Of a DNA stretch of 56,700 nt, positions 1 through 56,700 are shown one piece after another. The DNA is from an uncultured Monoglobus sp. Its GTDB lineage: Bacteria; Bacillota; Clostridia; Monoglobales; Monoglobaceae. The first letter of the stretch is position 1. Every line of letters begins with the position of its first letter. The notes below the pieces were generated by a model. It was not told where the DNA came from, did not search any database, and was given only the letters and a program-made list of their open reading frames with translations. Where the stretch lies: the NCBI GenBank assembly GCA_947624775.1, contig CANQLT010000004.1, positions 1 to 56,700 of the forward strand, given 5' to 3'. Both the position numbers and the translations under genes were made by a program.

Positions 1-3000
1 CAGAGGCTTCATGCCGTTTTCGCTGTCCCAGATAAACAGTTTGACTGTGCCCGAAGCGGGTTTCTTGAAATCAAGACCTTTAATCTCCGTGCCGCTTATA
101 TCATACATGCTGGCGGCGGTCAGAACCGTGTTCTCGCTGTATACCCCGATGATCAGCTTGGCCTTCGGCTCGGCGTCCGTGCCGTAGTATTTTATTTCCG
201 TGCTCAATGTTCCGTCCGCTCCATACGTCGCGCTTGCTATCTCATAGGGATATTCATGCGCTGTCGGAGTCTCAGTGGGAGTCGGCGTATCGGTCGGCTC
301 GGGAGTGTCGGTCGGTATGGGAGTATTGTCAAGCTCAGCAATGTAAATGTTGTCAACACCCAGCTCGATTATTTCGCCCTCATCGTTTGTGCCTTTTGTC
401 ATAACAGCCATACCTGTCATAACAAGGTGCGGTATCGCGCTTTCCTCAACTTTTATAGTGCCCTGCGCCAGAGATATTTCACGGCTTAGAACATAGTCCT
501 CTCCGTCTTTTTTGGTGTATACCTTAACGGCGTTGTCGGCCTTGTGGTATTCAACTCTCAGTGTAAACCACCTGCCGGGCGTGAAGTTGAAATCGGGTAT
601 AACGTAGTCAAACCCTCTTTCTCTTGTGTCGTCGCCACCCGATGAGAAGTAGTCGGTGAGTTTAAGGGTCGCGCCGTCGCCGGTCTTTACCTCAAAGGCT
701 CTGCCGTCGTCGGAGCCCGCGGAGTAGCTGTTATTGGGATCAACGTTGTTTTTGTCGTAGAATCTCAGCAGCACGTTGTCCTTTACAGGGGTGCTTATAT
801 TGAAATCCTGCTCAATGACGATAACTTCCGAGTCAATCGGGTCGGCGGGATTGTATGTAAATCCGTCCTGGCCGCTGCCCGTGTCGGTGAATTTGAGGTA
901 GTTATCGCCTTCGGCCTTTTCGTCAACTGCGGGAGCGACAGCGCCCTCGTTCGCTTGTGTTCTGTGGTTTATTGTCAGCTCTTTGCCGTTTTCGTTTGCG
1001 ATTTTTGATGTTCTGTCGGGATATGTCGTGTCCTTTGCGATAGAGTTGAAGTCCCATTTCTCGCCCTTGAGGGGAATAGGAGTGGGAGCGACCGTCGGCT
1101 CGGGCGTGATATACGGAGTTGGCTCGGGCGTGGGCGTCGTCTCGATCTTGTAGGGAAGAGCCTCAACATTTGGATTTGGAACCGCGATCTCGGCGGTCTC
1201 GGCTCCGTGGTTCTGGAGCGTCTGACTTTCGGCGTTCATCGGCTGCGCCAGGATATAGGCGAACAGCAGAGTTTTTGCCGCTTTCGCGCGGGTCACCTTT
1301 GCTTTGGGCTCAAGGACTGTGCCGAGCTTGACCGCTCCGCGCTCTATGGCCTGCTCGCTGCGCATAAGGCCGAGGTTGTAGGCCTCTTTAACCTTGCCGT
1401 ACAGCACGGGCGAGATCTCGTCTTTGTCCGTGAGAGCGCCCCAGCCCACAAGCGGGAAGTAAGGCGTGCCCTCATAGATAGCGTTCTGGTCGTAGTTGGC
1501 GTCGCCCGGCGCGGGCAGACCGTCATTGTTTGTCATGTACTCGCGTTTGTTCCACGCGCCGCTGTCGTTTTTGCCGTATTTCAGATAATAAGCGTCATAG
1601 AGTATCGCGCCCATTGCCTCGCGCGTCAGAGCCGCGTCGGACGCGATGGCTCCCGTGTCCACAAAATCGGGTTCTTTGATATATGTGGCGGTTATCGTTA
1701 TGTCCTTGTCAACATATTCGCGGTATTCCTTTTCATTCGTAACCGGCTCGCCGTTTATAAAGATTTGGTCGTTCAGATATCCCGGGTCGGCCACGGCGGT
1801 TATTCTGACCTCGTCTCTGTCGTTCACGAAAAGAGTCTCGGTGCTTTGCGGATAGTCGAGAGAGTAGTATCTCAGGCCGAACAGTCGTCCGTTTCCGCCG
1901 TGAGCTGTGAGGGTGTATCCTGTGTTTTGCTCAACGTCAAACTCGACGGTGCCGTATATTGTGGCTCCCGAGCCGTCGATAGTGTTGTTTATCAGCTTTG
2001 ACTGTATTGCGCCGCTCACATTGTTTTTAAGCTCGATATTCTTGTTGTCGTTAAAGCGGACATACAGCACCAGCTTACCCTTTGCCTTTGAGAAATAGGT
2101 CACGGGCTTTTCGGGAGTGGTGTTTCTGAACTCAATATAGTTTTGCGTAACAGCGCTGTTCTCGGGGAACGACGCCGAAGTGTCGGTTCCCTTTACAAAA
2201 TTCTCCGCAGGCGCGGTGACTGTCATATACGCATCGTCGATAACGCCGCCCGCTTCGATCGTGTCGGGAATGTCCACGCTGATCTGATCGAATTGGCTCT
2301 CGTTATAGGCGGTTATCGTGCCGCCGTCCGATTGGGTTATCGTTATCCTGTGCTGGCCTGCCGCGGGTTCTTCGGCGGCCTCGGCCGAGGCGGTTTCAAC
2401 CTCTGGGCCGTATTTTTCTTGAAGCTCGGCGTATGTCAGATTATAGCTGCCGAGGGCGCCCGGCTCAAGCTCAAAGACCGTTTCCATGCCGCGGGCAAAC
2501 TCGCCCACGGTGATAAGGTCGTTCGGCTTAAACAGGTTTTCGCTGTTTTTGTGCATCGCGCCAACGCGCAGTATTCTCTCGATATTGTCTCTGTAGTAAT
2601 AATTTTGCTCGGGCAGAGGCGTCGCTCCCGGAGCCACGTCCACCTGGCCTACATCCGCCGCCATTTCGGGGAAGATCGAGGTCCAGTCGCCCGATTTTGC
2701 CGCTTGCTGCGCCTCGGGGAGCAGATACGAGAACAGAGTTTTCATAAACTCTTTACTGGTGTATACGTCGTCGTCCGAGGTCGCCTCGTCGCAGATGTAT
2801 TCCATCATTATTCTGGCGAACTGCTTTGACGCGGATTCCTTGTATGTGGTTCCGTCCCAGTTGGAAACGCCGTTGGCCGAGTTTTCGGCGGGCGTCTCGC
2901 CAGCCTCGTATGAGCTGAATATATACAGCGGCTCGTTCTCGCCCAGCTTGCTCACATAGTCCTTGACGCCCTCATACATACCGATATATCCGACGCCCTC

Positions 3001-4155
3001 GTCGGCTTTCGCGGTATCGCGCATAATGCCCGTCGCGTCGGGGTTAAAGCCGTTGGGCTTGTCGGCGCCTTCGAGAGAGAAACCGTTGCCTCTCGGAACG
3101 GCCGAAACCAATATCGGGTGCATGCCTCTGGTTTTTATGGCTTTTATGTACATATCGAGCCACTGTTTATAAAGCGCGTTGTTCTCGTCGGGTGTGCCAT
3201 AGTTGAGGCCTCTGTCAAATCTGGTATGGCCGTCGGCCTCGTCGCCCTGAGCCGATGTCAGGAAAACATAATCGCCCGGCTTGCCTGTCAGCAGTATGTC
3301 GTTGAATCTGCCCTCGGTGTAGCTTCTCTTCATGCTTCTGCCGCCCATAGAGTAGTTCACAACATCTGCGATCTTGTCGGGGTCGAAATAATATTCAAGC
3401 ACCTGTCCCCAGGAGGAATAAGAGGACTCGTTGGTGTATGTCTTTTCGGTGGAGCCGCCCAGTATATATATGGTCGCCTTGTCGCCGGGCTCATTATTGG
3501 CAATCGGCGTTATCGAGATCGACTTGACCGTGACTGTCCGGCTGCTCGTCCTTGAAGGCATGGCGATCGGCTCTATGTCTATCTCAACAAAGTCCTGTCC
3601 GGTGGCAAAGTCGTATGACCATTTTGTATTGTTATTATCCCATGTGACCATGGTGTTCCTTTTAACGTTTCCCGCGTCGTCCCAGCCGGAGGTCCTTCTG
3701 ATTCGGTCATACTCCATGCCGGTCGGCGTGACCCAGGTGTTGTCTCTGTTGCTGGTTCCGCCCAGCTGCACCTCGATATGATAGGCGCCCGCGGGCAGGT
3801 CGGCTCTGTAGATCAGTCCGCCGTGATTGAGGTATTCGGCGCTGTCGCTCAAATATTTGCCGTTTCCTTCGGTCGCGTTCATGCCGTCGGCGGTAAGAGG
3901 GCGCGCCATGCTTACAGAGACAACCTGACGTTCCTCACCCGGCGGCAATATCATGCCCGATTCGGTAACAAAGCCCTGTTTTTTCTCGGCAGAGTAGAAG
4001 TAGTCGGTGTTTTTGGCGCCGCTGTCAAAGCCTGCGGCAAAGTCAACGCTGACCGAGGTTAGAGGCTCGTCGCCGCCTTCGGCAAACGAAACGCACGGCA
4101 GCGCGGAGATCAGCATAGCGATAACAAGCGTTATACCGAGAAATCTTTTTTTCAT
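1..4155 (-). CDS. Secreted rhamnogalacturonan-acetylesterase-like protein, catalytic residues lost (3' end outside window)
   Basis: At least 1385 residues, open to the window edge. The start at 4155 follows GGAGG and opens a signal peptide ending CVSFA. Layout: an N-terminal beta-sandwich (about 25-220), an SGNH/GDSL domain of the CE12 type (about 225-460), an SLH-like segment (about 515-562), a sandwich and Big-like region, a second SLH-like stretch (about 838-965), a Pro/Thr linker, a LamG-like domain (about 1027-1278), and a C-terminal module containing FIWDS. It is a paralog of residues about 1190-2150 of the protein at 7243-15108. Block I reads GGST instead of GDST (about 231), block III reads QGD instead of HND (about 301), and the final DGTH reads DGTT (about 435). 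The first loses Asp, the second Asn, the third the catalytic His. A non-catalytic binding or scaffold role is inferred. Confidence 0.85.
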   Translation of the reverse strand, partial: MKKRFLGITLVIAMLISALPCVSFAEGGDEPLTSVSVDFAAGFDSGAKNTDYFYSAEKKQGFVTESGMILPPGEERQVVSVSMARPLTADGMNATEGNGKYLSDSAEYLNHGGLIYRADLPAGAYHIEVQLGGTSNRDNTWVTPTGMEYDRIRRTSGWDDAGNVKRNTMVTWDNNNTKWSYDFATGQDFVEIDIEPIAMPSRTSSRTVTVKSISITPIANNEPGDKATIYILGGSTEKTYTNESSYSSWGQVLEYYFDPDKIADVVNYSMGGRSMKRSYTEGRFNDILLTGKPGDYVFLTSAQGDEADGHTRFDRGLNYGTPDENNALYKQWLDMYIKAIKTRGMHPILVSAVPRGNGFSLEGADKPNGFNPDATGIMRDTAKADEGVGYIGMYEGVKDYVSKLGENEPLYIFSSYEAGETPAENSANGVSNWDGTTYKESASKQFARIMMEYICDEATSDDDVYTSKEFMKTLFSYLLPEAQQAAKSGDWTSIFPEMAADVGQVDVAPGATPLPEQNYYYRDNIERILRVGAMHKNSENLFKPNDLITVGEFARGMETVFELEPGALGSYNLTYAELQEKYGPEVETASAEAAEEPAAGQHRITITQSDGGTITAYNESQFDQISVDIPDTIEAGGVIDDAYMTVTAPAENFVKGTDTSASFPENSAVTQNYIEFRNTTPEKPVTYFSKAKGKLVLYVRFNDNKNIELKNNVSGAIQSKLINNTIDGSGATIYGTVEFDVEQNTGYTLTAHGGNGRLFGLRYYSLDYPQSTETLFVNDRDEVRITAVADPGYLNDQIFINGEPVTNEKEYREYVDKDITITATYIKEPDFVDTGAIASDAALTREAMGAILYDAYYLKYGKNDSGAWNKREYMTNNDGLPAPGDANYDQNAIYEGTPYFPLVGWGALTDKDEISPVLYGKVKEAYNLGLMRSEQAIERGAVKLGTVLEPKAKVTRAKAAKTLLFAYILAQPMNAESQTLQNHGAETAEIAVPNPNVEALPYKIETTPTPEPTPYITPEPTVAPTPIPLKGEKWDFNSIAKDTTYPDRTSKIANENGKELTINHRTQANEGAVAPAVDEKAEGDNYLKFTDTGSGQDGFTYNPADPIDSEVIVIEQDFNISTPVKDNVLLRFYDKNNVDPNNSYSAGSDDGRAFEVKTGDGATLKLTDYFSSGGDDTRERGFDYVIPDFNFTPGRWFTLRVEYHKADNAVKVYTKKDGEDYVLSREISLAQGTIKVEESAIPHLVMTGMAVMTKGTNDEGEIIELGVDNIYIAELDNTPIPTDTPEPTDTPTPTETPTAHEYPYEIASATYGADGTLSTEIKYYGTDAEPKAKLIIGVYSENTVLTAASMYDISGTEIKGLDFKKPASGTVKLFIWDSENGMKPL

Positions 4156-4179
4156 AATTATATTTCCTCCTTTAAATAA

Positions 4180-4202
4180 TGCTCAAATTTATTAAAATAG
4201 CA
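4180..4202 (-). other. Leader hairpin of the 1-4155 gene
   Basis: TGCT and AGCA arms close a loop containing ATTTTAATAAA, between promoter and ribosome binding site. The leader at 15128-15159 has the same loop core with arms changed to TGCC/GGCA, a compensatory pair change. Function unknown. Confidence 0.4.
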
Positions 4203-4230
4203 CAAAATTCTAAAATATCATACATATTAA

Positions 4231-4259
4231 ATTATACAATATTATGTTGTCTTTTGCAA
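4231..4259 (-). promoter_or_regulatory. Sigma-A promoter of the 1-4155 gene
   Basis: Read on the minus strand: TTGCAA, 17-bp spacer, perfect TATAAT. It lies about 75 bp upstream of the ATG at 4155 and points into that gene. Confidence 0.65.
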
Positions 4260-4307
4260 GAGAAACTTTGCATTTTTTTGAAAAAATATTAAGTTTTTGC
4301 GGCAAAT

Positions 4308-4333
4308 ATAAAAAGCGGGCGAAAACTGCCCGC
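4308..4333 (-). terminator. Intrinsic terminator of folD
   Basis: On the minus strand GCGGGC, a 7-nt loop, GCCCGC, then a T run. It sits about 20 nt past the folD stop codon. Confidence 0.8.
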
Positions 4334-4351
4334 CCGCGATAGCTCTCGCGC

Positions 4352-5200
4352 TTACCGCATATGCTTTTTCGAGGCTGTGACCGTGTTGCGCATCAGCATA
4401 GCCACCGTCATCGGGCCCACGCCGCCCGGCACCGGAGTGATAGCTCCCGCAATTGGCTCAACATCGTCAAAGTCCACGTCGCCGCACAGCTTGCCGTTTT
4501 CGTCTCTGTCCATACCTACGTCGATAACGACCGCGCCGGGCTTTACCATGTCGGCCTTGACAAATTTGGCGATACCCACCGCCGCGACCAGAATGTCGGC
4601 GCGCTTTGTTATTTCGGCGAGGTTTTGGGTGTGTGAGTGGCAGGTCGTCACCGTGCCATTTTCGTGCAGCAGCAGCATGGACATCGGTTTGCCCACGATA
4701 TTGCTGCGGCCGATAACGACGCAGTTTTTGCCGTCAACGCTGACGCCGCTCTCGTGTATCAGTTCCATAATGCCTGCGGGCGTGCAGGGCAGAAAGTCAT
4801 AGTCGCCAATCATTATCTTACCCACATTGACCGGATGGAAAGCGTCCACGTCCTTGTCAGGCCTGATGTTGTTTATTATAACGCTGTCGTCAAGGTGCTC
4901 GGGCAGCGGCAGCTGAACCAGAACACCGTCTATCTTGTCGTCATTGTTGAGCTTTTCGACCAGATCGAGCAGCTCCCGCTCGGTGGTCTCCTCGGGCAGA
5001 CGGTGTATTTCCGAATATATCCCCAGGTCCTCGCACGCCTTTTCCTTGTTGCGCACATAGACCTTTGAGGCCGAGTCGTCGCCTACCAAGACCACCGCGA
5101 GACCTGTCTGCTTGCCCTGCGCTTTAAGCTCCGCCGCCTCGTCTCTGAGCTCGTCCTTTACTCTTTGCGATACTGTTTTTCCGCTGAGAATTTTTGCCAT
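4352..5200 (-). CDS. folD: Bifunctional methylenetetrahydrofolate dehydrogenase / methenyltetrahydrofolate cyclohydrolase
   Basis: A 282-residue cytosolic enzyme of the usual family length. FolD interconverts 5,10-methylene-THF, 5,10-methenyl-THF and 10-formyl-THF with NADP, supplying one-carbon units for purines and formyl-methionine. Visible family features are the [12 protein letters not shown] segment with the catalytic Tyr and Lys, VQLPLP, the DVDAFHPVN loop, the nucleotide-binding GRSNIVGKP, and the C-terminal [10 protein letters not shown]. The start at 5200 follows AGGAGGAAATC. The first 77 bases overlap the 3' end of ygiQ in another frame, so the two are probably co-transcribed and translationally coupled. 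A terminator follows directly, making ygiQ-folD a short operon. Confidence 0.97.
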
Positions 5201-7037
5201 TGTTTGATTTCCTCCTGTGTGTATTTTGATTGTTATTATTATACGGTTTTATAAGACATTTTTTGTCATAGCCTATAAGATCCCGCCTTCCGGCCTTGAT
5301 GAGAGCGCGGCGCACAAGCTCGTGATTCTTGGGGTCGCGGTACTGCAGCAGCGCTCTCTGCATCTGTTTTTCCTCGTAGGTCTTGGGCACATATACCGGT
5401 TTCATGGTTCGCGGGTCGATACCTGTGTGGTACATGCAGGTTGAAATGCTGCCCGGCGTGGGATAAAAGTCCTGCACCTGGTCGGGGCTTATGCCGTTGT
5501 CGCGCAGATATTCCGCCAGCTTCACCGCGTCTTTCAGCGTGCAGCCGGGGTGCGACGACATCAGATAAGGCACCATGTACTGCTCTTTTTTCAGCTCCGC
5601 GTTTACCGCGTTAAACTTTTTCCTGAACTTTTCATAGACCGCGTGTTTCGGCTTGCCCATATATCCGAGGACGGTGTCTGAGATGTGCTCGGGCGCCACG
5701 CGCAGCTGTCCGCTGATATGGTGCGCCGAAAGCTCCCTGAGAAACGTGTCGTCCTTGTCGGCCAGCACATAGTCGAACCTGACGCCGCTACGCACGAACA
5801 CTTTTTTAACGCCCGGCAGCGCCCTGAGCTCGCGCAGGAGCTCGATATAATCGCTGTGGTCGGCGATAAGATTCGGGCAGGGCTCGGGGAACAGGCATTG
5901 TCTGTTTTTGCACACGCCCCGCTTTTCCTGCTCCTTGCATGATGGCGCGCGGAAATTGGCCGTCGGGCCGCCCACGTCGTGGATATATCCCTTGAAGTTT
6001 TTGCGTTTTGTGAGTTTCTCGGCCTCGCGCAGGATCGACTTCCGGCTCCGCGCGGTCACCGAGCGCCCCTGGTGCAATGTCAGGGCGCAGAAGTTGCAGC
6101 CGCCGAAACAGCCGCGGCACGAGGTTATCGAAAACTCGACCTCTTTTATCGCGGGCACGCCGCCTTGGTTTTCGTATGACGGGTGATAAGTCCCCGCGTA
6201 GGGCAGTTCGTACACGTCGTCCAGCTCCTGTGTCGAGAGCGGAGCGGCGGGCGGATTCTGCACTATATATCTGTTGCTGTCAAGCTGTATAAGCGGTCTG
6301 CCACGGATATGGTCCTGCTCGTCATATTGAGTTTTTGTGGCCTCGGCGTATTTGACTTTATCGTCTCTGACCTCCGCGAACGACGGCAGCGTTATCCCGT
6401 CGGCAGGCAGAGCCGATTTGTCGCTCTCGATATACACAGTGCCGCAAACTCCCTTGATCTCCGAAACCGGCACGCCCGCGCCGAGCAGTTCGGCGATCTC
6501 AACAGTCGAACGCTCGCCCATGCCGAACGAGAGAAGATCGGCGCCGCTGTCTATCAGTATGCTGCGGCGCACCTTGTCGCTGTGGTAGTCGTAGTGGGCG
6601 AAGCGGCGCAGGCTGGCCTCGATCCCGCCGATTATTATAGGCACATCACCGAACGCCTCGCGTATTCTGTTGCAGTAGACTATCGTCGCGCGGTCGGGAC
6701 GTTTGCCGGCCTTTCCTCCCGGAGAGTACAAATCGGTGTTGCGCACCTTTTTGGCGGCTGTGTAGCGGTTAACCATCGGGTCGATATTGCCCGAGGACAC
6801 CAAAAAACCCAGCCTTGGCCTGCCGAGCACTTTAAAGCCCTCGCAGTCGTGCCAGTCGGGCTGAGAAATAATGCCGACCGTGTAGCCGCGGCTTTCGAGA
6901 ACGCGCGAAATAACGGCGTGGCCGAAAGCGGAGTGGTCCACATATGCGTCGCCGATAACATATACAAAGTCGAGGCGCTCGATGCCGCGCTCTTTCATAT
7001 CCTCCCGCGAAACGGGCAAAAAATTTGCGTTATTCAT
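5124..7037 (-). CDS. ygiQ: YgiQ family radical SAM protein
   Basis: 637 residues. It begins FLPVSREDM, the usual N-terminus of this family, and carries the UPF0313/YgiQ domain, then a radical SAM core with CFGGCNFC (Cys-x3-Cys-x2-Cys, near 308-315) that would hold a [4Fe-4S] cluster. A second Cys-rich segment ([15 protein letters not shown]) follows. The biochemical role of YgiQ proteins is not established. The last 50 or so residues are a basic, Asn/Arg/Lys-rich low-complexity tail, whose final part overlaps folD. No Shine-Dalgarno precedes the ATG, and the -10 element ends only 6 nt before it, suggesting a leaderless message. Confidence 0.93.
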
Positions 7038-7043
7038 GAGTTA

Positions 7044-7072
7044 ATTATAGCATTGTCAATGAGTTAAGTCAA
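7044..7072 (-). promoter_or_regulatory. Sigma-A promoter of ygiQ-folD
   Basis: On the minus strand TTGACT, 17-bp spacer, TATAAT. The expected transcription start falls at or within 1-2 nt of the ygiQ ATG (7037). The -35 box overlaps the end of the heptad repeat at 7071-7105. Confidence 0.65.
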
Positions 7073-7105
7073 CATAGTAATTAGAGATTAGCGAATAGTG
7101 ATTAC
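7071..7105 (+). repeat. Heptad TAG repeat array A
   Basis: Four 7-bp units ending in TAG (AACATAG, TAATTAG, AGATTAG, CGAATAG) plus a decayed fifth (TGATTAC). Member of a dispersed family seen at least eleven times in this window. Confidence 0.75.
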
Positions 7106-7200
7106 GCGGAGTTGATTTGGCGAAATTCATTCGCATATTCCCGCGAACGTATGGGTTTGGCTCTCCCCAAGGGGCGAGGCAGACGGGCGGATAATATCCG
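7106..7200. repeat. Intergenic palindromic repeat debris
   Basis: Contains GGCTCTCCCCAAGGGGCGAG followed by GCAGACGGGCGG. Related blocks occur at 51366-51380 and 56067-56190. No gene seen. Confidence 0.45.
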
Positions 7201-7232
7201 CAAAAAAAGGCTCTCCCCAAAAGGGGAGAGCC
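7201..7232 (-). terminator. Intrinsic terminator of the giant pectin esterase gene
   Basis: On the minus strand GGCTCTCCCC, TTTT loop, GGGGAGAGCC, then seven T. A perfect 10-bp stem just after the stop codon. Confidence 0.9.
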
Positions 7233-7242
7233 GAAAAACCGA

Positions 7243-10200
7243 TTATTGATTTTTAACTCTTGACATTATTGTCGCTGCTTCCGCACGTGTCGCGGGATCC
7301 TTGGGATTGAACATTCCGTCCGAACCTGTCAGAATTCCCTGCTCCGAGAGAGCCGCCACATAAGGCAGCGCGTAATCTTCGATCGCTGCCGCGTCGGAAT
7401 AGTTGACAGCCGCCTGCGAGCTGAGGTTCAGATATCTGCCGACGATCGCTGCGATCTGCTCGCGTGTGATGTTGTCGTCGGGGCTGAATGTGATCTCGCT
7501 TGTGCCGTTCACTATGCCTGCCGCCTGACCTGCCGCGACGTAAGGCGCGAACCAGTCTGTGTCCGCAACGTCGGCGAATGTCGAGGCGCCGCCGGGTGTG
7601 ATGCCGAACAACATTACGGCTATCTTGGTGAACTCCGCTCTGGTGATCGGGTTCTCGGGCACGAACAGCGTGGGTGTCTCACCGTTGATGATTCCCGCGT
7701 TGTAGAGGTCCATGATATATCCGTATGCCCAATAGCTTTCGGGAACATCCTCAAATACCTGGGTTCCGGGCTGAACGGGAGCTGCTGTCGCGCCTGTTCC
7801 GGGAATGAGCGTAGCCGAGGGCTCCGATGTGGCTCCGGGTTCCGCGGTGGCCGCGGGCGTGGGTGTCGCCGCTGAGCCGCCTGTTGAGAAGTTCGAGTTT
7901 GTGCCTGTGCCGCCGTATGATGATGAGGGTCTGTGCGTCGGCAGAGGAGCCTTTGTGGGCTCGCTCGAGGGTTCCGATGTGGGCTCGGGCGCTGCTGTCG
8001 GCTCAAACGTGTTTGTTACGTTAATGTCAACCGAGTATGTGTTGCCCTTGTCGTCCTCGATTATAACGGTGTTTGTTCCGTTGGGCAGCGTGCTGAGGAA
8101 TTCGGGTGTAAAGGTGATTACGCCGTTTTCAACCTTGTAGCTGTTTGCGGGAACGGCCGCGCCGTTAAGTGTTACCTGAGATACGTTCGCCGCCGCGTCG
8201 GGAAGCGTGATGATAACATCCTCGGGAGCCGCACCGTCAAATTTCTGATCGGGGAGAGGCTCAGGCGTGGCAGTGGGTTCGGGAGTTGCGTCAGTTCCCG
8301 GAGTGGGAGTAGCGTCTGTTCCCGGTTCGGGTGTCGCGTCTGTTCCCGGAGTGGGAGTAGCGTCGGTTCCCGGTTCGGGTGTAACGTCAGTTCCCGGAGT
8401 GGGAGTGGCGTCTGTGCCGGGCTCAGGAGTAACGTCAGTTCCCGGAGTGGGTGTCGCGTCTGTTCCGGGCTCGGGAGTGGCCGTCTCCTCGGGAGCCGAG
8501 GACTCGCCCGGCTCGGGAGTTACGTCTGTTCCCGGAGTGGGTGTCGGCTGATCAGGAACCGGAGTCGGCTCTGCTGTCGGCTCGGGTGTCGGTGTCGCGG
8601 GTACCGGAGTGGGCAGTTCTTCCTCGGATACGCCGGTGTAAGGCGTTGAGGGAGCCTGCTCGTTGGGTGCCGCGATGTCAGCCACGGTCGCAGCTGCCTT
8701 GTTGGTGTTGTCGGGTATGAGCTGGCTCTCATTCTTTAAGGGCTGAGTTAAGATGTAGCAGAATACCAGCGTCTTGGCCGCCTTGGCTCTTGTTACCTCG
8801 GCCTTGGGCTCAAGCTGATTGCCATTCTGTATAGCGCCTCTCTTAATGCCTTGCTCTGTTCTCATAAGACCTAAGTTATACGCTTCCTTGACCTTCATGT
8901 ACAATCCCATATCAAGCTGATCCGTGTCTGTGAGAAGACCCCATCCTGTCTGCGGAATATAAGGCGTTCCGTCATATTTTATGTTCGGGTCATAGTTCGG
9001 GTCGTCGGGCGAGAGCGCCGCGCCGTTCTGATCCATATAGGGAACCTTATTCCATGTTCCATCTTCGTTTTTGCCGTACGCCGCGAGATAAGCGTCATAC
9101 AGGATTGCTCCCATTGCCTCGCGCGTCAGAGCCGCATCGGAAGCGATCATCGTTTGCTCGTATGTCTCGGGCTCCTTCTCAAATACAGCCGAAACTGTTG
9201 TGTTCGCCTCTACCTTTATGGTATGTTCTCTTGTTGCGGCGGCTTCCTTTCCGTCAACAAGGATAGCCTTGAATACATATCCGCTGCTCGCGCTTGCGGC
9301 GATCTTAACGCTGTCGCCCGCGTTTACATTAAGCGATGTATCACTCTGCGGATAGCCTGCCTCATACATTAATCCGTAAAGCTGTCCTGTGCCGCCGTTG
9401 CAATACAATTTGTACTCGTTTCCTTCTGTTACGTCGAAAACAACTTCGCCTATAACAGCCGTATTACGATGATCTGCATCAGCTTTTTCACCCTCGATAT
9501 ATTTGTCTACCTTTGAGCCGTCAGCTAAATTCTCAATAGAAATTGCCTTGGTGTTGTCAAATTTCATGTACAGAGTTATTGTGCCCGACGCTTTTGCGGT
9601 GTAATACACTTCTTTATCGCCGTTTTTATCATCGGCCTTTCTGAATTCAACGCCATTGACAGTGATATCCGGATTGTTCTTAAAGACAGCGTTCTTATCA
9701 GACTTTTTAACTATGGTTTTAGGAGCTTTCATGGTATAATAGTCGTTATCCCATGTCTGTTCAGGCGTTACGCTGTCTGTAATATCGGTCGTGGCTGTTG
9801 TGTGCTGTGATTCATTGTAAATAACAACTTTTCCGCCTTCAGCGGGCTGCTGAACCGTTACCGTAAATTCTCCGTCAGCCGCCTGCGCGGTCTCTTCGAT
9901 AGAAGCCGCTTCGAGAGGCTGAGCGTTCTTTTCCTTGAGCTCATCATAAGTGAGAACATAGTTATTCAGAGTGTTTGTCGGCAGACCGAATACTGTCTCC
10001 ATGCCTCTTGCAAACTCGCCTACCGTGATCGTCTGAGTGGGCTTGAAGTTGTTGTCCTTATCCTTATGGAGCGCGCCTATCTGCAGAGCCTTCTCGATAT
10101 TGGGTCTGTAATAGTAGTTATTCTGCGCCTGTTTCTCGGCTCCGGGAACAACGTCAACCGCGCTTACGTCGCTTGCCATCTCGGGGAATACGTCGGACCA

Positions 10201-13200
10201 GTCGCCGCTCTTGGCCGCGTTCTGAACCGAAACGGGCATATAGGATACCAGGTCCGCCATGATATTCTTGTCGGTATATGTGTCTGTTCCGGCAACGCTC
10301 TGGTCATAGATACTCTGGAGCATTATGCGGCACCACTGTCTTGCCGCGGCTTCACGGTAATGCGTGCCGTCGCCGCTGTTGCCGTTCGCCGCTCCGTCGG
10401 CAGGAGTTTCGCCCGCTTCGTAGGTATTGTAAATATAATATACCTCATTCGCGTCGAGCTTGTCGATATAGTCCTTTGCTCCCGCATACAATTCAACCAA
10501 TCCGACTTCGGAATCCGATGTTGCTTTCGCTCTCATGCGGCCCGGTGAGTCGGGGTTAAAGCCGTTGGGTTTTGTGGAGCTTTCACTGTACTTTCCGCTG
10601 CCTGTTCTGGGCATTGCGGTAACCAAAACGGGAGTCATGCCGCGCGCTTTGATCATCTTGACATACATGTCGAGCCATCTGTCATAGTTGTCATTGTTTG
10701 CCTGTAAATCAGAACCTACGGACGCGCCGCGCACAAATCTGCCTGTGCTTACAGTCTCATCATTGTGAGCCGAGTGAATGAATACATAGTCGCCCTTTTT
10801 GCCTCTGATCAAAGGCTCGTCGGTTCTGCCCTCGTTGTAGTTGCTCTTCATAGCTCTGCCGCCCATTGAGTAGTTGACAACGTTAACCTTATTCGCGTCA
10901 AAGTACTGATAGAGCGTCTGGCCCCAGGAGCTTATCGTCTCGTTGAACGAGTATGTCTTTTGCGTCGAGTCGCCCAGAATATGGATAGTGGGCTTGCCGC
11001 CCGCGGGATTTACGCCGAGAGGCGTTATCTTTATCGACTTAACGCCAACAGTCTGCGCCGCGTCTTTTGTGGGCAGCTTGTTGGGCTCGATCTCGATCTC
11101 GATAAAGTCCTCGCCGGTGGCGAAGTCATAGGACCATACGTTGCCGTTCCACGCAGCCGAAACTGTTCTGGGAACGTTGCCGCAGTTATCCCATGTGCTT
11201 GTGCCTGTCAGTCTGCCGGCTTCCATGCCTGTGGGAGCGACCCATGTGTTTGCGGCGTCGGCAACCTCAACTTCAAGGTGATATGCGCCGGGAGCGCCGG
11301 TGTCATATCTGTAAATCAGTCCGCCGTTATTGTAATCATCCGACGCTTTATTATAAAGATACGTTCCGTCGGACTCGGTAACGCTTGCGCCGCCATCGCC
11401 GATCGTGATCTTGCTTGTGTCCGCAACCTCTCTTCTGTAGGCGTCGGGCATGATAGCGTCAGACTTTGAAACAAAGCCGCTGCCGCTCTGCTCGCTGTAT
11501 ACCGGAACAGTCGTCATCTTTGTGAAATCAACGTTCGCGATGGGCTCCATAGGCTCAGCCGTAGCCGGAACCGGAGTAGCCGTAGCGGGAGCCTGAGTTG
11601 CAGGAGCCTGTGTAGCGGGAGCCTGAGTTGCAGGAGCCTGTGTAGCGGGAGCCTGAGTTGCAGGAGCCTGAGTAGCGGGAGCCTGAGTTGCAGGAGCCTG
11701 AGTAGCGGGTGCCTGAGTAGCGGGTGCCTGAGTAGCGGGCGCCTGGGTAGCCGGAGCCTGTGTAGCCGGAGCCTGGGTAGCCGGTGCCTCGGTTGCGGGC
11801 GGCTCTGGAGTCGCGTCGGGTTTTCCGAGTTCTTCGGCGCTGCCCACGATAACAACGCAATATGTATCGGGCAGCCATGTTTCTGTTGAATCAAATGTTA
11901 TAGTGCTGTTGTCGCTTGTCATCTCAATATCTATCGTATAGTATTTGAGAACATAGTTTTTGTCATCCGGCTTTTCGGCGAGAGGCGTGCCTGCCGTCGC
12001 TGTGTAAGTTTTGCCGTTTACTATAGCCTGAATATTCTTTTCGTTGTTATATCCGACATAGTAAATTTTATATTTGCCCGCGGGCGCTTCAAGAGTTATG
12101 GTGGGATGGGTAGCCTTGTCGCCCGTGCCGCCTACATAATTTTTGTAGTGTTCCGTAAATTTCGAAGCCATAACAGTCTTGTCGGTTTCGTCGGCAAACA
12201 ATCCGGCAACGCCCTCGTCAACGCCTTCAACGAATTTGAATCCCGATACGCCGTCGCACTGATTTCCGCCGTCAACGTCGTTGAAAGGATATACGCCTTC
12301 GCCCTCGGGCGTCTCGGGGAGCTCGCCTGTTACAATTTTCTTATATGTAACTTTGACATCCTGAATATTAAATTCCTCGGTGCCGGCGTATATAGCCATT
12401 TTGAGGTCGCCTTTTGCGGCATTTGCCGGGAAAGAACCGTATGTAACAGGAGTCGCGGTTTTGCCGCTTCCGCTGCCTGAAGCGTCAAGAGATACAGTCT
12501 TATCCTTATAATTAATAGTCACGGCTACTTTATTCGGAGTTGTGCCGTCGAATTTACCGGATACATTAAGAACCTGATGTTCGCTGTTGCTTGCTCCGCT
12601 GAATCCCTGCGTGTTGTCAACCGTATCAAGCTGCGTCCAGTGACCGAGTTTCGCCAGCACAAATCTGTTTTCAAGCTTGCCGTTTGAGCAACCCTTGGTC
12701 ATATCCGGTGTTCCGTGAACCAAATCAATAAAGCTGTTGCCCGATGTATTTTTGTTGGTTACATTCAGAGTGTACTCTACTTTAACAATATCACTGTTTA
12801 CAAGATTTTCGGCGTCAGCGCCGGCAGCTTTGGCAAGATCAATAAGGTCATACACTTTATTTTTTTCGGTAGAAGCGTATGCTACATCAAGATTAACCGT
12901 GGCATCGATTTGATTCTGCGCCGTGATCGTCAGCGGAACATCAGTTCCGGTAACGCCCTTGACTGTGGTCTTGCCGTCAGCGGGTTCCGTAATGGTAAAG
13001 TCACTGCTTGATGATGAAATACTTACATCGTATTCGATACCGTCAGCGCTTGCAGGTATGTTTTCGATTTTAGCTTCAACAGTATTTTTGCCCGCGGGCA
13101 TAACTATTGACTGGCTCTTGATATCAGCGCCGTTTTTAGAAATTGTGATGTCATAGCTGTAGTCCTGAGAAACAGACGCAGAAGCGTTGACAGTCACAGG

Positions 13201-15108
13201 AATAGCAAACACGTTTGTAGTATCAGTTGTGGGCTCGATCGTGATCGGAACCGTTACTTTATCACCGATCAATTTATTGCTCTTATCTCTAACGTAGAGC
13301 GTGATCTCGCTGTTTATCGCGGGCTCGCCTAAGGCGGGACGCGTTACTACCAGCTTGCCGTCTTTCAAAACAGCGTTGGGTGAAGAAGATTCCCACTTAT
13401 ACTCAACGTTGTCGGGTGCGGTGGGCAGATCGACCTCGGTTTCGTTACCGGCGGGGATCTCAACCTTTACATTATTGATAGCCGCGTCAACATTTGCGTA
13501 TTGAGCCGTAATTCCCATCGGGTCCCAATCATCCGTAAAGGTTTTTCCCGTTGTGTCACAGGCTGCCGAGAGGTAATTTCTGGGGTTAAATTCCAGAACC
13601 TGCCATTCGTCGATCACGGTTCCCATGCCGTAGCCGCCTTCCGCAACAGATTTGTTTTTAATACGATTGGAAAGATCCACAGCCGCTCCGCTTGTGTTCT
13701 TTGTTCCGTACTCGTAAAGACGCGCGAGGCCGTTTTCGGCTCCGAAACGCGCCCAGCCTTTGGGGTCGATGGTTACAGCGGAATTGCCTATTTCACCTTT
13801 ATCGTCAATCGTTGCGTTGACAAATGTTGCCTGGCCGCTTGCGCCCCAGGGTCCGCCGAAGTTTGAGGTGCCGCCGAGCTTGTTTTCATTATAAACCGTG
13901 CAGTTCCAGAAAAGATATCCGTACTTTCTGCTCGCGTCGGTATTGGGTGTAGTGAGCGGATTGCCATAGGCGTAATCGCTGAATCCGGCAAAACCGAGTT
14001 TACATTCGTTGAATACTGCCGAGGCGCTGCCGTAAATATAATCGGTTCCGCCTATAAGCGTGCATTTATTGAAATACGCCCTGCCGTTGGAAGCCCATAC
14101 CGAGTCCTGATTGCCTTTCGCGGTAACGTTTTCAAATGTTATTCTGTCGCCCAATGTGGCTATGGCATGGCCTCTCTCGTTATACGCCGATGATTTAACC
14201 AGCCAAGCGCTTTCGCCGGCATCAAAAGTGCCGCCGTTCGCAATATATGCCTTGACTTTGTCAAGATTAACGCCCTTAGTTTTAGAGTCCCATATGTCTA
14301 TGTCGGCGGAGGGCTTTTTTGGCTCTGTAGTATCATCGCATATTGTAAGGCCGAACTTGTCGCCGCTGCGCAAAGGCAGAACAGAGCCTTCCTCTGGTGT
14401 GACGTGACCGTCGATCTGGCCCTGAGTTACCATTGTGGGAATACTGTTTAAAATATTGAAGTCTTTTATGGTAATATCAGTCGAAGATTGTGTAACGATC
14501 AGAGCCGCCATCTTGTCGTATGACCAGCCGAGACCGCCCAGATTTTTGAGCTGGCTGTTAACAGGCGTGTCTTTATGAGCGACGCCGTCGGTGTCATAGT
14601 ACGATATCGTGGTTATGCCGTCAAGTTTCTGACCGATTTTGTACGGTGTAAATTTTTCATCATTGGCATTATAACCGTTCCATGTTTCCGGTTTTGACCA
14701 GTCGATCTTGGGGTCATAAAGTCCGGTGAGGTCGGTGTTTGATGTGCAGTAGCCGGTGCAGAAGTACCAGCTGAGGTTTACTTTGCCCTCCGTGCCGGGG
14801 GTCTGCTGCAGCGTGATAAATTTCGCGCCGTCGATGCGCACCTGCTCCTCATAGTTGCCGGGCTGCACGTTGATCGTGACGCGCTCGGCATCGCTCTGCG
14901 GATTGAGTTCCTTTGCCTTCGCGACCGCCGCTCTGATGGTCTTGAAGTTGTTGCCCGTTTCAGCTTGTGACGGGTCAACCGTCAGGGTAGTCGGGCCTGC
15001 CGCTGCCTGAGCCTCGCCATCCGGAGCGGCGAACACGGTCAATCCCGTGAACATGGTGCCAATCATCGCGACAGCCAGAATCAGGCTGAGCAATCGTCTT
15101 TTTAACAT
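7243..15108 (-). CDS. Giant SLH-anchored pectin methylesterase / rhamnogalacturonan acetylesterase
   Basis: 2621 residues with signal peptide (ends TVFAA); start 15108 follows AAGGAGG. Order: CE8 pectinesterase domain (about 40-480) with GNQDSVW (about 333) and GGTDYIYG (about 353) holding the two catalytic Asp; Ig-like and beta-sandwich binding modules (about 520-1095); an ATQAP linker (about 1101-1179); N-terminal sandwich of the acetylesterase (about 1190-1370); CE12 SGNH domain with intact GDST (about 1378), HND (about 1448) and DGTH (about 1581); SLH-like and Big-like modules; TPEPGTD-rich linker (about 2163-2283); a second linker; and three canonical SLH repeats (about 2445-2621). It should strip methyl esters from homogalacturonan and acetyl groups from rhamnogalacturonan while bound to the S-layer/cell-wall polymer. 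The usual CE8 catalytic Arg (GRPW) reads GGPW here. Confidence 0.93.
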   Translation of the reverse strand: MLKRRLLSLILAVAMIGTMFTGLTVFAAPDGEAQAAAGPTTLTVDPSQAETGNNFKTIRAAVAKAKELNPQSDAERVTINVQPGNYEEQVRIDGAKFITLQQTPGTEGKVNLSWYFCTGYCTSNTDLTGLYDPKIDWSKPETWNGYNANDEKFTPYKIGQKLDGITTISYYDTDGVAHKDTPVNSQLKNLGGLGWSYDKMAALIVTQSSTDITIKDFNILNSIPTMVTQGQIDGHVTPEEGSVLPLRSGDKFGLTICDDTTEPKKPSADIDIWDSKTKGVNLDKVKAYIANGGTFDAGESAWLVKSSAYNERGHAIATLGDRITFENVTAKGNQDSVWASNGRAYFNKCTLIGGTDYIYGSASAVFNECKLGFAGFSDYAYGNPLTTPNTDASRKYGYLFWNCTVYNENKLGGTSNFGGPWGASGQATFVNATIDDKGEIGNSAVTIDPKGWARFGAENGLARLYEYGTKNTSGAAVDLSNRIKNKSVAEGGYGMGTVIDEWQVLEFNPRNYLSAACDTTGKTFTDDWDPMGITAQYANVDAAINNVKVEIPAGNETEVDLPTAPDNVEYKWESSSPNAVLKDGKLVVTRPALGEPAINSEITLYVRDKSNKLIGDKVTVPITIEPTTDTTNVFAIPVTVNASASVSQDYSYDITISKNGADIKSQSIVMPAGKNTVEAKIENIPASADGIEYDVSISSSSSDFTITEPADGKTTVKGVTGTDVPLTITAQNQIDATVNLDVAYASTEKNKVYDLIDLAKAAGADAENLVNSDIVKVEYTLNVTNKNTSGNSFIDLVHGTPDMTKGCSNGKLENRFVLAKLGHWTQLDTVDNTQGFSGASNSEHQVLNVSGKFDGTTPNKVAVTINYKDKTVSLDASGSGSGKTATPVTYGSFPANAAKGDLKMAIYAGTEEFNIQDVKVTYKKIVTGELPETPEGEGVYPFNDVDGGNQCDGVSGFKFVEGVDEGVAGLFADETDKTVMASKFTEHYKNYVGGTGDKATHPTITLEAPAGKYKIYYVGYNNEKNIQAIVNGKTYTATAGTPLAEKPDDKNYVLKYYTIDIEMTSDNSTITFDSTETWLPDTYCVVIVGSAEELGKPDATPEPPATEAPATQAPATQAPATQAPATQAPATQAPATQAPATQAPATQAPATQAPATQAPATQAPATQAPATQAPATATPVPATAEPMEPIANVDFTKMTTVPVYSEQSGSGFVSKSDAIMPDAYRREVADTSKITIGDGGASVTESDGTYLYNKASDDYNNGGLIYRYDTGAPGAYHLEVEVADAANTWVAPTGMEAGRLTGTSTWDNCGNVPRTVSAAWNGNVWSYDFATGEDFIEIEIEPNKLPTKDAAQTVGVKSIKITPLGVNPAGGKPTIHILGDSTQKTYSFNETISSWGQTLYQYFDANKVNVVNYSMGGRAMKSNYNEGRTDEPLIRGKKGDYVFIHSAHNDETVSTGRFVRGASVGSDLQANNDNYDRWLDMYVKMIKARGMTPVLVTAMPRTGSGKYSESSTKPNGFNPDSPGRMRAKATSDSEVGLVELYAGAKDYIDKLDANEVYYIYNTYEAGETPADGAANGNSGDGTHYREAAARQWCRIMLQSIYDQSVAGTDTYTDKNIMADLVSYMPVSVQNAAKSGDWSDVFPEMASDVSAVDVVPGAEKQAQNNYYYRPNIEKALQIGALHKDKDNNFKPTQTITVGEFARGMETVFGLPTNTLNNYVLTYDELKEKNAQPLEAASIEETAQAADGEFTVTVQQPAEGGKVVIYNESQHTTATTDITDSVTPEQTWDNDYYTMKAPKTIVKKSDKNAVFKNNPDITVNGVEFRKADDKNGDKEVYYTAKASGTITLYMKFDNTKAISIENLADGSKVDKYIEGEKADADHRNTAVIGEVVFDVTEGNEYKLYCNGGTGQLYGLMYEAGYPQSDTSLNVNAGDSVKIAASASSGYVFKAILVDGKEAAATREHTIKVEANTTVSAVFEKEPETYEQTMIASDAALTREAMGAILYDAYLAAYGKNEDGTWNKVPYMDQNGAALSPDDPNYDPNIKYDGTPYIPQTGWGLLTDTDQLDMGLYMKVKEAYNLGLMRTEQGIKRGAIQNGNQLEPKAEVTRAKAAKTLVFCYILTQPLKNESQLIPDNTNKAAATVADIAAPNEQAPSTPYTGVSEEELPTPVPATPTPEPTAEPTPVPDQPTPTPGTDVTPEPGESSAPEETATPEPGTDATPTPGTDVTPEPGTDATPTPGTDVTPEPGTDATPTPGTDATPEPGTDATPTPGTDATPEPTATPEPLPDQKFDGAAPEDVIITLPDAAANVSQVTLNGAAVPANSYKVENGVITFTPEFLSTLPNGTNTVIIEDDKGNTYSVDINVTNTFEPTAAPEPTSEPSSEPTKAPLPTHRPSSSYGGTGTNSNFSTGGSAATPTPAATAEPGATSEPSATLIPGTGATAAPVQPGTQVFEDVPESYWAYGYIMDLYNAGIINGETPTLFVPENPITRAEFTKIAVMLFGITPGGASTFADVADTDWFAPYVAAGQAAGIVNGTSEITFSPDDNITREQIAAIVGRYLNLSSQAAVNYSDAAAIEDYALPYVAALSEQGILTGSDGMFNPKDPATRAEAATIMSRVKNQ
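8260..8620 (-). repeat. Pro/Thr-rich TPEPGTD/TPTPGTD linker repeat
   Basis: In-frame, roughly 24-bp and 48-bp imperfect repeats encoding alternating ATPTPGTD and VTPEPGTD units. A likely flexible, extended linker between the catalytic part and the SLH anchor. Confidence 0.8.
11572..11806 (-). repeat. 15-bp tandem repeat encoding ATQAP units
   Basis: About 13-15 near-identical 15-bp units, each coding Ala-Thr-Gln-Ala-Pro, in two sequence variants that often alternate. It separates the CE8 half from the CE12 half. The uniform DNA suggests recent expansion. Confidence 0.9.
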
Positions 15109-15127
15109 ATGTTTTCCTCCTTTTTTA

Positions 15128-15159
15128 TGTGCCGTGGTTGATTTTGTTAAAATGGCACA
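15128..15159 (-). other. Leader hairpin of the giant esterase gene
   Basis: TGTGCC and GGCACA arms close a loop containing ATTTTAACAAA, upstream of the AAGGAGG ribosome binding site. It matches the hairpin at 4180-4202 with a compensatory base-pair change. Confidence 0.45.
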
Positions 15160-15173
15160 ATTTTTATAATTTA

Positions 15174-15201
15174 ATTATAACATTGGTTTTTGCAAAATCA
15201 A
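15174..15201 (-). promoter_or_regulatory. Probable sigma-A promoter of the giant esterase gene
   Basis: On the minus strand TTGATT, 16-bp spacer, TATAAT, about 66 bp upstream of the ATG. Confidence 0.55.
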
Positions 15202-15270
15202 TAGCCAGTTTGAAATTATTTTAGATACCAGATAACAAGTTTTCAGTATAACTTACATGTTATTTGCTTG

Positions 15271-15299
15271 TTGCCATTCTTCGCCGTATGTGCTATGAT
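15271..15299 (+). promoter_or_regulatory. Sigma-A promoter of the nitroreductase gene
   Basis: TTGCCA, 17-bp spacer, TATGAT, with an extended TGC just before the -10. The coding start is 36 bp downstream. Confidence 0.65.
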
Positions 15300-15335
15300 G
15301 ATAACAATAATAAAATAGGAAAGGAAAGATATTTT

Positions 15336-15863
15336 ATGAAATTTTTGGAGCTTGCGAAAAAGCGTTACTCGGTGAGAAAATATAAGGATATCCCCGTCGA
15401 GCGGGAAAAGATCGACCGCATTTTAGAGGCGGGCAGGGTCGCGCCCACAGGAGTGAACGCGCAGCCCCAGCGAATCTTTGTGCTGCGCGAGAAGGAGAGC
15501 ATAGAAAAGCTTAACCAAGGCACCCGAACCTTCGGCGCGCCATTGGTGTTTGTGATATGCGTTGAGAAAAAGCTGTCCTGGGTGCGCAAATACGACCAAA
15601 AGTGCATATCGGATATCGACGCGGCGATAGTCACCGACCACATGATGTTGGCCGCCACCGACGAGGGTCTCGGCTCGTGCTGGATATGCTATTTCAGGCC
15701 GAACGTGGTAAAAGAGGTGCTTAACCTGCCCGAGGGCGTCGAGCCCGTGAACATTCTGGCGGTCGGATACGCCGACGAGGAACCGCTGCCCGCCGACAGG
15801 CACGACAGCATGAACCTGAGAAAGCCGCTTAATGATTTGGTTTTTTACGAGAAATTTGAATAA
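15336..15863 (+). CDS. Nitroreductase family flavoprotein
   Basis: 175 residues, start at 15336 behind GGAAAGGA. An upstream in-frame start would lie at or before the promoter and is rejected. The family binds FMN and uses NAD(P)H to reduce nitro groups, quinones or similar acceptors; the natural substrate cannot be told from sequence. Seen here are the N-terminal KKRYSVRKYKDIPVE with the FMN-phosphate Arg residues, APTGVNAQPQ, and the late GLGSCWICYF and ILAVGYADEEP segments. Length fits the short single-domain group. It is monocistronic, with its own promoter. No clear terminator was found in the 65 bp before the next gene. Confidence 0.9.
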   Translation: MKFLELAKKRYSVRKYKDIPVEREKIDRILEAGRVAPTGVNAQPQRIFVLREKESIEKLNQGTRTFGAPLVFVICVEKKLSWVRKYDQKCISDIDAAIVTDHMMLAATDEGLGSCWICYFRPNVVKEVLNLPEGVEPVNILAVGYADEEPLPADRHDSMNLRKPLNDLVFYEKFE

Positions 15864-15928
15864 TTCGGGAACTTTTTAGCGAAATAGTCGTCTAATAAGT
15901 ATAAGTGTTTATATTAGGAGGAATTATT

Positions 15929-17044
15929 ATGAGAAAACTAAAACTTATTTCCGCGGCTCTTATCGCGTGCATGCTGCTCGGAGCGGCCTCGTGCGCCTTT
16001 GCCGAGGTCGGTGATGCAGTCGGAAGTATTTATTCGACCGATATTCTGGCGTATGTCAACAACCGCCCGATACCCTCATATTGTCTTGACGGCAAAACAG
16101 CCGTTTTGGTCGAGGATCTTGACGTGGGCGGGATCGACGGCGACGCCCACTACGGCTTTAATTGGTGGTACGACGACAACACCCGCACCCTTACCGCGAA
16201 TTCGGACGGCTCATCGGGCTACGGTGAGCCCCTCAATATCGAGCGCGGCGAGGTCGGAAAAATCCTTGACAATATTTACGAGACCGATATTAAAGTCATT
16301 TTCAACGGGCTTGAGGTACCGAGCTTCGCGATAAACGGCAAAACCGCGGTTTGCATCGAGGATTTGGGAACGGTTGAGCCCGACGGCCCCAACGCCGATT
16401 ACGGCTATTCGAAGTATATGTGCAATTTCACATGGGACGGAGACACGCGGGAGGTGCGGCTCTACACCTATCAGACCAACAACCTGCGCGACATTCCGCT
16501 TCACAAAATGGTGTATCAATTTACCGACAACAAACTGTCGGTGTCGTTCGACCAGCTTAATTATTATTTGAATCAGGTCTCCGGCGATTGCTCCGATGAG
16601 TTCGTCGCTGACTTCAATCATATAAAGCCGGTGCTGCTGGACGGCGAGACGGTCGGCACAATGTATGTCGACCATGACGGCTTTCTGAGCTATAACGTCG
16701 ACACCTTGAAGATATTTGACATGAAAAAGGATCTGGAAGTCATTCTGAGCTATGACGAGGCGGTGAAGTTTATCACCGGGAATTACGAGATCTGCGACAG
16801 CCGCGAGATCGGCGGCGCGACCGTGTATCTCGCGAAGGACAAAGACGGAAACAGAGACTTGTTCTACGCCTTAAAGCAGGGCGGACTGGTGCTTGAGTCG
16901 GAATTTGAAAACTCATACACGACCGTGGAATTCTCGGACTACGAGGACGGCCTGTATGTCAAGGTCTATCCCTTCGCGGGCCCCCACGGCGCCACCACCA
17001 TGCGCCAAAAAGTCAATGCGGAGATGTACCAACGTAGTAATTAG
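15929..17044 (+). CDS. Secreted protein with two stalk (copper-amine-oxidase-N-like) domains
   Basis: 371 residues, start 15929 behind AGGAGG. The first 28 or so residues form a signal peptide ending CAFAE. It is not a convincing lipoprotein, since the residues before Cys are GAAS. Two related repeats of 50-60 residues follow (about 35-95 and 112-180), each with the pattern YVNNRPIPSYCLDGKTAVL or VIFNGLEVPSFAINGKTAV, then VEDL. These resemble the stalk domains common in secreted clostridial proteins. The C-terminal half is not recognised. The last four residues and the TAG stop come from an inserted heptad repeat (17031-17065), so the original C-terminus has been replaced or trimmed. Function unknown; extracellular location likely. 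Confidence 0.85.
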   Translation: MRKLKLISAALIACMLLGAASCAFAEVGDAVGSIYSTDILAYVNNRPIPSYCLDGKTAVLVEDLDVGGIDGDAHYGFNWWYDDNTRTLTANSDGSSGYGEPLNIERGEVGKILDNIYETDIKVIFNGLEVPSFAINGKTAVCIEDLGTVEPDGPNADYGYSKYMCNFTWDGDTREVRLYTYQTNNLRDIPLHKMVYQFTDNKLSVSFDQLNYYLNQVSGDCSDEFVADFNHIKPVLLDGETVGTMYVDHDGFLSYNVDTLKIFDMKKDLEVILSYDEAVKFITGNYEICDSREIGGATVYLAKDKDGNRDLFYALKQGGLVLESEFENSYTTVEFSDYEDGLYVKVYPFAGPHGATTMRQKVNAEMYQRSN

Positions 17045-17065
17045 TGATTAGCGAATAGCGAATAG
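17031..17065 (+). repeat. Heptad TAG repeat array B
   Basis: Exactly five 7-bp units: AACGTAG, TAATTAG, TGATTAG, CGAATAG, CGAATAG. The second TAG is the stop codon of the upstream gene; TAG occurs in all three frames. Confidence 0.85.
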
Positions 17066-17072
17066 AAACATG

Positions 17073-17105
17073 CCGTCGGCTGCGATTTGCGGCCGACGGA
17101 TTTTT
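17073..17105 (+). terminator. Intrinsic terminator of the stalk-domain gene
   Basis: CCGTCGGC, loop, GCCGACGG, then ATTTTT. It lies 28 nt after the stop. Confidence 0.75.
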
Positions 17106-17125
17106 GGGTTTATGGGGTTTCGCGC

Positions 17126-17875
17126 TTATTCGTAGTCTACTACGTTTATCCAGCTTTCGAGGAAGTCTTTTTCCTCGGGCTTGTTTTTCACAAGCTGCGA
17201 GGCGGCGACTATCGGCAGCCATGACTGGACGTATTGCAGGGCGGTGTCCGACTTTTTGCAGAACAGCTTTATATATTTTTCCGCCAGCGCGTCTTTTTTC
17301 TCAAGCTTAAACAGCAGATACGTCCGCGCCACGTCCTCGGAGGCGTTGCCCTGTGTCGCGTGGGACCAGTCGAGGACATACGGCGTTCCGTCTTTGGTGA
17401 TTATCACGTTCGAGGGATTATAGTCGCCGTGCAGCACCTTGGTGTGCTTTTTCATTCCGTTCAGGCGCGTGTGCAGTTCGTATCTCGTTGTGGCGTCAAG
17501 GGCGCTTTCGGAGATCTTTCTGTTCATCTTGTCGTGTATCTTGTTGAGCAGCGGACATGATTTGTTCTGTATCTCAAGCTGAGTGTCAACAAAGAGATCG
17601 AGGTACTCGTCCTCCTTATCGGGATTCTTTTCCATGAGCGACGCCAGCGTCTCGCCCTCTATAAAATCGGTGATGATCGCCCACTTGCCGTCGATCTTGG
17701 TGACCTCGCGTATCTTCGGGATATTCAGGCCTGTTTCCTCGATCCTCGCGGTGTTAAGCGCCTCGTTTAAAACATCGGCGGTTTTGTAGTTTTCGGCAAA
17801 CACCTTGATCGCCGCGTCTCCGTCGCGGTACACGGTTTTGTCGGGTCTTGTAGCGATAACATTATTCAGATTCAT
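17126..17875 (-). CDS. Aminoglycoside-phosphotransferase-fold kinase
   Basis: 249 residues. The APH/choline-kinase fold is shown by VLHGDYNPSNVIITKDG (catalytic loop with HGD and Asn) and VLDWSHATQG (metal-binding Asp). The N-lobe has AAIKVF with the ATP-binding Lys and FIEGETL in the hinge. Members phosphorylate small molecules such as aminoglycosides, choline, homoserine or sugars, or act on unknown substrates; the substrate here cannot be read off. The start codon lies 1 nt past the adhE stop, so it is probably the second gene of an adhE operon and would share its redox control. That context argues for a housekeeping metabolite kinase rather than a resistance gene. Confidence 0.85.
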   Translation of the reverse strand: MNLNNVIATRPDKTVYRDGDAAIKVFAENYKTADVLNEALNTARIEETGLNIPKIREVTKIDGKWAIITDFIEGETLASLMEKNPDKEDEYLDLFVDTQLEIQNKSCPLLNKIHDKMNRKISESALDATTRYELHTRLNGMKKHTKVLHGDYNPSNVIITKDGTPYVLDWSHATQGNASEDVARTYLLFKLEKKDALAEKYIKLFCKKSDTALQYVQSWLPIVAASQLVKNKPEEKDFLESWINVVDYE

Positions 17876-17876
17876 C

Positions 17877-20480
17877 TTAATACTCCTTTCCGTAATATGC
17901 GTCTTTGTACAGTTCTTTAAGCTCGCTCATCAGCGGATAGCGCGGGTTCGCGCCTGTGCACTGATCGTCAAACGCCATCTCGGTCATCTCGTCGAGAGTC
18001 TCAAGGAATTTATCTTCCTCAACTCCGTAGTCGCGTATGGTTTTCTTTATGCCGATCGCCATTTTGAGCTCCTCGATCTTCGCTATGAGCTTTTCGAGCT
18101 TTTCCTCGTCGGTTCTGCCGCCCAGGTGCAGGAAGTCGGCGATCTCGGCGTATCTCGCGAGAGCGTGCGGGTGGTCGTACTGCGGGAAGGTTCCCATTTT
18201 CTGCGGAGCTTCGGCCGCGTTATATCTCATAACGTTGCAGATAAGCAGCGCGTTGGCGACGCCGTGGGGTATGTGGTGGTACGCGCCCAGCTTGTGGGCC
18301 AGTGAGTGGCACACTCCAAGAAAAGCGTTGGCGAAAGCCATGCCCGCCATGCAGGAGGCGTGAGCCATTTTTTCTCTCGCTTTGGGGTTCGCAGCGCCTT
18401 CGGCGTAAGCCGCGGGCAGGTAATCGAATATGGTCTGTATCGCTTTTAAGGCGATGCCGTCGGTGAACTCGGTCGCCATGACAGAAACGTAGGCTTCGAG
18501 CGCGTGGGTCAGCGCGTCGATTCCGGAAGCGGACGTTAGACCCTTCGGCATATCCATCATCAGGTCGGCGTCAACTATAGCCATGTCGGGCATAAGCTCG
18601 TAGTCTGCGAGGGGATATTTGATTCCCGTTTTTTCGTCGGTGATGACCGCGAAAGGCGTTACCTCGGAGCCTGTTCCCGCGGATGTGGGAACGGCGATAA
18701 AGTCGGCCTTATCTCCCATATGGGGGAAGGTGTAAACGCGCTTTCTTATGTCGATAAAGCGCATCGCCATATCCATGAAGTCCGCCTCGGGATGCTCATA
18801 CAGCACCCACATTATCTTGCCCGCGTCCATGGCGGAGCCGCCTCCCAGCGCGATTATCACGTCGGGCTCAAACGCGCGCATTGCCTCGGCGCCCTCTTTG
18901 GCGGACGCGAGAGACGGATCGGGCGCCACGTTAAAGAAGGTGGTGTGGGTGATGCCCATTTCGTCAAGCTTGTCGGTTATCGCTTTTGAATAGCCGTTTT
19001 TATAAAGGAACTCGTCGGTCACGATAAACGCTTTCTTTTTGTTCATCACGGTTTTAAGCTCCTCGAGAGCGACCGGCAGACAGCCTTTTTTGATATACAC
19101 CTTTTCGGGCGTTCTGAACCACAGCATGTTCTCTCTCCTCTCAGCGACGGTCTTTATGTTGATAAGATGCTTAACGCCAACGTTTTCGGACACCGAGTTG
19201 CCGCCCCATGAGCCGCAGCCCAGAGTCAGCGACGGGTTCAGCTTGAAATTGTAAAGATCTCCGATGCCGCCGTGGGACGAGGGCGTGTTCACAAGTATGC
19301 GGCAGGTTTTCATTCTCTCGCCGAATTTTTCGAGCTTTTTGCGCTCGGTCACCGTGTTGAGGTAAACCGAGGAGGTGTGGCCGTAGCCGCCGTCGGCTAT
19401 CAGCCGTTCCGCCTTGTCGAGCGCGTCGTCAAAATTTTTTGCCTTGTACATGGCGAGCACGGGCGACAGCTTTTCGTGCGCGAATTCCTCGGACAGGTCG
19501 ACGCTCTCGACCTCGCCTATCATAACGCGGGTCTGCTCGGGGATCTCAACTCCCGCGAGCCGCGCGATTGTCACGGGCTTCTGACCCACGATCCTGGCGT
19601 TGAGCGCGCCGTTTATGATAATGGTCTTGCGCACCTTGTCGATCTCGTCGGGCTTTAAAAAATAGCAGCCGCGGTACTCGAATTCTTTTTTGACTTTTGA
19701 GTATATATTTTTGTCCACGATAACGCTCTGCTCCGAGGCGCATATCATGCCGTTGTCGAACGACTTTGAATGGATGATCGAATTGACCGCCAGCAAAATA
19801 TCCGCGCTCTCATCTATGATAGCGGGAGTGTTGCCTGCGCCCACGCCGATGGCCGGCTTTCCCGATGAATACGCCGCGGTAACCATTCCGGGGCCGCCCG
19901 TTGCCAGTATGCAGTCCGCCTCGCGCATGATGAGGTTCGTCATCTCAAGCGAGGGAATGTCTATCCAGCCTATGATATTCTCGGGCGCTCCGGCTTTTAC
20001 CGCCGCATTAAGAACTATCCTCGCCGCCTCGATCGTCGATTTCTTGGCTCTCGGGTGAGGACTGATAACGATGCCGTTGCGTGTTTTTAAGGCGATAAGC
20101 GTCTTAAAAATAGCGGTAGAAGTGGGGTTGGTGGTGGGTATAACCGCCGCCAGAACTCCGATAGGCTCGGCTATTTTCTTTATGCCGAACGCCTTGTCCT
20201 CCTCGATAACGCCGCATGTCTTTTCGTTTTTGTACTTGTTGTAGATGTACTCCGAGGCGTAGTTGTTTTTGATTACTTTGTCCTCAACAACGCCCATTCC
20301 GGTTTCCTCGACAGCCATCTTCGCCAGCGGTATCCGCGCCATGTTTGCCGCGGTCGCCGCAGCCTTGAAAATTTTGTCCACCTGCTCCTGAGAGTAGGAT
20401 GAGAACTCGCGCTGCGCCGCTCTGACCTCGGCCAGCCGTTTTTCAAGGGTTTCAACGCTGTCAACCAAATACTCTTTCAT
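17877..20480 (-). CDS. adhE: Bifunctional acetaldehyde-CoA / alcohol dehydrogenase
   Basis: 867 residues, the normal AdhE length. The N-terminal CoA-acylating aldehyde dehydrogenase (about 1-440) carries the catalytic Cys in DNGMICASEQ (about 246). The C-terminal iron-dependent alcohol dehydrogenase (about 450-867) carries GGGSAMDAGK (about 548) and the metal-binding His set in CHSLAHKLGAYHHIPHG (about 730). It reduces acetyl-CoA to ethanol with two NADH, regenerating NAD+ in fermentation; AdhE proteins form filaments (spirosomes). The start at 20480 (MKEYLVD) follows GAAAGGAA and matches the family; longer upstream reading is rejected because it runs through the promoter. Two Rex-like operators flank the promoter. 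Confidence 0.96.
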   Translation of the reverse strand: MKEYLVDSVETLEKRLAEVRAAQREFSSYSQEQVDKIFKAAATAANMARIPLAKMAVEETGMGVVEDKVIKNNYASEYIYNKYKNEKTCGVIEEDKAFGIKKIAEPIGVLAAVIPTTNPTSTAIFKTLIALKTRNGIVISPHPRAKKSTIEAARIVLNAAVKAGAPENIIGWIDIPSLEMTNLIMREADCILATGGPGMVTAAYSSGKPAIGVGAGNTPAIIDESADILLAVNSIIHSKSFDNGMICASEQSVIVDKNIYSKVKKEFEYRGCYFLKPDEIDKVRKTIIINGALNARIVGQKPVTIARLAGVEIPEQTRVMIGEVESVDLSEEFAHEKLSPVLAMYKAKNFDDALDKAERLIADGGYGHTSSVYLNTVTERKKLEKFGERMKTCRILVNTPSSHGGIGDLYNFKLNPSLTLGCGSWGGNSVSENVGVKHLINIKTVAERRENMLWFRTPEKVYIKKGCLPVALEELKTVMNKKKAFIVTDEFLYKNGYSKAITDKLDEMGITHTTFFNVAPDPSLASAKEGAEAMRAFEPDVIIALGGGSAMDAGKIMWVLYEHPEADFMDMAMRFIDIRKRVYTFPHMGDKADFIAVPTSAGTGSEVTPFAVITDEKTGIKYPLADYELMPDMAIVDADLMMDMPKGLTSASGIDALTHALEAYVSVMATEFTDGIALKAIQTIFDYLPAAYAEGAANPKAREKMAHASCMAGMAFANAFLGVCHSLAHKLGAYHHIPHGVANALLICNVMRYNAAEAPQKMGTFPQYDHPHALARYAEIADFLHLGGRTDEEKLEKLIAKIEELKMAIGIKKTIRDYGVEEDKFLETLDEMTEMAFDDQCTGANPRYPLMSELKELYKDAYYGKEY

Positions 20481-20507
20481 GCTATCAGTTCCTTTCTTCG
20501 ATTTTGA

Positions 20508-20525
20508 TTGATAATTATTTAACAA
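20508..20525. promoter_or_regulatory. Rex-type operator, proximal, adhE
   Basis: TTGATAATTATTTAACAA: one mismatch in the half-sites of TTGTTAA-N4-TTAACAA, the clostridial Rex consensus. It lies just downstream of the -10 box, where binding would block transcription. Confidence 0.7.
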
Positions 20526-20536
20526 TCTATGTTTAA

Positions 20537-20565
20537 ATAATAGCACAGTATATAATATTTTACAA
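20537..20565 (-). promoter_or_regulatory. Sigma-A promoter of adhE
   Basis: On the minus strand TTGTAA, 17-bp spacer, TATTAT, lying between the two Rex-type operators. Confidence 0.6.
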
Positions 20566-20607
20566 TATCCATATTTTACTAAGATATACATGAATGTTTA
20601 AATAAAT

Positions 20608-20625
20608 TTGTTAAATTTTTATCAA
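20608..20625. promoter_or_regulatory. Rex-type operator, distal, adhE
   Basis: TTGTTAAATTTTTATCAA: one half-site mismatch to TTGTTAA-N4-TTAACAA. It lies about 43 bp upstream of the -35 box, and its half-sites equal those of the proximal site in inverse order. Confidence 0.7.
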
Positions 20626-20659
20626 AGTCTGTTTTGATTAATTAATGTTTTAAAATAAT

Positions 20660-20701
20660 AATAAAAAATCGGCGCGTGAGAGGGTTGAAATCTCACGCGC
20701 C
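20660..20701 (-). terminator. Intrinsic terminator of the flavoprotein gene
   Basis: A perfect 11-bp stem GGCGCGTGAGA / TCTCACGCGCC with a 9-nt loop. On the minus strand it is followed by a T run. It lies 19 nt past the stop codon. Confidence 0.88.
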
Positions 20702-20720
20702 AATTCATATTTATGGATTT

Positions 20721-21278
20721 CTAAAGCTCAATTTTTTCAGCCGCCTCGCTCAATATCTTTTCGGGGTTGGCGCCGATTATATCAAGGCCCTCGGCCGAGA
20801 TAAAGCGCGTCTCCTCAATGCCGTAAAATTCCGTGGCGAGGGCGTTTACGTATTCAAAACCGAAGTTGTGTATGATAGGTCCGCCCGATGTTGTGACATA
20901 ATAGAGCCTTTTCGCGCGGCACAGGCCCTCGGGTATTCCCACGTCGGTGTAGCGAAACGTCACTCCGCACACGGTCACGTTTTCGAGATATATTTTAAGA
21001 AGTGCGGGAAACGTCAGGTCCCAGTACGGCGCGGCGATCACGATTGTGTCCGCCTGTGAAAATTCGCGGGCCGCTGCCAGCTCGGGCGCGGAAAAATTTC
21101 CCGCCGCGGTCAGCTCATCGCGCCGATTGAGAGAGCTTTCATCAAGGGGCGTAAGGCCGTTTAGGTCGGGTCCTATCTCGGTTATCTCGCCGCCCAGCTT
21201 GTCCAGCAGCCGCCGAGCCAGCCGATTTGTGCGCGAATCCTTTCTGACACAGGTGTTTATAAAAAGTATTTTGTTCAT
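20721..21278 (-). CDS. FMN-dependent NAD(P)H oxidoreductase, AzoR/flavodoxin-like fold
   Basis: 185 residues, start 21278 behind GGAGG. The N-terminus KILFINTCVRKDSRTNRLA is the FMN-phosphate loop of flavodoxin-like quinone/azo reductases. IVIAAPYWDLTFPALLKIYL and VTTSGGPI are the other FMN-contacting segments. Such enzymes transfer two electrons from NAD(P)H to quinones, azo compounds or similar acceptors. It is monocistronic with a strong terminator. Which nicotinamide and acceptor it uses cannot be decided. It is divergent from rnhA, with 139 bp between the two starts. Confidence 0.87.
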   Translation of the reverse strand: MNKILFINTCVRKDSRTNRLARRLLDKLGGEITEIGPDLNGLTPLDESSLNRRDELTAAGNFSAPELAAAREFSQADTIVIAAPYWDLTFPALLKIYLENVTVCGVTFRYTDVGIPEGLCRAKRLYYVTTSGGPIIHNFGFEYVNALATEFYGIEETRFISAEGLDIIGANPEKILSEAAEKIEL

Positions 21279-21383
21279 AATATATTTACCTCCGATTGAA
21301 ATATTGTAGCACAAATTTCCGAGCCGCGCAAATATTTTAGGAAATTTTTTAAAAAAGGGCTTTTATTCCGAATTTGTTTGTGC

Positions 21384-21389
21384 TATAAT
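21384..21389 (+). promoter_or_regulatory. Extended -10 element for rnhA
   Basis: TATAAT preceded by TGC (extended -10). No good -35 box is seen. The rnhA ATG is 28 bp downstream. Confidence 0.5.
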
Positions 21390-21417
21390 ATTATGCGGAA
21401 ATTTAGCGAGGTGTGTT

Positions 21418-21876
21418 ATGGCGGAACTTAAACATGTACGTATCTATACCGACGGCGCGTGCAGCGGCAATCCCGGTCCCGGCGGCTACGGAGTTATCCT
21501 CAGATACGGAGAATATGAGAAAAAACTCAGCGGCGGCGAGGCGGAGACCACCAACAACCGCATGGAGCTTACGGCGGTCATCGAGGGCCTTCGGGCGCTC
21601 AACCAAAAGTGCAGGGTCGATATATACAGCGATTCGAAGTATTTTATCGACGCGGTTGAGCTCGGCTGGGCGGAAGGCTGGAAGCGCAGAGGATGGATGC
21701 GGAACAAAAAGGAAAAGGCGCTGAACCCCGATCTGTGGGAGCAGGTGCTGGAGCTGATTAAATCTCATGAGGTCACTCTCCATTGGGTCAAGGGCCACAG
21801 CGGCAATCCCGAGAACGAGGAGTGCGACCGAATGGCGGTTGAGCAGTCCAAAAGGTTTGCTATGCAGGCCCGATAA
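21418..21876 (+). CDS. rnhA: Ribonuclease HI
   Basis: 152 residues, typical for bacterial RNase HI. It degrades the RNA strand of RNA-DNA hybrids (R-loops, primer remnants) in the cytosol with two Mg ions. Catalytic carboxylates are visible in IYTDGACSGNPG (Asp), NNRMELTAV (Glu), IYSDSKYF (Asp) and CDRMA (Asp), and the basic handle WKRRGW and WVKGHSGN with its His are present. The start at 21418 is preceded by GCGAGGTG. The nifS gene begins 74 bp further on without a recognisable promoter, so limited read-through is possible. Confidence 0.96.
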   Translation: MAELKHVRIYTDGACSGNPGPGGYGVILRYGEYEKKLSGGEAETTNNRMELTAVIEGLRALNQKCRVDIYSDSKYFIDAVELGWAEGWKRRGWMRNKKEKALNPDLWEQVLELIKSHEVTLHWVKGHSGNPENEECDRMAVEQSKRFAMQAR

Positions 21877-21891
21877 ATTTCCGAAAAATAC

Positions 21892-21901
21892 GTAGATCTA
21901 C
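21892..21901. promoter_or_regulatory. Small palindrome upstream of nifS
   Basis: The perfect palindrome GTAGATCTAC, between rnhA and nifS. It could be an operator half or chance. No regulator is known to me for this sequence. Confidence 0.2.
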
Positions 21902-21950
21902 TTTTCATGGGTTGAACGTATAAAATTTAACGAAAGGTAGGACAGGCATA

Positions 21951-23126
21951 ATGAGAATTTATGTTGACAACGCGGCGACCACCAGAATTGCGGACGAGGT
22001 CGCCGAGGAAATGATTTCGTGTATCAAAGAGATACCCGGAAACCCGTCCAGCATTTACACCGAGGGACGGGAAGCGCGCCGCGCGATTGAGGCGGCGAGA
22101 GAAAAAGTGGCCAACGCCATAGGCGCGAGCCCAAAAGAGATTTACTTTACCGGAAGCGGAACCGAGGCGGACAATTGGGCGATAAGAAGCACGGCCAAGA
22201 TGTACGCCGATAAGGGAAAGCACATCATCACAAGCGCCGTTGAGCATCATGCGGTGCTGCACACCTGTCAGGATCTTGAAAAGCAGGGCTGGGATGTGAC
22301 ATACCTGCCGGTAGACAAGTATGGCAGAGTTTCTGCTGAGGACGTGAATAACGCGATCAGGCCCGACACGGTTCTGGTTTCGATCATGTTCGCCAACAAC
22401 GAGATTGGAACTATCATGCCGATAAAAGAGATCGGAGAGATTTGCCGCGAGAAAAAGGTCCTGTTCCATACCGACGCGGTACAGGCGATCGGAATGGTCG
22501 AGATCGACGTGAATGAGCTTAACATAGACATGCTGTCGCTGACGGCGCACAAGTTCCACGGCCCCAAGGGCGTGGGCGCGCTGTATGTGAGACAGGGCGT
22601 CAGACTTACGCCGTTTATCACGGGCGGAGCACAGGAGCGGGGCAAGCGCGCCGCCACCGAGAACGTGCCCGGCATCGTGGGCATGGGCAAGGCGATAGAG
22701 CTTGCCACGGCGGATATCCCCGCGAAGGCGAAAAAGCTGACCGAGCTTCGGGATTACTATATAAAACAGGTGCTTGACAAGGTGCCATATGCGTGGCTCA
22801 ACGGCCACCCGACCGAGCGCCTGCCGGGCAACACCAACATAAGCTTCAGATTTATCGAGGGCGAGGGCATGCTGCTCCGCCTCGACATGAAAGGCATATC
22901 GGCGTCCAGCGGAAGCGCCTGCACATCGGGCTCCCTTGACCCGTCACACGTGCTGCTGGCGATAGGCCTCAAGCATGAGGACGCCCACGGCTCGCTCCGC
23001 GTGACGTTTGACGAGAGCAACACCAAAGAGCAGGTCGATATCATAGCCGACGCGCTCGCCGAGATAGTGCCGCTGCTCCGCAGTATGTCGCCTCTCTACG
23101 AGGATTTTGTAAAGAATAATTCTTAA
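21951..23126 (+). CDS. nifS: Cysteine desulfurase, NifS/IscS type
   Basis: 391 residues, PLP-dependent class V aminotransferase fold. It converts L-cysteine to alanine and a persulfide used for Fe-S clusters and tRNA thiolation. VDNAATTRIA is the family N-terminus, EHHAVLH and the SLTAHKFHGPKG segment carry the PLP-binding Lys, and the persulfide Cys lies in SGSACTSGS. The start at 21951 is preceded by AAAGGTAGGA. NifU-like scaffold and MnmA genes follow with 18 bp and a 1-bp overlap. This is a natural set: NifS supplies sulfur to NifU for clusters and to MnmA for s2U34. Confidence 0.95.
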   Translation: MRIYVDNAATTRIADEVAEEMISCIKEIPGNPSSIYTEGREARRAIEAAREKVANAIGASPKEIYFTGSGTEADNWAIRSTAKMYADKGKHIITSAVEHHAVLHTCQDLEKQGWDVTYLPVDKYGRVSAEDVNNAIRPDTVLVSIMFANNEIGTIMPIKEIGEICREKKVLFHTDAVQAIGMVEIDVNELNIDMLSLTAHKFHGPKGVGALYVRQGVRLTPFITGGAQERGKRAATENVPGIVGMGKAIELATADIPAKAKKLTELRDYYIKQVLDKVPYAWLNGHPTERLPGNTNISFRFIEGEGMLLRLDMKGISASSGSACTSGSLDPSHVLLAIGLKHEDAHGSLRVTFDESNTKEQVDIIADALAEIVPLLRSMSPLYEDFVKNNS

Positions 23127-23144
23127 TTTCAGGAGGAAATATTT

Positions 23145-23597
23145 ATGTACAGTGAAAAAGTAATGGACCATTTTTCAAATCCGCGCAATGTGGGCGAGAT
23201 CCCCGACGCCAACGCCGTCGGCCAGGTCGGCAATCCCCAGTGCGGAGATATAATGAAGATATATATGAAGATAAACGACGACACCGGGATTATCGAGGAC
23301 GTTAAGTTCAAGACCTTCGGCTGCGGCGCCGCCATAGCCACATCCAGCATGGCGACCGAGCTTGTCAAGGGCAAGTCGATAGACGAGGCGCTCAAGCTCA
23401 CGAATCAGGCTGTGGCCGACGCTTTGGACGGTCTGCCGCCCATTAAGATGCACTGCTCAAATCTTGCCGAAGAGGCGGTGCACGCGGCGCTCGCCAACTA
23501 CTACGAGAGCCGCGGAATGGACGCGTCGGCGATACCTCAGTGCAGCGGCTGCTGCTCGTCCTGCACGGTGGTGGACGAGGTCCACGGGGCAAAATAA
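23145..23597 (+). CDS. nifU: Fe-S cluster scaffold NifU/IscU
   Basis: 150 residues. A cluster-assembly scaffold that receives sulfur from NifS. The three ligand Cys are in NPQCGD, FKTFGCGAAIA and KMHCSNLA, spaced as in IscU/NifU N-domains. The C-terminus has an extra Cys-rich tip, CSGCCSSC, absent from Escherichia coli IscU but common in clostridial NifU-type scaffolds. Start at 23145 behind AGGAGG; the stop TAA shares one base with the mnmA ATG (TAATG), indicating translational coupling. These neighbours favour general Fe-S assembly, in an organism rich in ferredoxin-type enzymes, over nitrogenase. Confidence 0.94.
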   Translation: MYSEKVMDHFSNPRNVGEIPDANAVGQVGNPQCGDIMKIYMKINDDTGIIEDVKFKTFGCGAAIATSSMATELVKGKSIDEALKLTNQAVADALDGLPPIKMHCSNLAEEAVHAALANYYESRGMDASAIPQCSGCCSSCTVVDEVHGAK

Positions 23598-24670
23598 TGC
23601 CTAAGCGTGTAGTTATCGGAATGTCGGGCGGCGTTGACAGCACTGTCGCCGCCGCCCTTTTAAAAGAAAAAGGCTATGAGGTCATAGGCGTCACCATGCG
23701 GCTGTGGGACGGAGAGGAGGAAGGCTCCTGCTGCTCGCTGTCGTCGGTGGAGGACGCCCGCCGAGCCTGTATAAAATTGGGAATTGACTACCACGTGCTC
23801 GACTTCCGCTCGGATTTTGAAAAGAACGTGGTAGATTATTTTGTGGACGAATACAAGAGTGCCCGCACCCCGAACCCGTGCATAGCCTGCAACAGATTTT
23901 TGAAATTTGACGCGATGCTCGACAAGGCGCGGATATTGGACGCGGACTATATAGCCACAGGACACTACGCCAGAGTCGGCTATGACGACAGGCTTAAAAG
24001 ATTCGTGCTGCGCCGCGCGAGATCCGAGGCGAAGGACCAGACCTATGTGCTGTATTCCCTGACCCAGAGGCAGCTTTCAAAAATGATACTGCCACTCGGA
24101 GATATGCGCGACAAGAATGAGGTGCGCGAGACCGCCAGGCGGCTGGGGCTCGACGTCGCCGACAAGCCCGACAGCCAGGAGATATGCTTTGTGCCCGACA
24201 ACGACTACGCCTCGTTTATCGAGAGATACGACGGCTCAAAGTCCGAGCCCGGAGATTTTGTCGATTCAAGCGGCAACGTTATCGGCAGGCACAAGGGCAT
24301 AATCAATTACACGATAGGCCAGCGCAAGGGTTTGGGCGTGGCGTTCGGCAGACCGATGTTCGTCACGCGGATAGACCCCGAGACAAATCGGGTGACGCTG
24401 GGCGAAAAGGGCAGCGAGTTTTCGTCGTCCCTTGTGGCGGACAGACTGAATTTTATCACGTTTGACAACGCCGACTTTGAGCCGTTCGAGGCCCTCGCGA
24501 AGGTGCGATACGCGGCGAGACCCGCGCGGTGCCGCGTTGAGCCTATTGGCGGCGGTTATGCCAAAGTCAGGTTTGACGAGCCTCAGAGAGCCGTCACTCC
24601 CGGGCAGGCGGTTGTGTTTTACGACATGGACTTCGATGTTGTTATCGGCGGAGGAACAATAAAGGAATAG
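23597..24670 (+). CDS. mnmA: tRNA-specific 2-thiouridylase
   Basis: 357 residues. It activates U34 of tRNA-Lys, -Glu and -Gln with ATP and inserts sulfur. The PP-loop GMSGGVDSTVAA is at residues 8-19. The catalytic Cys pair lies in NPCIACNRFLKF and DSQEICFVPD; GHYARV, KDQTYVLYSL and the C-terminal TPGQAVVFYD are also canonical. The start at 23597 overlaps the nifU stop by one base; longer upstream reading in the same frame lies inside nifU and is rejected. Sulfur most likely comes from the NifS encoded two genes upstream. Confidence 0.96.
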   Translation: MPKRVVIGMSGGVDSTVAAALLKEKGYEVIGVTMRLWDGEEEGSCCSLSSVEDARRACIKLGIDYHVLDFRSDFEKNVVDYFVDEYKSARTPNPCIACNRFLKFDAMLDKARILDADYIATGHYARVGYDDRLKRFVLRRARSEAKDQTYVLYSLTQRQLSKMILPLGDMRDKNEVRETARRLGLDVADKPDSQEICFVPDNDYASFIERYDGSKSEPGDFVDSSGNVIGRHKGIINYTIGQRKGLGVAFGRPMFVTRIDPETNRVTLGEKGSEFSSSLVADRLNFITFDNADFEPFEALAKVRYAARPARCRVEPIGGGYAKVRFDEPQRAVTPGQAVVFYDMDFDVVIGGGTIKE

Positions 24671-24688
24671 GAAACGGAATAGAAAATA

Positions 24689-27061
24689 ATGAGTGATTTT
24701 TTAGAGATACGAAAAAGCATAATTGAAAACGAATATAAAAATTTAAACGAGATGCAGAGGCGAGCGGTGTTTTCGACCGAGGGGCCTCTGCTTGTTCTGG
24801 CGGGAGCCGGAAGCGGCAAAACCACGGTTATAATCAACAAGATCGCCCACCTGATAAAATACGGCAGGGCGTATGAGAGCAAAAATATTCCGCGGGACTT
24901 TACCGACGAGGAGCTTGAGTTTTTCGAGTGGTACAGAGACGGCGAGATCGACGAGCTGGCCCCCGAGCTTGAAGCGTGCCTTTCCGAGAAACCCGTCAAG
25001 CCCTACAATATCCTCGCCATAACCTTTACAAACAAGGCTGCGGGTGAACTCAAGGACAGGCTGGCGGCGCGGCTGGGCCCCGACGGAGCCGACGTTCACG
25101 CGGGAACCTTTCACTCGATGTGCGCGCGTATGCTCAGGCGGGATATTGACAAGATCGGCTATACCGGCGATTTTGTCATATACGACACCGCCGACCAGCA
25201 GACTGTAATCAAGGACTGCCTGAAGGAACTGAATATCGACGACAAAAAGTATTCGCCGAGGCTGGTGCAGACCCTGATAAGCGGAGCCAAGGACAAGCTA
25301 ATCGACCCGCTCGAATACAGGGAGGAGGCAGAGAAGGACTATTACTTAAAATCCGTGGCTGAGGTGTACACACTCTACAGCCGCAAGCTCAAAAGCAGCA
25401 ACGCGCTGGATTTCGACGACCTTATCATGCTGACCGTTCGGCTGTTTGAGGAATGTCCCGAGGTACTTGATTACTACAGAAACAAATATAAATACATACT
25501 GGTCGACGAGTATCAGGACACCAATCACGCTCAGTACAGGCTTGTCAGTTTGCTGGCCGAAAAGCACCGCAATCTCTGCGTTGTGGGCGACGACGACCAG
25601 AGCATATACAAGTTCCGCGGCGCTGACATCCGCAACATTCTGGGTTTTGAGGAGGATTTCCCCGATGCGAAGGTGATAAAGCTTGAGGAAAACTACCGCT
25701 CGACCCAGCGCATACTGGACGCCGCCAACGGCGTTATCAAAAACAACGGCGGCCGCAAGGGAAAGAATCTCTGGACATCAAACGGCTCGGGCGAAAAAAT
25801 AGCCCTGCATGTGGCCGACAACGAGCACAGCGAGGCGCGGTTCGTGGTCGATAACATATACAAACTGGGCGCGGGGCTGAATGACATTGTTATCCTGTAT
25901 CGCGTCAACGCCCAGTCGCGCGTTATTGAGGACGCGCTGCTGCGCTCCGCCATACCCTACAAGGTCGTGGGCGGCCTCAGGTTCTATGACCGAAAAGAGA
26001 TAAAGGACATCGGCTCATACCTGAGACTTATCGCCAATCCCGACGACGACGTGGCGCTGCGCAGGGTAATAAACGAGCCCAAGCGCGGTATCGGCGCGGC
26101 GTCTGTTGACAAGCTGGCGGCGATCGGAGCGGCCGAGAACATATCCATGTTCCGCGTCTGCGAAAGGGCGGGCGAGTTCTCAGAGTTCAATTCCTCAGCG
26201 GCGGCGCGGCTTAAAAAATTCGCCGAGCTTATAAACGGATTCAGAGCCGACGCGGCGGACGGCATGGGGCTTGAACTGCTTGTCAGAACGGTCATGAAGG
26301 CCTCGGGCATGATCGAGGCGCTCCAAAAGGAAAAGACCGTTGAAAACCAGACCAGACTTGAGAACTTAAACGAGTTTGTGTCGATGGTTCAGGAGGCGGT
26401 CAAAGAAAACGAGGACATAACGCTGAGCGAGCTGCTTGAAAATATCTCGCTCATTTCGGATATTGACAACTACGACGAGGCGCAAGAGAGCGTGACGCTG
26501 ATGACGCTCCACAGCGCCAAAGGACTTGAATTTAAAAACGTGTTCTTGATAGGCATGGAGGAGAGCGTTTTCCCCAATTCCCGCGCCTTCGGTGATGCCG
26601 AGGAGCTTGAGGAGGAGCGCCGCCTGTGCTATGTGGGAATAACCCGAGCAAAGGAGCGGCTGTATCTGTCGGCGGCCAAGCAGAGGACGCTTTTCGGACA
26701 GACGAGGTACAATATGCCCTCCAGATTTTTAGACGAGATCCCCGATGATCTGATCGACAAAACCGAGGACGCGCCCGCGTTCGAGCAGACGGAGCTTCGG
26801 AGTTTCGGAGCGGGAAGAGGACGCCGCGCGAATGTTTACGGCGGATTCGGTGACAGCGCGTTCCTCAAAAAACAGCCCGAGCCCGCCGCGGCCGCGGGGG
26901 ACACATACAGCCCGGGCGATCGCGTAAAGCACCGCAAATTCGGCGTCGGCACGGTGGTTTCGGCTCAGGAGATGGGCAAAGACTGGTTCGTGATAGTGGA
27001 CTTTGAGACGGTCGGCACCAAAAAAATGATGGCGGCGTACGCCAATTTTGAAAGACTGTGA
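24689..27061 (+). CDS. pcrA: ATP-dependent 3'-5' DNA helicase PcrA/UvrD
   Basis: 790 residues, superfamily 1A. It works in nucleotide excision repair, replication-transcription conflicts and plasmid replication. Visible motifs: Q-motif region LNEMQRRAV, Walker A AGAGSGKTT (about 35-43), Ia ITFTNKAA, II VDEYQDT, III GDDDQSIYKFRGAD, IV ENYRS, V TLHSAKGLEF, VI RRLCYVGITRAKE. The C-terminus carries the Tudor-like RNA-polymerase-binding region with GDRVKHRKFGVGTVV. A 30-residue acidic insertion (FTDEELEFFEWYRDGEIDEL) follows motif I. It begins 18 bp after mnmA and ends 4 bp before the methyltransferase, so it is part of the nifS transcription unit. Confidence 0.95.
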   Translation: MSDFLEIRKSIIENEYKNLNEMQRRAVFSTEGPLLVLAGAGSGKTTVIINKIAHLIKYGRAYESKNIPRDFTDEELEFFEWYRDGEIDELAPELEACLSEKPVKPYNILAITFTNKAAGELKDRLAARLGPDGADVHAGTFHSMCARMLRRDIDKIGYTGDFVIYDTADQQTVIKDCLKELNIDDKKYSPRLVQTLISGAKDKLIDPLEYREEAEKDYYLKSVAEVYTLYSRKLKSSNALDFDDLIMLTVRLFEECPEVLDYYRNKYKYILVDEYQDTNHAQYRLVSLLAEKHRNLCVVGDDDQSIYKFRGADIRNILGFEEDFPDAKVIKLEENYRSTQRILDAANGVIKNNGGRKGKNLWTSNGSGEKIALHVADNEHSEARFVVDNIYKLGAGLNDIVILYRVNAQSRVIEDALLRSAIPYKVVGGLRFYDRKEIKDIGSYLRLIANPDDDVALRRVINEPKRGIGAASVDKLAAIGAAENISMFRVCERAGEFSEFNSSAAARLKKFAELINGFRADAADGMGLELLVRTVMKASGMIEALQKEKTVENQTRLENLNEFVSMVQEAVKENEDITLSELLENISLISDIDNYDEAQESVTLMTLHSAKGLEFKNVFLIGMEESVFPNSRAFGDAEELEEERRLCYVGITRAKERLYLSAAKQRTLFGQTRYNMPSRFLDEIPDDLIDKTEDAPAFEQTELRSFGAGRGRRANVYGGFGDSAFLKKQPEPAAAAGDTYSPGDRVKHRKFGVGTVVSAQEMGKDWFVIVDFETVGTKKMMAAYANFERL

Positions 27062-27065
27062 TAAT

Positions 27066-27803
27066 ATGTACGACGATTTCGCTAAGATTTACGACAGATT
27101 CCAGAAAATAGACTACGGCGCCTTTGTTGAGTTCTACAAGGCGCTGTTTCACCGCGCGGGCGTAACTCCCGAGACGGTGCTCGATCTGGGCTGCGGTTCT
27201 GGCGCGGTCACGCTTCTGCTGGCAAAAGAGGGATTTGACGTGATCGGGGTAGACATATCCCCCGATATGCTGGCGATTGCGCGGAGCAAAGCCGACGCCG
27301 AGAATCTCGATATTTTGTTTTTAAATATGGATATGTGCGCCTTTGAAATTCCCGAGCCCGTAGACTGCGTTGTTTCGGCCCTTGACTGCGTGAATTATCT
27401 TGAAGATTCAGACGAGCTGAGAGCGGCCTTTGAGTGCGTTTACGGCAGTCTGAAACCGGGCGGAATATTTATATTTGACATAAACTCGGAGTACAAGCTC
27501 CGCGAGATCTTGGGGAACAATACATTTATATATGAGGACGATTCGGCCTACTGCGTGTGGGACTGCGGATATTTTCCCGATGATAATGTGGTGAGCTTTG
27601 ATCTGAATTTTTTTGTGAAGGACAGAGGCGGCGGCTACTCGCGATATAACGAGTATCAGGAGGAGACGATATTTAAATTGGGCGAGGTCGCGGAGCTGCT
27701 GAAAGACTGCGGATTCGAGCGGATCGAGGTTTTCGGCGATCTGGGCTTTGAGAAGCCGAACGACAGGACCGAGCGGATTTTTTTCGCCGCCCGAAAAATG
27801 TGA
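27066..27803 (+). CDS. Class I SAM-dependent methyltransferase
   Basis: 245 residues from 27066; MYDDFAKIYD is the normal N-terminus of this group, so the in-frame ATG 18 bp upstream inside pcrA is not preferred. Motif I is VLDLGCGSGAVTLLLA, the acidic loop GVDISPDMLAIA binds the SAM ribose, and VVSALDCVNYL is motif IV. Later strands are LKPGGIFIFDIN. Substrate unknown; small-molecule or protein targets are both possible. It belongs to the pcrA run and is followed after 7 bp by the membrane protein gene. Confidence 0.88.
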   Translation: MYDDFAKIYDRFQKIDYGAFVEFYKALFHRAGVTPETVLDLGCGSGAVTLLLAKEGFDVIGVDISPDMLAIARSKADAENLDILFLNMDMCAFEIPEPVDCVVSALDCVNYLEDSDELRAAFECVYGSLKPGGIFIFDINSEYKLREILGNNTFIYEDDSAYCVWDCGYFPDDNVVSFDLNFFVKDRGGGYSRYNEYQEETIFKLGEVAELLKDCGFERIEVFGDLGFEKPNDRTERIFFAARKM

Positions 27804-27810
27804 GCAAGCT

Positions 27811-28953
27811 ATGATAATATCAAGAGAGAAAAGCGCCTGCGTCGGCGCGGCGGAGGCGGGAAACGCGGCTGCCGCTGCCGACGCGGTGACGCCCGCGAAT
27901 TATTCGATAAACAATTCAAAGAGCGGCCACGGGATAATGGCGGAAGAGGCGCAGACAATGATCGATCGCCTGCGCGGAAAGAGCGCGTTTGTGGTCGGCC
28001 GCGACAACGCTAAAAACGGAGCCGACCGTCTGGTTGACGGAACGAGTGTCCAGACCAAATTTTACAATTCGGGACGCGGCTGCGTTGCCGCCTGCTTTGA
28101 TTCGGAAAACGGCGGAAACTACAGATATATCAACGATGACGGCAGCCCGATGCCCGTCGAGGTACCCAAGGATATGTACTCAGACGCGATAAAGGAGTTC
28201 AGGCTCAGGATATCAAAGGGCAATGTCCCGGGCGTGAGCGACGAGAGCCGCGCCGAGGAATTTGTGCGGCCCTCCGATTTGACATACGATCAGTCGGTCG
28301 CTTTGTGCACGCCCTTAACTCGAGAGTCGCTGCTGTATGACTGCGCGAGCGGATTTTTGCGCTGCTTTATTTTAGCCGTAATCACATTTGCCGCGACGTT
28401 TGTCTCGGCTCTGAGAGGCGGACGCGGCAAGAGAGGAGGCGCAAAGTCGGCGCTGAAATGCGGAGGCGGAGTTTTCGGCCTGTCCTACATAACGCATATC
28501 ATATGCTCGCAGTTCGCAAGAACCGCTGTGTTTAAGAATATCCCTTTTCCGAAGATTGGGGAAAGCAAAGCCGCACTCGGGTTTGACGCGGCTGTGAAAA
28601 CCGGAGCGGGAGGCGGGTTCACCTCGATGAGCGGCGCCGTGAACCGATTTCCGAAGGTCGCAAAAACAGGATTGCTTGCCTCGCTTATCGCGCTGATTGT
28701 CTTTTTGGCGGTCGAGGTTTTTTATCTGGTTCGCGGAAAGACAAATTTAGCGGAATTTAAGATAAACGTTTTGATTATTTTGTTTTCCAAAATAACGGCT
28801 ATGGCGTTTTATTTCTGCGCTGCGTTTCTTGTTGCGTCAATGCTGAGCCTGCCGTTTGTTTTAAACGTGTCGATTTGCGCGCTTTCGGCCGTGGTCGGCG
28901 GTATGTGCGGACGCGGCGCGGCGGTTAAATTATTAAGTAAGATAAAGATATAA
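27811..28953 (+). CDS. Uncharacterised membrane protein with a D...QxK nuclease-like N-domain
   Basis: 380 residues from 27811 (the first ATG after the methyltransferase stop). The N-terminal soluble part (about 35-170) has GHGIMAEEA (about 39-47) and NGADRLVDGTSVQTKFY (about 69-85), then YRYINDDGSPMPVEVPKD. The spacing of an acidic helix, Asp72/Asp76 and Gln81-x-Lys83 resembles the Q-x-K variant of PD-(D/E)xK nucleases such as Mrr. This is my inference; no function is established. The rest holds 4-5 hydrophobic segments (about 185-202, 218-235, 287-307, 318-345, 347-365) with Gly-rich stretches. I recall similar hypothetical proteins in gut bacteria but cannot verify this. It is the last gene of the pcrA run and converges on the 28964 gene. 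Confidence 0.7.
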   Translation: MIISREKSACVGAAEAGNAAAAADAVTPANYSINNSKSGHGIMAEEAQTMIDRLRGKSAFVVGRDNAKNGADRLVDGTSVQTKFYNSGRGCVAACFDSENGGNYRYINDDGSPMPVEVPKDMYSDAIKEFRLRISKGNVPGVSDESRAEEFVRPSDLTYDQSVALCTPLTRESLLYDCASGFLRCFILAVITFAATFVSALRGGRGKRGGAKSALKCGGGVFGLSYITHIICSQFARTAVFKNIPFPKIGESKAALGFDAAVKTGAGGGFTSMSGAVNRFPKVAKTGLLASLIALIVFLAVEVFYLVRGKTNLAEFKINVLIILFSKITAMAFYFCAAFLVASMLSLPFVLNVSICALSAVVGGMCGRGAAVKLLSKIKI

Positions 28954-28963
28954 CGCCAATGCG

Positions 28964-29287
28964 TTAAAGTATAAAAAACTCGCTGATGTCGCTCGGGCTC
29001 ATGTCCGACAGCAGCAGCGCGGTGACAAACTCCAGGCACGGATATATGTTGTCCCGCTTTTTGCTCCAGCGCACCTTGAATTCCTGAGGCAGCAGCGCGT
29101 TTCCGCCCCTTGTGCGGAACCCTCTTTGTATGCAGTACAAAAATCCGTCGTCGCCTATGCTTGACGCGGTAACGCTGGAATTCTGTTTAAGGCCGCAGGT
29201 TATGAGCAAAAGCTCCCGCGGCTCGGAAATTTTGTTCGCCGCATCCGCGTCGCTGTCTATTATCAGATTGTCATAAACCCTGAGCAA
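28964..29287 (-). CDS. Small hypothetical protein
   Basis: 107 residues, not recognised. TTG start at 29287 with GGGAGG ten bases upstream. The sequence is compact and looks folded: LLLITCGLKQNSSVTASSIG, then DGFLYCIQRGFR, then a C-terminal helix-rich part. Two Cys, no signal peptide and no membrane segment. It converges on the membrane protein gene with a 10-bp gap, leaving no room for a separate terminator. Codon use is like its neighbours, supporting a real gene. No function is offered. Confidence 0.6.
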   Translation of the reverse strand: MLRVYDNLIIDSDADAANKISEPRELLLITCGLKQNSSVTASSIGDDGFLYCIQRGFRTRGGNALLPQEFKVRWSKKRDNIYPCLEFVTALLLSDMSPSDISEFFIL

Positions 29288-29433
29288 CGGCGCCGCCTCC
29301 CTTTTAAATTTATTCTTTATATATTATCCCATTGAAGGCGGCTAAAATACCGCTTTTTTCATGTCAATATATGGGTAAATGTTGTTCGAATATATATTAT
29401 TTTATTTTAAATTTAACAATTTATATTTTTTTG

Positions 29434-29462
29434 TTGACAAACATATTCGGCTGTTATATAAT
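29434..29462 (+). promoter_or_regulatory. Consensus sigma-A promoter of the small RNA
   Basis: Perfect TTGACA, 17-bp spacer, perfect TATAAT: the best match to consensus noted in the window. No coding start with a ribosome binding site follows before the terminator at 29535. Confidence 0.8.
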
Positions 29463-29468
29463 CAAAAA

Positions 29469-29566
29469 GTCGGATTTGATACACGCGAAGATGCGTTTCC
29501 GATAAAAAATCAAGAATGTTCAATGACGCACAATGGGGTGTGGCTTTTTAGCCGCACCCCTTTTTG
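29469..29566 (+). ncRNA. Candidate small RNA of about 98 nt
   Basis: Bounded by a perfect consensus promoter and a strong terminator, with its own expected start near 29469. The 5' half can fold as GTCGGA with TTCCGAT around an inner GCG...CGC pairing. A single-stranded A-rich stretch (about 29504-29520) follows before the terminator hairpin. No open frame with a ribosome binding site is inside. It is too short for 6S RNA and I do not recognise a riboswitch. The next gene, nfnA, has its own promoter, so this looks like a stand-alone sRNA rather than a leader. Another reading is an attenuated leader of nfnAB. Confidence 0.55.
29535..29565 (+). terminator. Intrinsic terminator of the small RNA
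   Basis: GGGGTGTGGC, loop TTTTTA, GCCGCACCCC (one T-G pair), then TTTTT. Confidence 0.85.
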
Positions 29567-29604
29567 ACGGATTTGATATAAATTTTAATACATAATATTT
29601 ATTG

Positions 29605-29634
29605 TTGCAAACATAAGAGCGGTTATGATATAAT
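29605..29634 (+). promoter_or_regulatory. Sigma-A promoter of nfnAB
   Basis: TTGCAA, 18-bp spacer, TATAAT. The flanking words TTGTTG and AAACATA also occur in the promoter at 29434, suggesting a duplicated promoter segment. Confidence 0.65.
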
Positions 29635-29677
29635 TGGAGAAAGCGTATAATCGCGAAAATTTTTGGAGGTGTGGTAA

Positions 29678-30523
29678 TTGTTTAAAATTGTAAGAAAGCA
29701 AGAGCTCAATCCCACCGTTTCGTTGATCGAGGTCGAGGCGCCCTATATCGCCAAAAAAGCGGAGCCGGGCCAGTTTATCATTCTCAGGATCGACGAAAAG
29801 GGTGAGAGAATTCCCTTCACTATAGCGGATTTTGACAGGGAAAAGGGCACAATAACGGTAATTTTCCAGATCGTGGGACAGAGCACTCAGCGCTTAAATG
29901 AGCTTAATGAGGGCGACAGTATTCAAGACTTTGTCGGACCCTTGGGCGTGGCGTCCAAGTTTGACGGAGTGAAAAAGGTCGCGGTCATCGGCGGCGGTCT
30001 GGGCACGGCGATCGCCTATCCCCAGGCGAAAAAGCTCCACTCAATGGGCGTTGAGGTCGATATGATAAACGGTTTCCGCAATAAGGACCTTATCATAATC
30101 GAGGACCTTTGCGAGGCTGCCTGCGACAATCTGTACACCATGACGGACGACGGCTCAAACGGCAACAAAGGATTCGTGACCGCCAAGCTCGAGGAGCTGA
30201 TCGAGGGCGGCAGAGGCTACGACATGGTTATCGCCATCGGTCCTCTGGTTATGATGAAGGCCGTTTGCGATTTGACAAAGAAGTATAACATCAAGACCAT
30301 CGTCAGCATGAACCCGATCATGATCGACGGCACGGGAATGTGCGGCGGCTGCCGCGTGACGGTTGGCGGAGAGACCAAATTCGCCTGTGTCGACGGCCCC
30401 GATTTCGACGGTCATCAGGTCGATTTCGACAGCGCTATCTCGCGATCGAGAATGTTCAGAAAGCAGGAAGCGGAGTCGAGCGAGGCTCACAGATGCAGAT
30501 TGGAGGGAATGCGCGATGCCTAA
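29678..30523 (+). CDS. nfnA: NADH-dependent ferredoxin:NADP+ oxidoreductase, subunit A
   Basis: 281 residues; TTG start at 29678 with GGAGG nine bases upstream. Small subunit of the electron-bifurcating Nfn transhydrogenase, also annotated as sulfide dehydrogenase or ferredoxin-NADP reductase alpha. FAD-binding part: AEPGQFIILR and RIPFTIADFD. NAD-binding part: VAVIGGGLGTAIAYPQ. The C-terminal CGGCRVTVGGETKFACVDGP supplies the [2Fe-2S] Cys ligands. With NfnB it couples NADH plus reduced ferredoxin to formation of two NADPH. Its stop overlaps the nfnB start by 8 bp. Confidence 0.94.
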   Translation: MFKIVRKQELNPTVSLIEVEAPYIAKKAEPGQFIILRIDEKGERIPFTIADFDREKGTITVIFQIVGQSTQRLNELNEGDSIQDFVGPLGVASKFDGVKKVAVIGGGLGTAIAYPQAKKLHSMGVEVDMINGFRNKDLIIIEDLCEAACDNLYTMTDDGSNGNKGFVTAKLEELIEGGRGYDMVIAIGPLVMMKAVCDLTKKYNIKTIVSMNPIMIDGTGMCGGCRVTVGGETKFACVDGPDFDGHQVDFDSAISRSRMFRKQEAESSEAHRCRLEGMRDA

Positions 30524-31910
30524 TATGTCTTTAAAAAAAGTGGCTATGCCCGAGCAGGAGCCCAATGTGAGAAACAAAAACTTCAAAGAAGTAACTCTGG
30601 GCTACACCGAGGAAATGGCGATAGAAGAGGCGCAGCGCTGCCTTTCCTGCAAGCACAAGCCCTGTATGCAGGGCTGCCCCGTTATGGTGCAGATCCCCGA
30701 GTTTATCTCGCTGGTCGCCGAGGGAAAATTCGAGGAAGCGTACAAAAAGATACAGGAGACCAGCTCGCTGCCCGCTATCTGCGGCAGAGTATGTCCGCAG
30801 GAGACCCAGTGCGAGAAGTACTGCGTCCGCGGCATCAAGGGCGAGCCCGTGGCGATCGGCAGACTTGAGAGATTTGTCGCCGATTGGTATATGAAGAACT
30901 GCAGCGAGGAAACCCAAAAACCCGAGCCCAACGGCAAAAAAGTCGCCGTTGTCGGAGCGGGACCGTCAGGCCTGACCTGCGCGGGCGATCTCGCGAAGAT
31001 GGGATATAAGGTGACGGTTTTCGAGGCGTTCCACACTCCCGGCGGAGTGCTGGTATACGGTATTCCCGAGTTCCGTCTGCCCAAGGATATTGTCGCCAAA
31101 GAGGTCGACAAGCTCCGCGATTTGGGCGTTGAGATAATGACCGATATGGTTATCGGCAAGGTGCTGTCGGTCGACGAGCTTTTGACCGACGAGGGCTTTG
31201 ACGCCGTGTTTATCGGCACCGGAGCCGGACTGCCGAGCTTTATGAGAATTGAGGGCGAGTCCTTAAACGGCGTGTATTCCGCCAATGAGTTCCTGACCCG
31301 AATCAATCTTATGAAGGCGTACAAGTTCCCCGAGTACGACACCCCGATCTATGTTGGCAAAAACGTGGTCGTTGTGGGCGGCGGAAACGTTGCCATGGAC
31401 GCCGCGCGTTCCGCGAAGCGCCTGGGCGCCGAGAACGTTTACATAGTGTACCGCCGCAGCGAGGAGGAAATGCCGGCCAGAGCCGAGGAGATCCACCACG
31501 CCAAGCAGGAGGATATAGAATTCAAGCTACTCAACAATCCCGTTAAGATAAACGGCGACGACGAGGGCTGGGTAAAGAGCGTCACCTGCATAAAGATGGA
31601 GCTGGGCGAGCCCGACGCTTCGGGCAGACGCAGACCTGTTCCCGTTGAGGGCAGCGAGTTTGACATAGACGCCGACGTTGTTGTAATAGCTATCGGCCAG
31701 ACGCCGAACCCGCTTATCAAAAACACGACACCCGACCTTGAGACTAATCGTTGGGGCTGCATAGTCGCGAAAGAGGAGACCGGAGCCACAAGCAAGAAGG
31801 GCGTTTACGCCGGAGGCGACGTGGTTACCGGAGCCGCGACGGTTATCCTCGCGATGGGCGCCGGCAAAACCGCCGCCGCGTCGATCGACGAGTATTTACG
31901 CAACGCGTAA
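30516..31910 (+). CDS. nfnB: NADH-dependent ferredoxin:NADP+ oxidoreductase, subunit B
   Basis: 464 residues from 30516 behind TGGAGGGA; the longer in-frame reading lies inside nfnA and is rejected. Glutamate-synthase-beta-like subunit of Nfn. Two [4Fe-4S] clusters are held by the N-terminal Cys set CLSCKHKPCMQGCP and CGRVCPQETQCEKYC. The FAD site VAVVGAGPSGLTCAGDLA and NADPH site VVVVGGGNVAMDAARSA follow, with the C-terminal GVYAGGDVVTGAATVILA. It is often annotated gltA or gltD. The missing large glutamate synthase and the adjacent nfnA make Nfn the better call. Confidence 0.94.
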   Translation: MPNMSLKKVAMPEQEPNVRNKNFKEVTLGYTEEMAIEEAQRCLSCKHKPCMQGCPVMVQIPEFISLVAEGKFEEAYKKIQETSSLPAICGRVCPQETQCEKYCVRGIKGEPVAIGRLERFVADWYMKNCSEETQKPEPNGKKVAVVGAGPSGLTCAGDLAKMGYKVTVFEAFHTPGGVLVYGIPEFRLPKDIVAKEVDKLRDLGVEIMTDMVIGKVLSVDELLTDEGFDAVFIGTGAGLPSFMRIEGESLNGVYSANEFLTRINLMKAYKFPEYDTPIYVGKNVVVVGGGNVAMDAARSAKRLGAENVYIVYRRSEEEMPARAEEIHHAKQEDIEFKLLNNPVKINGDDEGWVKSVTCIKMELGEPDASGRRRPVPVEGSEFDIDADVVVIAIGQTPNPLIKNTTPDLETNRWGCIVAKEETGATSKKGVYAGGDVVTGAATVILAMGAGKTAAASIDEYLRNA

Positions 31911-32064
31911 ATAACGGGCTCCCGGTATGGCTTGTCCCTTCCACCGCAAGCGGTCCCCCTCCCCCACTAACGCAGGGGAGGCAAATATAGGCGCCCCTTC
32001 CGAAGGAGGGGGAGCTGTCGCCAAAGGCGACTGAGGGGGTGGCTTAACCACTAATCACTACGTA
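31911..32064. repeat. Palindromic repeat cluster between nfnB and gdhA
   Basis: Contains CCCCTCCCCCACTAACGCAG and GGAGGGGGAGCTGTCGCC with AAAGGCGACTGAGGGGG (stem TCGCC-AAA-GGCGA), then a heptad array on the minus strand at 32047-32064 (TACGTAG, TGATTAG). No gene. The gdhA promoter must lie downstream or in this block; no clear boxes are seen. Confidence 0.7.
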
Positions 32065-32080
32065 AAAAAATAATTATTAA

Positions 32081-33457
<1,377 letters not shown>

Positions 33458-33476
33458 TATAATTTTAAATATAATT

Positions 33477-33512
33477 GCCTCCCCCTAAAAAAGGCGGGGG
33501 AGGCCTTTTTTT
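33477..33512 (+). terminator. Intrinsic terminator of gdhA
   Basis: GCCTCCCCC, 10-nt loop, GGGGGAGGC, then a run of T. Perfect 9-bp stem. Confidence 0.9.
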
Positions 33513-33521
33513 ATTATCCGC

Positions 33522-33550
33522 TTGCAATTGATATTGTTTTGTGTTATAAT
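33522..33550 (+). promoter_or_regulatory. Sigma-A promoter of the radical SAM gene
   Basis: TTGCAA, 17-bp spacer, perfect TATAAT, 23 bp before the ATG. Confidence 0.7.
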
Positions 33551-33573
33551 ACCCAATCGAAAGGACTGGTAAC

Positions 33574-34176
33574 ATGACGATAACTTATGAATTGGGGAAT
33601 TCCCTCTATGTTAATATAACCAACCGTTGTTCCAACGCCTGCGCGTTTTGCCTGCGCTCAAAGCACGACAACGTGAACGGTGAGGACGATTTGTGGCTGG
33701 AGCGCGAGCCGACGATCGACGAGATCAAGGCAGACTTTGAAAAGCGGAACTTAGGCAAATACGACGCGGTGGTGTTCTGCGGCTTCGGCGAGCCGACCGA
33801 GCGATTTGACGATATGATAAAAATTGCCAAATGGCTCAAAGAAAATCATGACGTGCAGATACGCGTCAACACTAACGGGCAGGCCAACCTGATAAACGGC
33901 AGAGACGTCACGCCCGAACTGCGCGGCGCGATAGATATAGTCTCTATCAGCCTGAACGCCCCCACAGCCGAGGCGTACCAAAAGATATGTCACAGCAGAT
34001 ACGGGGAAGGAGCTTTCGCGGCCCTTCAAGAATTTGCTAAAAAGGCAAAGCCCTATGTCAAAGACGTGGTTTTCAGCGTGGTTGACAAGACCATGCCAGA
34101 CAGCGACATAGAGCTGTGCCGCCAAATCGCCGAAAGCGTCGGCGTGACATTCCGCGTCAGAGAGTATATCGAATAA
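33574..34176 (+). CDS. Radical SAM protein, TatD-linked type
   Basis: 200 residues, start 33574 behind AAAGGAC. LYVNITNRCSNACAFCLR gives the Cys-x3-Cys-x2-Cys cluster motif near the N-terminus, followed by VVFCGFGEPTERFDD (GGEP-like SAM-binding motif) and RVNTNGQANL. The size and the opening YELGNSLYVNIT match the short radical SAM family often encoded beside TatD nucleases. No tatD is in the window, so the family name is from sequence pattern only. Reaction unknown. Monocistronic, with its own promoter and a hairpin terminator about 95 bp downstream. Confidence 0.85.
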   Translation: MTITYELGNSLYVNITNRCSNACAFCLRSKHDNVNGEDDLWLEREPTIDEIKADFEKRNLGKYDAVVFCGFGEPTERFDDMIKIAKWLKENHDVQIRVNTNGQANLINGRDVTPELRGAIDIVSISLNAPTAEAYQKICHSRYGEGAFAALQEFAKKAKPYVKDVVFSVVDKTMPDSDIELCRQIAESVGVTFRVREYIE

Positions 34177-34271
34177 GCCTATGTCAATTTGCCGTAAAAA
34201 GAGTATAGATGAACCGACATTTGGCGTAAATTGGTGTCAAAATGGTGTCAAACGAATAAATTTTATAACCG

Positions 34272-34326
34272 CGGCAGTCCGAAACCGACGTAAAAACGTT
34301 GATTTTCGGCTGCCGATAATTTTTGT
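34272..34326 (+). terminator. Long-stem terminator after the radical SAM gene
   Basis: CGGCAG-T-CCGAAA pairs with TTTCGG-CTGCCG around an inner ACGT/ACGT pairing, followed by ATAATTTTT. It isolates the hyd operon from read-through. Confidence 0.7.
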
Positions 34327-34337
34327 GTATTTTTTTT

Positions 34338-34361
34338 AACAATATTTTTAAAGTTATTGTT
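34338..34361. promoter_or_regulatory. Inverted repeat at the hyd promoter
   Basis: AACAATA, 10 bp, TATTGTT: a perfect 7-bp inverted repeat ending on the -35 box. Only one Rex-like half-site (TTAACAA) overlaps it, so the binding protein is unknown. Confidence 0.35.
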
Positions 34362-34388
34362 GCAGTTTTAATTTTTTTGTGATATAAT
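34360..34388 (+). promoter_or_regulatory. Sigma-A promoter of hydCBA
   Basis: TTGCAG, 17-bp spacer, perfect TATAAT, about 84 bp before the hydC start. Confidence 0.65.
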
Positions 34389-34471
34389 AAATTGGTTTTT
34401 CGGAGAAGTGTTGAAATATGATTAACCTTATAATATATACACGAAATTGAAATTAATAGGAGGTTTTGCAA

Positions 34472-34951
34472 ATGGCGATCCCATTTAAGGGTACAAAAGA
34501 GCAGGAAGAGCAGCTCAAAGCGGTTATTGCGGCTCACAAGGGCGAGAAGGGCGCCACTATCCCGGTTCTTCATGAGGCGCAGGATATCTACGGCTACCTT
34601 CCGATCGAGGTTCAGAAAATGATTGCCGAGGGTCTGGGTGTATCGCTTGCCGAGGTATACGGAATTGTTACGTTCTACACTCAGTTCTCGCTGAATCCCA
34701 AGGGCGAGCATCCCATCGGAGTCTGTCTCGGAACCGCTTGCTACGTAAAGGGCAGCGGCGATATTCTCGAAAAGCTCAAGGACATTTTAAAGATCGACGT
34801 CGGAGAGTGCACGGACGACGGCAAGTTCTCGCTTGACGCGACGCGCTGCATAGGCGCCTGCGGTCTGGCTCCCGTTATGACGATCGGTGACGATGTTCAC
34901 GGCAGACTGACCGTTGATCAGGTCGAAGGCATAGTCAAGCAGTACAGTTAG
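34472..34951 (+). CDS. hydC: Bifurcating [FeFe]-hydrogenase, NuoE-like subunit
   Basis: 159 residues, start 34472 behind AGGAGG. Thioredoxin-like [2Fe-2S] protein of the NuoE type. Ligands: CLGTAC (Cys-x4-Cys, about 85-90) and CIGACG (Cys-x3-Cys, about 126-130). LPIEVQKMIAEGLGVS and YGIVTFYTQFS are family hallmarks. It is the small subunit of a HydABC-type complex. The 31-bp gap to hydB and common direction indicate one operon in the order hydC-hydB-hydA. Confidence 0.93.
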   Translation: MAIPFKGTKEQEEQLKAVIAAHKGEKGATIPVLHEAQDIYGYLPIEVQKMIAEGLGVSLAEVYGIVTFYTQFSLNPKGEHPIGVCLGTACYVKGSGDILEKLKDILKIDVGECTDDGKFSLDATRCIGACGLAPVMTIGDDVHGRLTVDQVEGIVKQYS

Positions 34952-34982
34952 TTTAAACGAGCATAAAGTTTGGAGGGTTAAA

Positions 34983-36866
34983 ATGAAAAGTTTGGAAGAG
35001 CTTAAATCAATTCGCGAAAAAATGTTCGACCTGGTGGACATGAGAAATGATGACAGCGAAAATACCAATAGTGATTATAAGTATCAGGTTCTGGTGTGCG
35101 GCGGTACGGGCTGCACCTCGTCGGGCAGCATGACGCTGATCGCCGAGTTTGAGAAGCTGATAGAAAAGAACGACCTGGGCGATAAGGTAAAGCTGGTCAA
35201 GACGGGCTGCTTTGGTCTGTGCGCGCTGGGTCCGGTTGTTATAGTTTATCCCGAGGGCGCGTTCTACAGCATGGTAAAGGCTGAGGACGTGCACGAGATA
35301 GTCGAGCAGCACCTGATGGGCGGCAAGGTCGTTACCAGACTGCTCTACGAGGAGTCCGTTCACGCGGGCACTGACGAGATCAAGTCGCTCAATGAGATTG
35401 ACTTTTACAAAAAGCAGCACAGAGTGGCGCTCAGGAACTGCGGCGTTATCAATCCCGAGAATATTGAGGAGTACATAGCCAGAGACGGCTACGCGGCGCT
35501 GGGCAAGGTGCTTAAGGAAATGACGCCTCAGCAGGTAATCGACACGATCAGCGCGTCGGGCCTCAGGGGCCGCGGCGGCGCGGGATTTCCCACCGGCACA
35601 AAGTGGCAGTTCGCCGCCAACTCAAAGGGCGATATAAAATACGTTTGCTGCAACGCCGACGAGGGCGACCCCGGAGCGTTCATGGACAGAAGCATACTTG
35701 AGGGCGATCCCCACGCGGTGCTGGAGGCGATGACTATAGCGGGCTACGCGATCGGCGCGTGTCAGGGCTACATATATATCAGAGCCGAGTACCCCATCGC
35801 GGTCGAGAGACTCAAGATCGCCATAAAGCAGGCGAGAGAATACGGAATGCTGGGCAAGGATATTTTCGGCTCGGGATTCGATTTTGACATTGATATCAGA
35901 CTGGGCGCGGGCGCGTTCGTTTGCGGCGAGGAAACCGCTCTTATGACCTCGATAGAGGGTCACAGAGGCGAGCCGAGACCCCGTCCCCCGTTCCCCGCGG
36001 TCAAGGGTCTGTTCGGCGTGCCCACTATACTCAACAACGTTGAGACCTACGCCAACGTGCCCAGAATCATATTGAAGGGCGCCGAGTGGTTCGCGTCCAC
36101 GGGCACCGAAAAGAGCAAGGGCACCAAGGTGTTCGCTCTCGGCGGAAAAATCCACAACACGGGTCTTGTCGAGGTTCCCATGGGCACCACCATGCGCGAG
36201 ATAATCGAGGACATCGGCGGCGGTATCCCGAACGGCAAGAAGTTCAAGGCGGCTCAGACGGGCGGCCCCTCGGGCGGATGTATCCCAGCGGAGCTTATAG
36301 ACACGCCTATCGACTACGATTCGCTGACGGCCATCGGCTCAATGATGGGTTCGGGCGGTCTGATCGTTATGGACGAGGACAACTGCATGGTCGACATCGC
36401 CAAGTTCTTTTTGGAGTTCACGGTAGACGAGTCCTGCGGAAAGTGCACGCCATGTCGAATCGGCACAAAGCGCCTGCTTGAGATACTGACAAAAATAACC
36501 GAGGGCAAGGGCACCATGGAGGATCTTGACCGTCTCGAGGAGCTGGCTAACGCCATCAAGGCGGGCTCGCTTTGCGGTCTGGGTCAGACGGCGCCGAACC
36601 CCGTTCTGTCCACATTAAAGTATTTCAGAAACGAGTACGAGGCGCATATAAAGGACAAAACGTGTCCCGCTCATGTCTGCAAGGGACTTTTGAAGTTCAC
36701 GATCGACCCCGACAAGTGCCGCGGCTGCAGCCTGTGCGCCAAGCAATGTCCTGTGGGCGCGATTTCGGGTCAGGTCAAGAGTCCGTTCACGATCGACACC
36801 GATAAGTGCGTAAAGTGCGGCGCTTGCATGGATAAGTGCCCCTTTAAGGCTATCAGCAAGCAGTAA
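34983..36866 (+). CDS. hydB: Bifurcating [FeFe]-hydrogenase, NuoF-like flavoprotein subunit
   Basis: 627 residues. The N-terminal thioredoxin-like [2Fe-2S] domain has CGGTGCTSSG (about 39-48). The NuoF domain carries FMN and NADH sites in GRGGAGFPTGTKW (about 196) and GAFVCGEETALM (about 312) with GHRGEPRPRPPF. A [4Fe-4S] site is CGKCTPCRIG (about 485). Two C-terminal ferredoxin clusters are CRGCSLCAKQC (about 578) and CVKCGACMDKC (about 609). The C-terminal ferredoxin part distinguishes HydB of soluble NADH-linked hydrogenases from respiratory NuoF. This is where NADH is oxidised and electrons are split or joined with ferredoxin electrons. Start behind GGAGGG. Confidence 0.95.
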   Translation: MKSLEELKSIREKMFDLVDMRNDDSENTNSDYKYQVLVCGGTGCTSSGSMTLIAEFEKLIEKNDLGDKVKLVKTGCFGLCALGPVVIVYPEGAFYSMVKAEDVHEIVEQHLMGGKVVTRLLYEESVHAGTDEIKSLNEIDFYKKQHRVALRNCGVINPENIEEYIARDGYAALGKVLKEMTPQQVIDTISASGLRGRGGAGFPTGTKWQFAANSKGDIKYVCCNADEGDPGAFMDRSILEGDPHAVLEAMTIAGYAIGACQGYIYIRAEYPIAVERLKIAIKQAREYGMLGKDIFGSGFDFDIDIRLGAGAFVCGEETALMTSIEGHRGEPRPRPPFPAVKGLFGVPTILNNVETYANVPRIILKGAEWFASTGTEKSKGTKVFALGGKIHNTGLVEVPMGTTMREIIEDIGGGIPNGKKFKAAQTGGPSGGCIPAELIDTPIDYDSLTAIGSMMGSGGLIVMDEDNCMVDIAKFFLEFTVDESCGKCTPCRIGTKRLLEILTKITEGKGTMEDLDRLEELANAIKAGSLCGLGQTAPNPVLSTLKYFRNEYEAHIKDKTCPAHVCKGLLKFTIDPDKCRGCSLCAKQCPVGAISGQVKSPFTIDTDKCVKCGACMDKCPFKAISKQ

Positions 36867-36879
36867 GGAGGGAATAGAG

Positions 36880-38631
36880 ATGTCTGAAAAAATTAATATG
36901 GTTAACATGAAAATAAACGGAACGGAAATTTCTGTTCCCGAGAATTATACGATTTTGGAGGCGTCAAGGGAAAACGGAATTGATATCCCCACCCTGTGCT
37001 ACCTGAAGGACGTCAGCAAGACGGGCGCGTGCAGAATGTGCATCGTTGAGATAAAGGGCGCGAGAGCGCTGCAGGCCTCCTGCGTTTATCCCGTGTCCGA
37101 GGGTCTTGAGGTGCTGACGAACACAAAGAAGGTAAGGGACCAGAGAAGAGTGACCCTCGAACTCTTGCTGTCCGACCACGACAGAAAATGTCTCAGCTGC
37201 CCGAGGAACCAGAAGTGCGAGCTACAGGCTCTGGCCGATGATCTGGGCGTTGAGAACATCCCGTTTGAGGGTGAGATGAACACCTATGACATAGACGAGG
37301 TTTCGCCCTCGATCGTTCGCGACAACAACAAGTGCGTGCTCTGCCGCCGCTGTGTCAATATGTGCAAAAACGTTCAGACCGTTTCGGTAATCGACACGAT
37401 GGAGCGCGGCTTCAGGACCAAGGTCGGCTCGGCCTTTGACATGAGCCTTGCGGACACATCCTGCGTGAACTGCGGACAGTGCATAATCTCATGTCCCACG
37501 GGCGCGCTGAGAGAAAAGAACAACACCAAAGAGGTTTGGGACGCCATAGCGGACGACAGCAAGGTCGTTATCGTGCAGACCGCGCCCGCGGTGAGAGCCG
37601 CTTTGGGCGAGGAATTCGGCTATCCTATGGGAACGGCGGTTACGGGCAAAATGGCCGCGGCGCTGCGCAGACTGGGATTTGACAAGGTATTCGACACCGA
37701 CACGGGCGCCGACCTCACGATAATGGAAGAGGCAAACGAGCTTGTTGAGAGGATCAAAAACGGCGGCAAGCTGCCGATGATAACCTCGTGCAGCCCCGGC
37801 TGGGTCAAGTTCTGCGAGCACAACTTCCCCGATTTTCTCGACAATCTTTCAAGCTGCAAGTCTCCCCACGAGATGTTCGGCGCGATCGTAAAGAGCTATT
37901 ACGCCGAGAAGCACGGCATAGACCCCAAGAGCATTTTCATGGTTTCGGTTATGCCCTGCGTCGCCAAAAAGTTTGAGGCGGGCAGACCCGAGATGGAATG
38001 CGGCGGCCTGAGAGACGTTGACGCGGTAATCTCCACGCGTGAGCTGGCGGATATGATAAAGGAAGCGGGCATAATGTTCAGCAAGCTGCCCGATGAGGAC
38101 TTCGATCAGCCCTTCGAGAGAGCCAGCGGCGCGGGCGTTATATTCGGCGCTACGGGCGGCGTTATGGAAGCGGCGCTCAGAACAGCGGCCGACACTCTCG
38201 GCGGCAAGTCGGTGGAGGAGATCGAGTATCACGGTGTGCGCGGCGTTGAGGGTATCAAAGAGGCCACGGTCAACATGGGCGGCATGGATGTCAAGGTCGC
38301 GGTCGCTCACGGTCTGGGCAACGCCAGAAAGCTGCTGGAGAGCATCAGAGACGGCAAGGCAGACTATCACTTTATCGAGATAATGGCGTGTCCCGGCGGC
38401 TGCGTAAACGGCGGCGGACAGCCGATAGTAAGCTCCAAGGACAAGATGGATAAGGACCTCCGCGTTGAGCGCGCCAAGGCCATCTATTCCGAGGACAGAG
38501 CCAGCGGCATCAGAAAGAGCCACGAGAATCCCGACATGGTAACGCTCTATAACGAGTACCTCGAAAAGCCGGGCTCCCACAGGGCTCACGAGCTGCTCCA
38601 CACTACATACACGAGCAGAGGCCTGTTCTAA
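36880..38631 (+). CDS. hydA: [FeFe]-hydrogenase catalytic subunit
   Basis: 583 residues. The N-terminal [2Fe-2S] domain has CYLKDVSKTGACRMC, followed by the His-Cys3 cluster segment (HDRKCLSCPRNQKC), two [4Fe-4S] clusters (CVLCRRCVNMC, CVNCGQCIISC), then the H-cluster domain. H-cluster signatures are all intact: P1 TSCSPGWVKFC (about 302), P2 MPCVAKKFE (about 358), P3 MACPGGCVNGGGQP (about 503). It makes H2 from protons with electrons from NADH and reduced ferredoxin via HydB and HydC. Maturases HydE/F/G are not in this window. Start behind AAGGAGGGA, 13 bp after hydB. A terminator follows. Confidence 0.96.
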   Translation: MSEKINMVNMKINGTEISVPENYTILEASRENGIDIPTLCYLKDVSKTGACRMCIVEIKGARALQASCVYPVSEGLEVLTNTKKVRDQRRVTLELLLSDHDRKCLSCPRNQKCELQALADDLGVENIPFEGEMNTYDIDEVSPSIVRDNNKCVLCRRCVNMCKNVQTVSVIDTMERGFRTKVGSAFDMSLADTSCVNCGQCIISCPTGALREKNNTKEVWDAIADDSKVVIVQTAPAVRAALGEEFGYPMGTAVTGKMAAALRRLGFDKVFDTDTGADLTIMEEANELVERIKNGGKLPMITSCSPGWVKFCEHNFPDFLDNLSSCKSPHEMFGAIVKSYYAEKHGIDPKSIFMVSVMPCVAKKFEAGRPEMECGGLRDVDAVISTRELADMIKEAGIMFSKLPDEDFDQPFERASGAGVIFGATGGVMEAALRTAADTLGGKSVEEIEYHGVRGVEGIKEATVNMGGMDVKVAVAHGLGNARKLLESIRDGKADYHFIEIMACPGGCVNGGGQPIVSSKDKMDKDLRVERAKAIYSEDRASGIRKSHENPDMVTLYNEYLEKPGSHRAHELLHTTYTSRGLF

Positions 38632-38644
38632 ATTACGGCAAACA

Positions 38645-38674
38645 AAAACCGTCGGCAATGCCGGCGGTTTTCTT
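38645..38674 (+). terminator. Intrinsic terminator of hydCBA
   Basis: AAAACCGTCGGC, AAT loop, GCCGGCGGTTTT with one T-G pair, then TCTTT. Confidence 0.75.
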
Positions 38675-38684
38675 TAACTTTTTG

Positions 38685-38713
38685 TTGCAATGCGCGGATA
38701 AATGTGTTATAAT
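38685..38713 (+). promoter_or_regulatory. Sigma-A promoter of the pectate lyase gene
   Basis: TTGCAA, 17-bp spacer, perfect TATAAT, 41 bp upstream of the ATG at 38755. Confidence 0.7.
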
Positions 38714-38754
38714 TTGTATTAAAGAACAAAATATTAATGATTGGAGCGAGGATC

Positions 38755-41700
38755 ATGAAAAAATTATTGTCTTATATTCTGGTATTATGCGTGGCGTTTT
38801 CCGTATTTTCGATTTGCCCGATTTTCGCAGAGGGCGACGAAAACCCCGCGGAAAGCGCGGCGCCTTCGCAGGAATCCGAACCTACCGCGGTGCCGAATCC
38901 GCTGCCCGCTTTTCCGGGCGCCGAGGGCGGAGGAAAATACACCAAGGGCGCAAGAGGCGCTCTGGACAACGGCGGCACAGTCGAGGTGTACCACGTAACG
39001 AGCCTTGACGCCGACGGCCCCGGAACGCTTGCCGACGCTGTGGGCGACAGCGTTAAGGAAGGCGACGATTCAGAAACGGTCGGCAGGATAGTTGTGTTTG
39101 ACGTGGGCGGCATTATCGAGGTGCCCGACACGCTCTATATCAATCGAAACAACATCACTCTGCTCGGCCAGACCGCGCCCGGAGACGGCGTTACTCTGAC
39201 GGGCGGAGATCTCAGGATAGGCAACGGCAGGAAAAACGTTATGATACGCTATATGCGCGTGCGCCCCACCAACAAGAACGGCGGCGAGTATGACGGAATC
39301 GGCGGCCAGTGGAATCAGGACGTTATCATAGACCACTGCTCGACAAGCTGGTTCGTGGACGAGGGCCTGACGCTCTACGCGGGCAGCGCCGAGAACGCCA
39401 CCTACAAGCAGGGTCAGCGTCTCACGGTTCAGGACACGATAGCCGCCGAGAGCATGAGGCTTTCGGGCCACTTCAAGGGCGCTCACGGCTACGGCGGAAT
39501 TTTAGGCGGCACCAATGCGACCTACTACCGCAATCTGTTCGCCCATCACGACAGCCGCTCGCCCAGACTTGACCGCGTGCTGCAAAAGACCGATATTCAA
39601 AACAACATGGTCTACAACTGGGGCGTTACCAACTCGGCCTACGGCGGCGAGCCGACATCTCCCCATAACCAGGTGCTCAACCCCTCAAAGATCAACTACG
39701 CCAACAACTATTATAGCTTTGGCCCCAGCACCCGCGAGGACAGAAAGCCGAGGATTTATGACTTTAAGGACCTCAAAAAAACGGTTGACGGCGTTACATA
39801 CATGAGCCAATTCTATATGGAGAACAACTATGTTGACGGCTATTCCGACGTGACCGCCGATAACTGGCTGGGCAAAGCCGTAAATAACGCGGCGGATCAG
39901 GTCGAAAGAATGAGCGAGCCGTTCTCGCTCGGCGATGAGCTTTATCCCGACCTGAATGTCAGCGAGGTTATCCCGGGCGAGCAGGTCAAGGACGCGATAC
40001 TGCCCGGTATCGGAGCCACGCTGCCCAAGCGCGACGCGACCGACGCCAGGATAGTAGCCGACGCGAAAAACAGAACGGGCAGGATAATCAACAACTCCGA
40101 CGAGGTAGGCGGCATCAGCGGATTTGAAAAAGTCGAAAAGCCGTTTGAGATCCCCGCGGATTGGAAAACCGCGAACAACATGGGAACCGCGAAGGACGAG
40201 GATATTATAAAGGACGGCGAAAACGCGGGCTACACATGGATAGAGGCGTATGTCAACGATTGGACCGCGGAGCAGAGCGCGACGCTGCCGACCAATCCCG
40301 AGATCGTTGTCACATCTCCCGCGATCGCCTCGGTCAGCAGCAAGGTAGGCGACACGACCGTCAACAACGGAAGATGGACGGTTATAAACGACACGCAGAC
40401 CGTGGCTTACAAGGCGCAGGCGTCGCCCGTGGGCGGCACCGCGATCACAAAAATGGAATTGTGGGACGGCCCGAATGTGATAAAAACATACGACGGAGCC
40501 TCGGCTATAGACGACGCGATATCTCTCGACATCGGCGAGCATTATCTGTCCTGCGTGGCGTATAACGACGCGGGCGAGAGTACCCGCAGCACCACCTCGA
40601 TCGTGTATGTGAACGGCAGCAGCACCCCCGAGGGCTGGCAGATGGCAAAGATCGGCTCGCCCGGATACGGAAACGGCGCGGCCTCGGTTGATGCAAACGG
40701 AATTTACACGATAGGCGGCAGCGGCAAGATAGGCGGAAAGAGCGACAGCTGCGCCTTTATGTACAAGCAGGTATCGGGCAACTTCGACATCTCTATCAAG
40801 ATGGAAGATATGATGGGCAACGAGAACGGCCCTGTTATGGGTCTTATGGTTCGCAATACTCTGGACGCCAACTCGGTATCGGCGGCTCTGGTGGACGGCT
40901 GGATAAAGCTCGGCAGAAATCCCAGGATCGTCGCAAGGACCACAAAGGGCGGCGCGCTGGCGACCGACCCCGACGAGACCAACTCGACCGATATGAAAAC
41001 AGGCATATTCTTTAAGGACAAAGACGGCGGCGTAATCTCGGCTAATGTTCTGGGCGAGTATAACGACGGCAACAAAAAGGGTTACAACTGGCTGCCCGGC
41101 GAGGCGCACGAGCTGCCGAATTATCTCAGGATCCAGCGTGACGGCGATAATCTGGTGTTCTCGGTTTCAAACGGCGGTGAGAGCTACACCGACAATATCA
41201 GACAGCCCTATATCATGAACATAAAGGGTCTTTCTGACACGATGTATGTCGGCGTCGCGATCGACTCGCATCAGGGTCAGTCTGACGCGTCGCCCAAGGC
41301 GTACTACTCGATGGCGAGCTTCAGCGATTTAAAGCTTGACAACAAGTCCAACTTCGCGGGCCTGCCCACGCCCGAGCCCACGCCAACTCCTGCTCCCACG
41401 GTCGATCCCGGCACCGCCTCGCAGTACGACATCTGGCAGGACGGCGCCTCCACCGAGAACGGAGCGCTCAGCACCAACAGCGTCGTTTATAAGGACGGCG
41501 AGCCCGCCCTCTATGTCGAGACATTCAACGTGTACCGCGAGCTCGCCGAGCCCTACAGCGACGGAGTTGTGGACTTTGATTTCGACGTGTACGTTGACAA
41601 AGACGTGGCGCGCAGCTTCAGGGTTTATTTTGAGAACAAGGCGGGCAACTGGCAGAACGGCGAGAACGTGTTTGCCGAGATAATCAATAACGCGAACAAC

Positions 41701-42252
41701 CAGATCAACAAGGGCCCCGCCCTTGACGACCGAGCCAATCCGTTTATTACGTATGATCAGATAGGCGGCAGCGGCTGGGTACACTTTGACACCAAGATAG
41801 ACTACTCAAAGGCGGGAACCGACGGGTTTATCACAATGACCGCCTCAAAGAAGGACGGCACGATTTTGGGCGAGACGACCATCGGCAGCATTGAGGGCAG
41901 AGACACGACCCTGCGCTCGATACGTCTGGTAAAGACCGCCGACCCCACATACTTCGCCAACATGAGGCTTGAAAAGGAATTTTCGAGCGACAAGGTGTTC
42001 TATGTGAGCGAGCCGACCATGGACGGCAGGACGGTCAAGGCGTCGATAAAGAACGTTGGCGAGCAGGGCGGCGCCATGTTTATAGCTGCGGCCTACGAAA
42101 ACGGCGTTCTGGCCGACGCGAAGATCGCTGAGATACCCATGTCGGATTCCGAGTATATCGTCAGCGATATGTCCTTTGACAAGGACTACACCGACGTCAG
42201 GTTCTATCTCTGGAGCAGCGGAAATCTGCAGCCGTATACAAACGTCAGATAA
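38755..42252 (+). CDS. Secreted multimodular pectate lyase (PL1)
   Basis: 1165 residues; start 38755 (MKKLLSY) behind GGAGCGAGG, then a signal peptide ending PIFAE. An upstream in-frame ATG is not preferred because it has no ribosome binding site. The PL1 beta-helix (about 50-440) begins AFPGAEGGGKYTKGARG and has DHCSTSWFVDE (about 193) for Ca binding and HHDSRSPRL with the catalytic Arg (about 266). It should cleave polygalacturonate by beta-elimination outside the cell. After it: an Ig-like domain (about 516-620), a beta-sandwich (about 626-863), a Thr/Pro linker (about 872-888), a second sandwich (about 890-1070), and a C-terminal module (about 1081-1165) shared with the 1-4155 and 56281-56700 proteins. 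No SLH or sortase signal. Confidence 0.93.
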   Translation: MKKLLSYILVLCVAFSVFSICPIFAEGDENPAESAAPSQESEPTAVPNPLPAFPGAEGGGKYTKGARGALDNGGTVEVYHVTSLDADGPGTLADAVGDSVKEGDDSETVGRIVVFDVGGIIEVPDTLYINRNNITLLGQTAPGDGVTLTGGDLRIGNGRKNVMIRYMRVRPTNKNGGEYDGIGGQWNQDVIIDHCSTSWFVDEGLTLYAGSAENATYKQGQRLTVQDTIAAESMRLSGHFKGAHGYGGILGGTNATYYRNLFAHHDSRSPRLDRVLQKTDIQNNMVYNWGVTNSAYGGEPTSPHNQVLNPSKINYANNYYSFGPSTREDRKPRIYDFKDLKKTVDGVTYMSQFYMENNYVDGYSDVTADNWLGKAVNNAADQVERMSEPFSLGDELYPDLNVSEVIPGEQVKDAILPGIGATLPKRDATDARIVADAKNRTGRIINNSDEVGGISGFEKVEKPFEIPADWKTANNMGTAKDEDIIKDGENAGYTWIEAYVNDWTAEQSATLPTNPEIVVTSPAIASVSSKVGDTTVNNGRWTVINDTQTVAYKAQASPVGGTAITKMELWDGPNVIKTYDGASAIDDAISLDIGEHYLSCVAYNDAGESTRSTTSIVYVNGSSTPEGWQMAKIGSPGYGNGAASVDANGIYTIGGSGKIGGKSDSCAFMYKQVSGNFDISIKMEDMMGNENGPVMGLMVRNTLDANSVSAALVDGWIKLGRNPRIVARTTKGGALATDPDETNSTDMKTGIFFKDKDGGVISANVLGEYNDGNKKGYNWLPGEAHELPNYLRIQRDGDNLVFSVSNGGESYTDNIRQPYIMNIKGLSDTMYVGVAIDSHQGQSDASPKAYYSMASFSDLKLDNKSNFAGLPTPEPTPTPAPTVDPGTASQYDIWQDGASTENGALSTNSVVYKDGEPALYVETFNVYRELAEPYSDGVVDFDFDVYVDKDVARSFRVYFENKAGNWQNGENVFAEIINNANNQINKGPALDDRANPFITYDQIGGSGWVHFDTKIDYSKAGTDGFITMTASKKDGTILGETTIGSIEGRDTTLRSIRLVKTADPTYFANMRLEKEFSSDKVFYVSEPTMDGRTVKASIKNVGEQGGAMFIAAAYENGVLADAKIAEIPMSDSEYIVSDMSFDKDYTDVRFYLWSSGNLQPYTNVR

Positions 42253-42270
42253 TACAAAAAAAAGCAAATC

Positions 42271-42301
42271 GGCGGGCCCTTAAATAGGGCCTGCCGTTTT
42301 T
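42271..42301 (+). terminator. Intrinsic terminator of the pectate lyase gene
   Basis: GGCGGGCCC, 7-nt loop, GGGCCTGCC, then TTTTT. One G-T pair. Confidence 0.8.
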
Positions 42302-42403
42302 GTGCTCAAATAGAAAAATTTGTAAGAGGTTCGGCGTTAAAATTAGGGATTTAAATATGATTTTCTGTTCTTGTATTGTGCAATTTGCAAGAAAAGCGTC
42401 AAT

Positions 42404-42432
42404 TTGACAAATCAATATAGTCTCATTATACT
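42404..42432 (+). promoter_or_regulatory. Sigma-A promoter of the VTC-CotH cluster
   Basis: TTGACA, 17-bp spacer, TATACT. The rest of 42302-42556 is AT-rich leader with no gene. Confidence 0.7.
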
Positions 42433-42556
42433 GAATAATTGAGGCAAAGAGTTAATACATCCCCGCTTAAACACGTAAAGCGCGCGTATTGTTATAATGC
42501 GCGGGCATCGGAGAGTGTTGTTTTTTGCGGGGTTTTTGTATGGGAGTGAACAGATT

Positions 42557-43282
42557 TTGAACGAGGTACTGAGGCAGGAAAAAAAGTTTCTGCTTAACGC
42601 GTCCGCCGAGGCCGCGCTGCGGGGGCGGCTTGAAAAAATAATGATGCTTGACCCTCACAACGGGCCGCGCGGTTACAAGATACGCTCGCTGTATTTCGAC
42701 ACGCCCGCGGATTTGGATTACTACGGCAAAGTCGACGGCCTGGAGCTGCGCAGAAAAATACGGCTCAGAATATACGACCCAAGCTCCGACTTCGGGATGC
42801 TTGAAATGAAACAGAAGGAGGGGGCGTATCAAAAAAAGCGCTCGCTAAGGATAAGTCGTGACGACGCCGAGGAGCTTATAAAAGGGAGCTACGGTCCGCT
42901 GCTCAAATACAAAGAGCCGTTCGCGGCCGAGTGCTACGGGCTTATGAATCGGCTATGCTATCGGCCCAAGGCCGTTGTGGAGTATTCGCGCAGGGCCTAC
43001 ATCGCCAAAGAGAATAAAATTCGGGTCACTATTGATTCCGAGATCACGGGCAGTGAGGCGGATTTTGACATATTTTCGGAGCGTCTGCCGCTCTATCCCG
43101 CCCTTGACCCGTATAACTCGGTCCTGGAAGTCAAGTATAACGGATTTCTGCTGGGCTATATAAAAAACACGGTGAGCGCGGTCAACTGCTCGGAAATGTC
43201 GGTCAGGGCGAAACGTTCACGGGCTATCTGCTGCGCGTTGACCGCCCTGTTGAGGCGGATCTTGAGACCACCAGAGACATAA
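42557..43282 (+). CDS. VTC-domain protein (polyphosphate-polymerase-like), C-terminus altered
   Basis: 241 residues from a TTG start at 42557 with GGGAG upstream; EVLRQEKKFLLN is the usual N-terminus of bacterial VTC-domain proteins. The tunnel fold lining is seen in GYKIRSLYFDTP, LRRKIRLRIYD, LEMKQKEGAYQKKRS, VEYSRRAYIA and SVLEVKYNGFLLGYI. In yeast the domain polymerises polyphosphate. In clostridia it is encoded beside DUF4956 and CotH genes and its role is unclear. After AVNCSEMSV (about 43199) the sequence continues out of frame into CotH coding sequence, so the last 25 or so residues are not native. The expected DUF4956 gene is absent. Confidence 0.8.
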   Translation: MNEVLRQEKKFLLNASAEAALRGRLEKIMMLDPHNGPRGYKIRSLYFDTPADLDYYGKVDGLELRRKIRLRIYDPSSDFGMLEMKQKEGAYQKKRSLRISRDDAEELIKGSYGPLLKYKEPFAAECYGLMNRLCYRPKAVVEYSRRAYIAKENKIRVTIDSEITGSEADFDIFSERLPLYPALDPYNSVLEVKYNGFLLGYIKNTVSAVNCSEMSVRAKRSRAICCALTALLRRILRPPET

Positions 43283-44013
43283 ACGTTCTGAGCGAGAGGC
43301 TGCAGATCACGGGAGGCGACGTGGCCGTGCGCTATCCGGGAAAGACCAAACTGACCCCGTCTCTCGCTAAGGAGATAGAGCTGGATTTTTCGAAGTTTGA
43401 GAAATCCATATACTCTTATGACTACGACAACGAGAACTACGGCTACCAAAACTGGATCGACGTTGACAACTTTATTGACTACTATATAATAAACGAGTTC
43501 ACGAGCAACGCCGACGTGGGCAACTTTTCGACGTATCTTTATAAGGAGCCCGGCGGCAAGTACAAGATGTGCGTTTGGGATTTTAACAACGCGTGCAACA
43601 ACTTCCCCAACGATATATACGGCCGAGCGGGATTCTTCGTGGCCGAGAGCGGATATTACAATATGCTGTTTAAGGACGAGGCATTCTGCGAAAGGGTAAT
43701 CGAAAGATACAAGGAGCTCAGAAAAACATACCTCAGCGACCAAAATATAACGAGCTACATCGACGAGGCAAACGCCTGGCTGGGCCCGGCTGTCGCGAGA
43801 AACTACGACCGCTGGAAAAACGCGTTTGACACCGACATGCTGAGTCTTGAAACGGACGGCGCGGAGGTGGTCAACCGCAATCAGTACACGCCCGAACAGG
43901 CGGTCGGCGTTCTCAAGGGCTGGCTGACCGAGAGAGGCGAGTGGCTCGATGAGAACATAGACGTGCTGAGATTCTTCGGGCATCCGTCCAACACCAAGAG
44001 ATGGAACCCGTAA
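43198..44013 (+). pseudogene. CotH kinase family protein, N-terminal half missing
   Basis: The frame is open from about 43198, overlapping the VTC gene end by about 85 bp in another frame. It shows the C-terminal half of a CotH-type protein kinase: TFTGYLLRVDR, VAVRYPGKTKLTPSL, NFIDYYIINEFTSNADV, TYLYKEPGGKYKMCVWDFN (the DxD-like metal region), and a helical tail. The N-terminal substrate and Gly-loop half found in full-length proteins is absent, with no proper start. A GTG at 43321 has GGGAGG nearby and could give a 230-residue product, but that would lack essential parts. It looks like a deletion that fused VTC to the middle of CotH, or an assembly join. Confidence 0.7.
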
Positions 44014-44047
44014 TGACTTTGATTTAGGCAGCGGAAGGAGGAGCCGC

Positions 44048-45133
44048 GTGAAAAAATATCTTATTGCCGTCGGTATTTTCATAGTGGCGGCGTTTATATG
44101 GAACACCGCCTATTACCGCTTGGGAATATACATAGACCTTCACCCCGATGAGGCGGTTTCGACCTTCATGAAAACCGACGAGAAAAATATCTATATGCAA
44201 AAAGACGGGGAGTACGCGCCCTTTGAGATTCGTGGCGTGGACCTGGAGCCCGGAATACCCGGCGAGTGGCCCAGCGATTTCGCGATAGACAAAAAAACCT
44301 ATCTGAGATGGTTCAGGGAAATTCAGGACATGGGCGCCAACACCGTGCGCGTGTATACTATCCTCAATGATGATTTTTACAACGCGTTTTACGAGTACAA
44401 TAAGTATAACGACAAGCCGCTGTATCTTTTGCAGGGCGTCTGGATAAGCGACTATGACATGTTCTCGCACATGGACGCGTTCGACGAGGACATAATGACG
44501 ACTTTTTCCGATGACTGCCGCACCATGATCGACGTTATCCACGGCAAAAAGAGCCTTGCGCTGAGCTACGGCAACAAGGGAAACGGAAGCTTCCGCAAGG
44601 ACGTGAGCCCGTGGGTGATCGGGTATATCCTGGGCGTCGACTGGGAGCAGTACACGGTCACCTACACCAATCAGAAAAACGAGGACCGCGCAAAATACAG
44701 CGGAAAATATTTCAGCACCACCGAGGACGCGACGCCCTTTGAGGCGTTCCTCGCGGAGGTTGGCGACAAGGCGGTGGAGTATGAATCGGAGCGCTACAAG
44801 CAGCAGAGACTGGTGGCCTTCGCTAACTGGGCAAACACCGACCCGTTTGTGTACCCGCCGAGCGTAGTTTTCGCGCGTCAAAAGGTGGCCTCGGTCGACG
44901 TTGAGCACATAAAGCCGAGCGCCGAGAATTTTATTTCGGGAATGTTCGCCTCGTACCATGTGTATTCGTATTTCCCCGATTATTTAAACGTAATGCGCGA
45001 CACAAGTCAGTACAGCGACGCCGAGATAAACGAGCGTCTGGGCAGCACCCGCTGGGCCACCGTCAAGTACCGCACATCAAAGCTCAAGGGCCCGCATATC
45101 GAGGACTATGTGAGCGACGAGACGACAACGTGA
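44048..45133 (+). CDS. Membrane-anchored glycoside-hydrolase-like protein, C-terminus truncated
   Basis: 361 residues; GTG start at 44048 behind GGAAGGAGGAG. One N-terminal membrane segment (about 4-22) and then an extracytoplasmic TIM-barrel-like region: FEIRGVDLEPGIPGEWP, YLRWFREIQDMGANTVRVY, YLLQGVWISDYD, WVIGYILGVDWEQYTV, ISGMFASYHVYSYFPDY. Family members I know of continue with an ISEFG active-site strand and a FTWQDEW segment; neither is here. The native pattern stops near AEINER (about 45030), and the last 30 residues are not recognised. The missing part would contain catalytic residues, so activity is doubtful. It sits between CotH and a glycosyltransferase, as in clostridial cell-surface polymer clusters. 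Confidence 0.65.
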   Translation: MKKYLIAVGIFIVAAFIWNTAYYRLGIYIDLHPDEAVSTFMKTDEKNIYMQKDGEYAPFEIRGVDLEPGIPGEWPSDFAIDKKTYLRWFREIQDMGANTVRVYTILNDDFYNAFYEYNKYNDKPLYLLQGVWISDYDMFSHMDAFDEDIMTTFSDDCRTMIDVIHGKKSLALSYGNKGNGSFRKDVSPWVIGYILGVDWEQYTVTYTNQKNEDRAKYSGKYFSTTEDATPFEAFLAEVGDKAVEYESERYKQQRLVAFANWANTDPFVYPPSVVFARQKVASVDVEHIKPSAENFISGMFASYHVYSYFPDYLNVMRDTSQYSDAEINERLGSTRWATVKYRTSKLKGPHIEDYVSDETTT

Positions 45134-45960
45134 TAGCCGTGGGCGGAGCGGTGCGCCCTTGCAACGGCGCGGAAATAAAGAATGGCAGAGTGATAAAATA
45201 CCGCCTGCCGAACAAGATACTGTCCTGCATGCAGGTGCTGGAGTATGACCGCTCGTTTCTTGCGGCGAGAATATTGTTCGACAAATTCAACGGCAGCATT
45301 ATGATTTCGGGCGCGTTCGGCCTGTTCAAAAAGAGCACGGTCATAAGCGCGGGCGGCTACGACGCCGACACGATGGGCGAGGATATGGAACTGGTGGTAA
45401 AGCTCCACGTGTTCTGCCGCGAAAATATGATGCCCTATCGGATAAGATACGCGTCAGACGCCATATGCTGGACGCAGGTGCCCGAAAAGCTCGGCGATCT
45501 GAGCAAGCAGAGGCGCAGGTGGCACATAGGCCTGTTCCAGAGCATGATGACCCACAGAAGTATTCTTGGAAATCCCCGCTACGGACTTGTCAGCTTTGTG
45601 TCGTATATGTACTTTTTAATATACGAGCTTTTGTCGCCTTATATCGAGGTGTTCGGCGTTATCACAATGGTCGTCGCGATGCTGCTTGATTTTCTGAACG
45701 TGCCGTTTATGCTCTTGTATCTTGGCATATACGTGGCGTATTCGTCAATACTGTCGCTGACAGCGTTCTTCGCCAGGATCCACACGATAGACCAGCACCT
45801 GAGCTTTACCGATGTTCTAAAGGCGATAGGCCTGTGCGCGATCGAGGTGTCGTGCCTGAGATTTATTCTGGCGTGGGTGAGAATGACGTCGCTGATAGGC
45901 TACCACAAAAAGAAAACCGACTGGGGCGAAATCGAGCGCCAAACCATAGATTTCAACTAA
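45118..45960 (+). pseudogene. Family 2 glycosyltransferase, N-terminal catalytic start missing
   Basis: The recognisable sequence begins DDNVIAVGGAVRPCNG at about 45121. It overlaps the end of the GH-like gene, with only a GTG at 45130 and no good ribosome binding site. Present: SGAFGLFKKSTVISAGGYD, GEDMELVVKLH (acceptor-side acidic motif), QRRRWHIGL (QxxRW, as in processive GT2 enzymes), then 3-4 membrane segments. Missing: the nucleotide-binding start and first DxD of GT2, normally about 100-150 residues upstream. The TAA stop at 45958 is directly fused to a heptad repeat. Without the N-terminus the enzyme should be inactive. Confidence 0.7.
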
Positions 45961-45993
45961 CGTAGGGACTAGGAAATAGGTACTAGGAACTAG
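45959..45993 (+). repeat. Heptad TAG repeat array C
   Basis: AACGTAG, GGACTAG, GAAATAG, GTACTAG, GAACTAG: five exact 7-bp units. The first two A are the end of the glycosyltransferase TAA stop codon. Confidence 0.85.
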
Positions 45994-46140
45994 GGCCACC
46001 CCCTCAGTCGGGCAAAGCTCGACAGCTCCCCCTCCCAAGGGAAGGGGAGCCTTATATTTGCCTCCCCTGCCGTAAGGTGGGGGAGGGGGACCGCGAAAGC
46101 GGTGGAAGGGGGGCAACTCCTCGGGCAACGCAGGAGGAGG
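45994..46140. repeat. Palindromic repeat block
   Basis: GGCCACCCCCTCAGTCGGGC and AAAGCTCGACAGCTCCCCC, followed by GCCTCCCCTGCCGTAAGG with GTGGGGGAGGGGGACCGC. Related to blocks at 31911-32046 and 51778-51857. No gene. Confidence 0.7.
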
Positions 46141-46146
46141 CAAACT

Positions 46147-46172
46147 AAAAAACGGGCGGCAATTGCCGCCCG
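46147..46172 (-). terminator. Intrinsic terminator of the isomerase gene
   Basis: A perfect palindrome CGGGCGGCAATTGCCGCCCG flanked on the minus strand by a T run, 14 nt past the stop. Confidence 0.82.
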
Positions 46173-46185
46173 CCTTTATTCTTAA

Positions 46186-47673
46186 TTATCCCCAAGGATT
46201 CTCTGTGGGGTATCTCACGCCCTGGGGCTGATTGTATCCGATCTCCTCAACGGGAACGCCGATATATTTGAACACCTCAAACAGTTCCTTGCCGAAGTGT
46301 CCGAACGCCACGGCGCCGTGGTGCGGATAGTTTTTCTCGATAAGCACATGGCGGTAGAAGCGACCCATCTCGGGTATCGCGAACACGCCGATCGAGCCGA
46401 ACGAGCGCGTCGCCACGGGCAGCACCTCGCCGTTTGCGATATAGCCGCGCAGCTTGGCGTCCGATGTGCTCTGGAGGCGGAAGAACGTGATATCTCCGGG
46501 CGCGATGTCGCCCTCGAGAGTGCCGTTTGTCACCTCAACGGGCAGGCTTCTCGCCATTATCTTCTGGTACTTCATCGAGCAGGCCGCCAGCTTGGACGAG
46601 CAGGTGTTTCCGCAATGGAATCCCATAAACGTGTCCTTGTGGGTGTAGTCGAACTTGCCCTCGATGTCCTCTTTGAACATGTCGGCGGGAACCGAGTTGT
46701 TGATGTCAAGCAGCGTCACGGCGTCCTCGCTGACGCAGGTTCCGATGTACTCGCTGAGGCAGCCGTAGATGTCGACCTCGCAGGAAACGGGGATTCCGCG
46801 GCCCGTGAGACGGCTGTTCACATAGCAGGGAACAAATCCGAACTGGGTCTGGAACGCGGGCCAGCACTTGCCCGCCACAGCCACGTATTTCTTGGAGCCC
46901 TTGTGGTTTTCTATCCAGTCGAGCAGTGTCAGCTCATACTGTGCCAGCTTGGGCAGTATTTCGGGCTTCATGTTGCCCTCGCCCAGCTCTTTTTCCATGT
47001 CGGCCACAACATCGGGTATTCTCTCGTCGCCCGCGTGGTTGTTGAACGATTCGAACAAATCAAGCTCCGAATTTTCCTCTATCTCGACGCCGAGCTTAAA
47101 CAGCTGATAAATCGGCGCGTTGCAGGCCATGAAGTTCAAGGGTCTGGGGCCGAACGAAATTATCTTGAGGTCCGACAGGCCGATGACCGCTCTGGCAATC
47201 GGCAGGAATCCGTGTATCATCTCGGCGCATTCCTCGGCGGTGCCAACGGGATATTCGGGAATATAGGCCTTTGTGCCTCTCAGATACAGGTTGTAGCTGG
47301 CGTTGAGCATACCGCAGTAGGCGTCGCCTCTGTCGTCGCTGAGGCAGCCGATGCTCTCCTCGGCGGCGGCCACGAACATCTTCGGGCCCTCGAACTGCTG
47401 AGCCAGCATGGTCTCGGAAATCTCGGGGCCGAAGTTGCCAAGATATACGCAAAGCGCGTTGCAGCCCGCCTTTTTGATATCCTCGAGCGCCTGCTGCATA
47501 TGTATCTCGCTCTCAACGATGCAGACGGGACATTCATAAATATCCGCCGCGTCATACTTGTCGGCGTAAGCCTTAACGAGCGCTTCGCGTCTGCTCACGG
47601 ACAGAGATTCGGGGAAGCAGTCGCGGCTCACGGCCACGATGCCGATTTTAACTTTTGGAATGTTGTTGATCAT
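46186..47673 (-). CDS. L-fucose / L-arabinose isomerase family protein
   Basis: 495 residues, start 47673 behind GGAGG. The family converts aldoses to ketoses (L-fucose to L-fuculose, L-arabinose to L-ribulose) in the cytosol with Mn. Segments typical of it include the N-terminal VKIGIVAVSRDCFP, VYLGNFGPEISETMLA, CWPAFQTQFGFVPCYVNS, and the C-terminal NYPHHGAVAFGHFG with metal-binding His. It is close to neither classic FucI nor AraA by eye, so substrate is open. Arabinose and rhamnose side chains of pectin make a pentose or deoxyhexose plausible. Single gene with its own promoter and terminator. Confidence 0.85.
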   Translation of the reverse strand: MINNIPKVKIGIVAVSRDCFPESLSVSRREALVKAYADKYDAADIYECPVCIVESEIHMQQALEDIKKAGCNALCVYLGNFGPEISETMLAQQFEGPKMFVAAAEESIGCLSDDRGDAYCGMLNASYNLYLRGTKAYIPEYPVGTAEECAEMIHGFLPIARAVIGLSDLKIISFGPRPLNFMACNAPIYQLFKLGVEIEENSELDLFESFNNHAGDERIPDVVADMEKELGEGNMKPEILPKLAQYELTLLDWIENHKGSKKYVAVAGKCWPAFQTQFGFVPCYVNSRLTGRGIPVSCEVDIYGCLSEYIGTCVSEDAVTLLDINNSVPADMFKEDIEGKFDYTHKDTFMGFHCGNTCSSKLAACSMKYQKIMARSLPVEVTNGTLEGDIAPGDITFFRLQSTSDAKLRGYIANGEVLPVATRSFGSIGVFAIPEMGRFYRHVLIEKNYPHHGAVAFGHFGKELFEVFKYIGVPVEEIGYNQPQGVRYPTENPWG

Positions 47674-47719
47674 ATTAGTACCTCCGTTTATTTAAAATTT
47701 ATATAATATTCTTTAGTTT

Positions 47720-47748
47720 ATTTTAATATATATTTTTCGGCAAGTCAA
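47720..47748 (-). promoter_or_regulatory. Sigma-A promoter of the isomerase gene
   Basis: On the minus strand TTGACT, 17-bp spacer, TAAAAT, about 47 bp before the ATG. Confidence 0.6.
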
Positions 47749-47755
47749 CAAAAAC

Positions 47756-48988
47756 TTATATTATGAGCTTGATTTTCGCGACCCTGCGGTTTTCCATGCC
47801 CGTCACCATGACCTTGTGTCCGTTGTGTTCGAACCGGTCGCCCAGCTCGGGCATTCTGGCGAGCTTTTCCATGACCCAGCCCGACACCGTGTTGGGGTCG
47901 TCCTCGTCGGGCTCCTCGCCTATAAGCTCCATAAAGTCCTCAAGGTCGGACGAGCCCAGCACCTCATACACGCCGTCCGACAGCTTTTTGAAGTTCTCAA
48001 CGAATTTGTCGTGCTCGTCCCAGATCTCGCCAACGAGCTCCTCGAGCACGTCCTCCAGCGTCACGATACCCTCGGTTCCGCCGTACTCGTCCACGACCAC
48101 CGCGAAATGGTTCTTGGATTTTTGCAGGGTTTTTATGAGGTCCGAGACGCTCATTGAGGGCAGAATATAGTTGACGGGCGATATGATATCGTCGATCTTT
48201 TCGCCCGTGCCTTTCTGCATCTGGTGGAACAGATCCTTCTGGTGGATAACGCCGATTATGTTGTCGATAGTGTCCTTGAAAACGGGCAGGCGCGAATATC
48301 CCGTGTCCAGAAAGGTGTCGATTATCTCGCTCCTGTCGGTGCCCAGCTCCACGGCGCAGACGTCGATCCTCGGGGTCAGTATGTCCTCGACCTCGCGGTC
48401 ATTGAACTCGATTGCGCTCTTTATCAGGTCGCGCTCCTCGGGATCTATCTCGCCGCCGCTCTCGGCCTCGTCGACTATGGTTATCAGCTCTTCCTCGGTA
48501 ATGCCGCCTCCGTCGTCCGACTTGATTATCCTGTCGATCAGCTTTTTCCACAGCCCGAACAGATAGTTAAACGGCGTGAGTATGACCGCGAAAAACGAGA
48601 TAGGCTTTGACACAGCCAGCGCGAATTTTTCGGGGCTCTCCTTGGCAACATTCTTTGGCGTGATCTCGCCGAAAATAAGGACGAGCACCGTCATAACGAC
48701 GGTCGAGACCGTGACGCCCGCGTTTCCCAAAAGGCCCGTGAACAGCACGGTCGCGAGAGAAGAAGAGAGAATGTTAACGATATTGTTTCCGATCAGAATA
48801 GTGGACAGCAGTCTGTCGTAGTTGTCCGAAAGCCTGTCAACAAGCTTTGCCTTTTTGTTGCCATCTTTGGCGAGGTTCTTTATACGAATACGATTGATCG
48901 ATGTGTAGGCCGTTTCGGTCGCGGAAAAAAACGCCGAAAAAGCGATAAGAAGAATAATTACAAGGCTAAGCCCGACATAACTGTCCAT
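47756..48988 (-). CDS. CNNM/CorC (HlyC/CorC family) membrane protein
   Basis: 410 residues from the ATG at 48988 (MDSYVGLSL). The longer in-frame ATG at 49051 lies upstream of the expected transcription start and is rejected. Three or four membrane segments form the CNNM (DUF21) domain, with [13 protein letters not shown] and [13 protein letters not shown]. Two CBS domains (about 185-305) follow, with [25 protein letters not shown] and [21 protein letters not shown] CorC_HlyC domain ends the protein. The family is linked to Mg efflux or Mg homeostasis. The ribosome binding site is separated from the ATG by a hairpin at 48997-49015. Confidence 0.92.
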
Positions 48989-48996
48989 AATAAGCC

Positions 48997-49015
48997 GGCG
49001 CGCAAAAATCGCGCC
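48997..49015 (-). other. Hairpin between ribosome binding site and start codon of the CorC gene
   Basis: GGCGCG and CGCGCC arms with a 7-nt loop. It starts directly after the AAAGGAGT ribosome binding site (49016-49023). The gap from that site to the ATG is 27 nt, but 8 nt if the hairpin is looped out. Confidence 0.6.
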
Positions 49016-49049
49016 ACTCCTTTCTTTTACATAAAATTTTACAAATATC

Positions 49050-49078
49050 ATTATATCACCGCCTTATATAAAAGTCAA
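49050..49078 (-). promoter_or_regulatory. Sigma-A promoter of the CorC gene
   Basis: On the minus strand TTGACT, 17-bp spacer, TATAAT. Transcription should begin near 49043. Confidence 0.65.
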
Positions 49079-49117
49079 TATATCAAAAAATAATTAAAAA
49101 TATTTTAACATTTTCCC

Positions 49118-49146
49118 TTGACAAGCGTATAATACAGTGGTATTAT
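49118..49146 (+). promoter_or_regulatory. Sigma-A promoter of the P-type ATPase gene
   Basis: TTGACA, 17-bp spacer, TATTAT. Confidence 0.65.
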
Positions 49147-49160
49147 ATCAATATAACAAT

Positions 49161-49174
49161 TGAACAGATGTTCA
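49161..49174. promoter_or_regulatory. ArsR/SmtB-type operator
   Basis: Perfect inverted repeat TGAACA-GA-TGTTCA, placed just downstream of the expected transcription start. It resembles operators of metal-sensing ArsR/SmtB repressors (CadC, CzrA). No arsR-type gene is adjacent. Confidence 0.55.
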
Positions 49175-49206
49175 GATGTTTAAGTGAATATAAGGGAGGC
49201 ATAATT

Positions 49207-51318
49207 ATGAAGAGCGACGATCATAAAAAAGCGATCACAAAAAAATATAAGATCGAGAATTTAGACTGCGCCAACTGCGGCGCGAAGATAGAAAAGCTCA
49301 TATCCGAGATAGACGGAGTGAGCGCGGCGGCGCTGTCGTTTCCGCTGATGAGGCTTTCGGTCACGGCGGACGATCCCGACAGGCTGATGCCCGCCATACT
49401 CAAGACCGCGCGCACGGTGGAGGACGAGATAAATTTCACGCCCGAGGAGCAAAAGCGTGAGGAGGAAGAGGAGGACGAAAAATCCGAGCTTATAACGCTT
49501 ATCGTCGGAGCCGCGCTGTATGTCGCCGCGCTTGTTCTCGGCGCCTTGGGTGTCTTTGATTCGGCTCAGTGGATAAAAATCGCGCTGCTCGCCGCGGCGT
49601 ATCTGACGCTGGGCGGCGGAGTGCTGCTGACGGCGGGCAAAAATATCCTGAGGGGCAAGATTTTTGACGAAAACTTTCTGATGGCGATAGCCACGCTGGG
49701 CGCGTTCGCGATACGCGAATATCCCGAGGCGGTCGGCGTTATGCTGTTTTTCAGAATAGGCGAGCTGTTCGAGGATATCGCGGTCAAGCGCAGCCGCGGC
49801 AAGATAATGGAAGCCGCCGATATGCGCCCCGACACGGTGAATCTGATAAGCGGCGATGATGTTAAAACAATTCCCGCCGAAAACGCCGCGATTGGCGACA
49901 TAATTCTTGTGCGCCCCGGCGACAGGATTCCGCTGGACGGAACGATAGTCGAGGGCGAGACGGGGATAGACACCTCGGCGGTTACCGGAGAGCCGCTGCC
50001 CGTGCGGGCCGCCGCGGGAGACAAGGTGATCTCGGGCTGCGTCAACACAACGGGCGCGATAAAGGTCAGAGTTGACAGCGAGCTTCGCGATTCTATGGTG
50101 TCGCGCATTCTCGAATCGGTCGAGAGCGCGGCCGAGAGCAAGCCGAAAATCGACGCCTTCATCACGAGATTCGCCGAGATATACACGCCCATAGTTGTGG
50201 CGGTCGCGCTTGTCACGGCGTTTGTTATCCCGCTTGTGACGCGCGGGGAGTTCTACCCGTGGATATACACCGCGCTGACGTTTCTGGTAATGAGCTGCCC
50301 CTGCGCGCTGGTGCTCAGCGTGCCTCTGGCGTTTTTCTGCGGTATAGGCCGAGCGTCAAAATCGGGCATATTATTTAAGGGCGGCATAGTCATGGAGCAG
50401 CTGGCGAACATAAAGGCCGTCGTCATGGACAAAACAGGAACGGTCACCGAGGGCAGATTCGCGGTGCGCGATATAGAGGGAACGCTCGACAAAAAGGCGA
50501 TCCTGGCTCTCGCGGCCTCTGCCGAGCTGGATTCCACCCACCCGATAGGCATAAGCATAGTTTCCGAGGCGCGCGAGCGCGGAATAGAGCCGAGCCGCCC
50601 CGAATCTGTACAGGAAATTTCGGGCAAGGGCATAAAGGCGGTCATAGACGGAGACGAGGTACTTGTCGGCAGCGATAAGCTCCTTTTCGAAAACGGTATA
50701 GAAATCACATCAAGCCCCGCAAAGGCGGGCACAACGGTTTATATAGCCAAGAGCGGCAAATACGTCGGCCGCGTAACGGTCGCCGACGCGGTGAAATCGG
50801 GAGCGGCCAAGGCGGTGGCGGAGCTGAATCGCGGCGGAATAAGGACCGCCATGCTCACGGGAGACGCCCAATCAGCCGCCGAGGCGGTCGCGAACCAAAC
50901 GGGTATCGAAAAGGCCTACGCCGAGCTTTTGCCCACCGACAAGCTCGACAAGCTGCGCGAGATACGCGCCGAGAGCGGCAGCGTTATGTTCGTGGGCGAC
51001 GGCATAAACGACGCGCCGGTACTGGCGGGAGCGGACGTGGGAGCCGCGATGGGCAGCGGAGCCGACGCGGCGATCGAGGCCGCCGACGTGGTGTTCATGG
51101 GCTCAAACCCCGAGGCGGTTCCCGAATCGATCGCCATATCAAAAAGCACCGCCCGCATAGCAAGAGAGAACGTTGTTTTCGCGCTGGCGATAAAAATAGC
51201 GGTCATGATACTCGGCATCACAGGCATCTACTCAAACATGTGGCTCGCGGTATTCGCCGACACAGGAGTAGCCATGCTCTGCATCCTGAACTCCGTCAGA
51301 ATGCTGTTCAAAAAATAA
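49207..51318 (+). CDS. Heavy-metal-transporting P1B-type ATPase (Zn/Cd/Pb class)
   Basis: 703 residues, start 49207 behind GGGAGG. An N-terminal heavy-metal-associated domain has LDCANCGAKIEKL (CxxC, about 17-22), then an acidic linker. The membrane metal site is SCPCAL. ATPase motifs are all intact: TGEPLPV (actuator), DKTGTVTEG (phosphorylated Asp), STHPIGISI (HP locus), LTGDAQSAA and VGDGINDAPVL. The family exports Zn, Cd or Pb (CadA/ZntA) at ATP cost; CPC with this C-terminal membrane arrangement fits that class better than copper, though metal choice is inferred. The ArsR-type operator at 49161 implies metal-induced expression. The stop codon is directly followed by a heptad array. Confidence 0.93.
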   Translation: MKSDDHKKAITKKYKIENLDCANCGAKIEKLISEIDGVSAAALSFPLMRLSVTADDPDRLMPAILKTARTVEDEINFTPEEQKREEEEEDEKSELITLIVGAALYVAALVLGALGVFDSAQWIKIALLAAAYLTLGGGVLLTAGKNILRGKIFDENFLMAIATLGAFAIREYPEAVGVMLFFRIGELFEDIAVKRSRGKIMEAADMRPDTVNLISGDDVKTIPAENAAIGDIILVRPGDRIPLDGTIVEGETGIDTSAVTGEPLPVRAAAGDKVISGCVNTTGAIKVRVDSELRDSMVSRILESVESAAESKPKIDAFITRFAEIYTPIVVAVALVTAFVIPLVTRGEFYPWIYTALTFLVMSCPCALVLSVPLAFFCGIGRASKSGILFKGGIVMEQLANIKAVVMDKTGTVTEGRFAVRDIEGTLDKKAILALAASAELDSTHPIGISIVSEARERGIEPSRPESVQEISGKGIKAVIDGDEVLVGSDKLLFENGIEITSSPAKAGTTVYIAKSGKYVGRVTVADAVKSGAAKAVAELNRGGIRTAMLTGDAQSAAEAVANQTGIEKAYAELLPTDKLDKLREIRAESGSVMFVGDGINDAPVLAGADVGAAMGSGADAAIEAADVVFMGSNPEAVPESIAISKSTARIARENVVFALAIKIAVMILGITGIYSNMWLAVFADTGVAMLCILNSVRMLFKK

Positions 51319-51353
51319 ACGTAGGGACTTGGAACATAGGGACTAGAGACTAG
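51318..51353 (+). repeat. Heptad TAG repeat array D
   Basis: AACGTAG, GGACTTG, GAACATAG (8 bp), GGACTAG, AGACTAG. The first A is the last base of the ATPase TAA stop. Confidence 0.75.
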
Positions 51354-51470
51354 GACAGGCGGATGATATAAGGCTCGCCCCTTGGGGATAATCGGCAAGC
51401 TTGCTTGCGGGTTCAAAGCTATCTTTCAAAATTGCTTGCAATTTTGACCAAGAGCTTCATTAATGCTGCT
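51354..51470. repeat. Mosaic intergenic repeat remnants
   Basis: Contains GGCTCGCCCCTTGGGG (also at 56063-56078) and paired words GCAAGCTTGCTTGC and AAATTGCTTGCAATTT. No gene seen. Confidence 0.5.
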
Positions 51471-51505
51471 AACGTAGTGATTAGCGATTAGTGACTAGCG
51501 AATAG
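51471..51505 (+). repeat. Heptad TAG repeat array E
   Basis: AACGTAG, TGATTAG, CGATTAG, TGACTAG, CGAATAG: five exact units followed by AAACA, as in array B. Confidence 0.85.
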
Positions 51506-51623
51506 AAACACCTCATCCGACTTTTTGCCCGAAGGGGCAAAAACCCACCTTCCCCTCAAGGGGAAGGCAAGAGAGGCTTCCCCTTGAGGGGAAGCTGTCT
51601 GCGAAGCAGACTGATGAGGTGTC
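51506..51623. repeat. Palindromic MITE-like block
   Basis: Outer inverted ends ACACCTCATC and GATGAGGTGT; inner hairpins TTTTTGCCC/GGGCAAAAA, CTTCCCCTCAAGGGGAAG and GTCTGCGAAGCAGAC. No coding capacity. Confidence 0.75.
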
Positions 51624-51644
51624 AACGTAGTGAATAGTGAATAC
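51624..51644 (+). repeat. Heptad TAG repeat array F
   Basis: AACGTAG, TGAATAG, TGAATAC. Confidence 0.7.
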
Positions 51645-51651
51645 TTTTCCC

Positions 51652-51706
51652 GGTGTAGGGCCGGATGCCCACATCCGGCCGGCGGCTTGTGGGCAAGCCG
51701 CCCTAC
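51652..51706. repeat. GTAGGGC terminal-inverted-repeat element
   Basis: Ends GTAGGGC and GCCCTAC enclose CCGGATG/CATCCGG and GGCTTG/CAAGCC stems: a small folded non-coding element distinct from the neighbouring palindromes. Confidence 0.65.
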
Positions 51707-51707
51707 G

Positions 51708-51766
51708 AACGTAGTGATTAGCCAACGTAGGGATTAGCGATTAGCGAATAGTAATTAGGATAATAG
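51708..51766 (+). repeat. Heptad TAG repeat arrays G (double)
   Basis: AACGTAG, TGATTAG, then CC, then a second AACGTAG, GGATTAG, CGATTAG, CGAATAG, TAATTAG and an 8-bp unit GATAATAG. Confidence 0.8.
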
Positions 51767-51777
51767 TATGCAAAATG

Positions 51778-51857
51778 CCGTAGGGGCGGACGACCCCGGC
51801 CGCCCGGCTCCCCTGCCGAAGGAGGGGGAGCTGTCGCGGAGCGACTGAGGGGGTGGC
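51778..51857. repeat. Palindromic repeat block
   Basis: GTAGGGGCGGACGACCCC, then GCCGAAGGAGGGGGAGCTG with TCGCGGAGCGACTGAGGG (hairpin GTCGC/GCGAC). Same family as 31911-32046 and 45994-46140. Confidence 0.7.
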
Positions 51858-51894
51858 CTAGTCCCTAGCCCCTACTCCCTAGTACCTATTTCCC
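51858..51894 (-). repeat. Heptad TAG repeat array H (reverse)
   Basis: On the minus strand GGAAATAG, GTACTAG, GGAGTAG, GGGCTAG, GGACTAG, then GCCACCC, the same junction as in array C. Confidence 0.75.
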
Positions 51895-52101
51895 ACATTC
51901 TTACATTCTTACATGAAAACAATACTCTTATAAATTTTTGTTTTATTCCTATATACATATATATTTGAAAATTATGGATGTTTGGATGTTTTTTTCTTGA
52001 AACTAACGTTTTTACGGGCTTTTCTGGGTCTTACACACATGGATTTATGGATGTTTTTTGGATGTTTTTGGATGTTTTTGGATGTTTTGTATGACAAACT
52101 A
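51895..52101. repeat. AT-rich stretch with iteron-like GGATGTTTTT repeats
   Basis: Four tandem units of 10-11 bp (GGATGTTTTT) at 52049-52088 and two more at 51976-51995, in otherwise AT-rich sequence. They lie just 3' of a primase-like remnant on the other strand. Origin-like iterons of a lost mobile element are possible. Confidence 0.5.
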
Positions 52102-52284
52102 TCAAACGCAATTCAGTTTTATGTAGCTTGCCTTTGTGCCGTAACATGTGGTTTGAAAATAAAGCCGTTCATTTTTTGGATTCCTCACCAAAAATCCGTC
52201 GTTGGCCCATTCGGCTTTTACGGCCTCGAAGGAATATCCTTCGTTTTTCAATTCGCGGCAGAGTATCGTTTTGTTGATAAGCAC
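52102..52284 (-). pseudogene. C-terminal remnant of a mobile-element primase/DUF927-like protein
   Basis: About 60 residues (GTG at 52284 or a few codons upstream, without a ribosome binding site). The segment FEAVKAEWANDGFLVRN with the end YGTKASYIKLN resembles the extreme C-terminus of phage or ICE DUF927/primase-helicase proteins as I remember them. Nothing else of such a gene is present: upstream is a stop and the putP terminator. Taken as a decayed fragment left by excision or deletion of an element. Confidence 0.4.
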
Positions 52285-52296
52285 CGCAGTGAAAAT

Positions 52297-52340
52297 AAAA
52301 AAACAGCGTCACGTTTTTAGAACATGACGCTGAGTTTTTT
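52297..52340 (-). terminator. Terminator of the sodium:solute symporter gene
   Basis: CAGCGTCA/TGACGCTG stem with a long loop; T runs on both sides, so it can act in both directions. It lies just past the symporter stop codon (52346). Confidence 0.75.
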
Positions 52341-52345
52341 CCTAA

Positions 52346-53875
52346 TTAATCCTTCATTGCTGTTACTGTTTCGAAGGTGTCGATTACGTCTTTGTCGGGG
52401 GCCTTGGTTAGAAGGCTTACTACTATGATGGCAACCAGGCCTGTGATGAACGCGGGGAGCAGCTCGTAGATTGCGAACAGTCCGCCGAGCTTCGCGATGC
52501 CGTACTTCCAGATGAATACCATCGCGCCGCCCGCGATCATGCCGGCCAGAGCGCCCCATTTGTTGGTTCTCTTCCAGAACAGGGCCGTCAGCATAACGGG
52601 TCCGAACGAGGCGCCGAAGCCCGCCCACGCGAACGAAACGATTCCGAATACCGAGCTTTCGGGGTCTCTCGCGAGGATCGCCGCCACGATAGCGATAGCC
52701 ACAAGCGTGAATCTCGCGATTACCATTGTGGTTTCCTCGGTCATTTTGGGGAACAGCTTTTCCTTAACGATGTTCTGAGAAACGGAGGAGGAAGCCGCCA
52801 GCAGCTGCGAATCCGCGGTGGACATTGTGGCCGCCAGGATTCCCGCCAGAATAACGCCCGCCACGAGTGCGGGGATGATTCCGAATCCGCTCAGGAGTTT
52901 TGATATCTCGATGATAACGCGCTCGGAATCGGCCAGAGGCGCGATAACGTTGTTGGTAACAAGGCCCATGCCGATTATACCGATAAATACCGCGACCGCG
53001 AGGGAGATAACCACCCAGATCGAAGCCACGCGTCTTGAAAGCTTGAGCTTTTTCGCGTCGCCGATAGCCATAAATCTGAGCAGGATATGGGGCATTCCGA
53101 AGTATCCGAGGCCCCATGCCAGCATCGAGCAGCTGCGGAACCAGCCGTATACCTCGGAGCTGTTCGTATCGGGATTATAAATGTTTCTCAGGCTCAGATA
53201 TCCGGGCAGGGTCTTTGCGTTTTCGATGACCTGACCCAGGCCTCCCGCCTGAACCGTTCCGAAGATAAGAACGACGATGAGTGCGATCGACATGATTATC
53301 GCCTGCAAAAAGTCGCTGGTGCTGGCCGCCAAAAATCCGCCCAGCATGGTGTAGATTATGATAACCGCCGCGCACACGATCATCGCGCCCACATAGCTCA
53401 CGCCGAACAGCGAGTTAAAAAGCTTGCCGCAGGCTGCGAAGCCCGAGGCCGTGTAGGGCACGAAGAAGATGATGATAACGATGGCCGCGATAACGCTGAG
53501 CATTCTCGACTTATCCTTGAATCTCTCCGAGAAGAACGCGGGTATCGTCGCGGCTCCGATATAGCTTGAGTAGTTTCTCAGCTTTTTGGCCACGATGAGC
53601 CAGTTTAAGTATGTACCGATAATAAGTCCGATAGCCGTCCACGACGCGTCCGCCAGACCCGTGAGATACGCCAATCCGGGCACGCCCATCAGCAGATAGC
53701 TGCTCATGTCCGAGGCCTCGGCGCTCATCGCCGTTACGAACGGGCCGAGCTTTCTGCCGCCGAGATAGAAGTCGTCGGCTGTCTTGTTCCGTCTTGAAAA
53801 CCATACTCCGATACCGAGAACGATTATCATGTAAAGGACTATGGAAATCATAATGCAGATATTTTGTTGTGTCAT
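52346..53875 (-). CDS. putP: Sodium:solute symporter, PutP (proline) type
   Basis: 509 residues, start 53875 behind AGGAGG. Twelve to thirteen hydrophobic segments of the SSS/LeuT fold. TADDFYLGGRKLGPFVTAMSAEASDMSSYLLMGVPG is, in two parts, the hallmark first region of PutP. ADASWTAIGLIIGTYLNW, DFLQAIIM and STADSQLLAASSSVSQN contain the Na-binding Ser/Thr residues on TM8. It imports L-proline with Na+; other substrates such as pantothenate are less likely from the pattern. Monocistronic, followed by a hairpin terminator. The 54-bp upstream region has a possible TATAAA but no sure promoter. Confidence 0.92.
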   Translation of the reverse strand: MTQQNICIMISIVLYMIIVLGIGVWFSRRNKTADDFYLGGRKLGPFVTAMSAEASDMSSYLLMGVPGLAYLTGLADASWTAIGLIIGTYLNWLIVAKKLRNYSSYIGAATIPAFFSERFKDKSRMLSVIAAIVIIIFFVPYTASGFAACGKLFNSLFGVSYVGAMIVCAAVIIIYTMLGGFLAASTSDFLQAIIMSIALIVVLIFGTVQAGGLGQVIENAKTLPGYLSLRNIYNPDTNSSEVYGWFRSCSMLAWGLGYFGMPHILLRFMAIGDAKKLKLSRRVASIWVVISLAVAVFIGIIGMGLVTNNVIAPLADSERVIIEISKLLSGFGIIPALVAGVILAGILAATMSTADSQLLAASSSVSQNIVKEKLFPKMTEETTMVIARFTLVAIAIVAAILARDPESSVFGIVSFAWAGFGASFGPVMLTALFWKRTNKWGALAGMIAGGAMVFIWKYGIAKLGGLFAIYELLPAFITGLVAIIVVSLLTKAPDKDVIDTFETVTAMKD

Positions 53876-53970
53876 TTTTAACCTCCTGTTTTAATCACTT
53901 TTTTATATGAAAGCATAACATGTTGCCGCAATATAAAAATCTTGTGAAACCGATATTGTTAACGCTATAA

Positions 53971-54000
53971 CAAAGGCGCCCCGAAATAGAGGCGCCTTTG
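53971..54000 (-). terminator. Probable terminator of rpsF-ssb-rpsR
   Basis: CAAAGGCGCC / GGCGCCTTTG, a perfect 10-bp stem with a 10-nt loop. The T tract is broken (TTTGTTAT), so efficiency is uncertain. Confidence 0.6.
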
Positions 54001-54005
54001 CCGAA

Positions 54006-54251
54006 TTAGTCTGATGTGTAGGGCATAAGAGCAATTTGACGCGCTCTCTTTATAGCGACAGTCAGCTGTCTCTGATGCTTGGCGCAGCAGCCGCTGATTC
54101 TCCTGGGGAGTATCTTGGCGCGCTCCGTCACATATCTTCTGAGCTTGGCCACATCCTTATAGTCGATATGGTCAACCTTATCAACACAGAACGAGCAGAC
54201 CTTTCTCTTGGGACGTCTGCGGGGTCTGTCGTTTCTTCTTTCTTCAGCCAT
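54006..54251 (-). CDS. rpsR: 30S ribosomal protein S18
   Basis: 81 residues. Binds 16S rRNA with S6 in the platform of the small subunit. A basic N-terminus precedes [17 protein letters not shown] and [22 protein letters not shown]. The CxxC and CC pair mark the zinc-binding (C+) form of S18; many bacteria also carry or only carry a Cys-less form. Third gene of the rpsF-ssb-rpsR operon, 36 bp after ssb. Start behind AAGGAGA. Confidence 0.97.
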
Positions 54252-54287
54252 TGTAAATTCTCCTTAAATTAAATTTTAAACAAATTT

Positions 54288-54770
54288 TTAGAACGGAAGG
54301 TCGTCATCGACCTCGGATAACGGCGTGAAATCCTCGTCGTCAAGATCGCTCGGCATGGTCGGCTGCGGTGCCGGCTGCGCGTACTGCTGCTTAGGAGCCT
54401 GATTGTACGAGGGAGCGTAGTTCTGCTGCGGTGCATATCCCGCGTTGGCCTCTCTCGATTTTTTGGACTCTCCAAAGCTTACCTCGCTTGCGATGATCTC
54501 TGTTGAGTAGTTCTTGCGTCCGTCCTGACCTTCCCAGCTTCTTGTCGAGATACGACCGATAACAATTATCATCATGCCCTTTGTGAAGTATCTTCCGACA
54601 AAATCGGCCTGACTCTGCCACGCCACGCAATTGATGAATTCCGTCTGTCTGTTATCGCCGTAGCCGCTGTCAACGGCGACGGAGAAGTTGCATACCGATT
54701 TGCCCGAGCCCGTTGTGCGAACCTCGGGATCACGAGTGAGTCTTCCCATAATAATTGCTTTATTAATCAT
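54288..54770 (-). CDS. ssb: Single-stranded DNA-binding protein
   Basis: 160 residues. OB-fold at about 1-105 (KAIIMGRLTRDPEVRTTGSGK, FINCVAWQ, GRISTRSWEGQDGRK), a Gln/Pro/Ala/Tyr-rich linker, and the acidic tip DDDLPF that recruits replication and repair proteins. It coats single-stranded DNA as a tetramer. Placed in the conserved rpsF-ssb-rpsR operon, starting 2 bp after the rpsF stop. Confidence 0.97.
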   Translation of the reverse strand: MINKAIIMGRLTRDPEVRTTGSGKSVCNFSVAVDSGYGDNRQTEFINCVAWQSQADFVGRYFTKGMMIIVIGRISTRSWEGQDGRKNYSTEIIASEVSFGESKKSREANAGYAPQQNYAPSYNQAPKQQYAQPAPQPTMPSDLDDEDFTPLSEVDDDLPF

Positions 54771-54772
54771 AA

Positions 54773-55072
54773 TTAATCCTCCTCGCGTCTTACGACAATG
54801 CTTCTCATAACGCCGTCGGTTATCTTGTAAACACGCTCAAGCTCCTTGGGGAACTCGGGGTCGGATTTAAAGTTAACCAACACGTAGTAGCCTTCGTTCA
54901 TGAAATTGATCGGATAGGCCAGCTTGCGCTTGCCCCATTCATCGACGCTCTCAATCTCGCCGTGTTTTTCGATCAATGACGTGAACTTGCCAAGCAGAGC
55001 CGCGGTTTCCTCCTCGGTCCGGGACGCGTCCAAGACCATGATCGTCTCGTACTTGTTGATGTGTTCTGCCAT
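54773..55072 (-). CDS. rpsF: 30S ribosomal protein S6
   Basis: 99 residues, typical size. YETIMVLDASRTEEE, VDEWGKRKLAYPINFMNEGYYVLVNF and VMRSIVVRREED are canonical. Partner of S18 in 16S rRNA binding. Start 55072 behind AAGGAGGTGA. First gene of the operon; a leader of about 77 nt precedes it. Confidence 0.97.
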   Translation of the reverse strand: MAEHINKYETIMVLDASRTEEETAALLGKFTSLIEKHGEIESVDEWGKRKLAYPINFMNEGYYVLVNFKSDPEFPKELERVYKITDGVMRSIVVRREED

Positions 55073-55095
55073 TTTGTCACCTCCTTCTGGACTTC

Positions 55096-55115
55096 GACCC
55101 CCAAACTCTGTTGGG
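55096..55115 (-). other. Hairpin in the rpsF operon leader
   Basis: On the minus strand CTCCCAA, 6-nt loop, TTGGGGG, close upstream of the rpsF ribosome binding site. S6:S18 autoregulatory leaders are known in many bacteria; I cannot confirm that this is one, as the expected conserved bulge is not evident. Confidence 0.35.
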
Positions 55116-55155
55116 AGTAAGGATTGTACATTTAAAGAATTTATACAACTTTAAC

Positions 55156-55184
55156 ATTATAAACCATTTTCAAAATCTTGTCAA
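55156..55184 (-). promoter_or_regulatory. Consensus promoter of rpsF-ssb-rpsR
   Basis: On the minus strand perfect TTGACA, 17-bp spacer, perfect TATAAT, as expected for a highly expressed ribosomal operon. Confidence 0.8.
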
Positions 55185-55295
55185 TAAAAAATTTTTACGC
55201 GCATATGTAAATTAAAAAGAGAAAAACGGTCGATAATTAGTAAATCTGCACAATTCGGACAGACTAATTTTATACAACAAATTTTCTTTTTGCCT

Positions 55296-55324
55296 TTGAA
55301 ATTAAGCGCGTTATGTGATAGAAT
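55296..55324 (+). promoter_or_regulatory. Sigma-A promoter of the cytidylate-kinase-like gene
   Basis: TTGAAA, 17-bp spacer, TAGAAT, 28 bp upstream of the ATG at 55353. Confidence 0.65.
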
Positions 55325-55352
55325 ATATAAACCTATTCGGGAGGTGCGCGAA

Positions 55353-56003
55353 ATGGAAGAAAAGACGGAAAACAGCGGCAAATACGTTATAACTCTCGGG
55401 CGCCAGTTCGGCTCGGGCGGCATGAAGATAGGCAAGCTCCTTGCGGAGATTCTCGGTATCGGATTTTACGACAAGGGCCTTATCGCCATGGCCGCCAAGC
55501 GCAGCGGCCTCTCGGAGGACCTGTTTGAGGGCATAGACGAAAAGCACACAAACAGCCTGCTTTATTCGCTCGTCATGGGTATGCAGCACGACAGACACGT
55601 GTACCACCGTTCGGGCGATATACTGAACTCCGACGCGGTTTTCAGGATACAGTCACAGGTGATAGAGGAGCTCGCCGACACCGAGACCTGCGTTATCGTC
55701 GGACGCTGCTCGGACTATGTGCTGCGCGACCGCGCGAATGTGATAAATATTTTTATCCACGCCGCCGACGACTATAAGCTCGAGCGCGTGATGGATATTT
55801 ATAAGCTCAAAGAAAAAGAGGCGCTCGACAAGATCAAATCGACCAACAAAAAGCGCGCGAATTATTATAATTTCTACACCAACCGCAAGTGGGGCGACGT
55901 TTCGAACTACCACATCTCGATCGACAGCGCGGTCCTCGGCCCCGAAGGCAGCGCAAAGCTCCTGAGCGAATTCGTGAAGGCAAAACTCAAGATAGGAATA
56001 TAA
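55353..56003 (+). CDS. Cytidylate-kinase-like family protein
   Basis: 216 residues; start 55353 behind GGGAGG. The longer in-frame start lies at the promoter and is rejected. P-loop GRQFGSGGMKIGKLLAE near the N-terminus, YDKGLIAMAAKRSGLSED, a CVIVGRCSDYVLR strand and a LID-like region with YNFYTNRKWGD. This is the short cytidylate-kinase-like group, whose substrate is not established; true Cmk genes are usually next to ispH or rpsA. Monocistronic with a terminator. Confidence 0.85.
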   Translation: MEEKTENSGKYVITLGRQFGSGGMKIGKLLAEILGIGFYDKGLIAMAAKRSGLSEDLFEGIDEKHTNSLLYSLVMGMQHDRHVYHRSGDILNSDAVFRIQSQVIEELADTETCVIVGRCSDYVLRDRANVINIFIHAADDYKLERVMDIYKLKEKEALDKIKSTNKKRANYYNFYTNRKWGDVSNYHISIDSAVLGPEGSAKLLSEFVKAKLKIGI

Positions 56004-56007
56004 ATAT

Positions 56008-56035
56008 AACCGCGCGGAAAAACCACGCGGTTTTT
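56008..56035 (+). terminator. Intrinsic terminator of the cytidylate-kinase-like gene
   Basis: AACCGCG, 11-nt loop, CGCGGTT, then T residues, 5 nt past the stop codon. Confidence 0.8.
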
Positions 56036-56036
56036 A

Positions 56037-56280
56037 GTGTAGTGATTAGCTTGACGGCTGATATAAGGCTCGCCCCTTGGGGAGAGCTGGCGCCGAAGGC
56101 GACTGAGAGGGGTTTTTGTTCCGAATCGCATGGGAAACCCCTCTCCGCCCGCAAGCGGGCACCTCTCCCCAAGGGGCGAGGCAGACAGGCGACAGCTCCC
56201 CCGAGGGGCGCCTATCCGAATCTGCCTCCTCCCGGGAGGAGGTGTCAGGCGAAGCCTGACGGAGGTGGGCAATGCAGCGA
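56037..56280. repeat. Mosaic of heptad and palindromic repeats
   Basis: Begins with a short heptad piece (TGATTAG at 56044). Then GGCTCGCCCCTTGGGGAGAG, hairpin GGCGCCGAAGGCGACTGAGAG, a mirrored CTCTCCCCAAGGGGCGAGG, and GCTCCCCCGAGGGGCGCC with CTCCTCCCGGGAGGAGG. Ends with CGACTAG and CGATTAG at 56277-56292, which supply the stop of the next gene. No gene. Confidence 0.7.
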
Positions 56281-56700
56281 CTAGCGATTAGGCTGCGGTA
56301 TAGGTTTTGCGGGGTACGCGGGATTGAGGTTTCCGTCCCACAGAAACGCTTTCACAATATCCCCGTCTGAAATATTTAAATTCAGTGTGAGAATACCGCT
56401 GTCGCCTTTGCTTAGATTTACTGTCTTAACATCTTTAAGTATCGAATTGTCTCCGCCGTCGTAGACCGCGGCGATAAACAACGCGTTTTCCTCGCTGTTG
56501 TTCAGAATTTGCGCGGTGACGGTGTTTTGATCCAAAGTCGGTTCGGAAAGATATATTATACCGTTCGGAAACGGCGTAGCCGTGGATTCAGCAGTCGGCG
56601 TTACCGTTGGCGTAGCTGTAGGCGTCACAGTCGGGGTAGCCGTAGGCATTACCGTTGGCGTAGCAGTCGGTGTAACCGTAGGTGTAGCAGTTGGTGTCAC
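56281..56700 (-). CDS. C-terminus of a secreted protein (5' end outside window)
   Basis: 139 residues visible, open to the window edge. A Thr/Pro/Ala linker of TPTVTPTA repeats (about 45 residues) is followed by an 85-residue module: IIYLSEPTLDQNTV, NALFIAAVYDGG, VKAFLWDGNLNPAYP. The same module ends the pectate lyase (38755-42252) and appears in the 1-4155 protein, so this is probably another secreted polysaccharide-degrading enzyme. The catalytic part is not in the window. The last two codons and the TAG stop are formed from a heptad repeat read on the opposite strand. Confidence 0.85.
   Translation of the reverse strand: MTPTATPTVTPTATPTVMPTATPTVTPTATPTVTPTAESTATPFPNGIIYLSEPTLDQNTVTAQILNNSEENALFIAAVYDGGDNSILKDVKTVNLSKGDSGILTLNLNISDGDIVKAFLWDGNLNPAYPAKPIPQPNR

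Follow-up and report, generated by a model that had tools for sequence, protein, structure and literature searches.

A CE12-like protein of Monoglobus conserved without the catalytic histidine and oxyanion asparagine of its active paralogs

Introduction

The carbohydrate esterase family CE12 is represented by the rhamnogalacturonan acetylesterase (RGAE) of A. aculeatus, whose catalytic and oxyanion residues are Ser9, Gly42, Asn74, Asp192 and His195 (PMC2483496), and which has arginines along its cleft that are considered to bind galacturonate (PMC9487903). In the SGNH lipase SrL, replacement of Ser, Asn or His by alanine each abolishes activity (PMC10779480). A non-catalytic use of an SGNH active site is known from CtCE2 of Clostridium thermocellum, which binds cellulose through this site with the help of added aromatic residues (PMC2661963). 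Inactive paralogs of pectin-degrading enzymes have been described in leaf beetles, where GH28 pectinase pseudoenzymes coexist with active paralogs, are maintained by purifying selection and are of measurable importance for digestion (PMC6549527). In the literature searched, we found no described CE12 pseudoenzyme.

The stretch of DNA analysed here (the window) is contig C4, 56.7 kb long and included in full, from a Monoglobus genome bin of 2.77 Mb. This genus of pectin-consuming gut Clostridia has M. pectinilyticus among its members. We compared a degenerate CE12-like gene at the start of this contig, here termed pseudo-CE12, with an intact twin in the same window and with its relatives in 12 Monoglobus genomes, each representing a species, and in a wider sample of the class.

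Results

The contig ends within the gene, and the encoded protein is short of about 10 C-terminal residues when compared to the complete ortholog of genome G004. The esterase-like domain makes up only part of it, the remainder consisting of other modules (Table 1). While the SLH-like segments are also present in the twin, pseudo-CE12 does not possess the C-terminal SLH triplet of the latter and carries a lectin-like module and a tag at its end instead. Profile searches contributed little, as no Pfam family, including Lipase_GDSL_2 (PF13472), was assigned to the pseudo-CE12 protein at E ≤ 1, the canonical CE12 domain of the twin was likewise missed, and a Pfam and NCBIfam search of the pseudo-CE12 protein gave a sub-threshold match to PaeY only. 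The twin carries a long Ala-Thr-Gln-Ala-Pro repeat linker.

Table 1. Features of the pseudo-CE12 gene and its twin (positions in the window)
Feature	Position	Strand	Basis or remark
Whole pseudo-CE12 gene	1..4155	-	1385 open codons, 3′ end lost at contig start
Signal peptide-like N-terminus (MKKRFLGITLVIAMLISALPCVSFA)	4081..4155	-	read by eye from the sequence
N-terminal jelly-roll domain, YxiM-like (galactose-binding-like), faster evolving	3496..4065	-	median dN/dS 0.19
Degenerate SGNH/CE12-like domain, residues 224-470 (approximate limits)	2746..3486	-	motifs, alignment, fold match
Block I, GST for DST, G234-S235-T236	3448..3456	-	nucleophile Ser235 kept, D234G
Block II, Gly-Gly-Arg kept, residues 271-273	3337..3345	-	Gly271-Gly272 invariant
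Block III, TSAQGD for HSAHND	3241..3258	-	H300T, H303Q, N304G; D305 kept; Q303-G304-D305 at 3241-3249
Block V, W-DGTT for DGTH	2845..2859	-	pseudoenzyme-specific W433, D434 kept, H437T; D434-G-T-T437 at 2845-2856
Two SLH-like segments flanking an InlB-repeat-like segment	1201..2610	-	present in active twin too; weak Pfam SLH match, first segment only
Concanavalin-A/LamG-like module	325..1071	-	low-confidence model; common to RG-lyase PL11 and pectinesterases of the genus
C-terminal tag-like domain	1..258	-	recurs in pectinases of the genus
Intact twin, 2621 residues: pectinesterase, canonical CE12-like domain, CBM_X2-like domain, three C-terminal SLH repeats	7243..15108	-	Pfam and motifs

Pseudo-CE12 and the twin are 46% identical over 1036 aligned columns. 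The sequence-only reading had noted GGST, QGD and DGTT in place of GDST, HND and DGTH, and all three changes are present and in register in this alignment: block I reads GGST versus GDST in the twin (10963-10974), block III TSAQGDE versus HSAHNDE (HND within 10759-10776) and block V WDGTT versus DGTH (10360-10371). We mapped the residues to RGAE by direct alignment for blocks I-III and via the alignment with paralogs for block V. By this mapping, pseudo-CE12 has lost the catalytic His (H437T), the oxyanion Asn (N304G) and the Asp of the GDS motif (D234G), and two more histidines that are invariant in the active paralogs are replaced as well (H300T and H303Q). Ser235, Gly271-272, Asp305 and Asp434 are retained. 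Hence, the replacement of the Asn and the catalytic His was read correctly, but the statement that all expected catalytic residues are gone, with only the block I Ser remaining, went too far, as pseudo-CE12 also keeps the Gly-Gly of block II and the Asp of block V.

Arg273, 283, 312, 343 and 355 are invariant across pseudo-CE12 and active rows. In contrast, position 433 is Trp in all six pseudo-CE12 rows versus Gly or Ser in the active rows, which places an added aromatic residue near block V. Besides D234G, H300T, H303Q, N304G, H437T and this Trp, the switched and fixed positions include Q237E, F242N, E244S, M353V, P375T and Y413F. After normalisation, the fixed substitutions are only weakly concentrated near the catalytic residues (8/33 versus 7/73, p=0.05; p=0.18 within the SGNH domain), and we draw no argument from this clustering.

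Active CE12 domains contain four histidines, which occupy the same places in most rows, and all four are gone from pseudo-CE12. Two histidines are left in its domain, neither of them conserved, and the domain of the ortholog in genome G003 contains none at all; a search of the whole SGNH domain of the six orthologs for an invariant His found none. Since pseudo-CE12 retains none of the active-domain histidines and one ortholog has a domain free of His, a relocated Ser-His-Asp triad is excluded. Whether other residues complete the triad is thus answered by the sequence itself, which offers no conserved His to serve. Judging from the mutagenesis of other SGNH enzymes, pseudo-CE12 is very probably not an ordinary acetylesterase. 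The retained nucleophile Ser and block V Asp might still permit a weak residual or altered esterase that removes acetyl or other acyl groups by a mechanism without His; we regard this as very improbable, as His and Asn are both lost with no other invariant His, and the change of either one to alanine suffices to abolish the activity of SrL.

Pseudo-CE12 is present in six of the 12 Monoglobus species, namely that of the window and five others, whose orthologs share 78-95% identity over 485 residues. Each of the six carries GGST, TSAQGDE and WDGTTY, whereas all 27 paralogs with every block readable have GDST, HSAHNDE/R and DGTH[YF]; one further paralog, which breaks off before block V and is canonical as far as it can be read, is not counted among the 27. 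G009, the one genome among the 12 examined that consists of a single contig, lacks the gene. No ortholog-level match outside the genus was found in a 391-genome sample of the class. This search yielded five new loci, three of which are canonical in all blocks; a fourth (L072, 36% identity) has GDST while its other blocks were not read by our motif pattern, and the fifth (L069, 53% identity) escaped the pattern altogether.

To describe the constraint on the gene we used dN/dS by the Nei-Gojobori method, given as medians over pairs with dS below 1. The median is 0.048 for the SGNH domain of pseudo-CE12 and 0.187 for its N-terminal domain, and three active sets give 0.058, 0.157 and 0.088 for their SGNH domains. 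Among the orthologs, the loops of the former active site show hardly any variation. In the phylogenetic tree, the six pseudo-CE12 sequences form one clade (100/100), sister to a group of active CE12 (96/91), and the stem of this clade measures 0.94 changes per site versus 0.18 for the active sister. The low dN/dS together with a single clade on a long stem is the pattern of a duplication, a burst of change and subsequent constraint.

The truncation at the contig edge might raise the suspicion of a decaying pseudogene, a sequencing error or a misassembly. The occurrence of the same substitutions in six separate genome bins excludes chance or assembly error. As the six species also have intact reading frames, each about 1400 codons long, and a dN/dS of 0.05, we reject this explanation as having a negligible probability. 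The domain is not decaying. The frame had been read as open over at least 1385 codons, which is confirmed, complete orthologs having open frames of 1395-1435 codons from stop to stop. The suggestion that the protein is under selection yet unlikely to be an esterase is strongly borne out by the substitutions common to all six orthologs, the domain dN/dS and the lack of a conserved His.

Near-invariance of the substituted loops is also what an active site would show. Together with the retained Ser, block II Gly and two Asp, it could speak for a new catalysis on pectin that dispenses with His and the oxyanion Asn and employs Ser235, Asp434 and Asp305 with the new Glu237 and Trp433, for example in a lyase, hydrolase or transferase step. 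We know of no SGNH enzyme that works without His. A review on pseudoenzymes does warn of migrated catalytic residues (PMC10211241). Here, however, the oxyanion Asn has gone too and nothing positive points to any particular reaction, so that we consider a new activity improbable.

The structure of residues 31-515 was modelled with a pLDDT of 78.7 and a pTM of 0.84. The modelled domain has the alpha/beta/alpha fold of SGNH proteins, its closest matches being RGAE (1deo; Z 19.3, rmsd 2.9, 202 residues) and YxiM (2o14). Confidence is low for the loops of the former active site (residues 237-247 and 415-435), where the pLDDT drops below 50; Trp433 falls in the latter loop and is placed near block V by the alignment. 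The model of the C-terminal module is too poor (pLDDT 54.7) for a firm assignment of its fold, although Foldseek ranks mostly concanavalin-A-like lectins, LamG domains and galectins at the top.

This lectin-like module and the C-terminal tag recur in all 12 Monoglobus genomes. Thirteen host proteins were scanned with Pfam, of which three gave no informative domain; the other ten comprise four PL11 rhamnogalacturonan lyases, five CE8 pectinesterases (two fused to GH95) and one PL1 pectate lyase. PL11 lyases are also among the closest full-length matches of pseudo-CE12 outside its own orthologs. The module and tag (also at loci L103-L114) are unnamed in Pfam and represent a candidate new carbohydrate-binding or sorting module. 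One copy of the lectin-like module (G003:C7:29825-30556) lies inside an open frame of 8786 codons, an exceptionally long protein.

Upstream of pseudo-CE12 in the window lie two genes, which by resemblance we take to be folD-like and a YgiQ-like radical-SAM gene, followed by the twin. By first start codon, the frames of these two genes overlap by 77 bases (5124-5200, minus strand), and the true folD start may lie downstream. Divergent from the pectinesterase-CE12 (PME-CE12) gene, a 379-residue protein with a signal-like N-terminus is encoded (15905-17041, plus strand), which is about 91% identical in G004 and has no Pfam match. An active CE12 is found on the same stretch in every pseudo-CE12 neighbourhood that was read, in two gene orders. 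G000, G004 and G002 have PME-CE12 (or a CE12-bearing remainder at the contig edge), then ygiQ and then the pseudoenzyme; in G004, a pair of ABC half-transporters and a second CE12 then follow, and in G000 the ABC pair and second CE12 are located on contig C95, collinear with G004, and would thus adjoin the pseudoenzyme. In G003, G010 and G007, the pseudoenzyme is followed by the ABC pair and PME-CE12. Of the six genomes read, five have such a pair of adjacent ABC half-transporters, a membrane and an ATPase subunit, next to CE12 genes (G004:C12 and G000:C95, loci L039 and L046; G003:C1, L042).

Dead paralogs act as partners of active ones in other enzyme families, and the chief rival to a ligand-binding role is that the dead domain binds active CE12 paralogs and regulates, stabilises or escorts them. 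The proximity of an active CE12 in both gene orders, the 46% identity and co-extensive architecture of the twin and the strong constraint across the SGNH domain are all consistent with such a role, and activation by a dead paralog is known (PMC5201418). The clustering may, however, merely trace the duplication or a common pectin locus, and some relatives among the remaining six of the 12 species keep an active CE12 without the pseudoenzyme. We therefore regard a partner role as rather unlikely, though the most serious of the alternatives.

Discussion

On balance, and with modest confidence, we favour the reading that pseudo-CE12 is a secreted, catalytically dead, ligand-binding CE12 paralog of the rhamnogalacturonan I (RG-I)/pectin system, whose old cleft binds pectin or RG-I. 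An ancestral Monoglobus would have duplicated an active CE12-type acetylesterase, and in one copy a burst of change would have removed every active-site histidine, the catalytic one included, together with the oxyanion Asn, before strong purifying selection froze this copy. The former catalytic cleft may now be a non-catalytic site for acetylated pectin, most likely RG-I, in which the galacturonate backbone would be held by the conserved arginines, the remaining Ser and Asp and the new Trp433 of the former block V loop would contact the sugar, and turnover would be prevented by the lack of His and Asn. Through its lectin-like modules, which also occur on RG-I lyases, the protein could stay on the same substrate, and the pseudoenzyme might thereby raise or sense local pectin for the enzymes encoded nearby.

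A substrate-binding pseudoenzyme is favoured by the invariance of the RGAE-type arginines together with the precedent of CtCE2, while we infer RG-I as the likely ligand mainly from the C-terminal modules common to PL11 lyases and pectinases. The sequence-only reading had proposed a pectin-binding or scaffold protein; its first part thus gains indirect support from the kept arginines and the modules, whereas no specific evidence was found for the second, and no cohesin or dockerin Pfam match is present in the pseudo-CE12 protein.

Since the active sister occurs in the same genomes, the two proteins form a matched pair with which the role of a dead carbohydrate esterase can be tested. Furthermore, counts of pectin esterases based on fold or homology overstate activity, as six of the 12 Monoglobus species have one CE12-like gene that should not be counted.

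Among known systems, the GH28 pseudoenzymes of leaf beetles resemble pseudo-CE12 in being dead pectin-degrading paralogs that are kept, but differ from it in fold and organism. CtCE2 provides the likeness of an SGNH carbohydrate esterase cleft with inserted aromatics; it keeps Ser and His, is still an active esterase and belongs to a different CE family, whereas pseudo-CE12 is devoid of the His and its binding is predicted. With the RGAE of A. aculeatus (1DEO), pseudo-CE12 shares the fold, the block I Ser, the block II Gly, the block V Asp and the arginines equivalent to Arg43 and Arg53, and with B. subtilis YxiM (2O14) it shares the N-terminal jelly roll. Compared to both, its catalytic His, oxyanion Asn and GDS Asp are replaced, and all four histidines of the active paralogs are lost.
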